DNA of 64,000 nt from Anaerolineae bacterium (GTDB lineage Bacteria > Chloroflexota > Anaerolineae > DRVO01). Position 1 is the first letter of the stretch. Each line of letters starts with the position of its first letter. Position numbers and translations under genes: made by a program. The DNA is taken from the NCBI GenBank assembly GCA_013178015.1, contig JABLXR010000012.1, forward strand, positions 1-64,000. The letters are read 5' to 3'. Positions 1-64,000 of this stretch are shown here, piece by piece. The notes beneath the pieces are model-generated. The model had not been told where the DNA came from. It saw only the letters and a program-made list of their open reading frames with translations, and made no database searches.

Positions 1-298
1 CAGCTCAGGATCGGGGGGACACATGCCGACCAGCGCCGTCGCTGCGCTCGGATTAGGCGAGCCAGCCCCGACTGCACCGCAGGTACACCTTCCTTGGAGG
101 AGTGCGCGCGCCCACGCGCGCTGTCCCTCCAAGTGCCTACCGCGCCTGGGGGCGCGGACTCCTCAGGAGGAGGCTGGAACCTGCCAGGATGCTGGCGCTT
201 TGTCCTCCTAGCCGGCCGAAGAGCCTGCCGCGAAAGCCTGTCAGGAAACCACCTGCGTGTGACTGCCGGCTGAACACACTCGTCCCCCCGATCCTGAG
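1..298. ncRNA. Candidate structured RNA of unknown class, about 295 nt
   Basis: Positions 4-20 and 282-298 are perfect 17-bp inverted repeats that would close a multibranched fold. Inside are a hairpin at 93-133 (CTTGGAGG with CCTCCAAG, capped by GCGCGCG/CGCGCGC), one at 140-157, one at 183-196 (GCCAG/CTGGC) and a stem pairing 210-216 with 265-271. Bases 165-171 can pair with 203-209, or 159-163 can pair with 168-172; these two pairings exclude each other. I looked for and did not find the conserved cores of RNase P RNA, tmRNA, SRP RNA, 6S RNA or a cobalamin riboswitch. The strand is open: the minus strand has an extended -10-like TGATACACT at 334-342. A MITE with 17-bp ends is the main alternative. 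A gene-free stretch continues to 572, where I see nothing further. Confidence 0.45.
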
Positions 299-572
299 TT
301 CTTGCGTCGGGCTTTGTGAGCCCCCACGAGACCAGTGTATCATGGCTTGTGGGCGCAGCCCGGCCAGGACCGGATCACGGCCCGTCTCGTTTGGCACCCT
401 GGTGCAACGCCGGTTCTGCTCCGATCGGGAAAGTAGGGTCGCCCTCTCAAAGCGACCGCGCGGTTCCGCCGGGCAGCGATCCGCCTGCGTCTCCGCCTAG
501 CACCAAGTATGGTCTGGGAGGCAAGCATGGTAGGCGACGCGGGTCGCTCCGGCGGGTCGGAGGTCGTGACCT

Positions 573-1319
573 ATGCCGAATCACATAGAGCGTGACAGCG
601 CACCGCTCCCTGGCACGCGACCTTCGCGTCCCAGAGCGACGGGAAGCTCCGGCTACAGGGCCTTCGACTTCATCATGGCCCTGTTTGTGGCCGTCTTGCT
701 CATCAGCAACGTGGCCTCCAGCAAGATACTGCGATTGGGGCCATTCTCGTTCGATGGCGGCACCCTCCTCTTCCCCGTCAGCTACATCTTCGGGGACATT
801 CTAACCGAGGTATACGGCTATGCTCGCTCTCGCCGGGTAATATGGGCCGGTTTCTTCGCCGCGCTGCTCATGGGAGCCACCCTAGCCATGGTCGGCTGGC
901 TTCCCCCGGCCCAGGGCTGGGAGCACCAGGAGGCGTACCTGGCCATCCTAGGACAGACTCCGAGGATCGTGGTCGGTTCGGTGATCGCCTACTTCGCTGG
1001 CGAGTTCTCTAACTCCTACACTCTGGCCCGCCTGAAGCTCGTCACCCGTGGCCGGTTCCTGTGGCTGCGCACCATCGGCTCCACCGTGGTGGGCGAGGGC
1101 GTGGACACGGTGCTCTTCGTGCTGATTGCTTTCGCCGGCGTGCTGCCAGCTCCGCTCCTCACCGCCGTGATGGCCAGCAACTATGCTTTCAAGGTCGGCA
1201 TAGAAGTGCTCGCCACTCCGGCTACCTACCGCCTGGTCAATTACCTCAAGCGTATCGAGGGCGAGGATTACTACGACTGGGATACGGACTTCAGCCCCTT
1301 CACCCTGGCAGGCGCGTAG
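573..1319 (+). CDS. yhhQ: Queuosine precursor transporter, YhhQ/VUT family
   Basis: This 248-residue integral membrane protein has about six hydrophobic segments and the family hallmark FGDILTEVYGY at residues 73-83, with SNVASSK at 45-51. YhhQ proteins import the queuosine precursors preQ0 or preQ1 for tRNA modification. The N-terminal 30 residues are polar and probably cytoplasmic. A GGAGG sits about 9 nt before the ATG. The next gene, era, starts immediately after the stop codon, so the two are probably co-transcribed. Later pathway genes queH and queA lie near 41 kb. The family assignment is strong; the exact substrate is inferred from the family. Confidence 0.88.
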   Translation: MPNHIERDSAPLPGTRPSRPRATGSSGYRAFDFIMALFVAVLLISNVASSKILRLGPFSFDGGTLLFPVSYIFGDILTEVYGYARSRRVIWAGFFAALLMGATLAMVGWLPPAQGWEHQEAYLAILGQTPRIVVGSVIAYFAGEFSNSYTLARLKLVTRGRFLWLRTIGSTVVGEGVDTVLFVLIAFAGVLPAPLLTAVMASNYAFKVGIEVLATPATYRLVNYLKRIEGEDYYDWDTDFSPFTLAGA

Positions 1320-2333
1320 ATGGGCCGACGCCCAGATTCGGACCCGCTCAACATGGCCGTAGAGCCGACCACGGAGTGGCCCGAGGGGCACCGCTCCGGA
1401 TACGTGGCCGTGGTGGGAGCACCCAACGTCGGCAAGTCCACCCTGATCAACGCCATCCTGGGGCAGAAGCTGACTATCGTATCGCCTAAGCCTCAGACTA
1501 CTCGCCACCGCATTCTCGGCATCCTCACCCGCGACCGATATCAAGTCCTGCTCATGGACACCCCCGGCTTACACCGTCCCCGCAGTCGCTTCGGTGAGTA
1601 CATGGTGGGCACGGCCGAAGAGGCTCTAGAGGAGGCCGACATCATCCTCTGGCTGGTGGACATCACCCGGGACCCCGATGACGATGACCGCCGGGTGGCG
1701 GAGTCGCTTGCGGCCGCCGCGGGGGGCACTGCCCGCGAGGGGCGTGTCACCGTGGCGCTCGTCCTCAACAAGACGGATGCGGTTGACGAGAGCACACGCA
1801 GAGCCAGGCAGGCCCTCTACGCCGAGCTGGCTCCCGCAGCCAGCGCAAGCTTCCGGGTCTCAGCCCTCACCGGTGAAGGGGTGGATCGCCTGCTCGACTG
1901 GCTGGTGGAGGAGCTACCTGAAGGGCCTCGCCTCTTCCCCGAGGAGCAAGTGACTGATCGGGAGGAGCGCTTCCTGGCAGCCGAGCTCATACGGGAACAG
2001 GTGCTCCTGCACCTTCGGGAGGAAGTCCCTCACGCCGTCGCCGTGAGTGTGGACGATTTCATCGAGCGGACCCAGGGCAAGACCTACATCCGCGCCACCC
2101 TCTACGTGGAGAAGGAGTCGCAGAAGGGCATCGTCATCGGAGCAAGAGGCGGCACCTTACGTCGCATCAGCACGGCCGCCCGGCAGGAAATCGAGAGGAT
2201 GCTGGCGAAGCCAGTATACCTGGAGCTCTGGGTCAAGGTGCGACCCAACTGGCGCCGGAACGAGGCCTATCTACGCGAGTTGGGCTTCCCGGTCCCGCGC
2301 CGACCGGGGGGCGCGAGTAACCGGGCCGGCTAG
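1320..2333 (+). CDS. era: GTPase Era
   Basis: Era is a Ras-like GTPase that binds 16S rRNA and assists 30S subunit maturation. All G motifs are visible: GAPNVGKS at residues 33-40, DTPG at 80-83, NKTD at 150-153 and SAL in the G5 position. A C-terminal KH domain follows, with the GIVIGARGGTL loop that contacts the 3' end of 16S rRNA. At 337 residues it is slightly longer than typical Era, because of an extension of about 25 residues before the G domain; an internal ATG at 1353 would remove 11 of them. The start codon directly follows the yhhQ stop codon. Identity is secure; the start is less so. Confidence 0.95.
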   Translation: MGRRPDSDPLNMAVEPTTEWPEGHRSGYVAVVGAPNVGKSTLINAILGQKLTIVSPKPQTTRHRILGILTRDRYQVLLMDTPGLHRPRSRFGEYMVGTAEEALEEADIILWLVDITRDPDDDDRRVAESLAAAAGGTAREGRVTVALVLNKTDAVDESTRRARQALYAELAPAASASFRVSALTGEGVDRLLDWLVEELPEGPRLFPEEQVTDREERFLAAELIREQVLLHLREEVPHAVAVSVDDFIERTQGKTYIRATLYVEKESQKGIVIGARGGTLRRISTAARQEIERMLAKPVYLELWVKVRPNWRRNEAYLRELGFPVPRRPGGASNRAG

Positions 2334-2363
2334 GAGGCTCAGAGCAAGGTATGGAGGGGACTC

Positions 2364-2969
2364 ATGCTTGTCGGTGACCGCATGACGAGGGAAGTCATCG
2401 TGCTTGCAGCCGGCGCCACTGTCGCCGAAGGTCTTGGCCTCATGAACGAGCGCGGCGTCCACCGTCTCCCCGTGGTGGATGCCGAGGGCGACCTTCAGGG
2501 CATCGTATCCGATATGGACCTTCGCATTGCCGAAGCCGCCGGGCGACTCGCCGATCCCGTGAGCTCGATAATGACCAGACGAGTGGTCACGGTGGGCGAG
2601 TACTGCCCCCTGGAGGAGGCAGCCACGCTTATGCGACGCAAGGGCGTGGGCGGGCTCCCCGTGGTGCGGGGTAACCGCATCATCGGCATCATAACCGACG
2701 GAGATATCTTCGACGTCTTCGCTCACCTCCTGGGCGTCGGTGAGCCAGGCGTGCGCCTGACCGTCGCCGTGTCAGCGGCTCGCTCCACCTTGATGACCCT
2801 GCTGAACGAGTTGGTGGAGCGCGGGGGAGACATCGTCGGCCTTGGCACTGTCCGCGAGAAAGACCAACGCCTGCTGGTGGTTAAGGTTGGGGGGCTGACT
2901 CCAACTCAAGCGCAGCAAGCCGTCGAAGTGGCCGGAGCTGAGCTGCTGGACCTTCTGGAGGAGGGCTGA
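2364..2969 (+). CDS. CBS-pair protein with C-terminal ACT-like domain
   Basis: The protein has 201 residues. Two CBS motifs fill residues 1-58 and 62-120, each with the expected VHRLPVVD or VGGLPVV strand followed by IVSDMDL or IITDGDI. The remaining 70 residues look like an ACT-type fold of the AcuB kind. CBS pairs bind adenosyl ligands such as AMP, ATP or SAM and act as energy or ligand sensors. GGAGGGG precedes the ATG. The gene sits just upstream of pyruvate kinase, 2 nt apart, which suggests but does not prove a role in sensing energy state around glycolysis. The ligand cannot be told from sequence. Confidence 0.8.
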   Translation: MLVGDRMTREVIVLAAGATVAEGLGLMNERGVHRLPVVDAEGDLQGIVSDMDLRIAEAAGRLADPVSSIMTRRVVTVGEYCPLEEAATLMRRKGVGGLPVVRGNRIIGIITDGDIFDVFAHLLGVGEPGVRLTVAVSAARSTLMTLLNELVERGGDIVGLGTVREKDQRLLVVKVGGLTPTQAQQAVEVAGAELLDLLEEG

Positions 2970-2971
2970 TC

Positions 2972-4444
2972 GTGGCCTTCTCCTGCCCTACCATCCCCTG
3001 CCTCCGCTGCCGCACCAAGATCGTCTGTACCCTTGGCCCTTCCACCGACGCACCTGGGGTGGTGGAACAGATGGTGGAGGAGGGCATGGCCGTGGCCAGG
3101 ATCAACTTCTCCCACGGCACGGCGGAGGAGAACATCCGACGCATCCGGCAGGCCAGGCAAGCGGCCGCTCGTTATTCCATGCCCATAGGTATTCTCGCAG
3201 ACCTCCAGGGACCGAAACTACGCGTCGGTAGCTTCCGCCAGGGCAAGGTGGACCTGACGGTGGGGCAGGAGTTCCAGTTGCTCTACCAGCCCGCTGAAGG
3301 AGACGCGACCCGGGTGCACGTCCCGCACCCAGAGGTGCTGGACGCCATCGCCGAGGGAGCGCGCATACTCCTGGGCGACGGGGACATCGAGTTGGTCGCC
3401 CGACACCGCACCGCCGAGGGCATCGTGTGTGAGGTCGTGGTAGGAGGATCCCTGGCCTCGCGCAAGGGCATAACCGTTCCCGGCGTCAGAGTTCATCTTC
3501 CCGTGGTCACTGAGAAGGACCGTGCCGATCTGCTGGTGGCTCTGAGGGAGAAGGCAGACTACGTCGCCATCTCTTTCGTCCAGGAGGCCGCGGACATAGA
3601 GGTGTTGCGGCGGATAATGCACGAAGCCGGGGCCGAGGTTCCCATTGTGGCCAAGATCGAGCGGCGCAGCGCTATCGAGGGGTTCGACCCGGTGCTGGAG
3701 GCCGCCGACGCCATCATGGTGGCCCGGGGCGACCTCGGACTCGAGGTACCGGCGGAGGAAGTGCCGGTGTACCAGAAGATGCTCATAGCCAGGAGCAGGG
3801 CTGCCGGCAAGCCGGTGATAACGGCCACCCAGATGCTCGAATCCATGATGACCAACCCGCGCCCGACTCGGGCGGAGGCCAGCGACGTGGCTAACGCCAT
3901 CGTGGACGGCACCGACGCCGTGATGCTGTCGGGCGAGACCGCGGCCGGACGATACCCGGTGGAGGCCGTCCGTATGATGCGCCGTATCGCCAGCTTCACC
4001 GAGGCCAACCTCCCCAACCGTCAGCCGCCCCGGTCTCCGGCCGACGCGCCGTCCTCGGTCACCGAGGCTATCAGCCAGGCCACCTGCCACATAGCGCAGC
4101 AGGTGGGGGCCCGGGCCATAGTTGCAGCTACCATGTCCGGCTGGACGGCGCGGATGGTGGCCAAAGAGCGGCCAGAGGTGCCCATCGTGGCCGTGACCCC
4201 GAGCCCTGAAGTGGTGGGCCGCCTCACCCTGGTCTGGGGGGTGGCGCCGGTGCTGGTAGAGACGTACGAGAGCACCGACGCGGTTACGTCCGCCTCGCTA
4301 GAGGTGGCCCAACTCCTCAACTTGGTGAAGAAGGACGATCTCGTAGTGCTCACGGCCGGGATGCCTCTCGGCGGTCCAGGCCGCACCAACATGATTCGGG
4401 TACACCGCCCCTTCGAGGTGATCCAGAGGGAAGGAGGCAGCTAG
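2972..4444 (+). CDS. pyk: Pyruvate kinase
   Basis: Pyruvate kinase converts phosphoenolpyruvate and ADP to pyruvate and ATP. The 490-residue protein has the N-terminal TKIVCTLGPS signature, INFSHG, the LQGPKLRVG segment, the active-site VAKIER lysine and the conserved TATQMLESM and SDVANAIVDGTDAVMLSGET blocks. A normal C-terminal allosteric domain follows. The start is a GTG behind GGAGGAGG, and the stop of the CBS gene is only 2 nt upstream, so the two form an operon. The first ten residues are unusual but short. Function is certain at family level. Confidence 0.96.
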   Translation: MAFSCPTIPCLRCRTKIVCTLGPSTDAPGVVEQMVEEGMAVARINFSHGTAEENIRRIRQARQAAARYSMPIGILADLQGPKLRVGSFRQGKVDLTVGQEFQLLYQPAEGDATRVHVPHPEVLDAIAEGARILLGDGDIELVARHRTAEGIVCEVVVGGSLASRKGITVPGVRVHLPVVTEKDRADLLVALREKADYVAISFVQEAADIEVLRRIMHEAGAEVPIVAKIERRSAIEGFDPVLEAADAIMVARGDLGLEVPAEEVPVYQKMLIARSRAAGKPVITATQMLESMMTNPRPTRAEASDVANAIVDGTDAVMLSGETAAGRYPVEAVRMMRRIASFTEANLPNRQPPRSPADAPSSVTEAISQATCHIAQQVGARAIVAATMSGWTARMVAKERPEVPIVAVTPSPEVVGRLTLVWGVAPVLVETYESTDAVTSASLEVAQLLNLVKKDDLVVLTAGMPLGGPGRTNMIRVHRPFEVIQREGGS

Positions 4445-4462
4445 GCCGCCGACCGACCGCGG

Positions 4463-4957
4463 CTACCGTTGCGGCTCCAGTTCCGGCCGTGGCTGCGCTC
4501 CCTCGCGCCGGGCCAGCGGTGCCTGTACGTCGGTGGCGCAGTAGGGGCAGACCGTCCACCGCAAGTCGAGAAGCCGGGCGCACTTCGGACACTTGCGCCG
4601 CAGCCGCGACTGGCATTCGGGGCATATGACGAACTCCCGCTCCACCGGCGCCCGACAGCTGGGACAGGTCAGCCGCTCTTCCACGTCCCGCAGAAGGGCC
4701 TCCTCCTCCAGTGCCCGCTCGTAAGCCTGCGCCAGGGTCTCCTTGGGCCTGAGGATCAGGTAGAGGAGCAGCCCCGGTAGGTTGAAGACCACTACCAGCA
4801 GAGTGGCCAGGAGTTGGGCAAACACGTCTCGGGTACGGGAGCGGATGTCCCGGAAGGTCCAGATCACCAGGCTTAGGTAGAGCGAGATGAAGAACGCACT
4901 CAGAAAGCCTATCGTGATCTGGAGGATGCTGTTGAGGTTCAGCTCGGTGCCCGGCAT
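4463..4957 (-). CDS. Membrane protein with C-terminal double zinc ribbon
   Basis: The product is 164 residues long. Hydrophobic segments at about 12-33 and 47-69 should form a membrane hairpin. A charged helical stretch leads into four CPxC knuckles (CPSC, CPEC, CPKC, CPYC), which make two zinc ribbons of the DZANK type, presumably cytoplasmic. The tail is acidic and proline-rich. Proteins of this layout are common and uncharacterised in Chloroflexota; the ribbons may bind protein partners. It is convergent with pyk and stands alone. Confidence 0.75.
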   Translation of the reverse strand: MPGTELNLNSILQITIGFLSAFFISLYLSLVIWTFRDIRSRTRDVFAQLLATLLVVVFNLPGLLLYLILRPKETLAQAYERALEEEALLRDVEERLTCPSCRAPVEREFVICPECQSRLRRKCPKCARLLDLRWTVCPYCATDVQAPLARREGAQPRPELEPQR

Positions 4958-5035
4958 TGGCCAGCAGACTCCCCGGTTGGCGTTGGGAAAGCAGCGCGAT
5001 TATACCACCCGCCTCCGCCCCTGTCACCTCGGCGA

Positions 5036-5402
5036 CATAACCGGGTAGGGCTTTCTCAAAGTCGGGGAGGTGAGCGGAGCAAGGGGTGAGCCGGAGGGGA
5101 TGCGAAGCGAGCCTCACTTGGTTATTGTAAAGCTGAGAAGCAAGCACTAACCAAGGAGGCTCAAGGTGCAGTATAGCACACTCTCCTCTGATCAGATGAC
5201 AGCGGTGGGTCCGGTGGTAGGGCTTTCTCAAAGTCGAACCAGCGTTGGGCGAGCTGCCACGTGGCCTGGCCAGCAACCACGGCCGGCCAGCGAGCAGGCG
5301 AGGAACAGAGGCGATGCAGCATCCGATAGCGCCCAGACTGGCTCTGATAGGCATCTCTGGTCGCTTGCCATAGGACTTTGAGAAAGCCCTGCATAACCGG
5401 GT
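5036..5402. mobile_element. MITE-like insertion with 17-bp terminal inverted repeats and an 11-bp target duplication
   Basis: CATAACCGGGT occurs at 5036-5046 and again at 5392-5402 in the same orientation. Between the copies lie AGGGCTTTCTCAAAGTC at 5047-5063 and its exact reverse complement at 5374-5390. A third copy of the terminal sequence, in the left orientation, lies at 5219-5235. An imperfect hairpin at 5109-5124/5148-5162 is internal. This is the structure of a short non-autonomous transposon, about 345 bp, with a direct repeat created on insertion. A minus-strand reading frame in the right half could be a remnant of a transposase C-terminus, but I recognise no motif. The duplication length would suit an IS4-like element. 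The rest of the 4958-5498 gap holds nothing I can identify. Confidence 0.7.
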
Positions 5403-5498
5403 GCACCTCCCGTCCTAACCCGGAGTGCCTAGGCAACCCACCCAGGAGGCCGAGCGCACCCCATGCGCCCCGACACACGCCGCCCGTGCACAGCGGCC

Positions 5499-6527
5499 CT
5501 AGAAAAGGGGTGGCTGCGCGGCCCCGCTGTCCTTAGGCACCGGAAGGCCGAGATGGTTGTACGCCAGCGCGGTAGCCACCCGGCCCCGGGGAGTGCGGTG
5601 TATCAGGCCTTGCTGCAGGAGGTACGGCTCACACACGTCCATGATGGTATCCGGCTCCTCCGAGACCGCAGCCGCCAGCGTCTCCAGACCAACTGGACCG
5701 CCCGAGAACTTCTCCACCAGAGCCCTCAGCACCCGCCGGTCCAGGTCGTCCAGCCCCGACTCGTCCACCTCTAGCAGCTCCAGCGCCTGAGCCGCCACCT
5801 CACGGGTAACCTTTCCCTCGGCCCTCACCAGAGCGTAGTCGCACACTCGTCGCAATAGGCGGTTCGCTACCCTGGGGGTGCCCCGCGACCGACGGGCGAT
5901 CTCTGTCACTCCCTCTTCATCGGCCTCGATACCCATGATACGGGCCGAGCGAATCACGATGCAGCGCATGGCCTCCTGATCGTAGAAGTCCAGCCGCTGC
6001 ACTGCCCCGAACCGAGACCGCAAGGGCGAACTGACTAGGGCAAGCCTGGTGGTGGCTCCTATCACGCTGAACCGTGGCAGGGAGAGGCGTATGCTTCGAG
6101 CCGCCGGCCCCTTGCCAATCACGATGTCCAGGGCAAAGTCCTCCATGGCCGGGTATAGCACCTCTTCCACTACCTTGCCCAGCCGATGGATCTCGTCAAT
6201 GAAAAGAATGTCGCCCCGATGCAGGTTGGTCAGGATGGCGGCCAGGTCCCCGGGCCTTTCGATGGCGGGGCCCGAAGTCACCTTTATGTTGACTTCCATC
6301 TCATTGGCTACCACATGCGCTAAAGTCGTCTTCCCCAGACCGGGGGGCCCGTACAACAGCAGGTGATCGAGAGGCTCCCCCCGAGCTCGGGCCGCCTCCA
6401 CCAGGACGCGCAGGTTCTCGACCACCTTGCTCTGCCCGATGTATTCATCTAGCATCCGGGGGCGCAAGCTGCCCTCGGACAGGCTTTCCGCTTCTCGCGC
6501 CTTCGGCGATACAATGCGCTCGTTCAC
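5499..6527 (-). CDS. ruvB: Holliday junction branch migration helicase RuvB
   Basis: RuvB is the AAA+ motor that drives branch migration with RuvA. In 342 residues I see Walker [10 protein letters not shown], Walker B DEIHR, the sensor-1 ATTR segment, the arginine-finger RSRFG and the C-terminal winged helix with GPVGLETLA. Length is standard. The start is a GTG with GAGG 8 nt upstream; an ATG two bases further out is out of frame. ruvA and ruvC are not nearby. The gene is divergent from the MurE-type gene, with about 80 bp between the starts. Confidence 0.97.
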
Positions 6528-6609
6528 ATTCCTTGCCTCTATCGGAGTATATCAGAGGCTACCCGAGCGGGCTATCGGGGCCCACGGCATGTCATTGGGA
6601 GATGCATCG

Positions 6610-8133
6610 GTGAGCGCGATGTCCACCGGTTGGGACTTCCAGAAGCTGGCGAAGGCAGCCGGCCTGCCATCCCAGGGCCTTCCCAGACAGCCCATTCGCG
6701 ACCTACAGACGGACTCCCGTCGGGTATGCCCCGGCTCCCTATTCATCGCCTACCGTGGGCTCCAGGCCGACGGTCACGACTACATCGCTGCGGCGGTGCG
6801 AGCGGGAGCGGTAGCCGTGGTGGCCGAGCGCACGCCTCCTGAGGCCCCCAATGTGCCGCTCCTCCTCGTGCCCGACGGGCGGATAGCCTGGGCCCACTTG
6901 GAGGCAGCCTGGCACGGGTTTCCCTCCCGCGAGCTGCGCCTGGCCGGCGTCACCGGCACAGATGGTAAGACCACCACCACCACCCTCCTGCATCACATCC
7001 TCACCCAGTGCGGCGTGCCCACCGGCCTCATCAGCACCGTAGAGGCGCACTTGGGCCAGCGAGTGGTGGACACGGGGCTGCACACCAGTACCCCACCCCC
7101 GTCCCAGGTGCAGCCATTGCTGAGGGAGATGGTGGACGCCGGCTGCCGCGCCGCGGTCTTGGAGGCCACCAGCGAAGGGCTGGCACAACGCCGACTCGAG
7201 GCTTGCGAGTTCGACTTGGCCATCATCACCAACATCACTCATGACCACCTGTACTTTCACCGCACCCTCGAATCCTACCGCGAGGCCAAAGCTCTCCTTT
7301 TCCACTACCTCTCGGCAGGCGCCCGCAAGCCCGGCGTCACCAAGACGGCAGTGCTCAATCGCGATGACTCGTCCTACCAGTACCTGCGCGCCATCGAGAC
7401 TGACAGACACCTCTCGTACGGTGCCTCGCGGGCCGACACCATCATTGAACAGGCTCGAGACCGCGCCGGTGGGCTGAGCCTAGCCCTTAGCACTCCCTGG
7501 GGCCGAACCGAGCTCGACGTGCCTCTTCTGGGTCAATACAACGCCTGGAACGTTGCCGCCGCCCTCACGGCGGCCTGTGCCTGGGGCATTCCCCTACAGA
7601 GGGCAGCCCACGCCTGTTCCACCTTCCCGGGCGTCCCCGGCCGGATGCAGTTCATCCAGGAGGGCCAGCCTTTTAGCGTCATAGTGGACTTCGCCCACAC
7701 CGCCAATGCCCTGGAACAAGCCCTGCGTGCCGTCCGTCCTATAACGAGAGGGAGGCTGATCGTCGTCTTTGGCTGCGCCGGAGAGAGAGACGTGCTCAAG
7801 CGAGGTCCGATGGCCACCGCAGCCATCCGGCTGGCGGACTACGCCGTCTTCACCGCCGAGGACCCGCGACGCGAGGATCTCGATAGCATCCTGGCCCAGA
7901 TGGAGAGCGCAGCTCTGGCCGCAGGCGGCAGGCCCGGGGTGAACTACAGCCTCGTGCCCGACCGGGGAGAAGCCATTGGCCATGCCATCTCGGAGGCCCG
8001 GCCCGGGGACACTGTCATCATATGTGGCAAGGGGCACGAGCAGTCCATGTGCTTCGGGTGCGAGGAGCGCCCGTGGGACGACCGAACCGCCGCCCGCGCC
8101 GCCCTGCGAGCGCGCGGGCACATTAGCATCTGA
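6610..8133 (+). CDS. murE: MurE-type UDP-MurNAc-tripeptide ligase
   Basis: Mur ligases add amino acids to the peptidoglycan stem peptide. The 507-residue product has the N-terminal UDP-binding domain, the ATP loop GTDGKTTTT, the HTSTPPP substrate loop, the NITHDHLYFH block and a C-terminal domain with GCAGERD, EDPRRED and GKGHEQ. The motif usually read as DNPR in diaminopimelate enzymes is EDPR here, so the amino acid added is open; lysine or ornithine are alternatives. I chose GTG at 6610 because GGGAG lies 9 nt before it; ATGs at 6589 and 6619 are in frame. It is not beside other mur genes, so it could be a paralogue rather than the housekeeping enzyme. Confidence 0.85.
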   Translation: MSAMSTGWDFQKLAKAAGLPSQGLPRQPIRDLQTDSRRVCPGSLFIAYRGLQADGHDYIAAAVRAGAVAVVAERTPPEAPNVPLLLVPDGRIAWAHLEAAWHGFPSRELRLAGVTGTDGKTTTTTLLHHILTQCGVPTGLISTVEAHLGQRVVDTGLHTSTPPPSQVQPLLREMVDAGCRAAVLEATSEGLAQRRLEACEFDLAIITNITHDHLYFHRTLESYREAKALLFHYLSAGARKPGVTKTAVLNRDDSSYQYLRAIETDRHLSYGASRADTIIEQARDRAGGLSLALSTPWGRTELDVPLLGQYNAWNVAAALTAACAWGIPLQRAAHACSTFPGVPGRMQFIQEGQPFSVIVDFAHTANALEQALRAVRPITRGRLIVVFGCAGERDVLKRGPMATAAIRLADYAVFTAEDPRREDLDSILAQMESAALAAGGRPGVNYSLVPDRGEAIGHAISEARPGDTVIICGKGHEQSMCFGCEERPWDDRTAARAALRARGHISI

Positions 8134-8160
8134 TGAATTCTTTATCCTCTTACGCAGTAC

Positions 8161-8169
8161 TGCTATACT
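8161..8169 (+). promoter_or_regulatory. Extended -10 promoter element for the beta-propeller gene
   Basis: TGC directly before TATACT forms an extended -10 element, which would start transcription near 8176, about 48 nt before the start codon. No good -35 box is present, as is usual for extended -10 promoters. Confidence 0.45.
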
Positions 8170-8223
8170 GCTGGCGATTGGGGACCATCCACAAGCCGTG
8201 GCATAGCTGCAGGAGATGACGCT

Positions 8224-8901
8224 GTGAGACGCAGAGCTTTCCTGGCCCTGGTGTTGGCGCTGTCGCTGGCGCCCGCTGCAGGGCCGTTGTTGGCCCAGGA
8301 ACGGGAGACGTCGCCCGACTGGTACGTGGGCAGGATCCTATTCAAGTCCGACCGCGAGGGCCAGGAGGCCTTCTTCGCCGTCAACCCCGACGGCTCCGGC
8401 CTGGTGCGGGTGGACGACCCTAACGTGGGCTTCTACTACGCCGAGGCCCGCTCCCGCGACCTTACCTCCGCCGACGGCCGCTACCGCCTCTTCGTCCGCC
8501 AGGTCGGCAACGACCTCCAAGTCTGGCAGCAAGATACCCAAACCGGCGATATCTCCTACGTCGCCGGCGGCGGCCCCGGAGCCGATTACGAACCCGCCTG
8601 GGCCCCCGATACCCGCTTCGTGGCCTACGTCTCCCAGGTCGACGGCAACGACGAAATCCACCTCTACGACCGCCAGACCAACACCGACCACCGCCTCACT
8701 AGCAATACTTGGGAGTGGGACAAGCACCCCTCCTTTGGCCCCGATGGCTCCCAGATCGCCTTCTGGTCCAACCGCCAAAGCCGCTTCAAGCACATCTGGA
8801 TCATGAACTCCGACGGCTCCAACCCCCACAACATCAGCGGCTGGGGCTCCTACAACGACTGGGACCCCGTCTGGGTCAAACACCTGCCCTCGGCACCGTG
8901 A
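8224..8901 (+). CDS. Exported TolB-like beta-propeller protein
   Basis: The 225-residue protein starts with a clear signal peptide (RRR then a hydrophobic stretch ending near AQE). The mature part has several TolB/PD40-type repeats, seen as ILFKSDREG, YEPAWAPDTRFVAYVS, HPSFGPDGSQIAFWSN and the HIWIMNSDGS segment. Such repeats build a beta-propeller used for binding proteins or sugars. The protein is too short for a full six-bladed propeller, so it may dimerise. The codon bias is stronger (almost uniform C-ending codons) than in the neighbours. Ligand unknown. Confidence 0.78.
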   Translation: MRRRAFLALVLALSLAPAAGPLLAQERETSPDWYVGRILFKSDREGQEAFFAVNPDGSGLVRVDDPNVGFYYAEARSRDLTSADGRYRLFVRQVGNDLQVWQQDTQTGDISYVAGGGPGADYEPAWAPDTRFVAYVSQVDGNDEIHLYDRQTNTDHRLTSNTWEWDKHPSFGPDGSQIAFWSNRQSRFKHIWIMNSDGSNPHNISGWGSYNDWDPVWVKHLPSAP

Positions 8902-8928
8902 CGCCCGGGGGGCAGAGACTAGTGTTCA

Positions 8929-8948
8929 CTTCCGGGCGCGCCCGGAAG
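8929..8948. repeat. Perfect 20-bp palindrome upstream of the LysM/M23 gene
   Basis: CTTCCGGGCGCGCCCGGAAG is a perfect palindrome 20 nt before the next start codon and 27 nt after the previous stop. It could be an operator or a hairpin that separates the two genes. There is no T tract. Confidence 0.5.
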
Positions 8949-8968
8949 CGGCACGAGGAGGCCTGAAT

Positions 8969-10291
8969 GTGAAAGAGAAGGCGAGTCACCTGCCCAGGTG
9001 GCGACAAGGGAGAGCGTCGCGCTGGCTGCGGGGGGCTGCAGCGGCTGCCCTGCTGCTGGCGTTCCTCCTGCCCCAGGCTGCAGCCGCCGAGCCCTCCTAC
9101 GTCGTCCAGAGCGGCGATACGCTGACTCAGGTGGCGATGACCTACGGCACTACGGTGGAGGAGCTGGCGCTCCTCAACTCCCTTAGCGACCCTGACTTCA
9201 TCTACATCGGGCAGGTGCTCCGCCTGCCCGATCCGCGCCCGGCCGCACCCCCTGCCGGAGTGGCGGAGCCTCCCTCGGAGCCTCCGGCGGAGGCTGCCAC
9301 CGAGACCGGCGATTCCAGCTGCTCCGAGCTGGTGCATGTGGTCTCGGCGGGCGAGACCCTGGGAGGCATCGCGCTTCGCTACGGCGTCAGCGTGGCTGAG
9401 CTGGCCGCCTTCAACGGGGTGATCAACCCGTCCCTGATTCACGTCAATCAGGTGCTGCGAGTGCCAGGGGCGGCATGTCCTCAGCCCCTGGTCCTTAACG
9501 AGCCCTTCGTCTCCATCTCCTGGACGCCTGAGACACCCCACCAGGGCGACACAGTCAAGCTGGTGGTCGAGACGCGCTCCGCCCTGAAGGGCTTGACGGG
9601 CACCCTAGGCGAGGCTCGCATCAGATTCATTTCCGATGGCGCCACCCACACGGCCTATGTGGGCATCCCCGCCTTGGCGCAGCCAGGGTACCGGCAAGCT
9701 CAGCTCCTGATAGAGGGACGCCCGGCTCAGGTCTTGGCCATCCCCGTGCTCCCGTGGGAATACGACGTGGAGCGCCTGCAGCTCACTCCGGAGACCACTC
9801 GGCTTCTGGCGCCTGAGATCGTCCAACGGGAGAACGATTTGCTCGCCCGCGTCTCCAGCGGCTTCACGGCCCAGTGGTACTGGGACGGCACGCTGTCCCT
9901 GCCTCTGTCCGGGGATCCTCGGGTGACTTCGGCCTTCGGCACCCGGCGGGCCTATAACGACGGGCCCGTGGCCTCATACCACGGTGGAGCGGACTTCCCA
10001 GCCGAGGAGGGGACCCCGGTCATGGCGGGCGCCGCAGGAGTAGTCGTCCTGGCGCAGCCCCTGGACGTGCGTGGCAACGCCGTGATCGTGGACCACGGCG
10101 GCGGGGTGTTCACCATGTACTGCCACTTGAGCGAGATTCTGGCCGCCACTGGTGACACGGTGAACCCGGGTGATGTGGTGGGCCTGATAGGGAGCACCGG
10201 CCTGTCCACCGGCCCTCATCTGCACTGGGAAATGCGAGTTCAGGGCGAGCGGGTGGATCCCATGCGCCTCGTCAGCGGTCCGTATGGATGA
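8969..10291 (+). CDS. Secreted LysM-LysM-M23 peptidoglycan endopeptidase
   Basis: A signal peptide precedes two LysM domains (first with YVVQSGDTL, second with VHVVSAGETL), joined by a Pro/Glu-rich linker. A beta-rich middle region follows, and then a C-terminal M23 metallopeptidase domain. M23 zinc residues are visible in HGGADFP (H and D) and HLHW. Such enzymes cut cross-links in peptidoglycan or act as cell-division activators. The GTG start lies behind GAGGAGG; an overlapping ATG at 8967 is out of frame. All catalytic residues appear intact, so activity is expected. 440 residues. Confidence 0.9.
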   Translation: MKEKASHLPRWRQGRASRWLRGAAAAALLLAFLLPQAAAAEPSYVVQSGDTLTQVAMTYGTTVEELALLNSLSDPDFIYIGQVLRLPDPRPAAPPAGVAEPPSEPPAEAATETGDSSCSELVHVVSAGETLGGIALRYGVSVAELAAFNGVINPSLIHVNQVLRVPGAACPQPLVLNEPFVSISWTPETPHQGDTVKLVVETRSALKGLTGTLGEARIRFISDGATHTAYVGIPALAQPGYRQAQLLIEGRPAQVLAIPVLPWEYDVERLQLTPETTRLLAPEIVQRENDLLARVSSGFTAQWYWDGTLSLPLSGDPRVTSAFGTRRAYNDGPVASYHGGADFPAEEGTPVMAGAAGVVVLAQPLDVRGNAVIVDHGGGVFTMYCHLSEILAATGDTVNPGDVVGLIGSTGLSTGPHLHWEMRVQGERVDPMRLVSGPYG

Positions 10292-10323
10292 GTTGTCCCG
10301 GGCAAGCCACGCACCCTAGACAG

Positions 10324-10353
10324 CCGGAGGGCCGGCCTCGACCCGCCCTCCGG
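10324..10353. terminator. Hairpin between convergent genes
   Basis: CCGGAGGGC at 10324-10332 pairs with GCCCTCCGG at 10345-10353. It lies between the stop codons of the M23 and L25 genes and could terminate both, though neither side has a long T tract. Confidence 0.5.
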
Positions 10354-10374
10354 TCCGCCTGAGCACTCGGCTCG

Positions 10375-11106
10375 CTAGTCCTCTTCCTCGCCTTTCTCGC
10401 GTGCCTGAGCCCCGGCTCGCTGGGCATGCCGGGCCTCGGCCCTGTCCGCCGAGATGACCTCAACCTCCTCCAGCTCGGGAAGGAGTCCCTCCCCCACTTC
10501 CTCCTCTTCCTCGGGCCGCTCGGCCACCACTCGCGCCACCATCGCCTCGGCTGGCGTAATGACCTCGACTCCCTCGGGCACAGCTAGGTCGCGGACATGA
10601 ATGCTATCGTTGAGATGGGCGAGCGAGGTTACGTCAACCTCGATCTCGGTCGGTATGTCAGTGGGCAAGCACTCGACCTCCAAGGCGTCCAGCCCCTGGA
10701 TCACCACTCCGGGAGGAGGCGCCTCCTCGTCCCCGACCGCAGCCTGGGGGAGCGCAGCAGGGGCTTCGCCCACCAGCACGAGGGGCACGCTGATGCGAAC
10801 CCTCTCGGTGAGGTCCACCTGCAGGAAGTCAATGTGCTCCACGCGCTGTGTCAGCACGTGCCGCTGAACGTCTCGGATGATGGCGGGCCGGGGGGCGTCC
10901 TCCCCCCTAATCGCCACCTCGATAAGAGAGGAAGCACTGGCCCGGGAGAGGAAACGCCCGAGAGTATGCTCATCCACCTGCACGGCACGGACCTCGGCCC
11001 TGTGCCCGTACACCACCCCCGGGACGATACCGTCACGGCGAAGTGCCTTGACCTTCTTGCCGACGACCTCCCGAGGCTCTACTTCAAGGGAAAGCATTTC
11101 GGGCAT
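10375..11106 (-). CDS. rplY: 50S ribosomal protein L25, CTC/TL5 type
   Basis: L25 binds 5S rRNA in the large subunit. The N-terminal domain shows the family pattern REVVGKKVKALRRDGIVPGVVYG at residues 12-34, and the long C-terminal beta domain of the CTC/TL5 form includes EVECLPTDIPTEIEVDV. At 243 residues the protein is in the CTC range. The last 50 residues are very acidic and then mixed-charge, probably disordered. AAGGAG lies about 11 nt before the ATG. Confidence 0.95.
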   Translation of the reverse strand: MPEMLSLEVEPREVVGKKVKALRRDGIVPGVVYGHRAEVRAVQVDEHTLGRFLSRASASSLIEVAIRGEDAPRPAIIRDVQRHVLTQRVEHIDFLQVDLTERVRISVPLVLVGEAPAALPQAAVGDEEAPPPGVVIQGLDALEVECLPTDIPTEIEVDVTSLAHLNDSIHVRDLAVPEGVEVITPAEAMVARVVAERPEEEEEVGEGLLPELEEVEVISADRAEARHAQRAGAQAREKGEEED

Positions 11107-11179
11107 CGTAAGTTCGCTCCTTGCACGCTGGCTAACGGCCCGACATTATAGCCACCGACTAGGCGGCGCAGCAAGAACC

Positions 11180-11640
11180 AGGCCGGGGTTCACCCGGTTC
11201 TTGGGGTTGCACTTTGCCCAGCAAGACCTTGTAGGATATGATAATGATGCAATTCTCGCGGAACGGCCGCTCTTCCCAGAGAAGCCGGACTTGACGACCG
11301 CGCAGATGTAGTTGCCGGTTCGGAGTGGGCCCAGGTCCTTCTTGTCGCCCTCGCTCTCGTCGAACAGCAGCCTCAGGGCAGGCCGGTTGGCCCGGTGGGC
11401 TCACGTGGCAGAGTCAGCACACCGCCGGCCGTCGCCAACTCAGGGTTCTGGTTGATCAGCCCTTCGTCCGTGGAGTCAGGACGCAAGGCTCATGCTGACG
11501 GGGGGATCCCCGTCGCACATGGGCAGCAAAGGTGTGGCAGACGTGCTGAAGGCCGGCTTGCTGATATGTCCGCTGTGATTGCCGAACTCCGACCGCGAGC
11601 AGCACTTGTTACTGAAGCAGGCTTAGGCCTGGGGTCTGTT
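11180..11640 (-). pseudogene. Decayed protein-coding remnant
   Basis: Between L25 and the ABC permeases there is no intact gene over about 700 bp. On the minus strand, fragments in different frames keep GC-rich third positions: one reads TDEGLINQNPELATAGG (about 11430-11480), another LLFDESEGDKKDLGPLRTGNY (about 11310-11370). They are separated by stops and shifts, and the bias fades towards 11260. This looks like a degraded gene. I cannot name the family; the first fragment vaguely recalls the C-terminus of enolase-superfamily enzymes. Low confidence. Confidence 0.35.
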
Positions 11641-11651
11641 TCGTGAACCAG

Positions 11652-11677
11652 CTGGGAGGCCGGGCTCGGCCTCCCAG
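11652..11677. terminator. Strong hairpin upstream of the ABC permease genes
   Basis: CTGGGAGGCCG at 11652-11662 pairs perfectly with CGGCCTCCCAG at 11667-11677 around a 4-nt loop. There is no T tract. It may insulate the permease genes from the decayed region upstream. Confidence 0.5.
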
Positions 11678-11818
11678 CATGCTACACGGGACGGGAATGG
11701 GGGATGCTCGCCGCAGGGCCGATGGCCTGCACGCTGGTGTTCCCCTCTACTCTCATAGGGTAACATAGCCCTAGGCAAGGAATCATCCCGAGTCCAGACG
11801 CGAGAGAGCGAGGTATAG

Positions 11819-12805
11819 ATGCTGGAGTACATCGGACGACGTCTGCTCCTGATGGTCATGACGCTGATCGTCATCTCAGTCCTCTCCTTCGCCATCATTC
11901 AGTTGCCTCCCGGCGACTTCCTCACCGCCTACATCGAACGGCTGGAGGAGAGCGGGCTCACCCGAGATCAGGCCGTCATCGAGAGCCTGAAGAAGCGCTA
12001 CGGGCTGGACCAGCCCATATACGTGCAGTACGGCAAGTGGGTTTGGGGAATGCTTCACGGCGATTTCGGTCAGTCGTTCCTCTTCAACCGCCCGGTTGGC
12101 GAGTTGATTTGGGAGCGCCTCGGGCTGACTATGGCCGTCTCCTTCGCCGCCATGGTGTTCAACTGGGTTGTGGCGCTTCCCATCGGGATCTACTCGGCCG
12201 TCAGGCAGTACTCCATTGGGGACTACGTGGCCACCTTCATTGGCTTCATCGGGCTGGCAATACCCAACTTCATGCTCGCCCTGATATTGATGTGGCTGGC
12301 TTTCAGCCTCTTTGGCGCCAACGTGGGAGGCCTCTTCTCCGCCGAATACGCCGACGCGCCCTGGACCTGGGCCAAAGTGGTGGACATGCTCAAGCACCTG
12401 TGGCTGCCCATGGTGGTCTTGGGGATGGCAGGAACCGCTGGCCTCATCCGTATCATGCGCGCCAACCTGCTAGACGAGCTCCGGCGGCCTTATGTGATCA
12501 CTGCACGGGCCAAGGGGCTCCCGGAGACTAGGCTGATCCTGAAGTACCCCGTCCGGGTGGCTCTGAATCCCTTCGTAAGCACCATCGGCTGGTCCCTCGC
12601 AGGGCTGGTGGCCGGCGAGACCATAGTCTCCATCGTGCTGGGCCTTCCTACCACCGGTCCCCTTCTGTTCCGCGCCTTGATGATGCAGGACATGTATCTG
12701 GCCGGCACCTTCATCATGATGGTCAGCGCCCTCACGGTCATTGGGACGCTGATCTCCGACATCCTTCTGGCCTGGATAGACCCGAGGATCCGCCAGTCCA
12801 TCTAG
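11819..12805 (+). CDS. Dipeptide/oligopeptide-type ABC transporter permease, DppB-like
   Basis: The 328-residue protein has the DppB/OppB layout: an N-terminal helix, a periplasmic loop with RYGLDQPIYVQYGKW, then five to six membrane helices. The EAA-type cytoplasmic loop is ITARAKGLPETRLILKY. It would form a channel with the next gene product. In Chloroflexota this family often imports oligosaccharides rather than peptides. No substrate-binding protein or ATPase gene is adjacent, so partners must come from elsewhere. GAGCGAGG precedes the ATG. Confidence 0.92.
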   Translation: MLEYIGRRLLLMVMTLIVISVLSFAIIQLPPGDFLTAYIERLEESGLTRDQAVIESLKKRYGLDQPIYVQYGKWVWGMLHGDFGQSFLFNRPVGELIWERLGLTMAVSFAAMVFNWVVALPIGIYSAVRQYSIGDYVATFIGFIGLAIPNFMLALILMWLAFSLFGANVGGLFSAEYADAPWTWAKVVDMLKHLWLPMVVLGMAGTAGLIRIMRANLLDELRRPYVITARAKGLPETRLILKYPVRVALNPFVSTIGWSLAGLVAGETIVSIVLGLPTTGPLLFRALMMQDMYLAGTFIMMVSALTVIGTLISDILLAWIDPRIRQSI

Positions 12806-12876
12806 CGCGAACAGCTAGCTCAGACGCCGGCCGACCGCGGGACCTTAGTGTGAATAACCTGGAGTGACGGGCCAAT

Positions 12877-14034
12877 ATGGCGGAAGATACCAAGACTACT
12901 CTTGAGCAGGTTCCAGAGAAGGAGCCGGAGGTAGCGCCCGAGGAGGCCGAGCGCCTGTTCGTGGCTTCGCAGTGGCAGCTGATGTGGTGGCGCTTTCGCC
13001 GTCACAAACTGGCGCTCGTCAGCGTCGTGGTGGTGGTCCTGCTTTACTTGATAGCCATCTTCGTCGAGTTCCTGGCCACCTACGACCCTTACCGTCACCA
13101 GACCCAGTGGGTCTTTGCCCCGCCGCAGGTCCCCCGGGTGGGAATGGTGGACGGGCGCCTGTCCGTCTACGTTCTCGGGCTCGACCTTGAGCGGGACCCG
13201 GTCACCCTGAGGCCGGTCTACACCGCCGACCCTGAACGCCGCTATCCGGTCAAGTTCTTCGTGGAGGGCCGCGAGTACAAGCTGCTGGGCCTGTTCCCCA
13301 CCAACATCCATCTCTTCGGCCTGGAGCCGGGCAGCGACGGGACCTTCTACCTGCTGGGGACGGACCGCTTGGGCCGCGACATGTGGTCTCGGATCATGTA
13401 CGGCACCCGTATCTCGACCTCTATCGGGCTGGTGGGGGTGTCCCTGAGCTTCATATTGGGCCTGATCCTCGGCGGCTTCTCCGGCCTCTACGGCGGCGTC
13501 TTCGACACCATCGTCCAACGTGTGATCGAGGTGCTGCGATCCATCCCCACTGTTCCCTTGTGGCTCGGGTTGAGCGCCGCCATCCCCAAAGACTGGCCCC
13601 AGGTCAGGGTCTACTTTGCCATCACCATCATCCTGTCCCTGGTCGGCTGGACCGGGCTGGCCCGCGTAGTGCGGGGGCGCTTCCTGTCCCTCAGGGAGGA
13701 GGACTTCGTCATGGCAGCCCGGGTCTCAGGTGCTGGGGACGGGCGCATCGTGTTCACTCACCTCATCCCCTCCATCCTCAGTCACATCATTGCTTCCATC
13801 ACCATCAGCATCCCCGGCATGATACTGGCCGAGACGGGCCTCTCCTTCCTTGGCTTGGGGTTGAGGCCGCCGACTATCAGTTGGGGCGTCCTCCTTCAGG
13901 AGGCGCAGAATGTGCGCACGGTTGCGCTGGCCCCCTGGCTCATGATACCTGGCTTCTTCGTCATCATCACCGTGTTATGCTTCAACTTCATGGGCGACGG
14001 GCTGCGAGACGCAGCTGACCCCTACTCTCGCTAG
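12877..14034 (+). CDS. Dipeptide/oligopeptide-type ABC transporter permease, DppC-like
   Basis: At 385 residues this DppC-like permease is longer than the usual 290-300. An insert of about 100 residues follows the first helix (about residues 65-160), the external domain seen in some glycan-type relatives. The core shows LLGTDRLGRDMWSRIMYGTR, the EAA loop VMAARVSGAGDGRIVFTH and GLRPPTISWGVLL. It lies 71 nt after the DppB-like gene and should pair with it. A hairpin at 14060-14085 follows. Confidence 0.92.
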   Translation: MAEDTKTTLEQVPEKEPEVAPEEAERLFVASQWQLMWWRFRRHKLALVSVVVVVLLYLIAIFVEFLATYDPYRHQTQWVFAPPQVPRVGMVDGRLSVYVLGLDLERDPVTLRPVYTADPERRYPVKFFVEGREYKLLGLFPTNIHLFGLEPGSDGTFYLLGTDRLGRDMWSRIMYGTRISTSIGLVGVSLSFILGLILGGFSGLYGGVFDTIVQRVIEVLRSIPTVPLWLGLSAAIPKDWPQVRVYFAITIILSLVGWTGLARVVRGRFLSLREEDFVMAARVSGAGDGRIVFTHLIPSILSHIIASITISIPGMILAETGLSFLGLGLRPPTISWGVLLQEAQNVRTVALAPWLMIPGFFVIITVLCFNFMGDGLRDAADPYSR

Positions 14035-14059
14035 ACTCGCTTCCAGGCGCATCTCTGGA

Positions 14060-14085
14060 GGAGGGCACTGCCTGTAGTGCCCTCC
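14060..14085 (+). terminator. Hairpin after the permease genes
   Basis: GAGGGCACT at 14061-14069 pairs with AGTGCCCTC at 14076-14084, extended by one G-C pair, and is followed by CCTTGATT. It may limit read-through into the UroD-like gene. Confidence 0.5.
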
Positions 14086-14149
14086 CTTGATTCCCGTGGC
14101 GTTCCCGACCGGCCAGAGAGCGTCACGGCCATGACACCGGAGGCAAGCA

Positions 14150-15409
14150 GTGATAGCCCGCGATCGGACGCTGACGCTGTCCGCCTTGGCGGATCGTTTG
14201 ATCGAGGCCTGCGCCGACCCTAGGTATGTCGAGCGCAAGGCGATGTGGACGAGGCATCAGCACCTGCAGAAGGTGGAGAAGGTGCCGGTCCACGTACACC
14301 TCCCCGTCAACGGTGGATACTCCACCGTATGGCAGGAGATCATCCCCGCCGAGGAGCTGACCTACTCGGAGGGGTTGGCCCGCAGCGTGGAGCTGCAACT
14401 CCGTCAGCGCCTCTACAAGCACGAGATGATCCCAGATGATGATGTGATCCTGCCCGTGATCAGCGTGTCCGCCGTGTTCCGGACGCCCGTGGACGAGATG
14501 TGGGGAGTGCCGCTGCGGCGCCGCGAGGCGGACATGAGCTATGCCGTCGGAGGCGCCTACAAGCCCGTTCCCATCATCGAGACCGAGGCCGACCTGTATC
14601 GGCTGAGCTATCCCCCGGTGGATATTGACTTCGACGAGACCCGGCGCCGGGTAGAGGAGGCCCAGGAACTGGTGGATGGCAAGCTCCCGGTCATCGTCTC
14701 TGCCAACCGCGTCGGGGCTAGCCCCTTCGAGGTGGTGGTGCGGCTCCGGGGGATGGATAGCCTGCTCTTCGACTTCGTGGACAACCCCAGCCTAGTGCAC
14801 CGGCTCATGGACCTCGTCACCACCGGCATGGAGAAGTTCCTGCTGGAAGTGGACCGGATGAGACTCTTCGACGTACCGGCCTCCTGGCTTGGATGCCGGG
14901 TGCACTACGAGGAGCTCGGGCCTGAAGTCCTGCAGAGCTCGAGTGGGATAGACAAGGCCTGGGTGTACATCTCGGCGCAGAGCGCTGCTTCCATCTCTCC
15001 AGCCATGTTCGATGAGTTCCTGCAGCCCTACCACGAACGCCTCGCCCGCCTCTACACCCCCGGCCGCGTCTACTTCCACGGCTGCGAGGACCTGACCCAC
15101 AAGTACAGGGTGGTCAAGAAGACGCCGGGCCTGCGCCGCTTCCACGTGTCACCTTGGTCAGACTTCGCTTCGCTGGGCCCCGAGATCGGCCGCGACTGCG
15201 TCATCGAGAAGCACGTACACCCGGCGGATAACATCCTCACCTTCACCGAGGAGCAGATGCGAGCCGAGCTGGAGGCGCTCATGCAGGTGGGCGCTGGCCT
15301 CATCATGGACGTCAACTTGAGCGACATCCATACCGTGGGCCACCGGCCCGAGCGCCTCGCCCTCTGGGCCCGAGTGGCCCAGGAGGTCACGCAGAAGTAC
15401 GCCCGGTAG
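14150..15409 (+). CDS. Uroporphyrinogen decarboxylase-like protein (URO-D/MtaA superfamily)
   Basis: The 419-residue protein belongs to the URO-D superfamily, but more to the divergent branch found in catabolic clusters than to HemE. It carries an HGC motif at about residue 305, matching the zinc-binding HxC of corrinoid:CoM methyltransferases such as MtaA. GGAGG lies 6 nt before the GTG start. Neighbours are ABC permeases and a Gfo/Idh dehydrogenase, a combination common in glycan or one-carbon catabolism of Chloroflexota and Planctomycetes. The reaction is not known. A haem role is unlikely because no haem genes are nearby. Confidence 0.8.
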   Translation: MIARDRTLTLSALADRLIEACADPRYVERKAMWTRHQHLQKVEKVPVHVHLPVNGGYSTVWQEIIPAEELTYSEGLARSVELQLRQRLYKHEMIPDDDVILPVISVSAVFRTPVDEMWGVPLRRREADMSYAVGGAYKPVPIIETEADLYRLSYPPVDIDFDETRRRVEEAQELVDGKLPVIVSANRVGASPFEVVVRLRGMDSLLFDFVDNPSLVHRLMDLVTTGMEKFLLEVDRMRLFDVPASWLGCRVHYEELGPEVLQSSSGIDKAWVYISAQSAASISPAMFDEFLQPYHERLARLYTPGRVYFHGCEDLTHKYRVVKKTPGLRRFHVSPWSDFASLGPEIGRDCVIEKHVHPADNILTFTEEQMRAELEALMQVGAGLIMDVNLSDIHTVGHRPERLALWARVAQEVTQKYAR

Positions 15410-15416
15410 TGACGCG

Positions 15417-15618
15417 GAGAGGGGGAGAGGGGGAGACACGGAGACAGGGAGAGGGGGAGACAGGGCCGGGAGCGATGCCAGGGCACACAGGCGGTTGCCC
15501 GCCGGTTGTCCTTGATGCCCACTACCACAGGCTGTGCCTCTGCTCGAGCTTCGCCCTGTCCGCGCCTACCTCCCTGTCTCTCACCCCCTCTCCCCGTCTC
15601 CCTGTCTCCCCCTCTCCC
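15417..15618. repeat. Long purine/pyrimidine inverted repeat
   Basis: A G/A-only tract at about 15417-15465, built of GGGGGAGA and GAGACAGGG units, is largely complementary to a C/T tract at 15572-15618. The arms are about 47 nt long, are separated by about 105 bp, and differ by a few substitutions and small indels. The intergenic RNA could fold into a long hairpin, and each arm is a homopurine tract able to form triplex DNA. It fills most of the space between the UroD-like and Gfo/Idh genes. It may be a dispersed repeat family of this genome. Confidence 0.7.
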
Positions 15619-15700
15619 TTGATGCCACTCACCATCTGCGCTAACCTGCGCCCAGTCTCTCCGCGGCGATGAGACTCATCTGCTCCTAGGAGTATCAGCA

Positions 15701-16594
15701 ATGGTTCGCATCGGTATCGTCGGTTCCGACAACTCCCACGCCATCGCCTTCTCCAAGCTCTTCAACCTCTCTCCCCCCGGCAGCGAGGTTGCGCCCGAGG
15801 ACTTCCGCGTGGTCGCCCTCTACGGGACGGACGCCGCCCGCAATCAGGAGGTGGCGGAGGCCGGCGCCATCGAGACCATCGTAGATAAGCCGGAAGACAT
15901 GTTGGGAATGGTGGACGCGGTGATGGTGGTCTGGCGACATGGCGACTTGCATGCCCAGTACGCCCTGCCCTTCATCAACGCCGGCATCCCCACCTGGGTA
16001 GACAAGCCCTTCGCTATCAAAGTAGAAGACGCCAAAGCCATGATCGAGGCCGCAGAGCGGAGGAACACCCCCCTGAGCGGCGGCAGTACCCTCAAGCACT
16101 CGCTGGACATGATGGCCTTCCGGGCACGGCTGTCGGCGGAGGGCGGGCGCTCCATCAAGCCCATCGTCGCTGGCACCATCAACTACTACGCCGCCCTGGA
16201 GAACGAGTACGGTGGCATTTACTTCTACGGGTCGCACCTAGCCGAGATGACCATGGCCATCTTCGGCTACGATGCCCGCTCGGTGACCGCGGTGGAGCAC
16301 AAGGGCAACGTGGCTGCCGTAGTCAAGTACGACGACTACCACGTGGTGATGAACTTCCTGGAGAAGGCTAAGAGCATTCCCTACGTGCTCGTCTTCGGCG
16401 AGAACGGCACCCTGGTGCACGAGCTGGACGGCACCACTGGCTACCAGATGGGCGTGGCCAACTTCGTCAAGATGGTGCAGAACAAGCGCGCGCCCTTCCC
16501 CCTGGACCACCTGCTTCAGCCTGTGGCGCTCCTGCAGGCGGTGGACGTCTCCATGCGCGAGAAGCGCGAGGTGGCCCTGAGCGAGCTCGTCTAG
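15701..16594 (+). CDS. Gfo/Idh/MocA-family oxidoreductase
   Basis: The 297-residue protein has the N-terminal Rossmann motif IGIVGSDNSHA (a GxGxxG variant with Ser) and the WVDKPFA block that carries the conserved EKP-like lysine, here DKP. Members oxidise or reduce sugars and related polyols with NAD(P). At under 300 residues the C-terminal domain is short for the family. The gene follows the UroD-like gene and the inverted repeat and ends before a strong hairpin. Substrate unknown; some members are not enzymes. Confidence 0.85.
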   Translation: MVRIGIVGSDNSHAIAFSKLFNLSPPGSEVAPEDFRVVALYGTDAARNQEVAEAGAIETIVDKPEDMLGMVDAVMVVWRHGDLHAQYALPFINAGIPTWVDKPFAIKVEDAKAMIEAAERRNTPLSGGSTLKHSLDMMAFRARLSAEGGRSIKPIVAGTINYYAALENEYGGIYFYGSHLAEMTMAIFGYDARSVTAVEHKGNVAAVVKYDDYHVVMNFLEKAKSIPYVLVFGENGTLVHELDGTTGYQMGVANFVKMVQNKRAPFPLDHLLQPVALLQAVDVSMREKREVALSELV

Positions 16595-16604
16595 GGCCGA
16601 GCCG

Positions 16605-16638
16605 TCGCCCGCGGGCCATGGTGAATGCCCGCGGGCGA
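16605..16638 (+). terminator. Terminator-like hairpin after the Gfo/Idh gene
   Basis: TCGCCCGCGGGC at 16605-16616 pairs perfectly with GCCCGCGGGCGA at 16627-16638 (12 bp). It starts 11 nt after the stop codon and is followed by TCCTCC rather than a T run. Confidence 0.6.
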
Positions 16639-16657
16639 TCCTCCGTCCGGCAATCAT

Positions 16658-16686
16658 TTGACGCGCTGACTGCGCATTGCTAGAAT
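16658..16686 (+). promoter_or_regulatory. Sigma-70 type promoter of tRNA-Phe
   Basis: TTGACG at 16658-16663 and TAGAAT at 16681-16686 are separated by exactly 17 bp. The predicted start is near 16693, about 16 nt before the mature tRNA. Confidence 0.75.
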
Positions 16687-16708
16687 GGGGTTGTCAGTGG
16701 CCCCACCT

Positions 16709-16784
16709 GCCGAGGTAGCTCAGTTGGTAGAGCACTTGACTGAAAATCAGGGGGTCCCCAGTTCAAGTCTGGGCCTCGGCACCA
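16709..16784 (+). tRNA. tRNA-Phe (anticodon GAA)
   Basis: The 76-nt cloverleaf is complete. The acceptor stem is GCCGAGG/CCTCGGC, the anticodon arm CTTGA-CTGAAAA-TCAGG, and the T loop TTCAAGT. The discriminator A and CCA end are encoded (16781-16784). A good promoter and terminator flank it, so it is a single-gene transcript. Confidence 0.97.
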
Positions 16785-16788
16785 CACA

Positions 16789-16820
16789 GACGGCCGACTC
16801 CGCGTCGGCCGTCTTGTCTT
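16789..16820 (+). terminator. Rho-independent terminator of tRNA-Phe
   Basis: GACGGCCGAC at 16789-16798 pairs with GTCGGCCGTC at 16804-16813 and is followed by TTGTCTT. Confidence 0.85.
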
Positions 16821-16862
16821 GCTACCTCGGGCGCGCCAACATGACCCTGTGAGGCACTACCC

Positions 16863-18083
16863 ATGACCCAGCCCGTCACCCTCACCGTCGGCCCCCGGAG
16901 CGCCGACCTCTGCGGCTCCGATCACCGCGCCCTCCAGGCCGCCGTGGACTACGTCGCCGGCTTCGGCGGCGGCCTCGTCCGCGTCCTCCCCGGCACCTAT
17001 CTCATGCGCGACTCCCTCCACCTGCGCTCCGGCGTCCGGGTGGAGGGCAGCGGCGAGGACACCATCCTCCTCAAGGATGCCTCCCGCACCTCCCCTCTCT
17101 ACCTGGACGGCGACTACGGCGAGGAGCAGATCACCCTGGTGGACGCCACCGGCTTCGAGCCGGGCATTAGTGTCACGGTCACGGACGATCGCAGCGGCGG
17201 GTTCCATGTCACCGTTGCCCGCGTCACCGGCCGCGAGGGGAACACGCTCCTCATCGACAGACCCCTCCAGGCCGACTACCTGGTCTCGGCCGGGGCCGTG
17301 GCCCACACTACCTTCCCCGTCATCAGCGGCTACCATATCCGTGGCGCCTCGGTAGCCCACCTGACCGTGGACGGCAACCGGGAGGCCAACGTCCCTCTCA
17401 CCGGCTGCCGCGGGGCGGGCATCTTCCTCTATCGGGCCCATGGGACGGTGATCGAGGGCTGCGCCGTCCGTCGCTACAACGGGGACGGCATTAGCTTCCA
17501 GCAGTCCAACGATGTAATCGTGCGCGACTGCGAGTGCGCCCACAATGCCGAGCTGGGCCTTCACCCGGGCAGCGGCTCCCAGCGGCCGGTCATCTCCGGC
17601 TGCCGCTCCCATCACAACGGGCGCATCGGCCTGTTCCTCTGCTGGCGCGTGCGCCACGGCAGGTTCACTGGCAACGTCCTTGAGGCCAACGGCCAGTACG
17701 GCATATCTATCGGCCACAAGGACACAGACAACCTCTTCGAAGACTGCACCGTGGTGGGCAACGGGCGACATGGCATCTACTTCCGCCCCGAATCCGAGCC
17801 CATGGCCGGCCACCGCAACACCTTCGTACGCTGCACCATCCTGGGAAACGGCCCCGAAGACGCAGGCGGAGGGGCCGGCGTGCGCGTGGAAGGCTTCACC
17901 CGAGGGATCGTCCTACGGGACTGCGTCATCGGCGATGATGGCAGCGGCAGGCAGCACTACGGAGTGAGCGTCGGGCCAGACGCGGAGCCGGTGGCCCTGG
18001 AGTCAGTCACCTTCCGAGGTAACCTAGTGGCCGAGATCCACCACGAGGGCAGCCAACGAACCTCGCGCGCGAACTCGGCCTAG
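16863..18083 (+). CDS. Right-handed parallel beta-helix protein, pectate-lyase-like fold
   Basis: In 406 residues an N-terminal segment of the pectate lyase 3 type (FGGGLVRVLPGTYLMRDSLHL) leads into repeated beta-helix coils with NGDGISFQQSNDVIVRDCE, NGRIGLFLC and NGQYGISIG steps. Proteins of this fold lyse, hydrolyse or epimerise polysaccharides. No signal peptide is visible, so it is either cytoplasmic or exported in another way. No catalytic triad can be assigned. It fits the carbohydrate theme of the genes upstream, but tRNA-Phe and its terminator separate it from them. Confidence 0.85.
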   Translation: MTQPVTLTVGPRSADLCGSDHRALQAAVDYVAGFGGGLVRVLPGTYLMRDSLHLRSGVRVEGSGEDTILLKDASRTSPLYLDGDYGEEQITLVDATGFEPGISVTVTDDRSGGFHVTVARVTGREGNTLLIDRPLQADYLVSAGAVAHTTFPVISGYHIRGASVAHLTVDGNREANVPLTGCRGAGIFLYRAHGTVIEGCAVRRYNGDGISFQQSNDVIVRDCECAHNAELGLHPGSGSQRPVISGCRSHHNGRIGLFLCWRVRHGRFTGNVLEANGQYGISIGHKDTDNLFEDCTVVGNGRHGIYFRPESEPMAGHRNTFVRCTILGNGPEDAGGGAGVRVEGFTRGIVLRDCVIGDDGSGRQHYGVSVGPDAEPVALESVTFRGNLVAEIHHEGSQRTSRANSA

Positions 18084-18086
18084 AGC

Positions 18087-18123
18087 GCACAAGGGGGGCG
18101 GCTCTCGGCCGCCCCCCTTGTGC
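18087..18123. terminator. Bidirectional terminator hairpin
   Basis: GCACAAGGGGGGCGGC at 18087-18102 pairs perfectly with 18108-18123 around TCTCG. It lies between two convergent genes. Confidence 0.75.
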
Positions 18124-18138
18124 TGATGGCAGCCGGCA

Positions 18139-19815
18139 TCACCAAGTGCGCTGGAAGATCACCTCGTAGCTGTAGTGGTAGAGGGAGTTGGCCACCGGGT
18201 TGCCCGTCTCCTCGCACTTCTGGTCCTCCCCGATGTCCACCGTGAGCGGCGGAGTGGTGTCGCTGGTGCCCTCGTTCACCCTCACCCAGTAGGTCCCCCG
18301 GTACATGTCGAATACGGCCCACCCAGGACCTAGCTCCGGCTTCCCCCCAGTCGTGATCACCGCCCCATCCGGCCCTCCCCAGTGCACGTGGAGCGGCACC
18401 CCGGGGATGCCGTTCCCGGCCGGGTCCAACACGTTGATGAAGATGTTGTGCATTCCGTGGTTCTCGCAAGGCGTGAGTTGCCGCCACGACACCAACCGGT
18501 AGTCCACGCCCGCTCTGGCCGGGACCGGAGTGTCCGTCGGAGCCGGAGCCGCCGCATCCTGGGACGCCGCCGGCGCCGCGGGCGGGGCCGGAGTGGACGT
18601 GGGGGGCACGGGCGTATCCGTAGGCACCGCAGTCTCAGTAGGCACCGGCGTCGCCGTGGGTGGCACGGGAGTGTCCGTCGGCACCGGGGTGCTGGTCGCC
18701 GCAGGCGTGGGCGAAGGGGCAAACGTCGGCGTGGAAGTGACGTCCTGGGCCAGCACCATCGGCGTCAGCGCCCTAGCCGTGGCCTGTAACTCCACGTAGC
18801 CAGCCCACCCTCCACCCACCGAGGCCATCACTCCCACCGACCGCAGCAGCCCCACAACCCCCGAGAGCAGAACCCAGAGCACCAGGAGGGCGGCCAGAGC
18901 CAGGCGCACCCGCCCCCCGACCGACAGCCTGGGGCCAGTGGACGCCGCTCCCGAACGGCCCCGGGCGCGAGCAGCCCGCTCCGGCACCGCCGCCTCGAGC
19001 ACGGGCTCATCTACGCAGGCGCCCCCGAGCCCGACACTCTCCTCCACCGGCTCCGTCGCTTCCACAAGCTCTCGCAGGACGCTCAGCCCTTCCGCCTGCA
19101 GGCGGGCACAAGTGCCCGCCGGAAGGTACCAGGCCATTGTCGGCGCCACTGCCTTGGCCCCCTGGGAAGGCATCCCACCGGAAAGCAGGCTCCGGTCCAC
19201 GTACAGGAAGCAGCCTTCGCGGATCGCCGGCCGATCCAGCTCGTCCCTGAGCTCGATCGAGCCCTGCTCGATGATGGCAAAGCCGGACTCGCTCCGCAGG
19301 GAGATATCCTCTCCCGGCTCTAGCCATGCCGGTTCCAGGTGGCCGGCCAGCCGGCGCAAGTCAGCACGGCTGACGCCCTCGAATTCCGCCATTCCTGCCA
19401 GCCAGTCGGCGAAACCTTCGGCTGCCACCTCGGAGCGAAAGCCCAGGGCCGAGTCTAGCGCGATGAGCGAGGCCGGGAACTGGCGCACCATCTCCTGGAT
19501 GTTCGACACGCTCAGGGTCCAGGCGCGCACCTGCGTCACCGCCTCGGCCTGTACCGAGTACGTCTGGCCGCTCAGGGCGTCCGCCTCACCTACCACGCTT
19601 CCCGGCCCCAGGCGGGCCAACTCGTGACCACCGCTGCTGAGCAGCCGCACCCATCCCCGCGCCAGGATGAACACGCGATCCGCCTTCGACCCGGACTGCA
19701 CTAGCGTGGCCCCGGGATCGAGCCTCACCTCTTCCAGGCGATCCTCGAGGAAGGCGCGGTCTCCCGGGTTAAAACCGCTGAACAGCGGCACGTTGCTGAG
19801 GCTGGGTCTCTCCAC
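18139..19815 (-). CDS. Tandem cyclic-nucleotide-binding-like domains fused to an exported domain
   Basis: The 558-residue protein has an unusual order of parts. Residues about 8-125 form a CRP-type cyclic nucleotide-binding domain with GSVVGEADAL; the arginine that normally holds the phosphate is replaced in the following YSVQAEA, so ligand binding is doubtful. Residues about 140-245 look like a second, more degenerate copy. One membrane helix spans about 304-325. A Thr/Pro repeat linker follows (about 360-450), then a C-terminal Ig-like beta domain (about 455-558) with several Cys that would be outside the cell. The GTG start has GGAGG 7 nt upstream. It is last in a three-gene unit with 19848-20651 and 20661-21008. 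Function unknown; a transmembrane sensor is a guess. Confidence 0.75.
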   Translation of the reverse strand: MERPSLSNVPLFSGFNPGDRAFLEDRLEEVRLDPGATLVQSGSKADRVFILARGWVRLLSSGGHELARLGPGSVVGEADALSGQTYSVQAEAVTQVRAWTLSVSNIQEMVRQFPASLIALDSALGFRSEVAAEGFADWLAGMAEFEGVSRADLRRLAGHLEPAWLEPGEDISLRSESGFAIIEQGSIELRDELDRPAIREGCFLYVDRSLLSGGMPSQGAKAVAPTMAWYLPAGTCARLQAEGLSVLRELVEATEPVEESVGLGGACVDEPVLEAAVPERAARARGRSGAASTGPRLSVGGRVRLALAALLVLWVLLSGVVGLLRSVGVMASVGGGWAGYVELQATARALTPMVLAQDVTSTPTFAPSPTPAATSTPVPTDTPVPPTATPVPTETAVPTDTPVPPTSTPAPPAAPAASQDAAAPAPTDTPVPARAGVDYRLVSWRQLTPCENHGMHNIFINVLDPAGNGIPGVPLHVHWGGPDGAVITTGGKPELGPGWAVFDMYRGTYWVRVNEGTSDTTPPLTVDIGEDQKCEETGNPVANSLYHYSYEVIFQRTW

Positions 19816-19847
19816 TTGGCGACCTCCGTTAGCTCACCGGGTGTGGC

Positions 19848-20651
19848 TTAGGTGGTGGGCGGAGTGGCCTCACCGCTCAGGCGGGTGAGGTCAATTAGCC
19901 AGACGGCCCACTCATCCCCACCACAGCCGGCCGCGGCCACCGACAGCTCCACTGCGCGACTCACCGCCTCCCCCCCAGCTCCCACAGCGTACAGCCGGTA
20001 GACCGCGCCCGGACTCAAGCGGAAGTCGGCGTAGCCCGGTTGCCCAGGCTCCTTTAGGCCCGTAACGGCCACCTGCGAACCCCTCTGCCACTCCAGGCGG
20101 ATTCTCTGCCCGGCCACGCCCTCGCCCTGAGGCCCGAACACCCGTACCTGAACTGCGTCCTCCCGCGCTGACCTGTCGCAGGCGGACTGAAGCCGCGTGA
20201 CAACGTAGAACGGCTGACCAGCGCCAGAACGTGGGGTAGCCTCGGAGACCGAAGGGACAGCCGTGTCCTCTGCTTGCACCTGCGATAGGGCCTCCAGAGT
20301 CGCGGCGTATACTAGCAGATCGGGCCGCTGCCGGCCAAACACCGAGGCCAGGCTTACCAGAGCCCGGCCCGTCGTCCGATCCCCGGCCGCCATGGCCTGC
20401 GCCGCTGCTTCCTCCGCCATCGTGGCAATCGCCAGATCGTCCAGCTCGGGAAACGCACACCGCGCCTCCTCCCGGGTGGTCGGACGGGCCAACGCCACGC
20501 ACCCCAGATACTCCCATAGGTATGGCGGAGACATCTCCCCAAGGTCGCAGCCGCCCGGGCCTATCTGCCAGGCCCATCCCAGCAGCAGCCCCGCGGCAAG
20601 CCCCGCAGCCAGGTAGGCAACCGCGAGCACGCTGAACAGCCTGCGACTCAT
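19848..20651 (-). CDS. Membrane-anchored protein with extracytoplasmic beta domain, function unknown
   Basis: I do not recognise this 267-residue protein. One N-terminal hydrophobic helix (about 5-28) anchors it or acts as a signal peptide. Residues 30-130 are helical and alanine-rich, with a few cysteines. Residues 145-260 contain an Ig-like pattern (VQVRVFGPQGEGVAGQRIRLEW and YRLYAVGAGGE) that resembles the exported C-terminal domain of the next gene product. It lies 32 nt upstream of that gene and 9 nt after 20661-21008, so the three are very likely one operon. Confidence 0.65.
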   Translation of the reverse strand: MSRRLFSVLAVAYLAAGLAAGLLLGWAWQIGPGGCDLGEMSPPYLWEYLGCVALARPTTREEARCAFPELDDLAIATMAEEAAAQAMAAGDRTTGRALVSLASVFGRQRPDLLVYAATLEALSQVQAEDTAVPSVSEATPRSGAGQPFYVVTRLQSACDRSAREDAVQVRVFGPQGEGVAGQRIRLEWQRGSQVAVTGLKEPGQPGYADFRLSPGAVYRLYAVGAGGEAVSRAVELSVAAAGCGGDEWAVWLIDLTRLSGEATPPTT

Positions 20652-20660
20652 GGGGATCGA

Positions 20661-21008
20661 TCACTCCTCACATCTGATCCCCAACGCCCGAGCCAGCTCC
20701 GCCCCGGCGGTTGCCTGATCTGGCCGGCAGGTAGGACAGCGTCCGGTCGCCAGGGCGCAGAGCGTGTCGGGCAGCTCCTCGCCGAGCAGGACCACGCGAC
20801 CTCTGGCGCGATTGAGGTCTTGGTCCTTGACGTAAGCATCGGCAGACCAGGCTATCCAGAGGCATCGAGAGCGCTGGCTGAGCTCGTGGGGTAGAGCGTA
20901 GCTGCAGGTAGCGGGCCAGGCCTCAAGCGACAAGAAGACACCCAGACCCACCCCTCCCAGGAGCACCAGAGTCAAAGCCACGGTCTGGAGGACAGCACGA
21001 AGGGACAT
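20661..21008 (-). CDS. Small membrane-anchored Cys-rich protein, function unknown
   Basis: This 115-residue protein has one N-terminal hydrophobic helix (about 6-28) and an exported part with six cysteines, including CPTC. No family comes to mind. It is the first gene of the unit that runs down to 18139. The stop codon is 9 nt from the next start. Codon bias matches the neighbours, which supports a real gene despite the short length. Confidence 0.6.
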   Translation of the reverse strand: MSLRAVLQTVALTLVLLGGVGLGVFLSLEAWPATCSYALPHELSQRSRCLWIAWSADAYVKDQDLNRARGRVVLLGEELPDTLCALATGRCPTCRPDQATAGAELARALGIRCEE

Positions 21009-21173
21009 CTACAAGCACCGGCCGGAGGTGGATCGTCATCCGGCGCCAAGTTTGACAGAAGACAGGCCACCCGGCAAACTGATGCCGACGGGTCCCTGCG
21101 CCACCAGCCAGCCCAAACGACAACGGGTCCTGCGCGATAGCTGATCAGGACCCGGTACCAGTTGCCGCCGATA

Positions 21174-21258
21174 TGCCGAAGGTGGGATTCGAACCCACAT
21201 GGGGTATGATCCCCAACGGTTTTTGAGACCGCCGCGTCTGCCATTCCGCCACTTCGGC
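21174..21258 (-). tRNA. tRNA-Leu (anticodon CAA)
   Basis: Read on the minus strand, GCCGAAG starts the acceptor stem, the anticodon arm is GCGGT-CTCAAAA-ACCGT (CAA, for UUG), and a long variable arm (TGGGG...CCCCA) and the T arm GTGGG-TTCGAAT-CCCAC follow. The long variable arm is typical of class II leucine tRNA. CCA is not encoded. Confidence 0.95.
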
Positions 21259-21280
21259 CGACCTCATTCGATCAAGTATA

Positions 21281-21892
21281 GTGAGCGTGTCTATCCCGGT
21301 CAAATCAACTTCGTCTGATCCTGACCTGGCCTCGCTGGCACAGCAGGGCGACCTGGCGGCCTTCAACGTCCTGGTTCAGAGGTACCAGTCTCTGGCCTAC
21401 AACGTCACCTACCGCATCACTGGCGACGCCGACCTGGCCAGTGACGCTACCCAGGAAGCTCTCATCTTGGCATATCGCAAGATCGGGCAGTTCCGTGGCG
21501 GCTCCTTCCGGGCCTGGCTGGCCCGCATCGCCACCAACTGCGCTTACGATCAGCTGCGCTCCCGTCAGCGCCACCGCGCCTCCTCCATCGAGGACCTGGT
21601 CGAGGAACACGATAGGGTGGCAGAGCTGGTGGACGACCGGGTCTCGCCCGAGGATGCTGCCCTGGGCGCCGAGCTCTCGCGCGCCATCGCCGCTGCTGTC
21701 CTCAAGCTTCCTCCGGACCAGAGGTCGGTGATCGTCCTGGTGGACTTCAACCAGTTCAACTACGACGAGGCGGCGGACGCCCTGGGCCTATCCCTCGGCA
21801 CTGTCAAGTCTCGCCTCAGCCGCGCCCGAGGTAGGGTGCGCGAGATGCTGCTCGAGCACCCGGAACTACTCCCTGCCGGACTACGTCCTTAG
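21281..21892 (+). CDS. ECF RNA polymerase sigma factor
   Basis: The 203-residue product has sigma region 2 (residues 15-90, with LVQRYQSLAYNVTYRITGD and ATQEALILAYRKIGQFRG) and region 4 (about 125-190, with YDEAADALGLSLGTVKSRLSRARGRVRE). There is no region 3, as expected for ECF factors. The next gene, 3 nt downstream, encodes a zinc-finger anti-sigma factor, so this is a co-expressed stress-response pair. The GTG start lies only 22 bp past the divergent tRNA-Leu gene and lacks a clear ribosome-binding site; the true start may be somewhat downstream. Confidence 0.93.
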   Translation: MSVSIPVKSTSSDPDLASLAQQGDLAAFNVLVQRYQSLAYNVTYRITGDADLASDATQEALILAYRKIGQFRGGSFRAWLARIATNCAYDQLRSRQRHRASSIEDLVEEHDRVAELVDDRVSPEDAALGAELSRAIAAAVLKLPPDQRSVIVLVDFNQFNYDEAADALGLSLGTVKSRLSRARGRVREMLLEHPELLPAGLRP

Positions 21893-21895
21893 GTT

Positions 21896-22981
21896 GTGAT
21901 GGCTAATACCCGACGCTTCCCTACGCCAGACGCCCAGCACGTAAGTCACCTGCTCTCTTCGTACCTGGACGGCCAGGTGGAGGAGGGCGAACGAGTGCTG
22001 GTCGAGCGACACTTGGCCACGTGCCCAGTCTGCCGCCTCGAGCTCGAGCAGCTGCAGCTGATCGTGAATACCATGCGGGCTACTCCCCTCGCTGAACCGA
22101 CACGCTCATTCGCCCTGACTCCTGACATGGTTAGGCGCCGTTCCTGGCTCAGCCTCTGGACCAGGTATTCCCCGGCCGTGGCCGCCATCGCCGCCATGCT
22201 GCTCGTCGCCCTCCTGTCCGTGGACTTGCTCCTGGTGCAAGGCTTTCGCGGCGCTCCGGTCCCGAAAGCGTCCACCGCCGGGGCGGTGGCGCTCCCCCAG
22301 CTCGCTCCGTCCGAGCCCGTCACCGTCCTGGAGGCTGAGCCCGCCGACCGGCTGCGACCGGAGGCCACCGCCGTGCCCGCACCTCCCCTGCCGCCTGAGC
22401 CCACCGTGGCCGCAGCCGCGGCTGAGCTGCCCGCCGAGCCCGCCCCCGAGTCGGCACCGCTGGCCGCCTCGGAGTCTCCTGTCGAGGAGGCTGCGCCGTA
22501 TTCCAGCGCCGAGGCCGAGGTAGCCGGTCTGGCGGCGGCCCCGCTTCCTGCAGGCTCTCCGGCCCTGACCAACACCTACGAGCCAAGCAAGCGCGGGCTC
22601 GGCGGGCCACCTCCAGAGGCCACGGCCACGCCTGCTGCCGCCTTCGGGCTGGCGGTGCCCCCTACCCCCGAGGACCTCGCCGCCGCGGCCGAGCCCCTGG
22701 CAGCCGAAGGCGCGCCGGAGGACGTCACCGCGCAACCGAGGCACGAGGCCCCGCAGATAGCGGTGGAGGAAAGGCAAGACACCCAGCCGGCGGACAGCGC
22801 AGCCGAAGCTCACGAGCAAGGGATGGCGGAGGGCGCCCCCGAGGCGCAGGTGCGCACCGAAGGCCGGCCCCTGGAGCGGACCCTCCGCATTGCCGAGGTC
22901 GGCCTGGCGGCCATCCTGGCCGTCTCCCTGGCGACCTGGGCGTTAGCGATCGGCCTCCGCCGGCGATCTGCCCACGTCTAG
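21896..22981 (+). CDS. Membrane anti-sigma factor with zinc-finger (zf-HC2) domain
   Basis: The 361-residue protein has an N-terminal HLATCPVC zinc motif (about residues 39-46), which in this family sequesters the partner ECF sigma factor. A membrane helix is at about 95-113. An alanine/proline/glutamate-rich region follows (about 120-320), probably disordered and exported, and a second helix lies near the C-terminus (about 337-356). The second helix places the C-terminus back inside. GTG (21896) and ATG (21899) are both possible starts. Regulated proteolysis is likely by family analogy. Confidence 0.88.
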   Translation: MMANTRRFPTPDAQHVSHLLSSYLDGQVEEGERVLVERHLATCPVCRLELEQLQLIVNTMRATPLAEPTRSFALTPDMVRRRSWLSLWTRYSPAVAAIAAMLLVALLSVDLLLVQGFRGAPVPKASTAGAVALPQLAPSEPVTVLEAEPADRLRPEATAVPAPPLPPEPTVAAAAAELPAEPAPESAPLAASESPVEEAAPYSSAEAEVAGLAAAPLPAGSPALTNTYEPSKRGLGGPPPEATATPAAAFGLAVPPTPEDLAAAAEPLAAEGAPEDVTAQPRHEAPQIAVEERQDTQPADSAAEAHEQGMAEGAPEAQVRTEGRPLERTLRIAEVGLAAILAVSLATWALAIGLRRRSAHV

Positions 22982-22989
22982 CTAAGGGC

Positions 22990-23010
22990 CCCGGATGCCC
23001 AGCATCCGGG
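22990..23010 (+). terminator. Terminator of the sigma/anti-sigma operon
   Basis: CCCGGATG at 22990-22997 pairs with CATCCGGG at 23003-23010 and is followed by CGTCTTGCTT. It begins 8 nt after the anti-sigma stop codon. Confidence 0.75.
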
Positions 23011-23127
23011 CGTCTTGCTTCGCAGCTCGACTTGCACCATGATGTGTCCTGCCATCTGGGTCCAAGCCCCGGGTGGCGCCCAACGACAGACCCGACTAAG
23101 CGGGGAGAGCAGAGGAGGCAGAGGTCA

Positions 23128-24465
23128 ATGGCAAGCCAGCTGGCGTTATTGGGTGGTCCCAAGTCGGTCAAGAGCGACCCAGGGGACATGTTCACCTGGC
23201 CCATCGTCACTCCGGACATAGAGGAGGCAGTCCTAGAGGTGCTCCGCCGAGGTGCTATGTCCGGGTGGGACGTCACCAAGCAGCTTGAGCAGGAGTTCGC
23301 CGCCTGGCACGGCATGGAGTTCTGTCTCGGGCACAACACCGGCACCCAGGCGATACAGGCCGCTATGTACGGCGTGGGCGTAGGCAAGGGCGACGAGATC
23401 ATCTGCCCCAGCGTGACCTACTGGGCCTCCTGTCTCCAGGTGTACAGCCTGGGCGGCACCGTCGTCTTTGCCGATGTAGACCCCGACACCGTCAACATAG
23501 ATCCCAACGACATCGAGCACCGCATCACCGAGCGCACCAAAGCCATCGTGGCCGTGCATTACACCGGCTATCCCGCCGACATGGACCCCATCATGGACAT
23601 CGCTCGCCGCCACAACCTCAAGGTGATCGAGGACTGCTCGCATGCCCACGGCGCCCTCTACAAGGGCCGTATGGTGGGCACCATTGGAGACGTGGGTGGG
23701 TTCTCGATCATGTCCGGCAAGTCCTTCGCCGCCGGAGAGGGCGGGCTGCTTCTCACCAACGACCGCGAGATCTACGAGCGCGCCCTCGTGTTCGGCCACT
23801 ACGCCCGTCACAGCGAGCTCACCCTGCCCCAGTATGTGGCCGGCGCGGGGCTGCCTTGGGGCGGATACAAGAACCGCATGAACCAGCTCACCTCAGCCAT
23901 GGCTAGGGTGCAGCTCAAGAAGTACCCGGCCGAGATGGAAGACATTGATCGTGCCATGAACTTCTTCTGGGACGAGATCGGCGACCAGCCGGGCATTCGC
24001 TCGCACCGCCCTGCCAAAGGTAGCAACTGCACCAAAGGCGGATGGTATGCCCCCCACGGGCTCTACCGCCCCGAGGAGCTGGGTGGGCTGTCGGTTCACC
24101 GATTCTGCGAGGCTCTGCGCGCCGAAGGGGTGCCCACCTCGCCCGGCTGCAACAAAGCCCTGCACACCCATCCACTGTTCAACACCATTGACGTCTACCA
24201 TGCTGGCCGGCCCACTCGCGTGGCCAACCTGCCTGAGGGAGTGGAGATCGCTCAGCCTGCCGGAAGCTTGCCGGTCTCGGAGGGTATCCAGGAGCGCATC
24301 TACAGCATCCCCTGGTTCAAACACTATCGCCCGGACATCATCTCCGAGTATTCCGCCGCCTTCCGCAAGGTGATCGAGCACTACGAAGAGCTCCTGCCCG
24401 GTGATCCTGGCAACCCCGAGGACGCCGGCGGCTGGGGCCTCACCCGGCGAATCGCGGCCAGGTAG
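23128..24465 (+). CDS. DegT/DnrJ/EryC1/StrS-family PLP aminotransferase
   Basis: This aminotransferase-fold protein is 445 residues long. The DegT family pattern is clear: LGHNTGTQAIQAAM, CPSVTYWAS, VIEDCSHAHGALY and SGKSFAAGEGGLL, where the lysine of SGKS should bind pyridoxal phosphate. Family members make amino sugars or related compounds, and some are sugar dehydratases. I chose ATG 23128 because AGAGGAGG lies 9 nt upstream; longer in-frame starts add a Cys- and Arg-rich stretch without family similarity. No sugar-nucleotide genes are adjacent, so the substrate is open. Confidence 0.9.
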   Translation: MASQLALLGGPKSVKSDPGDMFTWPIVTPDIEEAVLEVLRRGAMSGWDVTKQLEQEFAAWHGMEFCLGHNTGTQAIQAAMYGVGVGKGDEIICPSVTYWASCLQVYSLGGTVVFADVDPDTVNIDPNDIEHRITERTKAIVAVHYTGYPADMDPIMDIARRHNLKVIEDCSHAHGALYKGRMVGTIGDVGGFSIMSGKSFAAGEGGLLLTNDREIYERALVFGHYARHSELTLPQYVAGAGLPWGGYKNRMNQLTSAMARVQLKKYPAEMEDIDRAMNFFWDEIGDQPGIRSHRPAKGSNCTKGGWYAPHGLYRPEELGGLSVHRFCEALRAEGVPTSPGCNKALHTHPLFNTIDVYHAGRPTRVANLPEGVEIAQPAGSLPVSEGIQERIYSIPWFKHYRPDIISEYSAAFRKVIEHYEELLPGDPGNPEDAGGWGLTRRIAAR

Positions 24466-24489
24466 CCCGCGCCACTCGCATCCACAGAC

Positions 24490-24527
24490 GGGCGGGCCCC
24501 CGCTCCCTCTGATGCGGCGGCCCGCCC
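24490..24527. terminator. Hairpin between convergent genes
   Basis: GGGCGGGC at 24490-24497 pairs with GCCCGCCC at 24520-24527. It separates the DegT gene from the flavoprotein gene. Confidence 0.5.
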
Positions 24528-24545
24528 ACTGTCTCGCTCTGCCCC

Positions 24546-25757
24546 TTACCCGGCCGCAGCCCTTCCCGCCAGTGCCCCGCTGGTGAAGGCGAACTGAAGG
24601 TTGAACCCGCCACACGGCCCGACGACGTCCATCACTTCGCCGGCCAGATGCAACCCACGTGCTTTCCTTGACTCCATCGTATCGGCGTCAACCTCGGTCA
24701 CCGGCACCCCACCCGCTGAGAGCTGGGCCTGGTCGAACCCCCTGGTTCCGGTGACTCTCACCCGCAGGTCACGTAGGTGTCCCAGCACGCGTGCCAGTGC
24801 CTCTCCGTCCACCTCGGTCAGGCGAGCCTCCCGCGGCACTCCCGCCAGTTCCATGATCACTGGGGGCACCTTGGGCGGCACCACCGACCCGAGCAGTACC
24901 CGTAACGGCACTGGCCGCCCCTGCTGCTCGTGAAGCAACTGCATCAGCTCATGCCGGTGCGTCGGCACCAGGTCTATGGAAGCCTCCAGCCCCTTCCTGC
25001 CGTCGCTACCCACGAGATAGCTCAGGTTCATGGGGGCGGGACCGCTGAGGCCGGACTGAGTGAACATGAGGTTCCCGAACTCCTCACCCAAGACCTCGTC
25101 CCCCGCCAGCAGTCGCACGCGCACGTCTAGTCGAACGCCCTGGAGCTTGTGCAGGTGACGCACGTCCCCCACCAGGGGCACCAGGGCCGGCCGCAGGGGT
25201 ATCACCGTGTGGCCCAGCCCTTCCAGCACCGGGAACATGCTCCCCTTGGACCCCAACGCCGGGGCGGCCATTCCCCCTGTGGCCACCACCACGCGGTCCA
25301 CCGGGATCTTGCTGGAGCCGCCTCCCGCCCACAGCTCCCAGCCGGCCCCTCGCGGACGGAGGTCGTCTACCTTGGTAAGCAGCCGAACCTCGACGCCAGC
25401 CGCATCCAGGGCCGTCGCCAGAGCCTCCACTACCGTTGCCGCCGAGCCCGAGACGGGGTAGTACCAGCCGTCGTGGGTGGCGTAGGTGAGCACGCCCACT
25501 CTCCTCAGGTAGGTCAGCAGATCGTCGCGCCCGAACGCGGACAGCGCCCGCTCGAGGAAGGAGCGGTCAGCGCAGTGATAGGCGTCCACCCCGACTGCGG
25601 CGTTAGTGAGGTTGCCCCGCCCGTTGCCGGTGACCGCCAGTTTGCGGCCCACGGTGCGGTTGCTGTCGAAGAGGATCACCCGGGCCCCTCGCTCCGCTGC
25701 CTGCAGCGCCGCCATTATGCCGCTGGGCCCGGCACCTACGATGCCAACCGTGCTCAC
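24546..25757 (-). CDS. HI0933/YhiN-family FAD-dependent oxidoreductase
   Basis: This 403-residue flavoprotein has the N-terminal FAD-binding motif VGAGPSGIMAALQAAERGA, the family signatures GRKLAVTGNGRGNLTN and VVVATGGMAAP, and the C-terminal GEVMDVVGPCGGFNLQFAFTSG. Family members include BaiN-like reductases, but most have no known substrate. I chose GTG 25757, which has GGGAG upstream and puts the FAD motif at residue 5; an earlier in-frame start overlaps the upstream gene. The ICMT-like gene ends 13 nt upstream, so both are one unit. Confidence 0.9.
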   Translation of the reverse strand: MSTVGIVGAGPSGIMAALQAAERGARVILFDSNRTVGRKLAVTGNGRGNLTNAAVGVDAYHCADRSFLERALSAFGRDDLLTYLRRVGVLTYATHDGWYYPVSGSAATVVEALATALDAAGVEVRLLTKVDDLRPRGAGWELWAGGGSSKIPVDRVVVATGGMAAPALGSKGSMFPVLEGLGHTVIPLRPALVPLVGDVRHLHKLQGVRLDVRVRLLAGDEVLGEEFGNLMFTQSGLSGPAPMNLSYLVGSDGRKGLEASIDLVPTHRHELMQLLHEQQGRPVPLRVLLGSVVPPKVPPVIMELAGVPREARLTEVDGEALARVLGHLRDLRVRVTGTRGFDQAQLSAGGVPVTEVDADTMESRKARGLHLAGEVMDVVGPCGGFNLQFAFTSGALAGRAAAG

Positions 25758-25770
25758 GAAGTGCGTCTCC

Positions 25771-26595
25771 CTACCAGGGTGTGGGACTCCCGCGAGGAGC
25801 CGGAGTGCAGGGTCGCCACACGCCCGGAAGAAGCCGGTAATGGGTCCGCCGGGCGTACTCGGCATACCCCGGTAGCTCGCCCATCAGAGTCGTGTCCTCC
25901 AGGGCAGTGCGCCGAACGTACAGCGCCGTGGCCATACCCGCTGGCATCAGCGCCCACACGGATCCCAGCAACAGAGGGATGCCCAGGAACGAGAGGATAC
26001 CTCCCGCGTACCCCGGGTGTCGTACGTAACGGTAGGGACCTCCCGTGGCCACGGTGTGCCCCCGCTCCCCTTGAATGCGCACCCCTTCGGCGAAGAAGGC
26101 GTTGGATGCCATCGCCCAGAGAAACAGGCCGTAGCCCAGCGCCGCCAGAGCCAGACCGCCGACGTGATAGAGAGTCGGCATCGGCCCCGTCCATCCGAAG
26201 CGGGTGTCCAGCCCCGCCACCGCCCACGACAGCAGCATGGAGCCTCCGGCCAGGGCGACCAACCGCCTGTCCCAGGCTGCCACCCGAGGATCGCGCAAGC
26301 CTCTCTGCCGCTCTGCCAGCAGGCCTGGGTTGATGCGCAAGAGGATCAGCGGATGGGCGGCCAACACCAGGCCAAACAGGGCCAGAGCTACCCACCCCCA
26401 GAACCAGTCCAGCCGCCCCGCGGACAGAAAGAGAATGAAGCCATACCCTACCAGGCCAGCGGCGGCCTCGATAAGCCACCTGGCGATGGCCCGTCGCTCC
26501 TCCGGAGACGCTCCCCAACCCACGCCGTGGCTCTCCCCGTCGCTGTCGACCTTCAGCACCCTATCATACCCGTTCGCCGCGCCCGTACAAGGCAT
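25771..26595 (-). CDS. ICMT/PEMT-like membrane methyltransferase
   Basis: The protein has about 274 residues with four to five hydrophobic helices and the C-terminal motif GGPYRYVRHPGYAGGIL, which is the SAM-binding signature of isoprenylcysteine carboxyl methyltransferase and phospholipid methyltransferase relatives. Bacterial members methylate unknown small or lipid substrates. The start is uncertain: ATG 26595 is used here, and an upstream frame reaches tRNA-Pro. It is followed closely by the flavoprotein gene on the same strand. Confidence 0.8.
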   Translation of the reverse strand: MPCTGAANGYDRVLKVDSDGESHGVGWGASPEERRAIARWLIEAAAGLVGYGFILFLSAGRLDWFWGWVALALFGLVLAAHPLILLRINPGLLAERQRGLRDPRVAAWDRRLVALAGGSMLLSWAVAGLDTRFGWTGPMPTLYHVGGLALAALGYGLFLWAMASNAFFAEGVRIQGERGHTVATGGPYRYVRHPGYAGGILSFLGIPLLLGSVWALMPAGMATALYVRRTALEDTTLMGELPGYAEYARRTHYRLLPGVWRPCTPAPRGSPTPW

Positions 26596-26701
26596 AGGCA
26601 CCGATTCGGACCTCTCGGTAGGGAGGGCGGGCCCGACCCCTGACGCTAGAAAGCCCCGCGAGCGCTGCCCGCGAGGCTGCTGTGGCCATGCTGTGCTGCT
26701 G

Positions 26702-26777
<76 letters not shown>

Positions 26778-26961
26778 TACCACTTCATTATATCTCCGAC
26801 CGCCAGCGTAGCCAAAACGGATCGTGCGCAAGCGGAACCCAGGCCGCATCGACCCTGGGGAGCGCATCTTGCTCGCCCCGGCGCCGGGCTCGCCTTCACC
26901 CCGACGCCTCTCCGCTGGTGGTCTCGCCTATCCTAGAATGGTATACTCCCTATCAAGGCAG

Positions 26962-27369
26962 ATGCTGGAGGGCTCCTTGAGCACAACCCTGGTCGAGATC
27001 GTGCGTGCGGCCGCGAGAGAGGGGGCACGCCTCACCTGTAGCAGCGCCATGACGCTAGCAACGGAAGCGGGCGCGTCCCCCGAGGAAGTGGGACAAGCTG
27101 CCAATGAAGCTGGCGTGAAACTGACCCGCTGTCAGCTGGGTCTCTTCGGTTACGGGCGGTCCCACACGCCTGACGACAAGCGGCTGCAGCCTGCTGGTGC
27201 TTTGCCACAAGCGCTTCTCGACAGGCTGGCCAGTGAGGAGACGGGAGAGATCACCTGTGCTGAGGCCTGGGCTCTCGCGGACGGGTTCGGCGTCACCCGT
27301 CTTCTGGTGGGGCAAACAGCGGAATGCGTGGGCCTCCGCGTTCGCTCCTGTCAGTTGGGGTGCTTCTAG
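26962..27369 (+). CDS. Small duplicated helical protein with CQLG repeats, function unknown
   Basis: The protein is about 135 residues and consists of two similar units. Unit one has LTCSSAMTLATEAGASPEEVGQAANEAGVKLTRCQLGLFG; unit two has ITCAEAWALADGFGVTRLLVGQTAECVGLRVRSCQLGCF. Each looks like a helix-turn-helix-like bundle with a conserved Cys at both ends. I do not recognise a named family. The start is unclear: ATG 26938, ATG 26962 and TTG 26977 (with GGAGGG 4 nt upstream) are all in frame. A methyltransferase gene begins 2 nt after the stop, so they are co-transcribed. DNA binding is only a possibility. Confidence 0.65.
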   Translation: MLEGSLSTTLVEIVRAAAREGARLTCSSAMTLATEAGASPEEVGQAANEAGVKLTRCQLGLFGYGRSHTPDDKRLQPAGALPQALLDRLASEETGEITCAEAWALADGFGVTRLLVGQTAECVGLRVRSCQLGCF

Positions 27370-27371
27370 CC

Positions 27372-28163
27372 ATGGCTGGTGCCCCGGCACCCACACCCGT
27401 CCCGATAGTGACTGCCGAGGATGGGCACTGGTGGTTCCACTCTCGCACCCAGGCTCTCATCGCCATCCTGGATCCGCTGGTCCGGGGCAAGGGCCGGGTG
27501 CTCGATGTCGGCAGCGGTGCTGGCAACATGGTCCATCACCTGGCGCGCTACGGCAGTGTGATTGGCGTAGACAATGCCTGGGCACCACTGACCGTGGCCT
27601 GGCAGCGAGGATACCGCTCTCTGCCGGCCGAGGCTACGGCCCTTCCCTTCGCTCCGGAGAGCTTCGACCTAGTGGCCCTCCTGGACGTGATCGAGCACTC
27701 ACCGGATGATAGGGGCATGGTCGCGGAGGCGTACCGGGTGTGTCGTCCTGGTGGTCTGGTAGTGGTGACCACTCCGGCCCACGGGTGGCTCTGGAGCCAC
27801 AACGACGTGATCAACCACCACTACCGCCGCTACACGGCGTCGGGTCTCAGGGAGATCTTGGAGAGCACTGGCTTTGCCATCCGCCGGCTTTCCTACACTT
27901 ACTTCCTGGTCTTCCCGGCAGCGGCGGGCCTGATACTGGCCCGCCGGGCCCTGGGCGCCAAACCCGATCTCACCACTCCCGATGACGGCGCCTACCAGGT
28001 AGAGATGGAACCTACGCCGGAGCCGTTCAACTCCATCCTGACCACCGTGGGGAGCTGGGAAGCCCAGCTGCTGCGTCGTATGGACTTGCCCCTGGGCACG
28101 GCCCTGCTGGCCGTGGCCGAGCGACGAGCCGGATCAAGTGGTGTTACTGGAGGTGACTTGTGA
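27372..28163 (+). CDS. Class I SAM-dependent methyltransferase
   Basis: The 263-residue protein has the SAM-binding motif VLDVGSGAGNMVHHL near residue 48, the acidic motif near IGVDNAW, and the post-motif FDLVALLDVIEHSPDD. It belongs to the Methyltransf_11/UbiE-like group, whose substrates range from quinones to glycans. The start directly follows the CQLG gene and the end overlaps the next small gene by 4 nt, so it is the middle gene of a three-gene unit. There is a hydrophobic stretch near residues 185-200 that might contact the membrane. Substrate unknown. Confidence 0.85.
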   Translation: MAGAPAPTPVPIVTAEDGHWWFHSRTQALIAILDPLVRGKGRVLDVGSGAGNMVHHLARYGSVIGVDNAWAPLTVAWQRGYRSLPAEATALPFAPESFDLVALLDVIEHSPDDRGMVAEAYRVCRPGGLVVVTTPAHGWLWSHNDVINHHYRRYTASGLREILESTGFAIRRLSYTYFLVFPAAAGLILARRALGAKPDLTTPDDGAYQVEMEPTPEPFNSILTTVGSWEAQLLRRMDLPLGTALLAVAERRAGSSGVTGGDL

Positions 28164-28390
28164 GCGAGAGCAAGAAGGACTTCGACTTCAGCGAATGGCT
28201 GGCTCAAGGCATCGAGGGCCTGGTCGGCACCCGCCCTCGAGTGACGCCGCCGCTTCCTGAGGAATTCCGCAGCCACACCCGGGCCGCCTTCCGGGAGATG
28301 CTCTTGGCCTATCGCAGCCTCCTCGATGCCGCCATCGAGAAGACGGAGAAGCCGCCGGAGCAGCCCACTACCAGGATCAAGATAGACTGA
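28160..28390 (+). CDS. Small conserved-context protein of unknown function
   Basis: This 76-residue protein is charged and mostly helical, with no Cys, membrane helix or known motif. Its GTG start overlaps the methyltransferase stop codon (GTGA), the usual sign of translational coupling. It ends in a short basic tail RIKID. I do not recognise it; similar small proteins are found after methyltransferase genes in some Chloroflexota, but that recollection is not checked. Confidence 0.55.
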   Translation: MSESKKDFDFSEWLAQGIEGLVGTRPRVTPPLPEEFRSHTRAAFREMLLAYRSLLDAAIEKTEKPPEQPTTRIKID

Positions 28391-28449
28391 CACGTCCGGC
28401 CTCCGGGCTGGAGTCCTGCCCGACCAGCCGACGCACCTGCCGCCAACCC

Positions 28450-29556
28450 TCATCGGTCCAGGCAGGCCTCCAGCTTGGATGCCAGCCCTTTCACCCCATC
28501 CTGTGGCTGGACGCGGATGCGGCTGAGGGTCCAGAGCGTCGCCTCAGAGTGCCGGCACCCTGACTCGATCGTCACCGCTCCCCAGAACCCGGCCGAGCGC
28601 ACCACCCGCACCACGTTCTCGTCGTAAGCGCCGCTCGGGTAGGCCAGGAAACGGACCGGCTCCTCGATGCGCTCCTCGATGGCTTCCTTACTCCCCACTA
28701 TCTGCCAGACCAGATAGTCGGTGGACTGCCCGCGCAGGTCCGGGTGGGTGTAGGAGTGTGCCCCCATCTCTATGCCGGCCGAGTGCATCTCACGAACCTG
28801 GTCCCAGGTCACGAACTCGTGCGAGCCCTCGTCAATCGGTGCCGTCACCAGGAACAGGGTGGCCACGAACCCGTATTCCTTCAACACGGGAAAGGCGACA
28901 TCGTAGGCATCTCGGTAGCCGTCGTCCAGCGTTATGATCACCGGCCGCTCCGGAAGCGGCGCGCCCACGGCCAGGTGCTGCACGAGGGCGGCCAGGGTCA
29001 CCGGTTCGTACCCCGAGTCCCTGAGATAGGCCATCTGAGCTCGAAAGTTGCTCTCCGAGACGGTGAGCCCCCGGCGGATTGAGTCTGCACCGGCCGGCAC
29101 ATCGCCGACGTGGTGGTACATCAGGATGGGCAGGTCCACGGTCCGCACCACCCCGTCCGGCGTCGGACCCACCGCCACGGTTGGCGGCACAGTCGTCGGC
29201 CCGATGGCGAGAAGCTGCGGAAGGGGGCTGCGACCGGCCCGGAAGATGACTGGAAGGTGGAGCTGCCGTCGCTGCCCTTCCCCGGGGCAGAGGGCGACGC
29301 CCGCTCCTCGCCGGCTCGTCGCCCTCGACGCCAGCATGCAGCGGCCGGAGACAGGAGCCCGCACCACCCCGCTGTAGCCGCTCACCTCCAGCGCCGGCGC
29401 TCTGCTCACCGGCGCCACGGCCGGCCGGCCGTACACCGCCGCTCCTGCCACGGGCAAGGGCGCGGACAGTACAGCGACGATGGTCAGCAAGGCAAACAGC
29501 CAGGGCCGTCCTCGACGCCACCAGGTGCCCCGGCTGTGACTCATACGGGTCATCAT
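28450..29556 (-). CDS. Polysaccharide deacetylase (NodB domain), exported
   Basis: The 368-residue protein begins with a signal peptide or anchor (WLFALLTIVAVLSAPLPVAGA), then about 110 residues of low-complexity linker, then a NodB homology domain (about 140-350). The catalytic motifs are visible: TLDDG with the metal and base aspartates and HSYTHPDL with the two histidines. This family removes acetyl groups from peptidoglycan or other N-acetylated glycans at the cell surface. Met at 29556, 29553 and 29544 are alternative starts. It is divergent from the subtilase gene. Confidence 0.88.
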   Translation of the reverse strand: MMTRMSHSRGTWWRRGRPWLFALLTIVAVLSAPLPVAGAAVYGRPAVAPVSRAPALEVSGYSGVVRAPVSGRCMLASRATSRRGAGVALCPGEGQRRQLHLPVIFRAGRSPLPQLLAIGPTTVPPTVAVGPTPDGVVRTVDLPILMYHHVGDVPAGADSIRRGLTVSESNFRAQMAYLRDSGYEPVTLAALVQHLAVGAPLPERPVIITLDDGYRDAYDVAFPVLKEYGFVATLFLVTAPIDEGSHEFVTWDQVREMHSAGIEMGAHSYTHPDLRGQSTDYLVWQIVGSKEAIEERIEEPVRFLAYPSGAYDENVVRVVRSAGFWGAVTIESGCRHSEATLWTLSRIRVQPQDGVKGLASKLEACLDR

Positions 29557-29746
29557 GGCGCCCAGAGGTTATGCCACCGGAGTGGCCGGCGCAACCTGGC
29601 CCACCGTCAACGTGGGATCCGTGTGCCTCTCCTCCAGGAATGGACCACTCCGGTCTATCCTCGCCTTCTTGGCGCCTGGTACGGTTCTCGCATGCGTCCC
29701 TGAAGTACATTCCGGGCGCCTCGTGCGGCCCGGCTCCTGGATCAGC

Positions 29747-31090
29747 ATGAATCGCCACACCGATCTGGCCAACTCACCGAAGCTGTGCCGCGACCTCCGC
29801 GCGCGCCTGGTCTCTGCCTCGGACGAGGCCGCCGTTCCCGTGATCGTCAGGTACCATCCAGGCGCTCCGCCCAAGCTGCCCAAAGGCACCGACTTTCGCC
29901 TCAAGCGGACCTTCGCGACAATCCCCGCCCTGGCTGCCCGCCTCCCAGCGGAGGGCGTAGCCGCCCTGGTGAACGACGAGGCGGTCGAGCGAGTCTGGCT
30001 CGATTTCCGCGTTCATGCCCTTCTGGACCGCAGCGTCGGTCCTGTGCGCGCCGACGTCGCCTGGGAGGCAGGGCTGACAGGAGAGGGGGTCAGAGTCGCC
30101 ATCCTCGACACTGGTATAGACCCCGATCACCCCGACTTTGGCGACCGCGTGCTGGCAGCGGTGTCCTACCCTCAGACCGGAGGCGAACCCAAACCCTGGT
30201 CTCGGCGGCGTCGCCTGTCCCTCTCCACCACAGACGCCAACGGACATGGGACTCATGTCGCCGGCATCGCCGCCGGCAGCGGCGCCGCCAGCCAGGGGCG
30301 ATTCCGCGGTATCGCCCCCGAGGCGGGGCTTCTGGTGGCCAAGGTGCTGGCCGACGATGGGTCGGGGGATGCCAGCGACGTCATCGCCGGGCTGGAGTGG
30401 GCCCTAGAAAACGGCGCTCAGGTGGCCTGTCTGTCACTGGGGGGCTCACAGGCCGGCGACGGCACCGACGCCCTCTCCGTGATGTGCGATGAGCTGGCAG
30501 AACAAGGGCTGATCATCTGCGTGGCAGCGGGGAACGCGGGACCCAGACCCTACACCATCGGCCCTCCCGGGTGCGCGCGGGAGGTGATCACGGTGGGCGC
30601 AGCCGATATCACCCACGCCCACGAAGGAACCGCCGGAGTTGCGCCCTTCTCCTCTCGAGGGCCCACTACGGATCGTAGGGCGAAGCCCGACATTCTCTTC
30701 CCCGGGGTGGGCATCGCCTCCTGCCGCTCTGCTGCGGGCACCATGGGCGATCCCGTCCCCGGTTTCGAGGAGTACTACGTGCGCTCGTCGGGCAGCAGCA
30801 TGGCTGCCCCTTTCGCTGCCGGAGCCTCAGCTCTCATACTCCAGGCTCGCCCCGAAGCCACCCCACGGCAGGTGAAGGAGATGCTCTGTGCCGGTGCCCG
30901 CGACCTGGGCCTGGACGCCAACGCTCAGGGAAGTGGGCTGGGCGACATCGCCCATAGCCTGGAGGTCCTGCCGCCCGAAGAGCTCCTGGGCCCCGCCCCG
31001 GTGCCCGCCCGTTCCGGCTGCCTGCTGGCGGGCTGGCCCGCGCTTGTGGGCCGGCTCTCCGACCTGAGGCTGGCCCGCGCGGGCAGCTAA
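29747..31090 (+). CDS. Subtilisin-like serine protease (S8), probably without signal peptide
   Basis: The 447-residue protein has an inhibitor-I9-like N-terminal region (about 1-90), then the S8 domain. The catalytic triad is intact: Asp in VAILDTGID, His in NGHGTHVAG and Ser in [12 protein letters not shown]; the oxyanion Asn is in AAGNAG. No signal peptide follows the chosen ATG, and the longer in-frame extension upstream does not look like one either. It may therefore be an intracellular serine protease or rely on another export route. A C-terminal tail of about 40 residues has no domain. Confidence 0.85.
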
Positions 31091-31202
31091 TGCCGCCCGG
31101 ACCTCATGCTCCGCCGTTGGCGAGACTGTCACTGGGCGCACTAGCCCCTGCCTGCGTAACCGGCTATCATGGGGTAGGCCCTTGGCACAGGAGGAACGCA
31201 GG

Positions 31203-32759
31203 TTGCAGTCCGTGAGCGCAAAGAGTCATCCCGTCGTGGTCCTGGATTTCGGCTCCCAGTACAGCCAGTTGATCGTCCGGCGTATACGTGAGCAGAAGGT
31301 CTATAGCCTGCTTGTGCCCTATACCGCCGCTGAGGACGAAGTGATGGGCCTCAACCCGGCCGCTTTCATCCTGTCGGGCGGGCCGGCCAGCGTCTACGAC
31401 CAGGATGCCCCCTCCCTCCCGCCCTACGTGCTGGCCAGCGGCAAGCCAGTGCTCGGCATCTGTTACGGCATGCACCTCATCGCGACCGTCGCCGGCGGCC
31501 GAGTCTTGCCGGCGGACCGACGGGAGTATGGGCCAGCCACCGTCCGGCTTGAGAAGTCCTCGCCGCTGACGGCAGACCTCCCTTCCGAGCTGGACGTGTG
31601 GATGAGCCACGGGGATCAAGTGGAGGCTCTTCCTCCCCACTTCCAGGCGCTCGGCAGCAGCAGCAACTGCCCCATTGCCGCCATGGGCAACGATCGCCTT
31701 CGCCTGTATGGCCTTCAGTTCCATCCCGAGGTAGCTCACACCCCTCTGGGCAGCCGCATACTAGCAGACTTCCTCTTCCGAGTCTGCAACCTAGAGCCCA
31801 ACTGGACGGTGGAATCCATCATCGAGGAGGCGGTGCAGGACATCCGCGGCCGCGTCGGAGGAGAGAAGGTGGTCTGCGCCCTGAGCGGCGGTGTAGATTC
31901 GTCCGTCACCGCCGCCATCCTCTATCGCGCCATCGGGGACCAGCTGACCTGCATCTTCGTGGATACCGGACTGATGCGTAAGGGCGAAGCAGCGCAGGTG
32001 GTGGAGACGTTCGGGCGGCGGTTCGGTGTCAACCTAATTGCCCTGGACGAAAGCAGGACCTTCTTCGCCCGGCTGCGAGGCGTGGAAGACCCTGAAGTCA
32101 AGCGCAGGATCATCGGAGAAACCTTCATCCGAGTGTTCGAGCGCGAGGCCCGAGCATTAGGGGACGTGCGGTTCCTCGGTCAGGGGACTCTCTACCCCGA
32201 CGTCATCGAGAGCCAGGGACCGGATCGAGCTGTGGCCGCCCGCATCAAGACTCACCACAACGTGGGCGGTCTGCCCGAAGACATGAAGCTGGAGCTGGTC
32301 GAGCCGCTCCGCTACCTCTTCAAGGACGAGGTGCGCCAGGTAGGCCTAGAGCTGGGCCTTCCCGATGAGATCGTCTGGAGGCACCCGTTCCCCGGGCCGG
32401 GCTTGGCCGTAAGGGTGATCGGAGAAGTCACGCCGGAGCGAGTGGCCCTTTTGCAGGAGGCCGACGCCATCTTCGTCGAGGAGATCAGGGCAGCAGGCCT
32501 TTACCGCGAGACGTCCCAGGCGTTCACCGTCCTCCTTCCCGAGTGCTCCGTAGGAGTGATGGGCGACCACCGCACCTACGGCAATGTCGTTGCTCTGCGG
32601 GCCGTGACCACGCAGGACTTCATGACGGCGGACTGGGCTCGGTTGCCTTACGACTTGCTGGCGCGCCTATCCACCCGCATCGTGAACGAGGTACCTGGCA
32701 TCAACCGGGTGGTCTACGACATCACCAGTAAGCCACCTGCCACCATCGAATGGGAGTAG
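31203..32759 (+). CDS. guaA: GMP synthase (glutamine-hydrolysing)
   Basis: GuaA makes GMP from XMP, glutamine and ATP, the last step of guanine nucleotide synthesis. Domains in order are the glutamine amidotransferase (Cys in GICYGMH, His and Glu in [10 protein letters not shown]), the ATP-pyrophosphatase with SGGVDSSV, and the dimerisation domain ending in the conserved [10 protein letters not shown] chose TTG 31203 because AGGAGG lies 8 nt upstream; GTG 31212 and an earlier TTG are possible. A -10-like TATCAT at 31165-31170 lies upstream. 518 residues, full length. Confidence 0.97.
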
Positions 32760-32769
32760 CCGCCCACCT

Positions 32770-33786
32770 TCACTCTAGGCCAGGCGACAACGGTGGGTAG
32801 CAGAAGAGCTCTGTCGCCGCTCCCGGCGGTACCAACACCTTCAGGCATCTGGGCCTCACGGTTATGTCTATCGGAGTGGTGCCGCACGCCTCGCTGTCCG
32901 CGTGCACTGCCTGCGACGGCATTGAGGCCACGCTCAGCCGGTCCACCTGGGCCACCTCGACTAGAGGCTCCTGGCGGTGGCGCCCGGCGAGCACAGCGGT
33001 GACGTGCCTCACAGTTGTGCCCACACCCTCGCCCTTGAACACCGATACGTCCAGGAGTCCGTCATCCAGGCGCGCCTCGGGAGCCAAGCGGAGGACCCCG
33101 CCGTACAGCTGGGCGTTGGCCGCCAGCACCATCAGCACCTCGTCTTCCAGCTGCCGGTCGCCCAGAGACACCAGCATGCGGGCAGCACTGTACTCCATCG
33201 CCACGGACACGGTAGAGGCCAGATAGGCGAAGACCCCGTAGCGGCGCTTGTCCTCCGGCACTACCTGCTCCGTGACTCGAGCGTCAAACCCGACGCCACA
33301 CCACATTACGAAGTAGCGCCCGTCCACCACACCCAAGTCGACCGCCCGCACCTCGGAGCGCAGAAGCACGGCGAAAGCGTCGGCAAGCCAGGAGGGAACG
33401 TTGGTGGGGCGATGCCAGCCGAGCTCCTCCAGGTCAAACAGCACCCGGTCAACCACCTTGCGCGGGTGCCACGGGGGAAGGCTGGGAATCCCCAACTGCA
33501 GAGCCCAGACGTTGGTGGTCCCGGTGGGGATCACGCCCATGGTCGTGCTTGAGCCAGCCAGGCCGTTCGCCACCTCGCTCACTGTGCCGTCGCCGCCCAC
33601 CGCCACCACCAGCTGGTGCCCGGCAACCACCGCAGCCCGCGCTATCTCGGTCGCGTGTCGAGGGAACTGGGTCGAGACCAGGTCCGCCGACCACCCGTAC
33701 CGGTCCAGGCTCCGCACACACTGCTCCAGCTCTCGCGTCACGCTGCCCTGGCCGGAGGCAGGGTTATAGACGAAGAGGGCTCTCAA
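32770..33786 (-). CDS. YegS/DgkB-type lipid kinase
   Basis: The 338-residue protein has the diacylglycerol-kinase catalytic signature: YNPASGQG at the N-terminus, VVAVGGDGTVSEVANGL with the GGDGT nucleotide loop, and VIPTGTTNVWA. The C-terminal beta domain is normal. Members phosphorylate diacylglycerol, phosphatidylglycerol or sphingoid bases. Substrate cannot be told here. It is convergent with guaA (about 10 bp) and 26 nt downstream of the next minus-strand gene. Confidence 0.88.
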   Translation of the reverse strand: MRALFVYNPASGQGSVTRELEQCVRSLDRYGWSADLVSTQFPRHATEIARAAVVAGHQLVVAVGGDGTVSEVANGLAGSSTTMGVIPTGTTNVWALQLGIPSLPPWHPRKVVDRVLFDLEELGWHRPTNVPSWLADAFAVLLRSEVRAVDLGVVDGRYFVMWCGVGFDARVTEQVVPEDKRRYGVFAYLASTVSVAMEYSAARMLVSLGDRQLEDEVLMVLAANAQLYGGVLRLAPEARLDDGLLDVSVFKGEGVGTTVRHVTAVLAGRHRQEPLVEVAQVDRLSVASMPSQAVHADSEACGTTPIDITVRPRCLKVLVPPGAATELFCYPPLSPGLE

Positions 33787-33812
33787 TGATAGGGGTCCTC
33801 AGTCGGCCGCGG

Positions 33813-34304
33813 TCACCGACCTCGAGGTTCGCGCTCGTCGGCTTCGATCCGCTTGATGGCCTGATAGTTCACCATCAGCATGCGAACGTTGATGGTGCTC
33901 ACTATGGCCATGAGCGCGGTCAAGATGTTGGCCACTCCAAAGGCAAACAGCATCAAGAGAAGCCCAAACCCGAGCACCACGTTGACCTTGTTCCAGGTCC
34001 CGGGCGAGAAGAACGCTGCCCACCCACCGCTTCGCTCCTCCTCATCCGGTGGAGCCAGCTCGCGGTAGCGCCCCGTGTTGCCGTACTTCCGCCGCAGACG
34101 GATGCGCTCCCACTGCAGCTTCTGCTTGGGCACCACGAACACCTGAGCGATAGCCAGCCCCAGGATGATACCGAACACCAGCCCCACGACGTTCTCGAAG
34201 AGGCCGAAGAACTCCGAAGTGAGCCCAAACGTCACCCACAGCGTAGCTACCACCGATACCAGTGCCAGGACATACGGCGCCTTAGGTCCCTTGAGCGTCA
34301 CCAC
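33813..34304 (-). CDS. Membrane protein with four hydrophobic segments, function unknown
   Basis: The 163-residue protein has hydrophobic segments at about 10-30, 38-58, 108-127 and 130-146, with a charged cytoplasmic loop (KQKLQWERIRLRRKYG) in between. No domain is recognised. It lies between the lipid-kinase gene and a lipoprotein gene on the same strand with short gaps, so all three may be co-transcribed. Confidence 0.65.
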   Translation of the reverse strand: MVTLKGPKAPYVLALVSVVATLWVTFGLTSEFFGLFENVVGLVFGIILGLAIAQVFVVPKQKLQWERIRLRRKYGNTGRYRELAPPDEEERSGGWAAFFSPGTWNKVNVVLGFGLLLMLFAFGVANILTALMAIVSTINVRMLMVNYQAIKRIEADEREPRGR

Positions 34305-34331
34305 TCCACCTCGCTTCCAGGAGTCCCGTCT

Positions 34332-35180
34332 CTACCGTTTCTCGCCGGTGGCCACCGCCTGAAAGTCGGCCCACCCCGTCATCCTGCTCTTGGCTATGGA
34401 CACGGAGAAGGGAGTGGCCTCGCCCGGCTCTAGCCGGTCCAGAGCGGTGTAGGCCACGTTGCTGCTCAGATACTCACCCCCGGCCCTCCTGAGAGTCAAC
34501 ACGACCCGGGGATAGGCGATCAGCGCCGTCGTGGCATTGCGAAGCATGCCCCGCAGCTCCCAGTCTCCCGCCTCCGTCACTCCTATGGCGGTGTCCTCCA
34601 TCACCAGCCGCACTGGCTCTCGTTCGGTCTGAACGGCAACGGTCGCCAGGTCGACCGTCGCCGCCTCACAGCTGAGCGCCAGAGTACCGCTGAAGGGCCA
34701 TGACTCTCCAGGCAGCAGCACCACCTCCGCCTTGCCCAGGAGGGGCAAAACCCCCCGCCCACAACTGCCGCCCCCGTTGCGTCCCTCCACCAGCACGCGT
34801 ACTCCCTGCACGGCGACGGGACCGTCGTTCCTCACCTCCCCCTCCACGTCCAAAGCGAAGCCGTCAGAACTGGAGCGCTGAGAGGTCATGCTGTACGCCA
34901 CCACAACCGCATCTGTAAGAGGAGATGGTGTAGGGTCGCCCGGCCTTCGTGTGGGCGTAGGAGTCGGCTCTAGCGGAAGGCCATGCAGGACTAGAGGAAC
35001 GTATAGCATCGGTCCAGAGGTGGGGCCAAGAGTAGGCGTGGCCGCCACCGTGGTACTCAGGGCGCGAACCTGTTCCGACGCCTCGGCATCGCTGGGAGGG
35101 ATGCCGGCGCAACTTGTCAAAACGACTGCAGAGAGCGTCAGGACCAATAGCGCCCCTGCCCACCGCCAGGGTACCGTCAC
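34332..35180 (-). CDS. Lipoprotein with Thr/Pro-rich linker and FxLYD-like domains
   Basis: The 282-residue protein has a lipoprotein signal: a short basic start, a hydrophobic stretch and the lipobox LTSC near residue 23. A Thr/Pro-rich linker follows, then a beta-rich part with two repeats (FALDVEGEVRNDGPVAVQGVRVLVEG and DWELRGMLRNATTALIAYPRVVLTL), a pattern typical of FxLYD-type or CARDB-like domains. I chose GTG 35180, which has GAGG 6 nt upstream; the longer frame adds 70 residues without a signal sequence. Expected to be attached to the outer face of the membrane. Function unknown. Confidence 0.7.
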   Translation of the reverse strand: MTVPWRWAGALLVLTLSAVVLTSCAGIPPSDAEASEQVRALSTTVAATPTLGPTSGPMLYVPLVLHGLPLEPTPTPTRRPGDPTPSPLTDAVVVAYSMTSQRSSSDGFALDVEGEVRNDGPVAVQGVRVLVEGRNGGGSCGRGVLPLLGKAEVVLLPGESWPFSGTLALSCEAATVDLATVAVQTEREPVRLVMEDTAIGVTEAGDWELRGMLRNATTALIAYPRVVLTLRRAGGEYLSSNVAYTALDRLEPGEATPFSVSIAKSRMTGWADFQAVATGEKR

Positions 35181-35383
35181 CGCTACCTCACCAGTTCGAC
35201 GCTGCCACAAGCACTCGGGGCAGCATGGGGCCACCTGCTCGCCGACAGAAGACGCTGACTCGCCGGAACGACCATGGGGCTCCTCCGATACGCTCAGCGT
35301 AGCGCATGGCTCATCCAACGTCAATACCGCGGCAGCACCCACAGCGGCGAGCTCCCCCTCCTCACGCAAGTAGTCGCACCTAG

Positions 35384-35412
35384 TTGACATAGAACGGTTG
35401 TTCTACTACAAT
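35384..35412 (+). promoter_or_regulatory. lexA promoter with embedded LexA operator
   Basis: TTGACA (35384-35389) and TACAAT (35407-35412) are separated by exactly 17 bp. The spacer holds the perfect palindrome TAGAACGGTTGTTCTA at 35390-35405, which contains the GAAC-N4-GTTC core of the Gram-positive-type SOS box. LexA bound there would block the polymerase, so lexA should be self-repressed and induced by DNA damage. Confidence 0.88.
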
Positions 35413-35474
35413 GGCCCTGCAAGCCATGGGAGGAGACTTGGCAGCCGCGTATTCACGGTATGAGGAGGAAGGCC

Positions 35475-36140
35475 GTGGCCCTTTCTGAGAGGCAAAGAGA
35501 CATACTTCAGGCGATACGCCGATCGGTGAGCCTCCGCGGCTACCCGCCCACTGTGCGCGAGATATGCGCCGAAGCTGGTATCTCGTCCACATCGGTGGTC
35601 AACTACAACCTCAAGCGCCTTGAGGAGAAGGGTTACCTTGAGCGCAACCCCGACACCTCGCGGGGCATAAGGCTCCTCCATTCTGACCAATCGGGACCGG
35701 CCAGCGCTCTAGTCAGCGTGCCCATCCTGGGTAGGATCGCCGCAGGCAATCCTCTGCCCGTTCCGGACAGCGACTTCCCCCTGTTCGCGGAGGAGTCCAT
35801 TGCCCTCACCCGCGACCTTCTTCCTGACGAGGAAGACATCTACGCCCTGGAGGTGCGAGGCAACTCCATGGTCGATGCCCTCATCAACGATGGGGACATC
35901 GTCATCATGCGTCACCAGACGGTGGCCGAAAACGGCGACCTGGTCGCCGTGTGGCTGAGGGAAGAGCGAGAGACCACCCTCAAGCGCTTCTACCACGAGG
36001 GCAACAGAGTTCGGCTACAACCGGCTAATCCCGCCATGCAGCCGATCTACGTCCACCCGTCCAACGTAGAGGTACAGGGCAAGGTAGTGCTCGTCATCAG
36101 GCAGCCAGGCCGCCGGGGACTCGCTCGGGCTACGGCCTGA
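35475..36140 (+). CDS. lexA: SOS response repressor LexA
   Basis: The 221-residue protein has the N-terminal winged helix (LSERQRDILQAIRRSV, YPPTVREICAEAGI) and the C-terminal S24 autoprotease domain. The cleavage site Ala-Gly is in RIAAGNP, the catalytic Ser in VRGNSM and the Lys in ETTLKRF. RecA-stimulated self-cleavage releases SOS genes. I chose GTG 35475 because AGGAGG lies 6 nt before it; ATG 35460 is in frame but poorly placed. The promoter carries its own operator. Confidence 0.96.
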   Translation: MALSERQRDILQAIRRSVSLRGYPPTVREICAEAGISSTSVVNYNLKRLEEKGYLERNPDTSRGIRLLHSDQSGPASALVSVPILGRIAAGNPLPVPDSDFPLFAEESIALTRDLLPDEEDIYALEVRGNSMVDALINDGDIVIMRHQTVAENGDLVAVWLREERETTLKRFYHEGNRVRLQPANPAMQPIYVHPSNVEVQGKVVLVIRQPGRRGLARATA

Positions 36141-36160
36141 CGCCGCCCTTTGCCAGGGTC

Positions 36161-36832
36161 CTAGGGCTCCCGGCCCGACCTTGCCTCCGGGCCGGCGAAT
36201 CGATAACCCAGCAGTCGCGCACTCACAATGAGGCCCGGCTCCCCCAGCAACCGCTCGAGCTTACAGCGCAGCCAGGACATGTGGGTGTAGAGCACCCTCC
36301 TGTCCTGTCGGGCATGCGTCCCCCACACCCTTTCGGCCAGCTCGGCGGAGCCAACGAACTGCCCCCGGGCTGCCATCAGCTCGCTCAGGATGGCTGTCTC
36401 GATAGGAGTCAGGCTGGCGGAGCGCTGCCCCTGGGTCAAGGTCCGTGATCCCCGATCCAGCACAAAACCGAAGGCACTGACCAGTGCCCGCTCTCGAGCG
36501 ATGGCGGATCGTATGGCGTGCGAGAGCTGGTCCGACGTCACCGGATAGTAGAGCACTGCCGCGAAGCGATCGTCCCATCCGGTCACCCCGCCATCGCACA
36601 CTACGACGAAAGGCGCCCCGCCTGCCGCTCTCCGGAGGTAACGTTCCCCTCCCCGCCCTCCTAGGCGTCGCCAGTCGGTCAGCACTACAGCATGCGGGCG
36701 CAGCGCCGCCAGGCTTGCCCGCGCCTCCCGCCAACCAGCAAAGCGAGCGACCTCGAACTGGGCCTCACTCAGCAACCGTTCCAGTTCCTCTCCCGTCTCG
36801 AGGTTGGCATCCACAACTGCCACCGTGTACAC
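36161..36832 (-). CDS. OmpR-like response regulator with atypical receiver
   Basis: The 223-residue protein has a receiver-like N-terminus (AVVDAN, with a candidate phospho-acceptor Asp in VVLTDW) and a C-terminal winged helix (about 135-215, with SLTPIETAILSELMAARGQFVGSAEL and TGYRF-like LLGYRF). The conserved lysine near the end of the receiver is missing: YYPVTSD stands where KP is expected. Phosphorylation-independent control is therefore possible. No histidine kinase gene is adjacent. It is convergent with lexA, and the coding ends are about 20 bp apart. Confidence 0.8.
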   Translation of the reverse strand: MYTVAVVDANLETGEELERLLSEAQFEVARFAGWREARASLAALRPHAVVLTDWRRLGGRGGERYLRRAAGGAPFVVVCDGGVTGWDDRFAAVLYYPVTSDQLSHAIRSAIARERALVSAFGFVLDRGSRTLTQGQRSASLTPIETAILSELMAARGQFVGSAELAERVWGTHARQDRRVLYTHMSWLRCKLERLLGEPGLIVSARLLGYRFAGPEARSGREP

Positions 36833-37114
36833 GGATCAGGCTCCAAGCTTGAGGCTCTGTCGGCCAAGGTGGTCTGCGTTCCCGATAGTTGCATCGGGCG
36901 CGGCCCCCAGCCGCCTTCCCAAGCGACTATAGCCTATCCTCGGGGCCCCCTCAAAGCCTGACCGGCGCCACCAGCCGGCGGCGAAGCCTGGCCTGGTTCC
37001 AGCTGCCGCGACTGCTCCGGTCTCTCGCGAGCTTCGGTACTTGAGGCAGGGGTACTGGCTGCTGTCGGCATCGGATGCTAGAATCGGCCACACCCATGAG
37101 GCTGAGGTTTTGCC

Positions 37115-37663
37115 ATGCTCACCGACGATGTAGCCCGAGTCTTGATCAGCGAGGAGAGCATCCAGAAGCGGGTGCGCGAGCTGGGTGCGCAAGTGTCTGC
37201 CGACTATCGGGGCCAGGACCTGCTCCTGCTGTGCATCCTCAAAGGCGGCATCGTCTTTCTTACCGACCTGATGCGGCACATCGAGATCCCCCATGGCATC
37301 GAGTTCATGGCCATCTCCAGCTACGGAGCGGCCACCGAGAGCTCGGGCATCGTCCGGATAGTGATGGACCTCGAGACGTCCATCCTGGACCGCAACGTGC
37401 TCATCGTCGAGGACATCGTGGACACCGGCAACACCCTGGCGTACGTGAAGAGCATGCTGCAGACGCGAGGGCCCCGCAGCCTCAGAGTGTGTTCCCTGCT
37501 GAGCAAGCCCGACAGGCGGGAAGTGGAAGTAGAGCTGGATTACGTGGGGTTCGACATCCCCAATGAGTTCGTGGTCGGGTACGGACTGGACTACAACGAG
37601 AGGTACCGCAACCTGCGCTTCATCGGCGTCCTCAAGCCCGAGCTCTACCGCTCGGAGGCCTGA
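37115..37663 (+). CDS. hpt: Hypoxanthine phosphoribosyltransferase
   Basis: Hpt salvages hypoxanthine and guanine to IMP and GMP using PRPP. The 182-residue protein has the PRPP motif VLIVEDIVDTGNTL and the N-terminal LCILKGGIVF segment. Length is standard. A TAGAAT at 37079-37084 is a candidate -10, about 30 nt before the ATG, with TGAGG as ribosome-binding site. The stop codon abuts the stop codon of the convergent radical SAM gene with no gap. Confidence 0.95.
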   Translation: MLTDDVARVLISEESIQKRVRELGAQVSADYRGQDLLLLCILKGGIVFLTDLMRHIEIPHGIEFMAISSYGAATESSGIVRIVMDLETSILDRNVLIVEDIVDTGNTLAYVKSMLQTRGPRSLRVCSLLSKPDRREVEVELDYVGFDIPNEFVVGYGLDYNERYRNLRFIGVLKPELYRSEA

Positions 37664-38896
37664 TCAGCCTTCGGGTCTACCCTCGCCGGCGGTCTCCCTG
37701 GGCTTCTCCACCACCGACACGAACCCACCGAAAAGGCGGTATTCGTCCATGCGGCAGGAGTTGATGAGCTTGCCGTCGTATACCGTCATGTCCGGACAGC
37801 TATCGCACATATCGGCCCTTCCATCGGGCTGCAGGTCCGGCGCCTGGATCACCGATATACTCTGCACGTACACCGGCTCTAGCAGTCGACCCGGGCGGGC
37901 GAGGATGCCCCGCCACCACCTGGCCGCCGCTGGCCTCAGCACGGGATCCCACGCCGCCAGCAGGAACACCTTGGCCCCCACCCGAGCTGTGGAGGGATAG
38001 GCGACGTAGGTGCCCTGCCACAGATGGTGAGCCACTTGGGCCACCTCCATGCTTCGAGGGCCAAGCGACCCATACACCTCGTCGCCGCTCCCCACCATCG
38101 CGCCTGTCAGCCACTTGAGGGAGTCGTGTCTGATGCTGCCTCCCAGATAGGCCGATGCCTCGTACTCCGGCAGTTCGCCCTTTACCACCCGGTAGACATC
38201 GGGAGAGGCGACGAACTCCTCGTCGAACGACTCCGTCACGTAGCTTAGCCGCGAGATATCCACCTCGCGATCGGCGGAATCACGCGCCTCGGCCGTATCG
38301 CTGGCAGCGGTCCGGTAGGTGATGAACACCAGGCCATGCACCCGGCCGAGGTTGCTCCGTCCCCAGCGCACCACGTCAGGAATGGAGTCCAAGGTATCGG
38401 CGTACACGGTCGAGTTGAACACCAGGTAGAGCCCCCCGGTCGCCGACACCATGTCGGTAAGCTGCTGCCGCAGCTCGTTGAGCTCAGCCTCGCTCTTGCC
38501 TCGCCAGCCAGGGCGGTCCTGGTGGCTGTCGACGTGTATGGTGAAGCCGGCCAGGCCGGCCCGCTTGAGGTCTTGAAGCAATTCGGGGGTGAGAGCCTTG
38601 CCATTGGTGAGAAGGATGGGCTTGATGCCGCTCTCGGCGATGAGAGCCACTACGTCAAGGATGCGGGGATGGAGCAGAGGCTCGCCCCCGGCGATAGAGA
38701 CGTTATCCGGGTTGCGCCACCGCCGGAAGAACCGGAGCTCCTCGTCAATCTGCTCCAGAGGCTTGTGGCCCGTGAGCCTCTGCCGGTAGCAGCCCTCACA
38801 GTGAATGTTGCAGATGTCGGTGACCTCGAGCCACGCGATGGGGTTGTCGTTCATCGACCAGGGCAGCCGGTAGAGATTGCGTTTGTCCAGGGTCAT
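37664..38896 (-). CDS. Radical SAM protein with extra C-terminal cysteines
   Basis: The 410-residue protein has the radical SAM motif CNIHCEGC (CX3CX2C) near residue 30 and the GGEPLLHP SAM-binding segment. Three further cysteines near the C-terminus (MCDSCPD and INSCRMDE) recall a reduced SPASM/twitch cluster. Family members modify peptides, enzymes or cofactors. No peptide gene is visible nearby, so the substrate is unknown. I chose ATG 38896; a Met six codons upstream is also possible. It ends exactly where hpt ends. Confidence 0.88.
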   Translation of the reverse strand: MTLDKRNLYRLPWSMNDNPIAWLEVTDICNIHCEGCYRQRLTGHKPLEQIDEELRFFRRWRNPDNVSIAGGEPLLHPRILDVVALIAESGIKPILLTNGKALTPELLQDLKRAGLAGFTIHVDSHQDRPGWRGKSEAELNELRQQLTDMVSATGGLYLVFNSTVYADTLDSIPDVVRWGRSNLGRVHGLVFITYRTAASDTAEARDSADREVDISRLSYVTESFDEEFVASPDVYRVVKGELPEYEASAYLGGSIRHDSLKWLTGAMVGSGDEVYGSLGPRSMEVAQVAHHLWQGTYVAYPSTARVGAKVFLLAAWDPVLRPAAARWWRGILARPGRLLEPVYVQSISVIQAPDLQPDGRADMCDSCPDMTVYDGKLINSCRMDEYRLFGGFVSVVEKPRETAGEGRPEG

Positions 38897-39129
38897 GGTG
38901 CCTCCTCCCAGCAACGACCTGGCCTATCCTGGGTCTCAGGGCACTGAGCGACGCGCCGGCAGCAGAGGCCTCGACGACCCATGGAAGGCGCCCCCCTAGC
39001 GGAGGGCATCCCCAACCAGTGGCGGGCCGACGTCGAGCATCTCACATCCAGTCTCGACCATGGCTCGATTCTGGCGGGGATTATCGCCGCTCCCACCCGA
39101 TCGGTCAACCGGCAATCCGCACCAACAGA

Positions 39130-39160
39130 GAGCCCTCCCCCGTGTTCCGGGAGAGGGCTC
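39130..39160 (-). terminator. Terminator of tRNA-Arg
   Basis: GAGCCCTC at 39130-39137 pairs with GAGGGCTC at 39153-39160, extended inward by C-G pairs. On the minus strand it lies 13 nt after the tRNA and is followed by TCTGTTGG. Confidence 0.7.
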
Positions 39161-39173
39161 CTGGGATCGGGCC

Positions 39174-39250
39174 TGGTACCCCAGGAGGGATTCGAACCCC
39201 CGGCCCACTGCTTAGAAGGCAGTTGCTCTGTCCAGCTGAGCTACTGGGGC
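39174..39250 (-). tRNA. tRNA-Arg (anticodon TCT)
   Basis: On the minus strand, the acceptor stem is GCCCCAG/CTGGGGT (with one G-U pair), the anticodon arm ACTGC-CTTCTAA-GCAGT (TCT, for AGA), and the T loop TTCGAAT. The CCA end is encoded. Confidence 0.95.
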
Positions 39251-39287
39251 ACTATGCAAGCATAATATCACGACCGGGAACGGTCGG

Positions 39288-39824
39288 TCAATCGCCGTCC
39301 CGACAGAGGTACACCGCCAACCCGCTCGACTCGCCCCGCAGGCCGCACAGGCTCATCCCTTCGCCCTGCAGCTGGCGAGTCAGCACCGCTTGGCCCGCCT
39401 GCGCGAGAGGCACACCTATCCGTTCCCGCCACGGCTCCGGCAGCCAGCTCAGCGGCAACCTCAGCTGCCCGAAGAGTACCCCAGCCGGGCGCAGATCGGC
39501 CGCACCCTGCCTCGCCTCAAGCTCTAGGCCGAGCCTGGGTAGCCGCATACCGCCGATCCAGTCGGCCCACACCAGGATGCTCCCGCACTCCCCGGGCCCC
39601 ACCTCGCGGAGCCTCAACCTGCCGCCGGCCAACGGCACGGCGACGGACGACACCTCCCGGCTTACTCCGCCCCAGGGGACCTCCGCCCGGATGAGCCAGC
39701 CTGTGGGCGCGTCCTCTCCACAGATGTCCTCCGTGCCCCCCACTAGTGACACCACCGCCAGGGCAGAGAAGGACAATGCCGCCCCGATCACGAGGCCGGC
39801 GACCACTCCCATGCCTACCCTCAT
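39288..39824 (-). CDS. Membrane-anchored protein of unknown function
   Basis: The 178-residue protein has one N-terminal hydrophobic helix (about 5-30) and an exported part with four cysteines. I recognise no domain. The ATG overlaps the stop codon of the upstream gene (ATGA), so the two are translationally coupled and probably work together. Confidence 0.65.
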   Translation of the reverse strand: MRVGMGVVAGLVIGAALSFSALAVVSLVGGTEDICGEDAPTGWLIRAEVPWGGVSREVSSVAVPLAGGRLRLREVGPGECGSILVWADWIGGMRLPRLGLELEARQGAADLRPAGVLFGQLRLPLSWLPEPWRERIGVPLAQAGQAVLTRQLQGEGMSLCGLRGESSGLAVYLCRDGD

Positions 39825-40408
39825 GGCTCTGCCTCCGGCCCTACCAGCACGAGCACCACCGAGTCCGCCTCAGTGCGAATCTCCTCCATGCACCAGCCGG
39901 AACCAAGTGCTCGCTCCAACTCAACCTGTAAGCTCCCAGCCAGGCGCGCTAGCAGCGGGTGCGTCATCGCTGTAGCTTCAGTCGCGTCCATTCCGCCAGG
40001 CAGCTCGCTGCTCAGCAGCCGGAACTCCAGGTTGCCATCCCGCACTGTCACCCCAAGTCGAAATGACACCGGGAGCCCCAGCTCCCGACCTAGAACGGTC
40101 ATCGTCGCCTGCCCGCGGATCACGAGCTCGTTGCCGGGCATGGCCTCTACCTCGATGCCCTGCAGCGGACCACCGGCTAGGGAGGCCGATACTAGCCGCC
40201 CGAGGTACTCCTCCGACAAGGCGACGCTCACTCGGTCCTCGGCGATCGTCGCCCGGTCAGCGCCCACGGGGGACGGTTCTCGAGCCACCAGGCCCACCAG
40301 GACGTACACCACCACTCCCAGGAGCAGACCTGGGAGCAGGGCACAGCCGCATCCGAGAGCCCCGGAGCGCTCGTTGTCCACCGTATCCTCCACGCCCGCC
40401 TGTTTCAT
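39821..40408 (-). CDS. Membrane-anchored protein, possibly lipid-binding-like fold
   Basis: The 195-residue protein has a short cytoplasmic start, one membrane helix (about 23-43) and an exported region rich in alternating beta strands (VSVALSEEYLGRLVSASL, LVIRGQATMTVLG, VSFRLGVTVRDGNLEF). This recalls the LmeA/DUF2993 or DUF2140 type of lipid-binding proteins, but the match is only by look. It overlaps the next gene by 4 nt. Confidence 0.6.
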   Translation of the reverse strand: MKQAGVEDTVDNERSGALGCGCALLPGLLLGVVVYVLVGLVAREPSPVGADRATIAEDRVSVALSEEYLGRLVSASLAGGPLQGIEVEAMPGNELVIRGQATMTVLGRELGLPVSFRLGVTVRDGNLEFRLLSSELPGGMDATEATAMTHPLLARLAGSLQVELERALGSGWCMEEIRTEADSVVLVLVGPEAEP

Positions 40409-40524
40409 GAACGAGGCAAGAGTATCCGCTATCCCAGAGAACAGTCAATGACTGTCACACCGGCTGCGCCCTCGGTACGCCGCCAGTCCTCTCCGCGTGC
40501 GTCTGCTCACCGTCACCGGTCCGA

Positions 40525-40533
40525 TGCTATAAT
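40525..40533 (+). promoter_or_regulatory. Extended -10 promoter of queH-queA, probably leaderless
   Basis: TGC followed by TATAAT (40528-40533) is an extended -10 element. Six bases (GGCAGG) separate it from the ATG at 40540, so transcription should start at or next to the start codon. No -35 box is evident. Confidence 0.65.
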
Positions 40534-40539
40534 GGCAGG

Positions 40540-41145
40540 ATGATAAGTGAGCCAGACCCACAGCCTTCTGATGCCATACTGCTGCACGTATGCTGCGCTC
40601 CCTGTGCCACCTATCCCCTCGAGCGCCTGCGCGACGCGGGGCTGCAGGTGCGCGGCTACTGGTACAACCCCAACATCCACCCCTGGAAGGAGCACGAAGC
40701 CCGCCGCGAAAGCCTGGTCCAGTACTCAGCTGAGGTGGCCCTGCCCGTCGAATGGGAGCCAGGGTACAACGCTGTCGCCTTTCTGCGCGCTGTCGCCGGC
40801 CGCGAAGATGCCCGAGACCGGTGCCGTATCTGCTATGCCCTGCGCTTGCAGGCGACGGCCGCCCGGGCCAGGCTGCTAGGCATACGCCTCTTCAGCACCA
40901 CGCTCCTCATCAGCCCTTATCAGGATCAGGACCTGATTCGCGCCGCGGGCGAGGAGGCAGCAGCCGCCCACGGGGTGGAGTTCCGCTTCGAGGACTTCCG
41001 CCCGGGATGGTCGGTGAGGGGACAGCGCCTGCGTCAGCACGGCCTCTACCGCCAACAATACTGCGGCTGCCTTTTCAGCGAGTTCGAGCGCTACACCGGG
41101 CTTCCCATAGCGCGGGCAGCGGAGATGCCCCTTGAAGACGTCTGA
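40540..41145 (+). CDS. queH: Epoxyqueuosine reductase QueH
   Basis: QueH performs the last step of queuosine formation in tRNA, reducing epoxyqueuosine, and is the non-cobalamin alternative to QueG. The 201-residue protein has the DUF208 cysteine motifs: CCAPC at the N-terminus, CRICYALRL in the middle and YCGC near the end, which bind an iron-sulfur cluster and a second metal. The next gene, queA, overlaps its end by 14 nt and encodes the preceding step. The start lies directly after a -10 element, so the mRNA is probably leaderless. Confidence 0.92.
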   Translation: MISEPDPQPSDAILLHVCCAPCATYPLERLRDAGLQVRGYWYNPNIHPWKEHEARRESLVQYSAEVALPVEWEPGYNAVAFLRAVAGREDARDRCRICYALRLQATAARARLLGIRLFSTTLLISPYQDQDLIRAAGEEAAAAHGVEFRFEDFRPGWSVRGQRLRQHGLYRQQYCGCLFSEFERYTGLPIARAAEMPLEDV

Positions 41146-42181
41146 GTTCGACTACGACCTCCCCCCTGACCTTATCGCTCAGACTCCCATAGAGCCCCGC
41201 GACGCCGCCCGCATGCTCGTGTTGTGCCGCGACACCGGGGAGGTCAGGCACGACCGCTTCGCCGATTTCCCTACCTACCTTCACCCCGGCGACGTCCTCG
41301 TCCTCAACCGCACCAGGGTCCTCCCTGCCCGCCTCTGGGCCCGGAAGATACCCGCCGGCGGCCGAGTGGAGCTTCTCCTGCTGAGCCGCACCACAGACTC
41401 TACCTGGGAGGCTCTCGTCCGCGGCCGCAGGGTGCCTGTCGGGACGGAGCTGGAGGTGACCGGGCCATCCGAGTCCGAGCCCGGCCCGCGTGCGTGCGTG
41501 ACTGGTGTCAGCCCCTCCGGCGGCCGGCTGATCCGCTTTGAGGAGCCCCCCGAGACCTGGCTGGAGCGGTACGGGCGCGTGCCCCTCCCTCCCTACATCC
41601 ACCGGCATCTAGAGGACCCGGAGCGGTATCAGACTGTGTACTCCGACACTCCAGGCTCAGTGGCCGCCCCCACCGCCGGCCTCCACTTCACCCCCGCCAT
41701 GCTCGACAGGTTAAGGGCGACCGGGGTGCACGTGGAGTACGTGACGCTGCACGTGGGCCTGGACACGTTCCGCCCCGTGACCGAGGAACAAGTGGAAGAC
41801 CACACCATCCACTCGGAATGGTGCGAGGTCACCCCCGAGGTCAGCGCCCGCTTGACCCGGGCCAAGGAGGAGGGCCGACGCATAGTGGCAGTGGGGACCA
41901 CCGTGGTCAGGACCTTGGAGACCTCAGCGGCGCAAGCCGCAGCCGCGGGGGCAGATGACGTACTGGTCCCTTTCGCCGGGCGAACGTCGCTGTTCATCCT
42001 GCCGGGCTTCCGCTTCCGGGCCGTGGACGTCCTGCTGACCAACTTCCACCTGCCTCGCTCGCCACTCCTGCTGCTGGTGTCGGCGTTTGCTGGCCGGGAG
42101 CGCATCTTGGCCGCCTACCGGGAGGCAGTGTGCCTGCGGTATCGTTTCTTCAGCTTCGGCGATTGCATGCTGATTATGTAG
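41132..42181 (+). CDS. queA: S-adenosylmethionine:tRNA ribosyltransferase-isomerase
   Basis: QueA transfers and rearranges the ribosyl group of SAM onto preQ1-tRNA to form epoxyqueuosine. The 349-residue protein shows the N-terminal FDYDLPPDLIAQTPIEPRD, the VAAPTAGLHFT block and the C-terminal NFHLPRS. The TTG start has GGAG 7 nt upstream and lies inside the end of queH, which points to coupled translation. tgt is not adjacent. Confidence 0.96.
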   Translation: MKTSEFDYDLPPDLIAQTPIEPRDAARMLVLCRDTGEVRHDRFADFPTYLHPGDVLVLNRTRVLPARLWARKIPAGGRVELLLLSRTTDSTWEALVRGRRVPVGTELEVTGPSESEPGPRACVTGVSPSGGRLIRFEEPPETWLERYGRVPLPPYIHRHLEDPERYQTVYSDTPGSVAAPTAGLHFTPAMLDRLRATGVHVEYVTLHVGLDTFRPVTEEQVEDHTIHSEWCEVTPEVSARLTRAKEEGRRIVAVGTTVVRTLETSAAQAAAAGADDVLVPFAGRTSLFILPGFRFRAVDVLLTNFHLPRSPLLLLVSAFAGRERILAAYREAVCLRYRFFSFGDCMLIM

Positions 42182-42256
42182 TGCCCGGCGGTCAGTACGC
42201 AGCGGCCGTCGCACGGCGCGGAATGCGGGTCGCCTCTAGCCGCCGGGTGCTGTGCC

Positions 42257-45200
42257 CTAGCTCCCCAGCCGGACCTTGAACGTCCGTATCTGGTAGGGCA
42301 GGTAGTGGAAGCTCAGCTCCTGCCCGTCGATCGAGACAGGCTGCTCTCCATCTTCGATCAGGTTGCATTCGTGCGCTTCCTCGATGGGCAAGCCGAAGCG
42401 AAGGCGTCCGTTTCCTCTTCTGCCGTGAGCCTCGTACACTCTGACCACCAGCCGGTCGTCGTCCTCCGCTTTCTTCACCGTCTCCACCACCAAGTTGCCG
42501 GAGCTCGCCCACACCAACGACCACGTCGGAGGGAGGTCACCCGAGTGTCCGGCCTCCAGCCGGCCGATCAGGGGCAGGTTGAGGTCCGCCGCCTGCTCCA
42601 GCGTTCCCGGGCGCCAGTCCCCGGCGTGAGGATACAGGGAATAGGTGAAACGATGCTCCCCCTGGTCGGCTTCCGGGTCCGGAGAGGTAGCGCTCTTAAG
42701 GAGAGAGAGACGCATCACGTGGTCGTGGATGTCGTATCCGTACTTGCAGTCGTTGAGCAGGCTGACGCCGTAATCCCCCTCCGACAGATCGGCCCAGCGC
42801 TGAGCCGGCACCTCGAAGCGGGCGTAGTCCCAGCTGGTGTTGCGGTGAGTGGGACGCTCGATGTTGCCGAACTGGATCTCGTAGGTCGCCCGCGGGCTGA
42901 GGACGGCCACCGGGAAGGCTACCTTGAGGAGGAGGTGCCGCTCGTGCCAGTCCACCCACGTCTCGAAGTCTACCCGGGGTACATCGGCGTAGACGTACGC
43001 CCTCTGGACCAGGGCGGAGTGCAGGAACTGCCGGCGGAACTCCAGCCCGGCCCGAACCGGGCCTTCTTCGATCACGGTGACCTCGGCGGGCCCGTCCACC
43101 TCCCACATCTTCTCCTCGTAGAACACGTCTATGTTCCAGGCATCGTTGTTGAGGGGCTTGTCCTCGAATAGCAGCAGGCGGTTGCCCTTCTCGCCTTGGG
43201 CCATGACTTCGCGCCCGCGGCGCTTGTCCACCAGCGACCAGATGCGGCCGGCCTCGTCAAACTGCACCCGCAGGTGAGGGCTCTCGAGCAGTCCAACAGC
43301 GGCTGCCACCGGCGAGCCGCCGGAGAGGAGCTGGTCGGTCACTAGCAGGCGCTTCCAACCGTAGGCTGGCACTCCGCGTACCGAGGCCAGAGCCCTGCCG
43401 TCCGACAGGTGCTGCACCAGCACCGGGGTGCCGTCTTCGTCGGTCAGGCCGATGTGGCCGCTGCCTTCCGGCAGGTCCACCGCAGCCACCCCGCTGCGCT
43501 CGAAACCCAGACCGTTGTACACCAGTACCGAGTCCTGCTCCGTCCGCACCCGTCCTGCCAGGGCCCCCAGTGCCTCCTCCGCGATCTGCCCCGTCGTCTC
43601 CAGCACTCGACCATACTGCTGGGCCGATTCCGCGTACACCTCGCCGATGGAAGACCCGGGCAGAATGTCGTGGAACTGGTTGAGCAGGACCGTCTGCCAG
43701 CTGCGGTTAAGAGCCTCCGAGGGATAGCCGCCTCCGTACAGGTGATGGGTAGCGGCCAGGGCCTCAGCCTGATGCAGGCCCAGCTCGGCCTTGCGATTCA
43801 GCCGTTTGGTGCGCGCCTGGGAGGTATAGGTGCCGCGATGGAACTCCAGGTACAGCTCTCCGTTCCATACCGGCGCCGACGCCCGCACTGCCTCAAGCCC
43901 GCGGAAGAACTCGTCCGCCCGACCGATGCGGTACCGGGGCAGGCCTGGCATGTTCCGCAGCCGCCTGGCCGTCTCCAGCATGTCTGCCGACGGACCTCCC
44001 CCGCCGTCCCCGTAGCCGAAGGCGTGTAGCAGCGAGGCGTTGAGTCGCTTCTGCTGATAGGCGTCCCACGTGCCTTTCACCTCCTCCGCGGTGAGCCTGC
44101 CGTTGTAGGTGGCGAACCAGGACTGTGAAGGAGTGGTGATGAAGTGCGCCAGCACCTGCGTCCCGTCCAGCCCCTGCCAGCGGAATGTGTCATAGGGGAA
44201 CCGGTTGAACTCGTTCCAGCTTATCTTGGTGGTCATGAAGTACTTGATGCCGCTTCGGGCCATGATCTGGGGGAGCGCCCAGGTGTAGCCGAACACGTCC
44301 GGCAGCCACAGAAGCTCGGATTCCACCCCGAACTCGCGCCTCAGGAAGCGCTTCCCGAAGAGCACCTGCCGCACCAGGGATTCCCCTCCAGTTATGTTGA
44401 GATCGGCCTCCAACCACATTGCCCCGGTGGCCTCCCAGCGTCCCTCGGCCACACGGCGCTTGACTTCCTCGTACTCCTCCGGGAAGTCCTTCCGGAAGAA
44501 GGCATACAGCTGGGGCTGCGACTGGAGGAACCGGTACTCGGGGTACTGCTCCATCAGCCGTAGGACGGTCAGGAAGGTCCGGCCTGTCTTCTTGCGTGTG
44601 TGTAGGAGCGTCCAGAGCCAGGCTACGTCTATGTGAGCGTGACCCACTCCGACCACCTCGGGCCTGTCCACCGCGCCGGGCCGATCGTAGAGTCGCTCTC
44701 TCAGGGCCTCTCGCGCCCGTTTCGCCGACTCCCCAAAGGCCTCACCCAGCGGCTCCCGGAAGTCCAGAGCTCGGATGGCCTCCTCCAGGGCGTTGATTAT
44801 CTGCACTCGCTCGTAGGAATCCTCCGAGAGCAGCCGGGCGCTATCCAGCGCCACCCGAGCGTCGTAGTAGAACCCGCGCACGTCCTCATCTATCATGACC
44901 AACTCGATGCCACCAAATCGGTGGAGGTCCGGCCGGGTGCCGCTGTAGGCCTCGAGCGCCAGGACGTGCTCTCCTGACCTCATCGCCGGCGGAAGCAGCA
45001 CCTCCTTGTGGTACACGTCCACCCCCTGCCGGGGCACACCATCGAGGTAAGCGGTGGCGTCGGGCCCGGAGACGTGCATGCCCTCCGAGAGTTCGACCCG
45101 AAGCGCGACAGGCTGATCCCCCCAGTCAGGGGGAACGCGAAAGCGAGCCCGAATGGTCACCGCGACATCCCGGCCGCCCCAGAAGTGCGGGAGGGTCACG

Positions 45201-45355
45201 GCCTCCCAGTTTGAGTCGTCGTGGTCCGCCCGCAGCGCCTCAGGGCACCAGTCCGTCTGCCACCGCACCGGCTCCAGCCGAATGCGGCGACGGTACACCT
45301 GGCCCAGCGTCTCGGCGATGCGCTGCTCCAGCTTGGCGATGGTGAAGCGCTCCAC
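42257..45355 (-). CDS. Alpha-mannosidase, glycoside hydrolase family 38
   Basis: The 1032-residue enzyme has the GH38 catalytic domain (from about residue 230) with GHAHIDVAWLW and the zinc-binding and nucleophile segment LWLPDVFGY, then the middle three-helix domain and the long beta-rich C-terminal part. GH38 hydrolyses terminal alpha-mannose. There is no signal peptide, so it is expected to act in the cytoplasm on imported manno-oligosaccharides. The sugar ABC operon at 48.4-51.9 kb could be a supplier, but the distance and the genes between leave this open. Confidence 0.94.
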   Translation of the reverse strand: MERFTIAKLEQRIAETLGQVYRRRIRLEPVRWQTDWCPEALRADHDDSNWEAVTLPHFWGGRDVAVTIRARFRVPPDWGDQPVALRVELSEGMHVSGPDATAYLDGVPRQGVDVYHKEVLLPPAMRSGEHVLALEAYSGTRPDLHRFGGIELVMIDEDVRGFYYDARVALDSARLLSEDSYERVQIINALEEAIRALDFREPLGEAFGESAKRAREALRERLYDRPGAVDRPEVVGVGHAHIDVAWLWTLLHTRKKTGRTFLTVLRLMEQYPEYRFLQSQPQLYAFFRKDFPEEYEEVKRRVAEGRWEATGAMWLEADLNITGGESLVRQVLFGKRFLRREFGVESELLWLPDVFGYTWALPQIMARSGIKYFMTTKISWNEFNRFPYDTFRWQGLDGTQVLAHFITTPSQSWFATYNGRLTAEEVKGTWDAYQQKRLNASLLHAFGYGDGGGGPSADMLETARRLRNMPGLPRYRIGRADEFFRGLEAVRASAPVWNGELYLEFHRGTYTSQARTKRLNRKAELGLHQAEALAATHHLYGGGYPSEALNRSWQTVLLNQFHDILPGSSIGEVYAESAQQYGRVLETTGQIAEEALGALAGRVRTEQDSVLVYNGLGFERSGVAAVDLPEGSGHIGLTDEDGTPVLVQHLSDGRALASVRGVPAYGWKRLLVTDQLLSGGSPVAAAVGLLESPHLRVQFDEAGRIWSLVDKRRGREVMAQGEKGNRLLLFEDKPLNNDAWNIDVFYEEKMWEVDGPAEVTVIEEGPVRAGLEFRRQFLHSALVQRAYVYADVPRVDFETWVDWHERHLLLKVAFPVAVLSPRATYEIQFGNIERPTHRNTSWDYARFEVPAQRWADLSEGDYGVSLLNDCKYGYDIHDHVMRLSLLKSATSPDPEADQGEHRFTYSLYPHAGDWRPGTLEQAADLNLPLIGRLEAGHSGDLPPTWSLVWASSGNLVVETVKKAEDDDRLVVRVYEAHGRRGNGRLRFGLPIEEAHECNLIEDGEQPVSIDGQELSFHYLPYQIRTFKVRLGS

Positions 45356-45679
45356 CGTACCTCCCTCCGTTCTCGTGTGAGCTGCGACGAATGTTACCCG
45401 CCGGTGTCAATCGTGTCCATGGTGCCCGGTACCGAGCTTCATGCCACCTCGGCCAATATGTAAACTGGCATCTAACCTGCAATACATAACGCTGCTGGTG
45501 GTAGCCGTGGCCACGGCAGCCGCGTCAGCCCGCAGGAGGGCGTGGGCGCCTGGCCAGGGGGGTGTACCGGCCAACGCCTTGCGCGCTACGGGTGAGTCTG
45601 CGCTCAAGCAGAGGACAACCGGCGAGGCGGACACACCGGCCGCCATGACGCAGCACATGAGGGGAAGAAGGAGCCGGGA
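45356..45679. other. Gene-free region upstream of the Xer recombinase
   Basis: This stretch has no convincing gene or RNA. Short frames run through it on both strands but lack family similarity. A weak -10-like TAAACT near 45460 may serve the downstream genes. Confidence 0.4.
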
Positions 45680-46558
45680 ATGCAGAAGGAAGTCGAGCAG
45701 TTTCTGCGCTACCTGAAGGAGCGCAAGAAGTACTCCGACAACACCATCGCGGCCTACCGCAACGACCTGACCCAGTTGAGCGAGTACCTAGCCTCCCGCA
45801 AGATCAGGGAATGGAGCCGGCTCTCCCGGCAGGACATCGTGGCCTTTGGCAACCACCTCAGGGAAAGGGACTACGCCCAGAGCACCATCGCCCGGAAGCT
45901 AGCGAGCATACGGTCCTTCTGCCACTTTCTGACCGGCGGCGGAGTTCTGCCACAGGACCCGGCTCAGGGCTTGGGCTCGCCTCAAGTGGCCCGCCGCACT
46001 CCGCGGACGCTTACCGACCAGGAGATATCGGCTCTCCTCGAGCTGCCCGGCCGCAGCCATACCCCGAAGGGGCGGCGCGACCGCGCTATCCTGGAGTTGC
46101 TGTACGCCACGGGCATGCGCGTCAGCGAACTCACCGCCCTCGATGTGGCCGACGTAGACCTCGATGCTGGCACGGTCTGCTGCGGAAACCGGCCGGCCAC
46201 CCGAAGGGTGGTCGCCCTCGGCCGATCTGCCCGCGAGGCGCTGGGGTCCTACCTGGGTGAGGCGCGCCCGGCTCTGCTAGAAGGACGCAGGGAACAAGCG
46301 CTCTTCGTCAACCACCGCGGCGAGCGGCTCAGCCGGCAGGGTCTGTGGCTGGTCATCAAGCAGTACGCCGACCAACTGGGCCTGAAGGGAAGCATCACGC
46401 CCCACACTCTGCGGCACTCGGCCGCCGCCAACAAGCTGCGACGGGGAGCGAACCTCTCGGAGGTTCAGCAGCTTCTCGGCCACGCCAGCGCCACCAGCAC
46501 CCAGGTCTATGCTCGGATCGCTAGGAGCCACCGCCAGCGGGAACTGAGCGGCGAGTGA
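45680..46558 (+). CDS. xerD: Tyrosine recombinase, XerC/XerD type
   Basis: The 292-residue recombinase has the N-terminal SAM-like DNA-binding domain (KYSDNTIAAYRNDL) and the catalytic domain. Catalytic residues are seen in TGMRVSEL (Arg), HTLRHS (His and Arg), LLGHAS (His) and TQVYARI (Tyr nucleophile). Length suits a chromosome-dimer resolvase rather than a phage integrase. It overlaps a purine nucleoside phosphorylase gene by 4 nt; in Bacillus, xerD also lies next to a PNP gene, which favours XerD. The overall identity as Xer type is firm, C versus D less so. Confidence 0.88.
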   Translation: MQKEVEQFLRYLKERKKYSDNTIAAYRNDLTQLSEYLASRKIREWSRLSRQDIVAFGNHLRERDYAQSTIARKLASIRSFCHFLTGGGVLPQDPAQGLGSPQVARRTPRTLTDQEISALLELPGRSHTPKGRRDRAILELLYATGMRVSELTALDVADVDLDAGTVCCGNRPATRRVVALGRSAREALGSYLGEARPALLEGRREQALFVNHRGERLSRQGLWLVIKQYADQLGLKGSITPHTLRHSAAANKLRRGANLSEVQQLLGHASATSTQVYARIARSHRQRELSGE

Positions 46559-47367
46559 CTCCTGCACCAGACCCGAAAGACTGTCCGCTGTCGGCCGCCC
46601 TGGGCCGTCCAGCCCAGGTAGCCCTCAGCCTGGGAAGTGGGCTGGCCGCGACCGCACGGCACCTGGGCCTGGAGCCGGTGGCTACCTTCGCCGACGTCGG
46701 CCTGCCCCCGGTCGGCGTCGCCGGCCATGAGGGACGGGTGTCCGCGGGACAGGTCTCCGGAGTCGGGGTGGTGGCCTTCGAGGGGCGGCTGCACCTCTAC
46801 GAGGGTCATTCCCTGTCCACCGTCACCGGCTGGGTCCGGCTAGCCCGGTCCGCCGGTGCGAGTGCTTTCGTCCTGACCAATGCCGCCGGCGGTCTGGCTC
46901 CGGGCCTACGTCCGGGAGACCTCATGCTGGTTACCGACCATATCAGTCTGCCCGGCCTGGTTGGGTACCCGGTAGGCCCCGGCACGCCCGACTATCCCTG
47001 GCCGCGCTTCATGGGACAGGACAGGCTATACGATGCCGGGCTGGCCGAGGCGGTGCGTCAGGCAGCGCTGGGACTGGGTCTGCCCTTAGCCGAGGGCGTC
47101 TATGCCATGGTGCACGGCCCCGCCTATGAGACGCCTGCGGAACGTCTGGCCCTGGTGCGCCTGGGCGCCGATGCAGTGGGCATGTCCACTGCCCCCGAAG
47201 CCCTGGCGGCCTTCGCCATCGGAGGCCGGGTGCTGGCCCTCTCGGTCATCACGAACGTGGCCCATGCCCCTGCGCCACCCACACATGAGGAGGTGACTCG
47301 GGTGAGTCAGGCCGCCTCGGAGAAGCTAGCGGCCCTCCTCCGCGCCGTGATGCCGTCCCTCGGCTGA
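46555..47367 (+). CDS. punA: Purine nucleoside phosphorylase (trimeric type)
   Basis: PNP splits purine nucleosides with phosphate. The 270-residue protein has the trimeric-PNP signatures: LSLGSGL near the start, LTNAAGGLAPGLRPGDLMLVTDHI, VYAMVHGPAYETPAE and VGMSTAPEALAA, and ends at the usual length. Its GTG start overlaps the Xer stop codon. In many Firmicutes the PNP gene also follows xerD with a phosphopentomutase gene between; that gene is absent here. Works with Hpt and GuaA on purines. Confidence 0.93.
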   Translation: MTPAPDPKDCPLSAALGRPAQVALSLGSGLAATARHLGLEPVATFADVGLPPVGVAGHEGRVSAGQVSGVGVVAFEGRLHLYEGHSLSTVTGWVRLARSAGASAFVLTNAAGGLAPGLRPGDLMLVTDHISLPGLVGYPVGPGTPDYPWPRFMGQDRLYDAGLAEAVRQAALGLGLPLAEGVYAMVHGPAYETPAERLALVRLGADAVGMSTAPEALAAFAIGGRVLALSVITNVAHAPAPPTHEEVTRVSQAASEKLAALLRAVMPSLG

Positions 47368-47479
47368 GAAGCTCACCAACACCGCCGGTGGGCAGATCCC
47401 ACTCGGTCGCCTGAAGCCCCAGATTGCCCCGGCTGCGAACGGTCGGTTAGACTACCCGCACTCGTCTCGGGTGGTCCCC

Positions 47480-48262
47480 ATGGTCGTATTCATCCGGAGT
47501 GTCTCAGACAACTGGCTCTGGCTGGCCCTGGGCTTGCTCCTCCTGAGCCTCTGGTCGCTCCGGCAGGCTGCCCTCGCTCATCGCGAGTGCCGCTTCTCGA
47601 TCTTCGGCCTGGAGAAGGAGCAAGCGCGTCGGCGCGTCTTCCGCTCCCTTCGGCGGTCCTTCGCGCTCCTCCTGATCATCGGAGGGCTCTATCTGGCCAA
47701 CCTGCATCTGGTGCCCCTCCTGCCCGAGCCCGAGGACCGCAGCGCCGATGCCGCCGCCTTGGTCGTCCCGACTATCACCTCCACACCTACGAGCACCCCC
47801 TGGGTCTCCCAGCCGGCAGTGGCCTGGCCCACCTCTTCGGCAGGAGGCGGAGGCACTCCTACACCCACGCCCACCCGCACGGTGACGCCCACGCCGGAGA
47901 CCACCCCTACACCTACTCCGACGCCCGCGCCTGCGGTTCCATCCACCTCCGGCTGCGGCCATCCCGGGGTCCAGATAACCTCACCATCCCCCGGTGCGAC
48001 CGTATCCGGCGTGGTCACCATCTCGGGGGTAGCCAACATCGAGGGCTTCCAGTTCTACAAAGTGGAGGTGGGCCAGGGCGACAACCCGGCGGCGTGGGCC
48101 GTGATCAGCGACGTGCGCCGGCAACCTGTGGACGGAGGGCAGCTTGAGAGCTGGAACACTGCTCCCTACCCGGCTGGCCCATACTGGCTACGCCTGGTAG
48201 TGGTGGACCAGACGGGCAACTATCCCTCGCCGTGTGCCGTGAGAGTAGTGGTGGCGAAGTAG
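47480..48262 (+). CDS. Membrane protein with Thr/Pro-rich exported region, function unknown
   Basis: The product is about 260 residues. A first hydrophobic helix (about 9-28) is followed by an arginine-rich cytoplasmic loop (QARRRVFRSLRRS), a second helix (about 55-75), a Thr/Pro repeat linker (TPTPTPTRTVTPTPE and on), and a C-terminal Ig-like domain (VQITSPSPGATVSGVVTISGVA). I recognise no enzyme. GTG 47471 is an alternative start. The C-terminal domain is presumed outside. Confidence 0.68.
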   Translation: MVVFIRSVSDNWLWLALGLLLLSLWSLRQAALAHRECRFSIFGLEKEQARRRVFRSLRRSFALLLIIGGLYLANLHLVPLLPEPEDRSADAAALVVPTITSTPTSTPWVSQPAVAWPTSSAGGGGTPTPTPTRTVTPTPETTPTPTPTPAPAVPSTSGCGHPGVQITSPSPGATVSGVVTISGVANIEGFQFYKVEVGQGDNPAAWAVISDVRRQPVDGGQLESWNTAPYPAGPYWLRLVVVDQTGNYPSPCAVRVVVAK

Positions 48263-48289
48263 GGACGGCACCCATGGCCGCCTAACGAT

Positions 48290-48320
48290 CCTGGGGGCGA
48301 ACACGAGGTTCGTCCCCAGG
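48290..48320. terminator. Bidirectional terminator hairpin
   Basis: CCTGGGGGCGAAC at 48290-48302 pairs with GTTCGTCCCCAGG at 48308-48320, with one mismatch-like G-T pair, between convergent genes. Confidence 0.65.
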
Positions 48321-48371
48321 ACGTGCCTATCGTTGCGTCCAGGCTTGGCGCCCCCCTGCGTGGCTGGTGCT

Positions 48372-49268
48372 CTAGCGGCCGGCCAGCCCCGTCAGCGCGA
48401 TGCCCCGCATGAAGTACCTCTGGGCGGAGAAGAAGAGGATAATGACCGGAATCACCATCACGGTGGCTGCGGCCATGATCTGGTTCCACTCCCCGCCGTA
48501 CATCCCCTGCATAGCCCGCAGCCCGATGGCCATGGTGAACTTCTCCCGCGTGTTCAGGTAGATGAGCGGAGCCAGGAACTCATTCCAGTGCGACTGGAAG
48601 GAGAAGATGGCCATGGCCGCGATCACCGGCCCCGACAGGGGCAGCATGACGTTCCACCAGATGCGGAACGAAGAAGCCCCATCCAACCTAGCCGCCTCCT
48701 CCAACTCGTAGGGAAGGCCCATGAAGAACTGGCGGGTCAGGAATATGAAGAAGGCTCCACCTCCGAAGAAGGCGGGCACGGTCAAGGGGAAGAAGGTATC
48801 CACCAGCTTCAGCTGAGACCACAGCAAGTAAGTGGGGATAAGGGTCACGATCCCCGGCAGCATCATCGTGCTGATGCACAGGCCGAAGAAGAAATCGCGC
48901 CCCGGGTAGCGCAGCCGGGCGAAGGAGTAGGCCACGAGCGTGGCCGTGGTCAAGCCGCCGATCATGTTCACGATCACGATGAAGATAGTGTTGATCATGA
49001 AGCGGCCAAAGGGTAGCGCCGGTATCTGGAAGATCTTGACGTAGTTCTCCCACGCCACCGGCTTCGGGATCCACTGGGGAGGGAAGGTGAACTCCTGCCC
49101 GGATACCTTCAGCGAAGTGGACACCAGCCACGCCAGGGGCATCATGAACACGACACACAGCCCCGCGATCACCACGTACATCACCGCTCGGAAGACCAGG
49201 TCTCGGAAGCTGGTTCGCTCCAGCAGACCCGGTTCGCGCCTAATGCTCGCGTCGGTCGCGGTTGCCAA
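48372..49268 (-). CDS. Sugar ABC transporter permease, MalG/UgpE-like
   Basis: The 298-residue permease has six membrane helices and the EAA loop ELEEAARLDGASSFRIWWNVMLP. It is the last gene of the operon and pairs with the permease upstream. The start is a TTG with AGGAGG 6 nt upstream. No ATPase gene follows; CUT1-type systems of this phylum often share an MsmK-like ATPase encoded elsewhere. Confidence 0.92.
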   Translation of the reverse strand: MATATDASIRREPGLLERTSFRDLVFRAVMYVVIAGLCVVFMMPLAWLVSTSLKVSGQEFTFPPQWIPKPVAWENYVKIFQIPALPFGRFMINTIFIVIVNMIGGLTTATLVAYSFARLRYPGRDFFFGLCISTMMLPGIVTLIPTYLLWSQLKLVDTFFPLTVPAFFGGGAFFIFLTRQFFMGLPYELEEAARLDGASSFRIWWNVMLPLSGPVIAAMAIFSFQSHWNEFLAPLIYLNTREKFTMAIGLRAMQGMYGGEWNQIMAAATVMVIPVIILFFSAQRYFMRGIALTGLAGR

Positions 49269-49283
49269 AGCCTACCTCCTTCG

Positions 49284-50231
49284 TCAGGCTCTTGGGGTCT
49301 CGCCCTCGTAGTAGACCCAGACGTCGGCGAGCCGGAACTGAATGAGAGTGAGGGTGAGTATGATCAGAAACAGCACCCAGGCCATGGTGCAGGCGTAGCC
49401 CATGCGCCAGAACTCCCAGGCGTTGCGGTACAGGTACAGCACGTAGAACAGGCTCTCGTCTCGCGGTCCGCCATTAGTGGCGATGAAGGAGGCAGTGAAC
49501 ACCTGGAACGAGCCAATGATCCCCATGATCAAGTTGAAGAAGAGCGTGGGAGAGAGCATCGGGAGGGTGATCTTACGGAACATGGCCACCGCGTTGGCCC
49601 CATCTATCTTGGCTGCCTCGTACAGGTGCTCCGGGATGCCCTGCAGGCCGGCGAGGAAGATGATCATCTGCCCGCCCACGCCCCAGAGGGACATGATGAT
49701 GAAGGTGTTCTTCACCATCTTGGGGTCGTAGAACCAGGCCTGCGAGCTCATGCCCACTCTCCTTAGGAGCGAGTTGGCCAATCCGAACTCCGGGTTGAAT
49801 ATCCACATCCACAGCAGGACGGAGGCTACGGTGGGGACGATGGAGGGCATGTAGAACATGGTTCGGAAGACGTTGATGAACCTGAGTTTCAGATTCATCA
49901 TCAACGCCAGCATCAGGGCTACCGAAAGCTGCAGCGGAACGGCCAGGAAGGTGTAGTAAGCCGTGTTGCTCAGCGACTTGTAGAACAGGCTGTCTATGAG
50001 CAGCCGCTGGTAGTTCCTGGTTCCTACCCATTCGGGTGCCACCACGATCTCGTACCGCATAAACGAGAGCACCAGCGAAGCGATCATGGGCCCTGCGGTG
50101 AACAGCAGGAACCCAACGAGCCAGGGGCTCATAAAAAGGTACCCGTCTGCTACTTCCCGCCAGTGAAGGGTCGAGCCCAGGAAGCGCCTCCGCGGGGCCG
50201 CCTGCCTCACGGCCACGGTCTGTTGGCTCAC
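49284..50231 (-). CDS. Sugar ABC transporter permease, MalF/UgpA-like
   Basis: This CUT1 permease has 315 residues from the chosen GTG at 50231, which has GGGAGG 7 nt upstream; a longer frame from 50276 is possible. It shows FMSPWLVGFLLFTAGPM at the N-terminus and the EAA loop HLYEAAKIDGANAVAMFRKITLP. It lies 15 nt upstream of the second permease. An intercistronic hairpin separates it from the binding-protein gene. Confidence 0.92.
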   Translation of the reverse strand: MSQQTVAVRQAAPRRRFLGSTLHWREVADGYLFMSPWLVGFLLFTAGPMIASLVLSFMRYEIVVAPEWVGTRNYQRLLIDSLFYKSLSNTAYYTFLAVPLQLSVALMLALMMNLKLRFINVFRTMFYMPSIVPTVASVLLWMWIFNPEFGLANSLLRRVGMSSQAWFYDPKMVKNTFIIMSLWGVGGQMIIFLAGLQGIPEHLYEAAKIDGANAVAMFRKITLPMLSPTLFFNLIMGIIGSFQVFTASFIATNGGPRDESLFYVLYLYRNAWEFWRMGYACTMAWVLFLIILTLTLIQFRLADVWVYYEGETPRA

Positions 50232-50282
50232 TACCAGTCCTCCCACCAAATGCATCCGAGCCGACAGCGGCAACACATAGCC

Positions 50283-50329
50283 CCGGTTGAGGGGCTCGGA
50301 GGAAGGTGCCTGCCGATCCCCTCAACCGG
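50283..50329 (-). terminator. Intercistronic hairpin between binding-protein and permease genes
   Basis: CCGGTTGAGGGG at 50283-50294 pairs perfectly with CCCCTCAACCGG at 50318-50329. It lies 7 nt past the stop codon of the binding protein. Hairpins here often keep binding-protein mRNA in excess over permease mRNA, by attenuation or 3' protection. Confidence 0.65.
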
Positions 50330-50335
50330 CTACCA

Positions 50336-51850
50336 CTAGTAGGTGGGCGGAAGTTCGCCCGTCTCCAGGAGCTGGTTGACTCCTGCCGCCATCCGTTTGA
50401 GAGCCTCCGGCACTGTTAGCTCGTCCTTGGTCTTGGGGTTGTAGAGGATATCGTAGTACTTGTTGAGGATCTGCCACATCTCCGCGTGGACCTTGGTGAT
50501 CTGCTCCTGGTTGGCGTACTCCATTGACTGCACGAACACCTCTTCGTGCTCGGGAGTATCCGGCCGGACAAAGGCCTCCGAGTTCGCCACGCTGGGCCTG
50601 GTCGGCATGGCTCGCCCCAGTTGCGTGATGCGGCTCTGGCCGTCGTGGCTCAGCATGTACTTGATGAAACCCCAGGCCGGCTCTCGCTTGAACTCGGGCA
50701 AGATTGTGGGCATCGTCCAGCCATCGAAAGACTGCCGGGTGAGCCGCACACCGTTCGGGTGCCGGGGGAAGTGAAACACGTCCCAGTTGACCGATCGGTT
50801 GCCGTCGGCGTCAGTCGTCGCCCGCCTCACCTGAGGGAAGAACCAGGGCCCAGTCCGCTGCCCGCCGATCCTGCCTGAAACGAACTGATCTATGCCGCTG
50901 ATGCCTACCATGTCCTGACCGGCCAAAGGACAGATGCGGTCCACGTGCATCCAGTTCCAGAAGATCTGGTGTACTTCCACCGACTCTGGAGTATCCAGGG
51001 CGCAGGCGCTCAGGTCCTCAGTCAGGTTGTTCACCCGCCCGCCCGACCAGGTCCACAGGATAGGCAGGCTCCCGGCGCCACCAGGCCAGGGGAATCCACC
51101 CCTCTCCATCGAGCCATCTGGTCTCAGCACCCGAATCGTGTCCATGGCCACGAAGAAGTCGTCAATGCTCCAATTTGCGCCATTGTCCTCCGGGATCTTG
51201 GCCCCAGCGGCCTCCCAGACGTCCAGGTTCAGAAACCAGAGAACCGGACCGCCCTCCGCGGGCATGGCGTAGCGCGTGCCCTGCATGAACCGCTGAGCTT
51301 CCTTGTCCCACTTGAAGTACTCTTGAGTCAGAGGGAAGAAGTCGTCCAGATTGAGCTCAGCAGCGTCCCTTTCCACCAACGGATCCATGTCCATGTACAG
51401 CCCCTTGTCCGCATACTTGGGCAAGGGCTCCTCCTGAATGAACATCACATCCGGAGGATCATTGGCAGCAAACATGGCCTGAATCTTGGTCTCGTACTGC
51501 TGAGGGATGTGCATGGTCACCACCGTCACACCCTCGTTGGCATCCGTGTACTCCTGCGCCAACTGCCGCCACAGCTCGGCCTCATCCGGATCCCCCCAGT
51601 GGCTGTAGCGCAGTATCACTCCCTCCCCCCTCTGCTGGGGCGCCCCCTGCTCTACTACCACCGTCTCCTTGACGACCACCGTCTCCTTCACGATCTGAGG
51701 AGTGCCCTCGACAATCTTGGTGACCTCCTTCTCCACCACCCGCTCGATCACCTGCGGCGTGGGCGTCGCCCCGCAAGCCGACAACACCGCTCCTCCCCCC
51801 ACGCCCAGGCCCAGCAACCCCATGAACCGCCGTCTGCTCAAGTTCGCCAT
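50336..51850 (-). CDS. Sugar ABC transporter substrate-binding lipoprotein
   Basis: The 504-residue protein starts with SRRRFMGLLGL, a twin-arginine-like signal, and a lipobox LSAC, so it should be exported folded and lipidated. A repetitive VVEKEV/VVKETVVV spacer (about 35-70) follows, then a family-1 solute-binding fold with SHWGDPDEAELW, IQAMFAANDPPDVMFI and WGFIKYMLSHDGQ. Substrate is probably an oligosaccharide. I chose ATG 51850 with a GGTGGGAGA site upstream; the longer frame has no signal sequence in front. First gene of the operon. Confidence 0.92.
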   Translation of the reverse strand: MANLSRRRFMGLLGLGVGGGAVLSACGATPTPQVIERVVEKEVTKIVEGTPQIVKETVVVKETVVVEQGAPQQRGEGVILRYSHWGDPDEAELWRQLAQEYTDANEGVTVVTMHIPQQYETKIQAMFAANDPPDVMFIQEEPLPKYADKGLYMDMDPLVERDAAELNLDDFFPLTQEYFKWDKEAQRFMQGTRYAMPAEGGPVLWFLNLDVWEAAGAKIPEDNGANWSIDDFFVAMDTIRVLRPDGSMERGGFPWPGGAGSLPILWTWSGGRVNNLTEDLSACALDTPESVEVHQIFWNWMHVDRICPLAGQDMVGISGIDQFVSGRIGGQRTGPWFFPQVRRATTDADGNRSVNWDVFHFPRHPNGVRLTRQSFDGWTMPTILPEFKREPAWGFIKYMLSHDGQSRITQLGRAMPTRPSVANSEAFVRPDTPEHEEVFVQSMEYANQEQITKVHAEMWQILNKYYDILYNPKTKDELTVPEALKRMAAGVNQLLETGELPPTY

Positions 51851-52102
51851 TCTCCCACCTCCCCTGTCGAAGGCGCCGGCCGTTGGCCGGCCAACTACGG
51901 ATCGGTCTACATCTACGGAGCGCACCCTGCGATACTGGCCACGCAGGGGCACGAAAGCACTATAGCCTAATCTCACCCACGATTCCTGACTTCATTCTGA
52001 CACGGTCTTGACATGCCGAGTACACTCGGGTTGCTGGCCAGAGCGGGCTGCCGTAAGCTCAATGGGTGGTACCGCCCCCTAGCCAGGCCAGAGGTCCATG
52101 GT

Positions 52103-53323
52103 ATGCAGCCAGAAGATCTCAGAAGACAGCCACAGTCGGAACCTCAGGCGCCCGGAGCGGCAGACATCAGAGAGGCGCTCGAGCTGCTCTATGACAACGC
52201 AGCGCTGGCGGGCTGCAGCATGGCCCGCTACTGGCCGGCGATTTCCTCCATCGAATCCCCAACCGACAAGGCTCAGAGCCTCCGCTCCCTCCTCCTCGAT
52301 GCCATCGAGTCCCTCCGCCCTGTTCGCCGGTCGCCGGCCTACTCGCGAGCCGAGCGCGACTATGAGGTGCTTTCTCTCCGCTACGCCTCTGGGCTGAGCA
52401 TGGACCAGATCGCCGCTCAGTTGTGCGTGGGAGAGCGGCAGGTCTACCGAGACTTGCGCCGGGCAGAGGAGAAGCTCACCCAGATCCTCCAGGCGAGTGC
52501 ACCGCCCCAGACCACCGAGACTGTCACTCTCCGCCGGGAGGCCATGCGTCAGGAACTCGCCCTCCTCAGACAGAGTCGCGAGACCGTGGACTGCGTGCAA
52601 GCGCTCCGCGCTGCCGCGGCCGCCGTAGAGCCTTTGGCCCAGAGTCGAGGGATAGATCTAGGGCTGCATCTTCCGCCAGGGCCGCTCTTGGCCCAGTGCA
52701 GTCCGGGCGTGCTGCGGACCACGCTCATCGGGGTGTTGAGCGGCGTGGTCCAATGCGCGTCTGCCGGCCGCGCCTCCGCGGGCCTGGCGCTGGAGGGAAG
52801 ACAGCCAACCTTCTGGACTACCTTCAGCGCTTCTGGCTCCCGGGCCCTGGCGCACCTGGCGGAGGCAGTGGCTTCCGCTCGAGCCCTCGAGTTCGATTCC
52901 TCCCTGTCTGAGTTGTCAGCCGACGAATGGCGGCTGACGGTCTCCCTCCCTCCCCTGTCCCCGCGCCGGGTGTTGGTCGTCGAGGACAACCCCAGCGCCG
53001 CCGGTCTGTACGAACGGTATCTGGACGGAACCGGCTGGCAGGCACTTCGCCTGTCCGACCCGCTCCGGGCAGTGGAGGTGGCCATGACCGAGCGCCTGGA
53101 TGCCATCATCCTAGACATCATGATGCCAAAGGTGGACGGCTGGACGGTGCTGCAGAACCTGCGTCTTACCCCTCAGACTGCCAGCATTCCGATTGTCGTG
53201 TGCTCGGTCATCCATGACCCTGCTCTGGGCGCGGCCCTGGGAGTCAGCGAGTACCTCACCAAGCCGGTGTCCCGTCTCGATCTTCTCTCAGCGCTGGCTC
53301 GCGTTGTTGGTCGCCAGGACTAG
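52103..53323 (+). CDS. Regulator with sigma-70-region-4-like HTH, degenerate ATPase-like middle and C-terminal receiver
   Basis: The 406-residue product has an N-terminal part ending in an HTH of sigma region 4 style (ERDYEVLSLRYASGLSMDQ, VGERQVYRDLRRAEEKL; about 80-130). The middle (about 165-295) recalls a worn histidine-kinase ATPase domain without its glycine boxes. The C-terminal receiver (about 295-400) is canonical: VLVVEDN, Asp in AIILDIMMP and Lys in YLTKPVS. A receiver at the C-terminus of an HTH protein is the reverse of the usual order. AGAGG lies 9 nt before ATG 52103. Its end overlaps the convergent kinase gene by 68 bp. Likely DNA- or polymerase-binding regulator; target unknown. 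Confidence 0.75.
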   Translation: MQPEDLRRQPQSEPQAPGAADIREALELLYDNAALAGCSMARYWPAISSIESPTDKAQSLRSLLLDAIESLRPVRRSPAYSRAERDYEVLSLRYASGLSMDQIAAQLCVGERQVYRDLRRAEEKLTQILQASAPPQTTETVTLRREAMRQELALLRQSRETVDCVQALRAAAAAVEPLAQSRGIDLGLHLPPGPLLAQCSPGVLRTTLIGVLSGVVQCASAGRASAGLALEGRQPTFWTTFSASGSRALAHLAEAVASARALEFDSSLSELSADEWRLTVSLPPLSPRRVLVVEDNPSAAGLYERYLDGTGWQALRLSDPLRAVEVAMTERLDAIILDIMMPKVDGWTVLQNLRLTPQTASIPIVVCSVIHDPALGAALGVSEYLTKPVSRLDLLSALARVVGRQD

Positions 53324-55448
53324 GCCCGAGGCACTGCAGCGTCGCCCGCAGGAGCGCCAGGACCTCCTGCTCGCGCAGCCCAGACGGTCGCGTGACATAG
53401 AACGAACTGCCGCTCAGCCTCTCTTGGTCTTCCCCAGGCTGAAGACCGCTCACCGCCAGAATCCTGACCGCCGAACCCTGGCATGCCGTGCGCATCATCT
53501 GCGCCAGGTGCCGGCCGTCCATGTCGGGCAGGGCAATGTCTAGCAAGAGGACGTCCCAGCCCTCCGCCGCCACGCGAGCTAAGGCTTCCTGAGCGCTGTT
53601 GGCCCAGCCCACGGTACAAGAAGGACGCAGGGCCTGAAGCATCCTGGCCGCCAACTGCACGAAGGCACGATCATCGTCCACCACCAGCACCTTGCTCCAC
53701 GGTTTGCCTGTGCCGAGAGCTTCCTCCAGGCAAGCGGTCGAGATGGGCTTGACCAGCCAGGACTCAAAGAGCTCGTCATCCACGAGCCAAGCGCCACAAG
53801 GCAGCGCACACCGTATTACGGGTACCGTTCCGTTCAGGTCGGCGCCAACCGTGTCTCCTGCCTGGGTGCCGGGTGGCAAGTTGAGGACCACAGCAACAGC
53901 CTGCTTCTCCTTCACCAGGTTGACGGCCTGAGCCGAGTCCGCAGCCGCCCAAACATGGAATCCGTCCAGCCAGCGGTGGAGGTAGATGGCTGCCCGAGGG
54001 TCGGGGTCCACAACCACTAGCGAGGGCTCATCGGGGGACGCTGGAGGGGAGTGTAGATCGGGCAGCACAGAGGGCGACACCTGTTTTGACCTGAGGGGCA
54101 GAGTGAAGCGGAAGGTGCTCCCTTCTCCCAGCCGGCTATCCACCCAAATATGCCCGCCGTGCATCTGCACGAATCGCTGAGCAATGGCCAGCCCGAGGCC
54201 TGAACCCTGTTGGGAGTCGAGGTGCTCCCCCCCGGCCTGCCGGAACTCATCGAAGATAGTGTCCAGCTGATCGGTCGGTATCCCCGGGCCAGTATCGCTC
54301 ACGTACACCTCTACCTCTTCGTCCTTGGCCCGTACGCCCATCCTGATGCTGCCTTGTTCGGTGAAACGGCTGGCGTTGGCCAGGAGATTCAGCAGAACCT
54401 GCCGCACTCGAGTACGGTCCACGAAAAGCTGGGGGACATCCTCATCGAGCTCCAGGTCTATCTGCACCGGTTTGCCCACCACCAGGCGACGCGCCAGCGC
54501 GGCCGCATCCTGCATAAGCTCCCCAAGATCCACCCACTCTCGGTGGATGGGCATGCGCAGCACCTGGATGCGAGCCAGATCCAGTACGTCGTCCACCAGG
54601 TCGGAGAGGTAGCGGGCACTGCGCTGGATCTCGGCGACGTCCTGCCGCAGCAGCGCCGGCCAGGACATCTCACCGTAGGTCTCCGGGAATCGCTGCATCA
54701 CCTCGGCGAATCCCAGGATGATGTTGAGGGGGGTGCGCAGCTCATGGCTGACACAAGTTGCGAACCGCTCCTTGGCATGCCGGGCCTCCTCGGCCTCCTG
54801 CCTGGCCAAAGCTAGCTCGTAGTTGCTCCGCTTGAGCAGGTAGTTGGAGAGCTGCAGCGCCTTGTTGAGCTTGTTGACTTCCTCGCGCCGAGCGCGAACC
54901 TGCTCGGCTAGGCGAGCAGCCTCATTGCTGTGCTGCCAGGCACGGCGCAGCTCCTGCTGCAGCCCCCCTAAACAGACCGCCACCGATGCTCCCGGGGCAA
55001 GCACGTAGGCCACGACATCCAGCCGTGCCGGGGCGGCCAGGCCCCAGACCGGGGCCAACCAGGCGCAAGCCACGATGCCCAGCAGCACCAGCCACGACCC
55101 GGGGTGAGGCACCAGGAACGCGGCGGCCAGGGCCGGGGCCAGCAGTTGCCCGAGCCCGACCGGGTTACCATAGGCCGCCGCCGGTGCTAAGGCAGCCCCC
55201 AGGCTTCCACCGATCAGAAGGCCAGTGCTCAACAGCGGTCTTCGGTCTGCTCCGATGGCAGCCACATAGCCCGCCACCACCAGCAGCAGCAGCCAGACGC
55301 TCACACGCCCGACGCTGGCGTCGAGCCGCTCGACCTCCGTCCATGCCCGAAGCAGCGCCAGGGAACCGACGTATAGCGCCACCACCCGCACCAGCCTAGC
55401 ATGTGTGTCCGGCCAGTTCGAGCTCCACAGTTCGCCCGCTGCCCCCAT
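53256..55448 (-). CDS. Membrane hybrid histidine kinase with a pseudo-receiver and a receiver
   Basis: In 730 residues I see about six N-terminal membrane helices (residues 20-165), a coiled coil (about 170-235), HisKA with SHELRTPLNIILG, and an ATPase domain with LLNLLANASRFTE, DTGPGIP and GSGLGLAIA. Two receiver-like domains follow. The first has N in place of the phospho-acceptor Asp (VVLNLPP), so it is a pseudo-receiver; the second is canonical (VLVVDDD, LLLDIALPDMDG). I chose ATG 55448, behind GGGAGGGG. The gene follows the radical SAM gene by 28 nt and ends inside the convergent regulator gene. Confidence 0.88.
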   Translation of the reverse strand: MGAAGELWSSNWPDTHARLVRVVALYVGSLALLRAWTEVERLDASVGRVSVWLLLLVVAGYVAAIGADRRPLLSTGLLIGGSLGAALAPAAAYGNPVGLGQLLAPALAAAFLVPHPGSWLVLLGIVACAWLAPVWGLAAPARLDVVAYVLAPGASVAVCLGGLQQELRRAWQHSNEAARLAEQVRARREEVNKLNKALQLSNYLLKRSNYELALARQEAEEARHAKERFATCVSHELRTPLNIILGFAEVMQRFPETYGEMSWPALLRQDVAEIQRSARYLSDLVDDVLDLARIQVLRMPIHREWVDLGELMQDAAALARRLVVGKPVQIDLELDEDVPQLFVDRTRVRQVLLNLLANASRFTEQGSIRMGVRAKDEEVEVYVSDTGPGIPTDQLDTIFDEFRQAGGEHLDSQQGSGLGLAIAQRFVQMHGGHIWVDSRLGEGSTFRFTLPLRSKQVSPSVLPDLHSPPASPDEPSLVVVDPDPRAAIYLHRWLDGFHVWAAADSAQAVNLVKEKQAVAVVLNLPPGTQAGDTVGADLNGTVPVIRCALPCGAWLVDDELFESWLVKPISTACLEEALGTGKPWSKVLVVDDDRAFVQLAARMLQALRPSCTVGWANSAQEALARVAAEGWDVLLLDIALPDMDGRHLAQMMRTACQGSAVRILAVSGLQPGEDQERLSGSSFYVTRPSGLREQEVLALLRATLQCLGPSPGDQQREPALREDRDGTPAW

Positions 55449-55476
55449 ATGCACCCCTCCCGTGCCACGAGCGCTC

Positions 55477-56949
55477 CTACCAGGTAGGTGGCACCGGGTA
55501 GCAGAAGCCACCCCGTCGTCGGCTCCATTGGTTCCACCTCTCCGCCATCGCATCCAGGTCGCGCGTCGACCGATCGCGGAAGCCTCTCAACGCGGACGAG
55601 GGCACCCGCCCCGCCGCTGGCGTCGCCCTGCAGTAATTGTAGTAGTCCTGGAAACTCCGGTACGTGATATCCACGCCATAGGCGCCGGACTCCTCAGCCA
55701 TCGGAGACAGCGGGTCAAGAGTATGAAACATGCTGATCATCTTCAGCAGCGTTGGCGGATACATCCCCGCGATTCGGTCTGCCAGAGAAAGCGTCTCCTC
55801 CAGCGTCTTCTCATTCTCGCCCGGCAAGTTCAGCGAGAAGTAGACGTAGATGGGCATGCCGATGCTTCTAAGCAGCTCCAGGAGCCGCAGAAAGTCACGG
55901 TTGCTGAAGTGCCGGCCGTTGCGTCGCCGTACTGCCTCGGAGCCCGAGAGAAGGGTGAAGCCGAGCTCGCTATAGGTGACGTCGGCCGTTTCCGCCAAGT
56001 CGCGCACAAACTCCCGCCCGGGCAGGGCGAAATGCTCGTTGTATAGGCCGATCATGATTCCAGCCTCACGCAGTCGCTTGAGTAGGGGCCGCCAGTACTG
56101 CGGCCCGGCCAGGCACGGGTCCAAGCTTAGTGACACCTGTCGCACCCCCAAGTCCGCCAGCCGGCCGATGTCGTTGGCTACCCGCTCCGGCGATCGCATG
56201 ACCGCGGCTTCGCGCCCGAAGATGGCACGCTGGGCCTCTCGGCCGCCGCCACAGAAGGAGCACTTGAGGCTGCAGCCACGGCCGATGCACAGCCAGTGCC
56301 CAGTGTTCCTTTCATCGTCAGCAGTCAGGCCGGTGGCAGAGAACTGCATGCGGCGATACCAGTCCGGATGATCGAGGAAGCTTAGGTCCACGAAGTCGAG
56401 CCTATCCAGGAGTTCTGGCTGAGCGCAGAACGTCGGAGCGTGCACCACCACTTCTCCCCCGCGACGCAGAGCCAGGTTCGGCAGATTCTGCTCCGCAGGG
56501 TCTCGACCGGCGATCAGCGTCTGCACGAGAGGGACTAGTGTCGCCTCTGCGTCGCCCAGGACTACGCAATCCACGCTAGAATGGGACGCCAGGATCTCGC
56601 GGGCGTAGATAGTGGCCGTGATGCCTCCCAGGATCACCGCTACATCGGGCATCAAGCGCTTGCACAGGCGGGCTACGTCAATGGCTCCGAAGCAGTGCTC
56701 GTACCAGTGCAGGTCGATCAGGACTACCCTCGCTCCTCCGCCGGTCCCGATCGACGCCGCTAGATCGAAGTCGGGTTCCCGAGCCAATTCGGCCGGGTAG
56801 TTGATGCCCCGCACTGAGATGCCCTCGGACCTTAGCAGGTTGACCAATCCCACCACGCCCACGGGCATGAACGGATACGTGGTCCCCAAGCCGCGGAAGG
56901 ACTTGGCCGTGCCGTGCTTGGCCGGGTGGACATACAGGACGTCTGCCAT
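55477..56949 (-). CDS. Cobalamin-binding-type radical SAM protein
   Basis: The 490-residue protein has an N-terminal B12-binding-like domain (about 1-160, with MPVGVVGLVNLLRSEG and VILGGITATIYA) and a radical SAM domain with CSLKCSFC near residue 235. It lacks the strict DxHxxG motif, so cobalamin may bind without a lower-axial His. This class (BchE and class B methylthiotransferase-like) performs C-methylation or ring reactions. The substrate is unknown. It is upstream of, and close to, the histidine kinase gene. Confidence 0.88.
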   Translation of the reverse strand: MADVLYVHPAKHGTAKSFRGLGTTYPFMPVGVVGLVNLLRSEGISVRGINYPAELAREPDFDLAASIGTGGGARVVLIDLHWYEHCFGAIDVARLCKRLMPDVAVILGGITATIYAREILASHSSVDCVVLGDAEATLVPLVQTLIAGRDPAEQNLPNLALRRGGEVVVHAPTFCAQPELLDRLDFVDLSFLDHPDWYRRMQFSATGLTADDERNTGHWLCIGRGCSLKCSFCGGGREAQRAIFGREAAVMRSPERVANDIGRLADLGVRQVSLSLDPCLAGPQYWRPLLKRLREAGIMIGLYNEHFALPGREFVRDLAETADVTYSELGFTLLSGSEAVRRRNGRHFSNRDFLRLLELLRSIGMPIYVYFSLNLPGENEKTLEETLSLADRIAGMYPPTLLKMISMFHTLDPLSPMAEESGAYGVDITYRSFQDYYNYCRATPAAGRVPSSALRGFRDRSTRDLDAMAERWNQWSRRRGGFCYPVPPTW

Positions 56950-57119
56950 ACGCTACCTCCGCGATCACGAGGAAGTCTACCACACCCGCGAGGTAAGCTA
57001 CGCTTCGCCCCCCCTCGACTCGGAGGAGCCTCCCCGCTATCATGCCCTCGCAGCGTCTTCTTAGCCGCACGCACCCGAGGTGCCGCAACCGACAACTACC
57101 GCACCGGGAGATGACACCC

Positions 57120-58043
57120 ATGAAGAAACAGACCCGCGACGTCCTGTACTACACCCACAGCCGCAACAACCGTCCTACTCTCACGGTGGAACCCGGCGAG
57201 AGCTTCCTGGTCGAGACCGAGCTCTGCTCCGGCGACTGGCTTCAAGACCTCTCCGACGCCTACCGACCGGGCATAGGCCGCGGCCCCAATCCCTCCAGCG
57301 GCTGCACCTACGTCCAAGGCGCCCGGCCCGGCGACATGCTCGCTGTCACGGTGGAGTCCATCGTGCCAGACAACCTGGGCTACACCGGCTTCGGCCCCGG
57401 CGCCAATCCCTTCCCCGACTGGATCCGCCAGAAGGAATGGGGCGTGGTCACCAAGACGGTGCGCATCCACGACGGTCTCGTGGAGTGGAGCGATCAGCTC
57501 AAGCTGCCCATCCGCCCCATGGTCGGCACTCTGGGCACGGCGCCCGAGTTCGAGGAATTCCTCAACAGCCGCAACGGCCCTTACGGAGGCAACCTCGACG
57601 CCCAGGAGGTCACCACCGGTGCCACGGTCTACCTTCCCGTATACGTCGAGGGCGGGCTGCTCCACGTGGGCGACGTGCACGCCATCCAGGGCGACGGAGA
57701 GATCTGCTGCGGCGGGGGTATCGAGTGCCGGGCAACGGTGCAGCTCAAGGTAAAGGTGCTCGTGCGGCCGAAGCGCATGACCTGGCCTCGCTTCATGGAT
57801 TCCACCCACATCGGCTGCTTCGGGTGCGCCCGCCCCGCCGAGGACGCCTTCCGCCTGGCCGTGCAGGACCTAATCTACTGGCTGGCAGACGACTACGCCC
57901 TGGACGAACGCGAAGTGTTTCTGCTGCTGGGCCAGATCCTGGAAGCCCGTTGCACCCAGTTCGTGGACCCGCTGTACACGTACGTGGCCAAGGTGCCGCT
58001 CAACTACCTTCCCGGCATGCCCGCGTCCGTTGGCGCCACCTAG
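57120..58043 (+). CDS. Acetamidase/formamidase family amidase
   Basis: The 307-residue protein has the FmdA_AmdA signatures: the N-terminal THSRNNRPTLTVEPGESF, GDMLAVTVESI, VYLPVYVEGGLLHVGDVHA and the GDGEICCGGGIEC segment. The family hydrolyses formamide or acetamide to ammonia and the acid. ATG 57120 has GGGAG 9 nt upstream. No regulator or transporter is next to it, so the physiological amide is not known. Confidence 0.9.
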   Translation: MKKQTRDVLYYTHSRNNRPTLTVEPGESFLVETELCSGDWLQDLSDAYRPGIGRGPNPSSGCTYVQGARPGDMLAVTVESIVPDNLGYTGFGPGANPFPDWIRQKEWGVVTKTVRIHDGLVEWSDQLKLPIRPMVGTLGTAPEFEEFLNSRNGPYGGNLDAQEVTTGATVYLPVYVEGGLLHVGDVHAIQGDGEICCGGGIECRATVQLKVKVLVRPKRMTWPRFMDSTHIGCFGCARPAEDAFRLAVQDLIYWLADDYALDEREVFLLLGQILEARCTQFVDPLYTYVAKVPLNYLPGMPASVGAT

Positions 58044-58151
58044 AAGGTGCGGCCCGTCCCGAACGTCGGTATAATCGCGTTGATAGCTCTACGTACAATG
58101 CCGACGTTGGCCCTATTCAGCAGGCCCTATCGGGGATGCTCGAGGTGAATC

Positions 58152-58847
58152 ATGCCGTTCCTGTTCTATAACCCCACTTACTGGCTTTTTGCCCTGCCGG
58201 CCCTCCTGCTGGGCCTATACGCCCAGTTCCGGGTCCAAACCTCGTTCAACAAGTACATGCGGGTCCCCAACTACCGCCGCGTGACGGGGCTGGCAGCGGC
58301 GCGGGAACTGCTCTCCGCCGCTGGTCTCGGTCACGTGGAGATCGAGGGAACCGCGGGCACCCTGAGCGACCACTACGACCCTCGCACCAAGACTCTCCGC
58401 CTCTCGCGGCCCGTGGCTCAGTCCGCCTCGGTGGCCGCAGTGGCAGTGGTAGCCCACGAGGTCGGGCATGCCGTCCAGGATGCCACCGATTACACACCGA
58501 TGCGAGTGCGCTCTGGCATCGTGCCCCTGGTGAACCTGGGCTCTTGGCTGGGACCCATCCTCTTCTTCATTGGCCTCCTGGCCGCTAGCCCCGAGCTGGC
58601 ACTCATTGGAGTACTCGGCTTCGCCGCCGCGGCGGTGTTTGCCCTTGTCACCTTGCCAGTCGAGCTCAACGCGAGCTCCCGTGCCCTGCACATGCTTCAG
58701 TCCTCTGGGCTCATCGCTGGCCAGGAGGTCCCCGCCGCCAGGACTGTGCTCAACGCTGCCGCGCTCACTTACGTGGCCGCTCTGGCCCAAGCCATAAGCA
58801 CCCTGCTCTACTTCCTCACCCTCCTCGGTGGTGTCCGACGGGACTAG
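58152..58847 (+). CDS. Membrane zinc metallopeptidase, YugP family
   Basis: The 231-residue protein has an N-terminal membrane helix, the zinc motif HEVGHAVQ in the middle, and two to three further helices (LGSWLGPILFFIGLLAAS and on). YugP-type neutral zinc metallopeptidases are putative membrane proteases with unknown substrate. An extended gap upstream holds TATAAT at 58070-58075, a candidate -10. A terminator follows at 58892. Confidence 0.88.
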   Translation: MPFLFYNPTYWLFALPALLLGLYAQFRVQTSFNKYMRVPNYRRVTGLAAARELLSAAGLGHVEIEGTAGTLSDHYDPRTKTLRLSRPVAQSASVAAVAVVAHEVGHAVQDATDYTPMRVRSGIVPLVNLGSWLGPILFFIGLLAASPELALIGVLGFAAAAVFALVTLPVELNASSRALHMLQSSGLIAGQEVPAARTVLNAAALTYVAALAQAISTLLYFLTLLGGVRRD

Positions 58848-58891
58848 GCAACTACTACTGCAGCGAAAAACGAAGAAAGCCCTAGAAAGAA

Positions 58892-58920
58892 GCCGCGAGC
58901 ATACGCCCGCGGCCGTTCTT
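58892..58920 (+). terminator. Rho-independent terminator of the YugP-like gene
   Basis: GCCGCG at 58892-58897 pairs with CGCGGC at 58908-58913, followed by CGTTCTTTT. Confidence 0.65.
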
Positions 58921-58976
58921 TTGGCTCCTAGCCGGCGCCAGGGCCGCACAAGCGCCTACAGTTGCCCTAGATGCCG

Positions 58977-59003
58977 CTTGCACTCTCGTATCGAGAGTGC
59001 TAA
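58977..59003 (+). promoter_or_regulatory. CIRCE element (HrcA operator) of the Hsp20 gene
   Basis: CTTGCACTC, nine bases and GAGTGCTAA form the CIRCE palindrome TTAGCACTC-N9-GAGTGCTAA; the right half is perfect and the left half has two mismatches. It sits 45 nt before the Hsp20 start, so HrcA should repress this gene in the absence of heat stress. hrcA is not in the window. Confidence 0.88.
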
Positions 59004-59047
59004 CATCCTGCTTGGTGCAAAACAACGCGTTTGGTTGGGAGGTTGTC

Positions 59048-59491
59048 ATGGCGGAACTAGTACCACGAGAGAATCGCGAGGTTATGACGTTGCGTGAAGC
59101 CATTGATCGCCTGTTCGAGGAATCATTCGTGCGTCCCTGGACGCACTTCGCGCGGGCAGGCGAGCGTGGCATGGCCCTGGACGTCTACGATGAAGGTGAT
59201 CACGTCGTGGTGGAAGCGGTGGTCCCCGGGGTGAAGTCGGAGGACGTGGACGTCCGGGTGGAAGGGAATGTCCTCACCATTAGGGCCGAGACGAGCAAGA
59301 GCAAAGACGTGTCGGACGAGAAGTACTTCTACAGAGAGCGCTACCGCGGCGTAATGCAGCGGAGTGTCACCTTGCCTTCAGAGGTGAACGCGGATAAGGC
59401 GGATGCCAGGCTGGAGAACGGTATCCTGAGACTGGCTCTACCCAAGGCCGAGAAGGAGCGGACCCGCCGCATACAGGTCAAGGGCGCCTAG
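59048..59491 (+). CDS. hsp20: Small heat shock protein Hsp20
   Basis: The 147-residue protein has the alpha-crystallin domain: LDVYDEGDHVVVEAVVPG, DVDVRVEGNVLTIRAE and the ILRLALPKAEKE strand, ending with the short RRIQVKG tail with an IxI/V-like motif. Hsp20 holds unfolded proteins for refolding. GGGAGG lies 5 nt before the ATG. A CIRCE element upstream puts it under HrcA control. A second Hsp20 gene follows 74 bp downstream. Confidence 0.95.
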   Translation: MAELVPRENREVMTLREAIDRLFEESFVRPWTHFARAGERGMALDVYDEGDHVVVEAVVPGVKSEDVDVRVEGNVLTIRAETSKSKDVSDEKYFYRERYRGVMQRSVTLPSEVNADKADARLENGILRLALPKAEKERTRRIQVKGA

Positions 59492-59565
59492 ACGTTCACC
59501 TCCTGGGTGGCAAACTGCTAGACACAGCTTACCTAGATGATGTGTGTAGGCAATGGAGGGTAGAT

Positions 59566-60012
59566 ATGAGAGACATCACGCGTTGGGATCCGCTAGCGGA
59601 GGCGGTGAGCCTGCGGCAGATGATGGACCGCCTCTTCGAAGACAGCTTCGTGCGCCCCTTCACCTGGAGAGGGGACACCGGTAGGGCTCTGCGTCCCCCT
59701 CTGGACATCTACAGCACCGATGAGGACATCGTCATCCTCATGAGCGTGCCCGGCGTCAAGCCCGAGGACGTAGATGTCACCGTGGAGGGCGACACCGTCA
59801 CCATCCGGGGCGAGATCAAGCCCCCCATCGAGAACGTGGATTACGTGGTGCAGGAGCGGGCTACCGGCCCCTTCCGCCGGGTGGTGACCCTGAACGTGCC
59901 GGTGGAGGCGGACAAGGCGGAGGCCTCCTTCAAGGACGGGGTCCTCACCCTCACCCTGCCCAAGGCGGCGGAGATCAGGCCGCGCAGCATCAAGGTTCAG
60001 GCCGGCGGATAG
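59566..60012 (+). CDS. hsp20: Small heat shock protein Hsp20 (second copy)
   Basis: The 148-residue protein has a complete alpha-crystallin domain (DIYSTDEDIVILMSVPG, DVDVTVEGDTVTIRGEI, GVLTLTLPKAAE) and the RSIKVQ tail. The N-terminus DRLFEDSFVRPF matches the RLFEESFVRPW stretch of the first copy, so the pair is a tandem duplication that has diverged. GGAGGG is 5 nt before the ATG. No CIRCE copy of its own is seen; it may share the upstream promoter. Confidence 0.95.
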   Translation: MRDITRWDPLAEAVSLRQMMDRLFEDSFVRPFTWRGDTGRALRPPLDIYSTDEDIVILMSVPGVKPEDVDVTVEGDTVTIRGEIKPPIENVDYVVQERATGPFRRVVTLNVPVEADKAEASFKDGVLTLTLPKAAEIRPRSIKVQAGG

Positions 60013-60054
60013 TGTGAGTAGAGAAGGCGCCGCGCGCAACGCGTGGCGCCCCAG

Positions 60055-60105
60055 AAGTGACGAAGGAGGCGCGACGTGTGTCCCATCGCGCCTCCTTCGT
60101 CACTT
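60055..60105 (+). terminator. Very long perfect terminator-like hairpin
   Basis: AAGTGACGAAGGAGGCGCGA at 60055-60074 pairs perfectly over 20 bp with 60086-60105, around an 11-nt loop. It lies between the second Hsp20 gene and a convergent gene. Confidence 0.75.
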
Positions 60106-60130
60106 GTCAACAAGGGCCGGATACCGCCTT

Positions 60131-63097
60131 CTAGCGGTCCAGCCTCAGTCTCAGCGCCCGACCCAGCTCGGGGAACCACAAGACCGGATCCTCCCAAGGC
60201 CCTCGTCCCGCGGGGGCGAGAGCGTAGGCCCTGAGCACGTATGCTGCGGAGTCTCCGCCCGTCAGCGGCGGCACTCCTTCCTGGGACAGCTCCTCCCAGA
60301 CCGCGGCCGCCTGTCGCCAGTTCACGGGTTGGTTCGCCCCGCGACCCAGGTAGGCGCCGTACTGCCAGTCGGAGTTGATCACCAGCGCTGGGCCGAGGTT
60401 CGGCCTCAAGGCCACGTAGTCCTGGTTGCGGAACCGCAAGTCTATCGTCAGCAGCCCCCCATCGGCAGAGGCCTGGGCATCAGCCGACAAGGAGAGGTAG
60501 GCCATGACCTCAATCTCTTCCTCGTCCACCATCGCCCCCGGCGGCAGATTGGGAGCGGCGGTGGGCACGCGCCTGGGAGCCTCGCCCTCCTCCTCGCCCG
60601 GCAGGTAGAGAAACTCCAGAGGTATGCCATCGGCACTGAGCGATGGGAGCCCCACCCGAACCGTGGCTCCGCTGATGGCTGACGGCGAGGGAAACCCGGA
60701 CACCTCGAAGTAGAAGCGTCCCCAGAGGTTCCTCAAGTCCTCGAACTGCAAGCGTGCCGGAACCGAAAGCGGCCCCTCCAGGCGTGCTTCGCTGGCCACG
60801 TGGCTATGCCCGTGGTCGTCCACCAGCGTCAATCCGAGGATTCGCCCCAGATCGGCGTCGCCCGTCGTGGCCAGCAGACGCTCGACGTCGTGGCGTCGGT
60901 GCCGGGTCATGGTGCCCCACGCTACCACCTTCACCCACCTGGCATCGGTCGGGTCTGGCTCTCGCCTCCACCCATCCAGGCTAAGTGTCCAATCGGCATC
61001 CAGGTACCGGAACCGCACTACGCTACCCAGGCACAGGGGCGCGCCCGCCTCCCGGCAGCCGGACGGCGCCGAGGACGACGAGGGCTCCGCCGTGGGGGTG
61101 ACTGTTCGCGCTGCAGTAGAGAGTGGAGCTGGGGTGACCTTTGGTGCCGGCGTGGCGGTCGGCGCGGGGGTAGCGGTAGGCAAGCAGGCCGGGACCAGTA
61201 CGTCACGCTGCAGCCAGTTGTTGTTCTCGTCCGTCTCTGCGACGGAGTTGCTGGCATCCGTTATCACCCGAACGGACCAGCTACCAGGTTCGCTCAGTTC
61301 ACAGGCGAACACAAAGGCCTCTCCCGACTCCAGCCCTCGCACCCGCCAGGGCCCGCAGGCTCCGTCTACACCTCCGACGACCGTATTGAAACTCGACGCT
61401 CTCCCTCCCCCACGGTTGCGGACCTGCACCATCAGGCGAGCCGGCGACCCTTCGCACACCCCTTCAGGTGGTGTCTCGGCCCATATGCCCTCAACCGCCA
61501 GATCCGGCATCTGGCGCGCATGCTCCGCCTGCACCTCCAGCGCGTCCAGGTACGCTGTGGAACCCTGTCCCGGTTCAGGGTCGGAGAGCTCCAGGAACAC
61601 CGTCACTACATCCCCCTCGGCCAGGACGTCAGCCAGCATCAGGCTGGTCCACGCCCCGTGGACGGCTCCCTCAGCCCACACCACCGACACCGCGGTGGGG
61701 TCCGTGCCTCCAAAGGGATCTACGCCGAGGCGCACTCGGGCCAGGCTCTCGGATTCCTCTGCCACCTCCAGGCGATACTGCACCTGAATGTGGTGCGGCT
61801 CTCCTCTGCGCAAGCCGGCTACCGGTCGCATGATCCCCACGCGAGTAGCCCCCCTAGCCCGCAGCACCTGCGCTCGTGACTGCTCCAGCCCGGCGCTGCT
61901 CGCCGTGAACTGGGCCACTACACCGGTCTGATACGCTCCCCACTCACGGGCCACGTCACGCCCTTCTGCCCCGGTGAAAGTCGCCGCGTCATCGAAGTCC
62001 TCGCTAGCCACCCCGGTTGGGTGGAGTGACAGGGGAGCTCCCGGTTCTCGAACCGTGTCAACCCGCTCCGGCAGCACCGGCGTACGAACCACCTCGGGCG
62101 CCTCCCCCGCCGAATCCCCGGCCCCCCTCACCGTGATCACACGCTCAGCCGTAGCCGAGCTGACCGGCCGTCCGGAGGTGTCATAGAACGTGAGCCTGAC
62201 CTGCGCCCGCGCCAGTCCTGGCTCGCCAGCCGGTACCCGAAGTGGTGCCAAAGTCGCAGCATCGACCGCTGCTATTCCAGTAAGCGCCTCGGTCAGCTCG
62301 ATGCCAGCCACGTAGGCTATGCTTCCTAGCGGGCCATCGGCGCCATCCCAATCCTCCAGCGCCCCGCTGGAGGCCTGGCTCACCCCTCCCGCTCCCCTCA
62401 ACGATACGGTGACCTCCCCGTAGCCCTCCAGATCCGAAGGGCCCAGGTTCGCCACGGCGTACCCGACCTCGAGCTCCTGACCGCTCTCTACCTCGGCCGG
62501 GATGGAGAGGAGCAGTATGGAGGGCGCCGTCTGATCGTTGCCCAGATGTGTCACCGGATCCTGGCCCACACTCCACAGGCTGAAGTGGGTCGCCAGCACC
62601 CTCACTGCGCTCCCATCCGCCGGCACCAGCCCAGGAGACCGAGACCAGTGCGCCCCGTCCCAGAACACCGCGAAGGTCTCAACTTCCTCCGCCTGCGATG
62701 CCTCCGTGTGCAGGGGCAGGACCAGCTCGATGGGTCGGGCGAAGTCCGCTCCATCCGCCTCCAGCGACCAGACTGATGCGGCCAGAGAGTGAGAAAGAGG
62801 GAAGACCTCCTCGGGCGCCATGCGAACGCGGGTGGGCCGGTCGAAGGTCTGAGGGAGGACTCTGAGCCGAGCGCCGAGAGGATGCCACACCACCAGGCCC
62901 TCGCCTGGGTTCACCACTGCCTCCAGTGCCCATGGCTGCCCGGCAGCTGGCAGTGGCGCAACCGCCCCTTCGCCCACCTGGTAGTAGGCGAAGGCGCCGG
63001 CGACGGCGACTGTGGCCAGAAACGCGAGCGCCAGCGATCGCCTCACCGGCGCGACCCTCCTAGCACGTGCTGGCGCCAGTATGGACCGCCTGGCCAA
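60131..63097 (-). CDS. Large exported protein with CARDB domain and Thr/Pro linker
   Basis: The 988-residue protein has an N-terminal signal or anchor (about 21-39), long beta-rich regions, and a CARDB domain (about 535-640, with NRGGGRASSFNT and VAETDENNNW), whose NNN motif is typical. A Thr/Pro linker (about 640-680) leads to a final domain with charged and beta segments. No catalytic site is seen. Such proteins usually serve as cell-surface or extracellular adhesins or stalks. Family-level domain call is fair; overall function unknown. Confidence 0.78.
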   Translation of the reverse strand: MARRSILAPARARRVAPVRRSLALAFLATVAVAGAFAYYQVGEGAVAPLPAAGQPWALEAVVNPGEGLVVWHPLGARLRVLPQTFDRPTRVRMAPEEVFPLSHSLAASVWSLEADGADFARPIELVLPLHTEASQAEEVETFAVFWDGAHWSRSPGLVPADGSAVRVLATHFSLWSVGQDPVTHLGNDQTAPSILLLSIPAEVESGQELEVGYAVANLGPSDLEGYGEVTVSLRGAGGVSQASSGALEDWDGADGPLGSIAYVAGIELTEALTGIAAVDAATLAPLRVPAGEPGLARAQVRLTFYDTSGRPVSSATAERVITVRGAGDSAGEAPEVVRTPVLPERVDTVREPGAPLSLHPTGVASEDFDDAATFTGAEGRDVAREWGAYQTGVVAQFTASSAGLEQSRAQVLRARGATRVGIMRPVAGLRRGEPHHIQVQYRLEVAEESESLARVRLGVDPFGGTDPTAVSVVWAEGAVHGAWTSLMLADVLAEGDVVTVFLELSDPEPGQGSTAYLDALEVQAEHARQMPDLAVEGIWAETPPEGVCEGSPARLMVQVRNRGGGRASSFNTVVGGVDGACGPWRVRGLESGEAFVFACELSEPGSWSVRVITDASNSVAETDENNNWLQRDVLVPACLPTATPAPTATPAPKVTPAPLSTAARTVTPTAEPSSSSAPSGCREAGAPLCLGSVVRFRYLDADWTLSLDGWRREPDPTDARWVKVVAWGTMTRHRRHDVERLLATTGDADLGRILGLTLVDDHGHSHVASEARLEGPLSVPARLQFEDLRNLWGRFYFEVSGFPSPSAISGATVRVGLPSLSADGIPLEFLYLPGEEEGEAPRRVPTAAPNLPPGAMVDEEEIEVMAYLSLSADAQASADGGLLTIDLRFRNQDYVALRPNLGPALVINSDWQYGAYLGRGANQPVNWRQAAAVWEELSQEGVPPLTGGDSAAYVLRAYALAPAGRGPWEDPVLWFPELGRALRLRLDR

Positions 63098-63154
63098 GCG
63101 GCATCAGTAATGAGAGCGTAAAACTGCCGTAAGAGGGTCGTGAATTGCAGCGAA

Positions 63155-63176
63155 GCCGGCGAGCACTTTCGCCGGC
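63155..63176 (-). terminator. Terminator-like hairpin after the isomerase gene
   Basis: GCCGGCGA at 63155-63162 pairs with TCGCCGGC at 63169-63176, with further pairs beyond a mismatch. On the minus strand it follows the stop codon of the isomerase-like gene. Confidence 0.55.
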
Positions 63177-63222
63177 CTCGCTTAGGTATCGCTATCGAGC
63201 TAGCTAGAGGGCGCTCATCTGA

Positions 63223-64000
63223 TCAGCTCATCGCTGCTGGGGCGGCCTCCAAGCCGCGGATGTATTCCAGATTCCGTATCAGCTTCTCCTCAGTAGACAT
63301 CCCCTGGCTGAAGTCCTCGAACGAGAGGTAGCCACCATAGCCACTTCGGCTCAGAGCAGCGAGCAACGCAGGGTAGTCGGCGATCCCCTCCCACATGGCG
63401 GCGGCGTCACACTTCCATAGGGTCCGGCCACCCTCCTCGCCTACCACCTGCCACGCCGCATTCTTCACGTGTACGTGGGCCAGATGCGGGCCCAGCAGGT
63501 CCACCGCCATGGCATAGCTCTCGAACCCTTCATAGACCATGTTGCCCGCGTCCAGTATCACGCCTACATATCGAGGGTCGAAGTGCGATGCCAGCCGCTG
63601 GGCCAGGCCGGGGCTTGGCGTCAAGGTGTTCATGTGAATCTCGATAGTGGCCTTGACGCCGCTCTCGCGGGCCGCGGCCTCTACCTTGCCGTACAAGTCC
63701 ACCGCCCGGGCGAACACGTCATTGTAGTTCTGGCTGCCGTCGAACCGGGGCGGGCCCACCCTCATCATGGGAGCACCCATCGCTGCGGCCGCCCCCATCA
63801 GTCGGCGCACCTTCTCCAGTTCCTCACAGGTGACGTAGGTGCCCAGAGCGGGCATCTCGAGGCCAGCAGCCTCCGTCATCCGGCGCACCTCGGCCGCCCG
63901 TTCAGGCAGAGTGTCTGCATCCAGGGTGCACCGGTTGGCGGCCCAGTATCGCATCGCCGCCGGTACGCTTCCCGGCGCTGCCGATGAGAGCTGGTGCACC
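63223..64000 (-). CDS. Sugar phosphate isomerase/epimerase-like TIM-barrel protein (5' end outside window)
   Basis: The visible 258 residues match the xylose-isomerase-like TIM barrel family: ATIEIHMNTLTPSPG, VGVILDAGNMVYEG, LAHVHVKNAA and GGYLSFEDFS. The metal-binding Glu, Asp and His residues of the fold are present. Members isomerise or epimerise sugars, or cleave inositol-type substrates. The frame runs to the window edge, so the true start is probably upstream; the GTG at 63999 is not trusted as the start. It belongs with the region's sugar catabolism theme. Confidence 0.85.
   Translation of the reverse strand, partial: VHQLSSAAPGSVPAAMRYWAANRCTLDADTLPERAAEVRRMTEAAGLEMPALGTYVTCEELEKVRRLMGAAAAMGAPMMRVGPPRFDGSQNYNDVFARAVDLYGKVEAAARESGVKATIEIHMNTLTPSPGLAQRLASHFDPRYVGVILDAGNMVYEGFESYAMAVDLLGPHLAHVHVKNAAWQVVGEEGGRTLWKCDAAAMWEGIADYPALLAALSRSGYGGYLSFEDFSQGMSTEEKLIRNLEYIRGLEAAPAAMS

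Follow-up and report, generated by a model that had tools for sequence, protein, structure and literature searches.

A dispersed, probably MITE-like element carrying a REP hairpin doublet in an Anaerolineae genome

The first positions of the analyzed window, a stretch of 64,000 nucleotides at the start of a contig from an Anaerolineae bacterium, correspond to one copy of a composite repeat with a unit of about 310 bp that extends from position 1 to approximately 305. The structure observed in this region is real, but it is that of a dispersed DNA repeat and not that of an RNA gene or of a leader. With good confidence, we interpret the unit as a non-autonomous MITE-like element of about 310 bp which carries a REP doublet belonging to a family spread across the Anaerolineae. 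The features of this copy and of its surroundings are the following:

1 to 305, plus strand: copy of the composite repeat, delimited from aligned copies; its first four nucleotides (GTAA) are on contig C36
1 to 20, plus strand: left terminal inverted repeat, CAGCTCAGGATCGGGGGGAC; preceded by GTAG or GTAA in other copies
86 to 151, plus strand: 66-bp unit carrying a REP; some other copies contain it as a tandem repeat (in L038, about 3.5 times)
97 to 121, plus strand: REP hairpin with a GAGGAGT tag (GGAG at its foot), a stem at 104-110/115-121 and a CCCA loop at 111-114
140 to 164, minus strand: inverted REP hairpin, GAGGAGT-CCGCGCC-CCCA-GGCGCGG on the minus strand
282 to 305, minus strand: right terminal inverted repeat, GCAAGAACTCAGGATCGGGGGGAC on the minus strand; family consensus GTAAGAGCTCAGGATCGGGGGGAC
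306 to 313, plus strand: target-site duplication GTCGGGCT; its partner is on C36 directly before GTAA (8/8 at offset 4/4)
573 to 1319, plus strand: neighboring gene for a putative queuosine precursor transporter of the Vut_1/YhhQ type (PF02592, E = 1.5e-51), outside the element

The window starts inside the repeat and the first four bases of the element thus fall on another contig, C36, whose positions 1-127 are 100% identical to positions 1-127 of the window (127 bases). The copy on contig C58 begins with these 127 bases too, and this sharing accounts for the break of the assembly at the window start. The preliminary description of this DNA had reported a structured element at 4-298, closed by a perfect 17-bp stem (4-20/282-298) and containing nested hairpins, a stem at 210-216/265-271 and two competing pairings at 159-209. 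The closing stem and the 210-216/265-271 stem are indeed present in the sequence, and the nested hairpins both in the sequence and in the predicted fold. The competing pairings are real as well: AGGAGGA (165-171) can pair either with CTCCTC (159-164) or with TCCTCCT (203-209), and CTCCTC is also able to pair with GAGGAG at 97-102. As for the extent, the stem and the structure were confirmed but the true element is slightly longer (1 to approximately 305), and the inverted repeat itself lengthens to 2-3/299-300 with one G-U pair. That description had overlooked the nested REP hairpin doublet, which is the source of most of the internal folding.

The element is not restricted to this location. 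A sequence search of the organism's own genome (4.57 Mb in 97 contigs) retrieved 91 matches. Once merged, they define about 40 loci whose identity to the window copy is 67-96%; about 8 of these loci are complete or almost complete. The copies are 240-500 bp long and devoid of transposase genes, and their internal length varies through expansions of the 66-bp unit and deletions. They are intergenic (33 of the 34 placed copies) and the gene families that adjoin them are unrelated to each other. The full element is absent from one genus-mate, one family-mate and the other genomes of the class that were searched, in which only short and weak matches were found. The genes around the 34 placed copies are arranged in tandem in 22 cases, divergently in 10 and convergently in 2. 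This distribution is unlike the preference for downstream positions reported for the GTAG and CGTC REPs (PMC3733652), the local background for this comparison being small. A local effect of the element on the transcription of its neighbors is possible. Some copies have peculiarities of their own. Three of them (L046, L051 and L057) share a different, mutually similar insert of about 50-70 bp (...GTCGGCCATCTCTACC.CCTATCATACGAGGAG...) directly before the REP, and another (L054, 903-1140) is a foldback copy in which both halves consist of left-end sequence, inverted, with a REP in the middle. A diverged right-flank stretch of about 120 bp (AGGGCTTTCTCAAAGTCGAGCC...) is common to L072 (1124-1258) and to the flank of L029, so this neighboring stretch is itself repeated.

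This dispersal bears directly on one of the readings put forward in the preliminary description, namely a regulatory leader acting in cis on the gene for the queuosine precursor transporter. The identification of the downstream gene as a Vut_1/YhhQ-type transporter held, and the element does lie upstream of it and on the same strand. Nevertheless, about 268 nt separate the end of the element from the start codon, and other copies adjoin genes for DegV, aminotransferase, glycosyltransferase, S1-domain and radical SAM proteins, among others. Moreover, no Rfam covariance model, including those of preQ1 and other riboswitches, matched positions 1-305 at E values up to 5. The transporter gene is simply the neighbor of this one copy; the location of some 40 loci next to unrelated genes refutes a dedicated leader, a reading to which we would now grant hardly any probability.

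The closing stem corresponds to a terminal inverted repeat, GTARSAGCTCAGGATCGGGGGGAC, of roughly 24 bp (element ends in short form: GTARSAGCTCAGGATCGGGG). The copies open with GTAG or GTAA followed by CAGCTCAGG and close with CCTGAGCTC followed by TTAC or TTGC. Allowing up to 2 mismatches, the end sequence CAGCTCAGGATCGGGG has 80 matches genome-wide, compared to 3 for the control. When the flank in the window is joined to the flank on C36, GTCGGGCT appears on both sides of the element (8/8), and further clear 8/8 duplications surround L032, L039, L041 and L057. The flanking 8-mers match at 7 or more of their 8 positions in 12 of 35 candidate end pairs, a result that none of 2000 permutations equaled. 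With the offset fixed at 4/4, the 8-bp repeat averages 56% identity versus 27% in mismatched flanks, and at fixed offset the repeats of any other length reach 33% at most. One locus (L031) has a longer repeat of 12 bases whose left side begins in element-like sequence; its origin is less clear. Since the target duplications are mostly imperfect or decayed, most insertions of the element are probably old. The preliminary description had given many dispersed copies with target duplications, and a lack of covariation, as grounds for refutation. All of this was observed (for the covariation of the closing stem, see below), which upholds its MITE option and leaves the other two unsupported.

Bacterial MITEs are likewise non-coding, intergenic, multicopy elements of less than 500 bp with terminal inverted repeats and target duplications. 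The present element differs from them in its cargo, a REP doublet with a variable number of 66-bp units, and in that no parent insertion sequence was found in the assembly. Paired ends are only 0.2-0.5 kb apart in this assembly, and no autonomous element with identical ends was found there. The exact terminal repeat pattern had no match in a scan of other named genomes, a scan from which the organism's own genome may have been missing. The IS66 family was considered as a possible parent. The ends of this family have GTAA-type outer bases. The element shares these outer bases as well as the 8-bp target duplication, a length given for two IS66 elements (PMC3281130), but its inner terminal repeat sequence is unmatched. 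The IS66 transposase (PF03050) had no match in the organism's own genome (G000) or in two other genomes (G001 and G002). Given its absence from the own genome, this candidate parent was rejected and membership in IS66 is not claimed. In a further genome (G003), an IS66 gene is located between inverted repeats containing GTAAC, yet the adjoining bases continue the inverted repeat instead of forming a direct duplication, and this gene thus lends no support to an IS66 parentage.

The other reading offered in the preliminary description was a new non-coding RNA, in this case a structured molecule of about 300 nt with the 17-bp stem as its closing helix and multicopy by chance. The predicted fold of the 300-nt stretch is certainly strong on both strands (-158.9 kcal/mol and z = -6.2 on the plus strand, -165.9 kcal/mol and z = -5.0 on the minus strand, relative to dinucleotide shuffles), and none of the shuffles folded as well as the real sequence. 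In an alignment of ten copies, 13 pairs of the whole predicted fold changed on both sides versus 7.4 in shuffles, but this modest signal comes from few and related sequences and does not include any pair of the closing stem. Indeed, double-sided changes affect 0 of the 19 closing-stem pairs in the ten full-length copies (alignment A2). When 30 copies are considered, 88 cells of this stem changed on one arm only, and the 3 double-sided changes that keep the pair hardly exceed the 2.2 expected from permutation; the compensatory changes that would have supported an RNA at 4-20/282-298 are therefore not in excess. The distribution of the structure along the element points in the same direction. 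The segments between the terminal repeats and the REPs, on both strands, fold no better than shuffles (z = -0.75, +0.20, +0.42 and +0.45), whereas the DNA fold of the hairpin doublet (94-169) has z scores of -6.0 and -4.6. As the intervening segments fold like shuffles, all of the excess structure can be ascribed to the terminal repeats plus the inner hairpins. In view of the modest covariation over the whole fold, the internal folding may nevertheless have a further role. The flanking target duplications, the changes of internal length by 66-bp unit expansions and deletions, the absence of the whole element from the genus-mate and the lack of an Rfam match also speak against a non-coding RNA, which appears very unlikely. 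A protein-coding interpretation of the open reading frame at 102-500 was rejected too: its G + C content is 0.71 at third positions and 0.68 at second positions, while these values differ by about 0.3-0.4 in the real genes of this DNA.

The inner hairpins at 97-121 (GAGGAGT-GCGCGCG-CCCA-CGCGCGC) and 140-164 are a REP/inverted-REP doublet of the REPIN-like type. The general build of the family comprises a GGAG(T) tag, a GC-rich stem of 7-8 bp and a loop that is mostly CCCA. The pattern GAGGAGTN7CCCA occurs 166 times in the organism's own genome (control: 2) and 0-7 times in each of 59 relatives, the highest value corresponding to a genome (G022) that has such hairpins too. The REPs form regular arrays, some with alternating orientation, in addition to inverted doublets; a CRISPR-like array was ruled out because the spacers between the cores were themselves repeated. 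The stems covary: among 21 distinct forms collected from own-genome loci, Watson-Crick pairs occupy 109 of 147 cells, compared to a mean of 91 and a maximum of 104 in 5000 shuffles. The outermost pair of the stem can be G-C, T-A or C-G, and the innermost G-C, C-G or T-A. With a degenerate pattern wide enough to include the observed stems, 84,980 species were then scanned (one genome per species), and 107 stretches matched. Among the 80 matches listed, 76 belong to Chloroflexota MAGs (Anaerolineae, Anaerolineales, Caldilineae, Thermoflexales and unnamed Chloroflexi, but mainly Anaerolineae), and the stems are broken in most of the other 4. This degenerate pattern itself favors paired stems, and covariation is claimed only from the 21 own-genome forms. 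Elsewhere in the window (40069-40087), a hairpin of 7 bp has a loop of the CCCA type but lacks the GGAG tag; it is unrelated and probably due to chance.

The REP family has a plausible enzymatic partner in relatives of this organism. RAYT genes of a single clade are flanked by GGAG-tagged hairpins in five members of the class (L225, L226, L239, L240 and L252). In alignment A1, the members of this clade are 62-69% identical to the first one, and the clade profile matches the structure of the Escherichia coli TnpArep (PDB 4er8, E = 4e-11). Two hairpin copies precede the RAYT gene of L225 and one inverted copy follows it; hairpins of like build are found on both sides of the gene in L226, L239 and L240; and in L252, which a clade-profile search retrieved, the hairpins have the GAGGAG tag and a different loop. 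The genomes that contain these hairpin-flanked genes have 21-158 REP matches each (control: 0), so that 2-3 of them within about 200 bp of a RAYT gene would not be expected by chance. Two more members of the clade (L250 and L251) have no clear GGAG hairpins. The link between this RAYT clade and the GGAG hairpins is therefore strong but not universal. The clade profile had no match in the organism's own assembly. The single Y1 gene of this genome is RAYT-like (L068, 1435-1848, on contig C21 of G000) and is flanked by GTAG-CCGGAGGGTT-ACCCTCCGG hairpins, of which there are only 4 copies genome-wide. This gene was rejected as the source of the REP cores, since its hairpins are GTAG-tagged and constitute a different family. 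More distant RAYT genes of the class (L256-L276) are flanked by repeated hairpins of their own that have other tags, such as GCTC before the stem; a wider range of REP tags in the Chloroflexota is thus hinted at.

Several features are common to the present family and to the known REP/BIME/REPIN systems with their RAYT (TnpAREP): a short palindrome located between genes, an invariant tag of 4 nt at the base of the hairpin, doublets in opposite orientation, arrays, high copy number, covarying stems and the flanking of RAYT genes, here in relatives. They differ in the tag, GGAG instead of the GT[AG]G and CGTC of the published REP superfamilies (PMC3733652, PMC6006769), in the mostly CCCA loop, in the nesting of the doublet, in this genome, within a larger element with terminal inverted repeats and in that no cognate RAYT was detected in the own genome. 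The TIRtrons and double TIRs of Pseudomonas (PMC3733652) offer another parallel, as their REP units, too, adjoin inverted repeats of unrelated sequence and number hundreds of copies; yet Pseudomonas TIRtrons flank RAYT genes, whereas the element described here has 8-bp duplications and no RAYT. These TIRtrons raise the question of whether the whole 310-bp unit could be a REP/RAYT-family element, that is, a derivative of a TIR-type REPtron mobilized exclusively by a Y1 transposase, without the action of a DDE enzyme. The description of RAYT elements with long terminal inverted repeats (PMC3733652) and the GTAG that opens the left end of many copies would be congruent with it. However, Y1 transposition of the IS200/IS605 type makes no larger duplications (PMC2817692), unlike the 8-bp duplications observed here, and the own genome yielded no RAYT bounded by these ends. 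This possibility consequently seems unlikely.

In the favored MITE-like interpretation, two kinds of enzymes would act on the same unit. A DDE-type transposase provided in trans would have cut and joined the terminal inverted repeats, leaving the 8-bp target duplications and thereby spreading the element in this lineage. The REP hairpins may in turn be recognized as single-stranded DNA by a RAYT (an HuH, Y1 transposase) and then spread, as RAYTs are thought to spread REPs through single-stranded DNA (PMC2817692, PMC6006769, PMC8266576). The REP doublet would ride in the MITE-like element either as a passenger or as a second engine. The multicopy dispersal, the terminal repeats, the target duplications, the REP family with its covarying stems and the RAYT genes flanked by such hairpins in relatives are observations, whereas the acting transposases, the single-strand recognition and any present-day transposition are inferred. 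Dispersed REP doublets and MITEs are already known kinds of repeats. The word GGAG is absent from the REP/RAYT papers searched, and nothing linking REPs to the Anaerolineae was found; as far as these searches show, the GGAG-tagged family, the RAYT clade associated with it and the nesting of its doublets inside an element of the DDE type are new. We lean slightly towards a broader proposal, in which the GGAG-tagged hairpins represent a third REP superfamily, class-wide and with its own RAYT clade, whose doublets were captured in this lineage by a DDE-type MITE. A single 310-bp unit would in that case bear the ends of two unrelated systems, one acting on double-stranded DNA (DDE) and the other on single-stranded DNA (HuH).

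The present results show that one candidate for a new class of RNA was false, as its impressive fold is made up of transposon ends and REP palindromes. They may also be relevant to the study of REPs, a field in which these sequences are defined by their GTAG tag and the CGTC sequences constitute an orphan second superfamily. According to the guide-tag model, the last two bases of the tag choose a CT cleavage site (PMC8266576). Compared to GTAG, the GGAG tag keeps the AG and changes the second base; if the proposal is true, a GGAG family with matched RAYT genes would make this model testable. The association between RAYTs and REPs would then also reach Chloroflexota hairpins that are invisible to a GTAG search.
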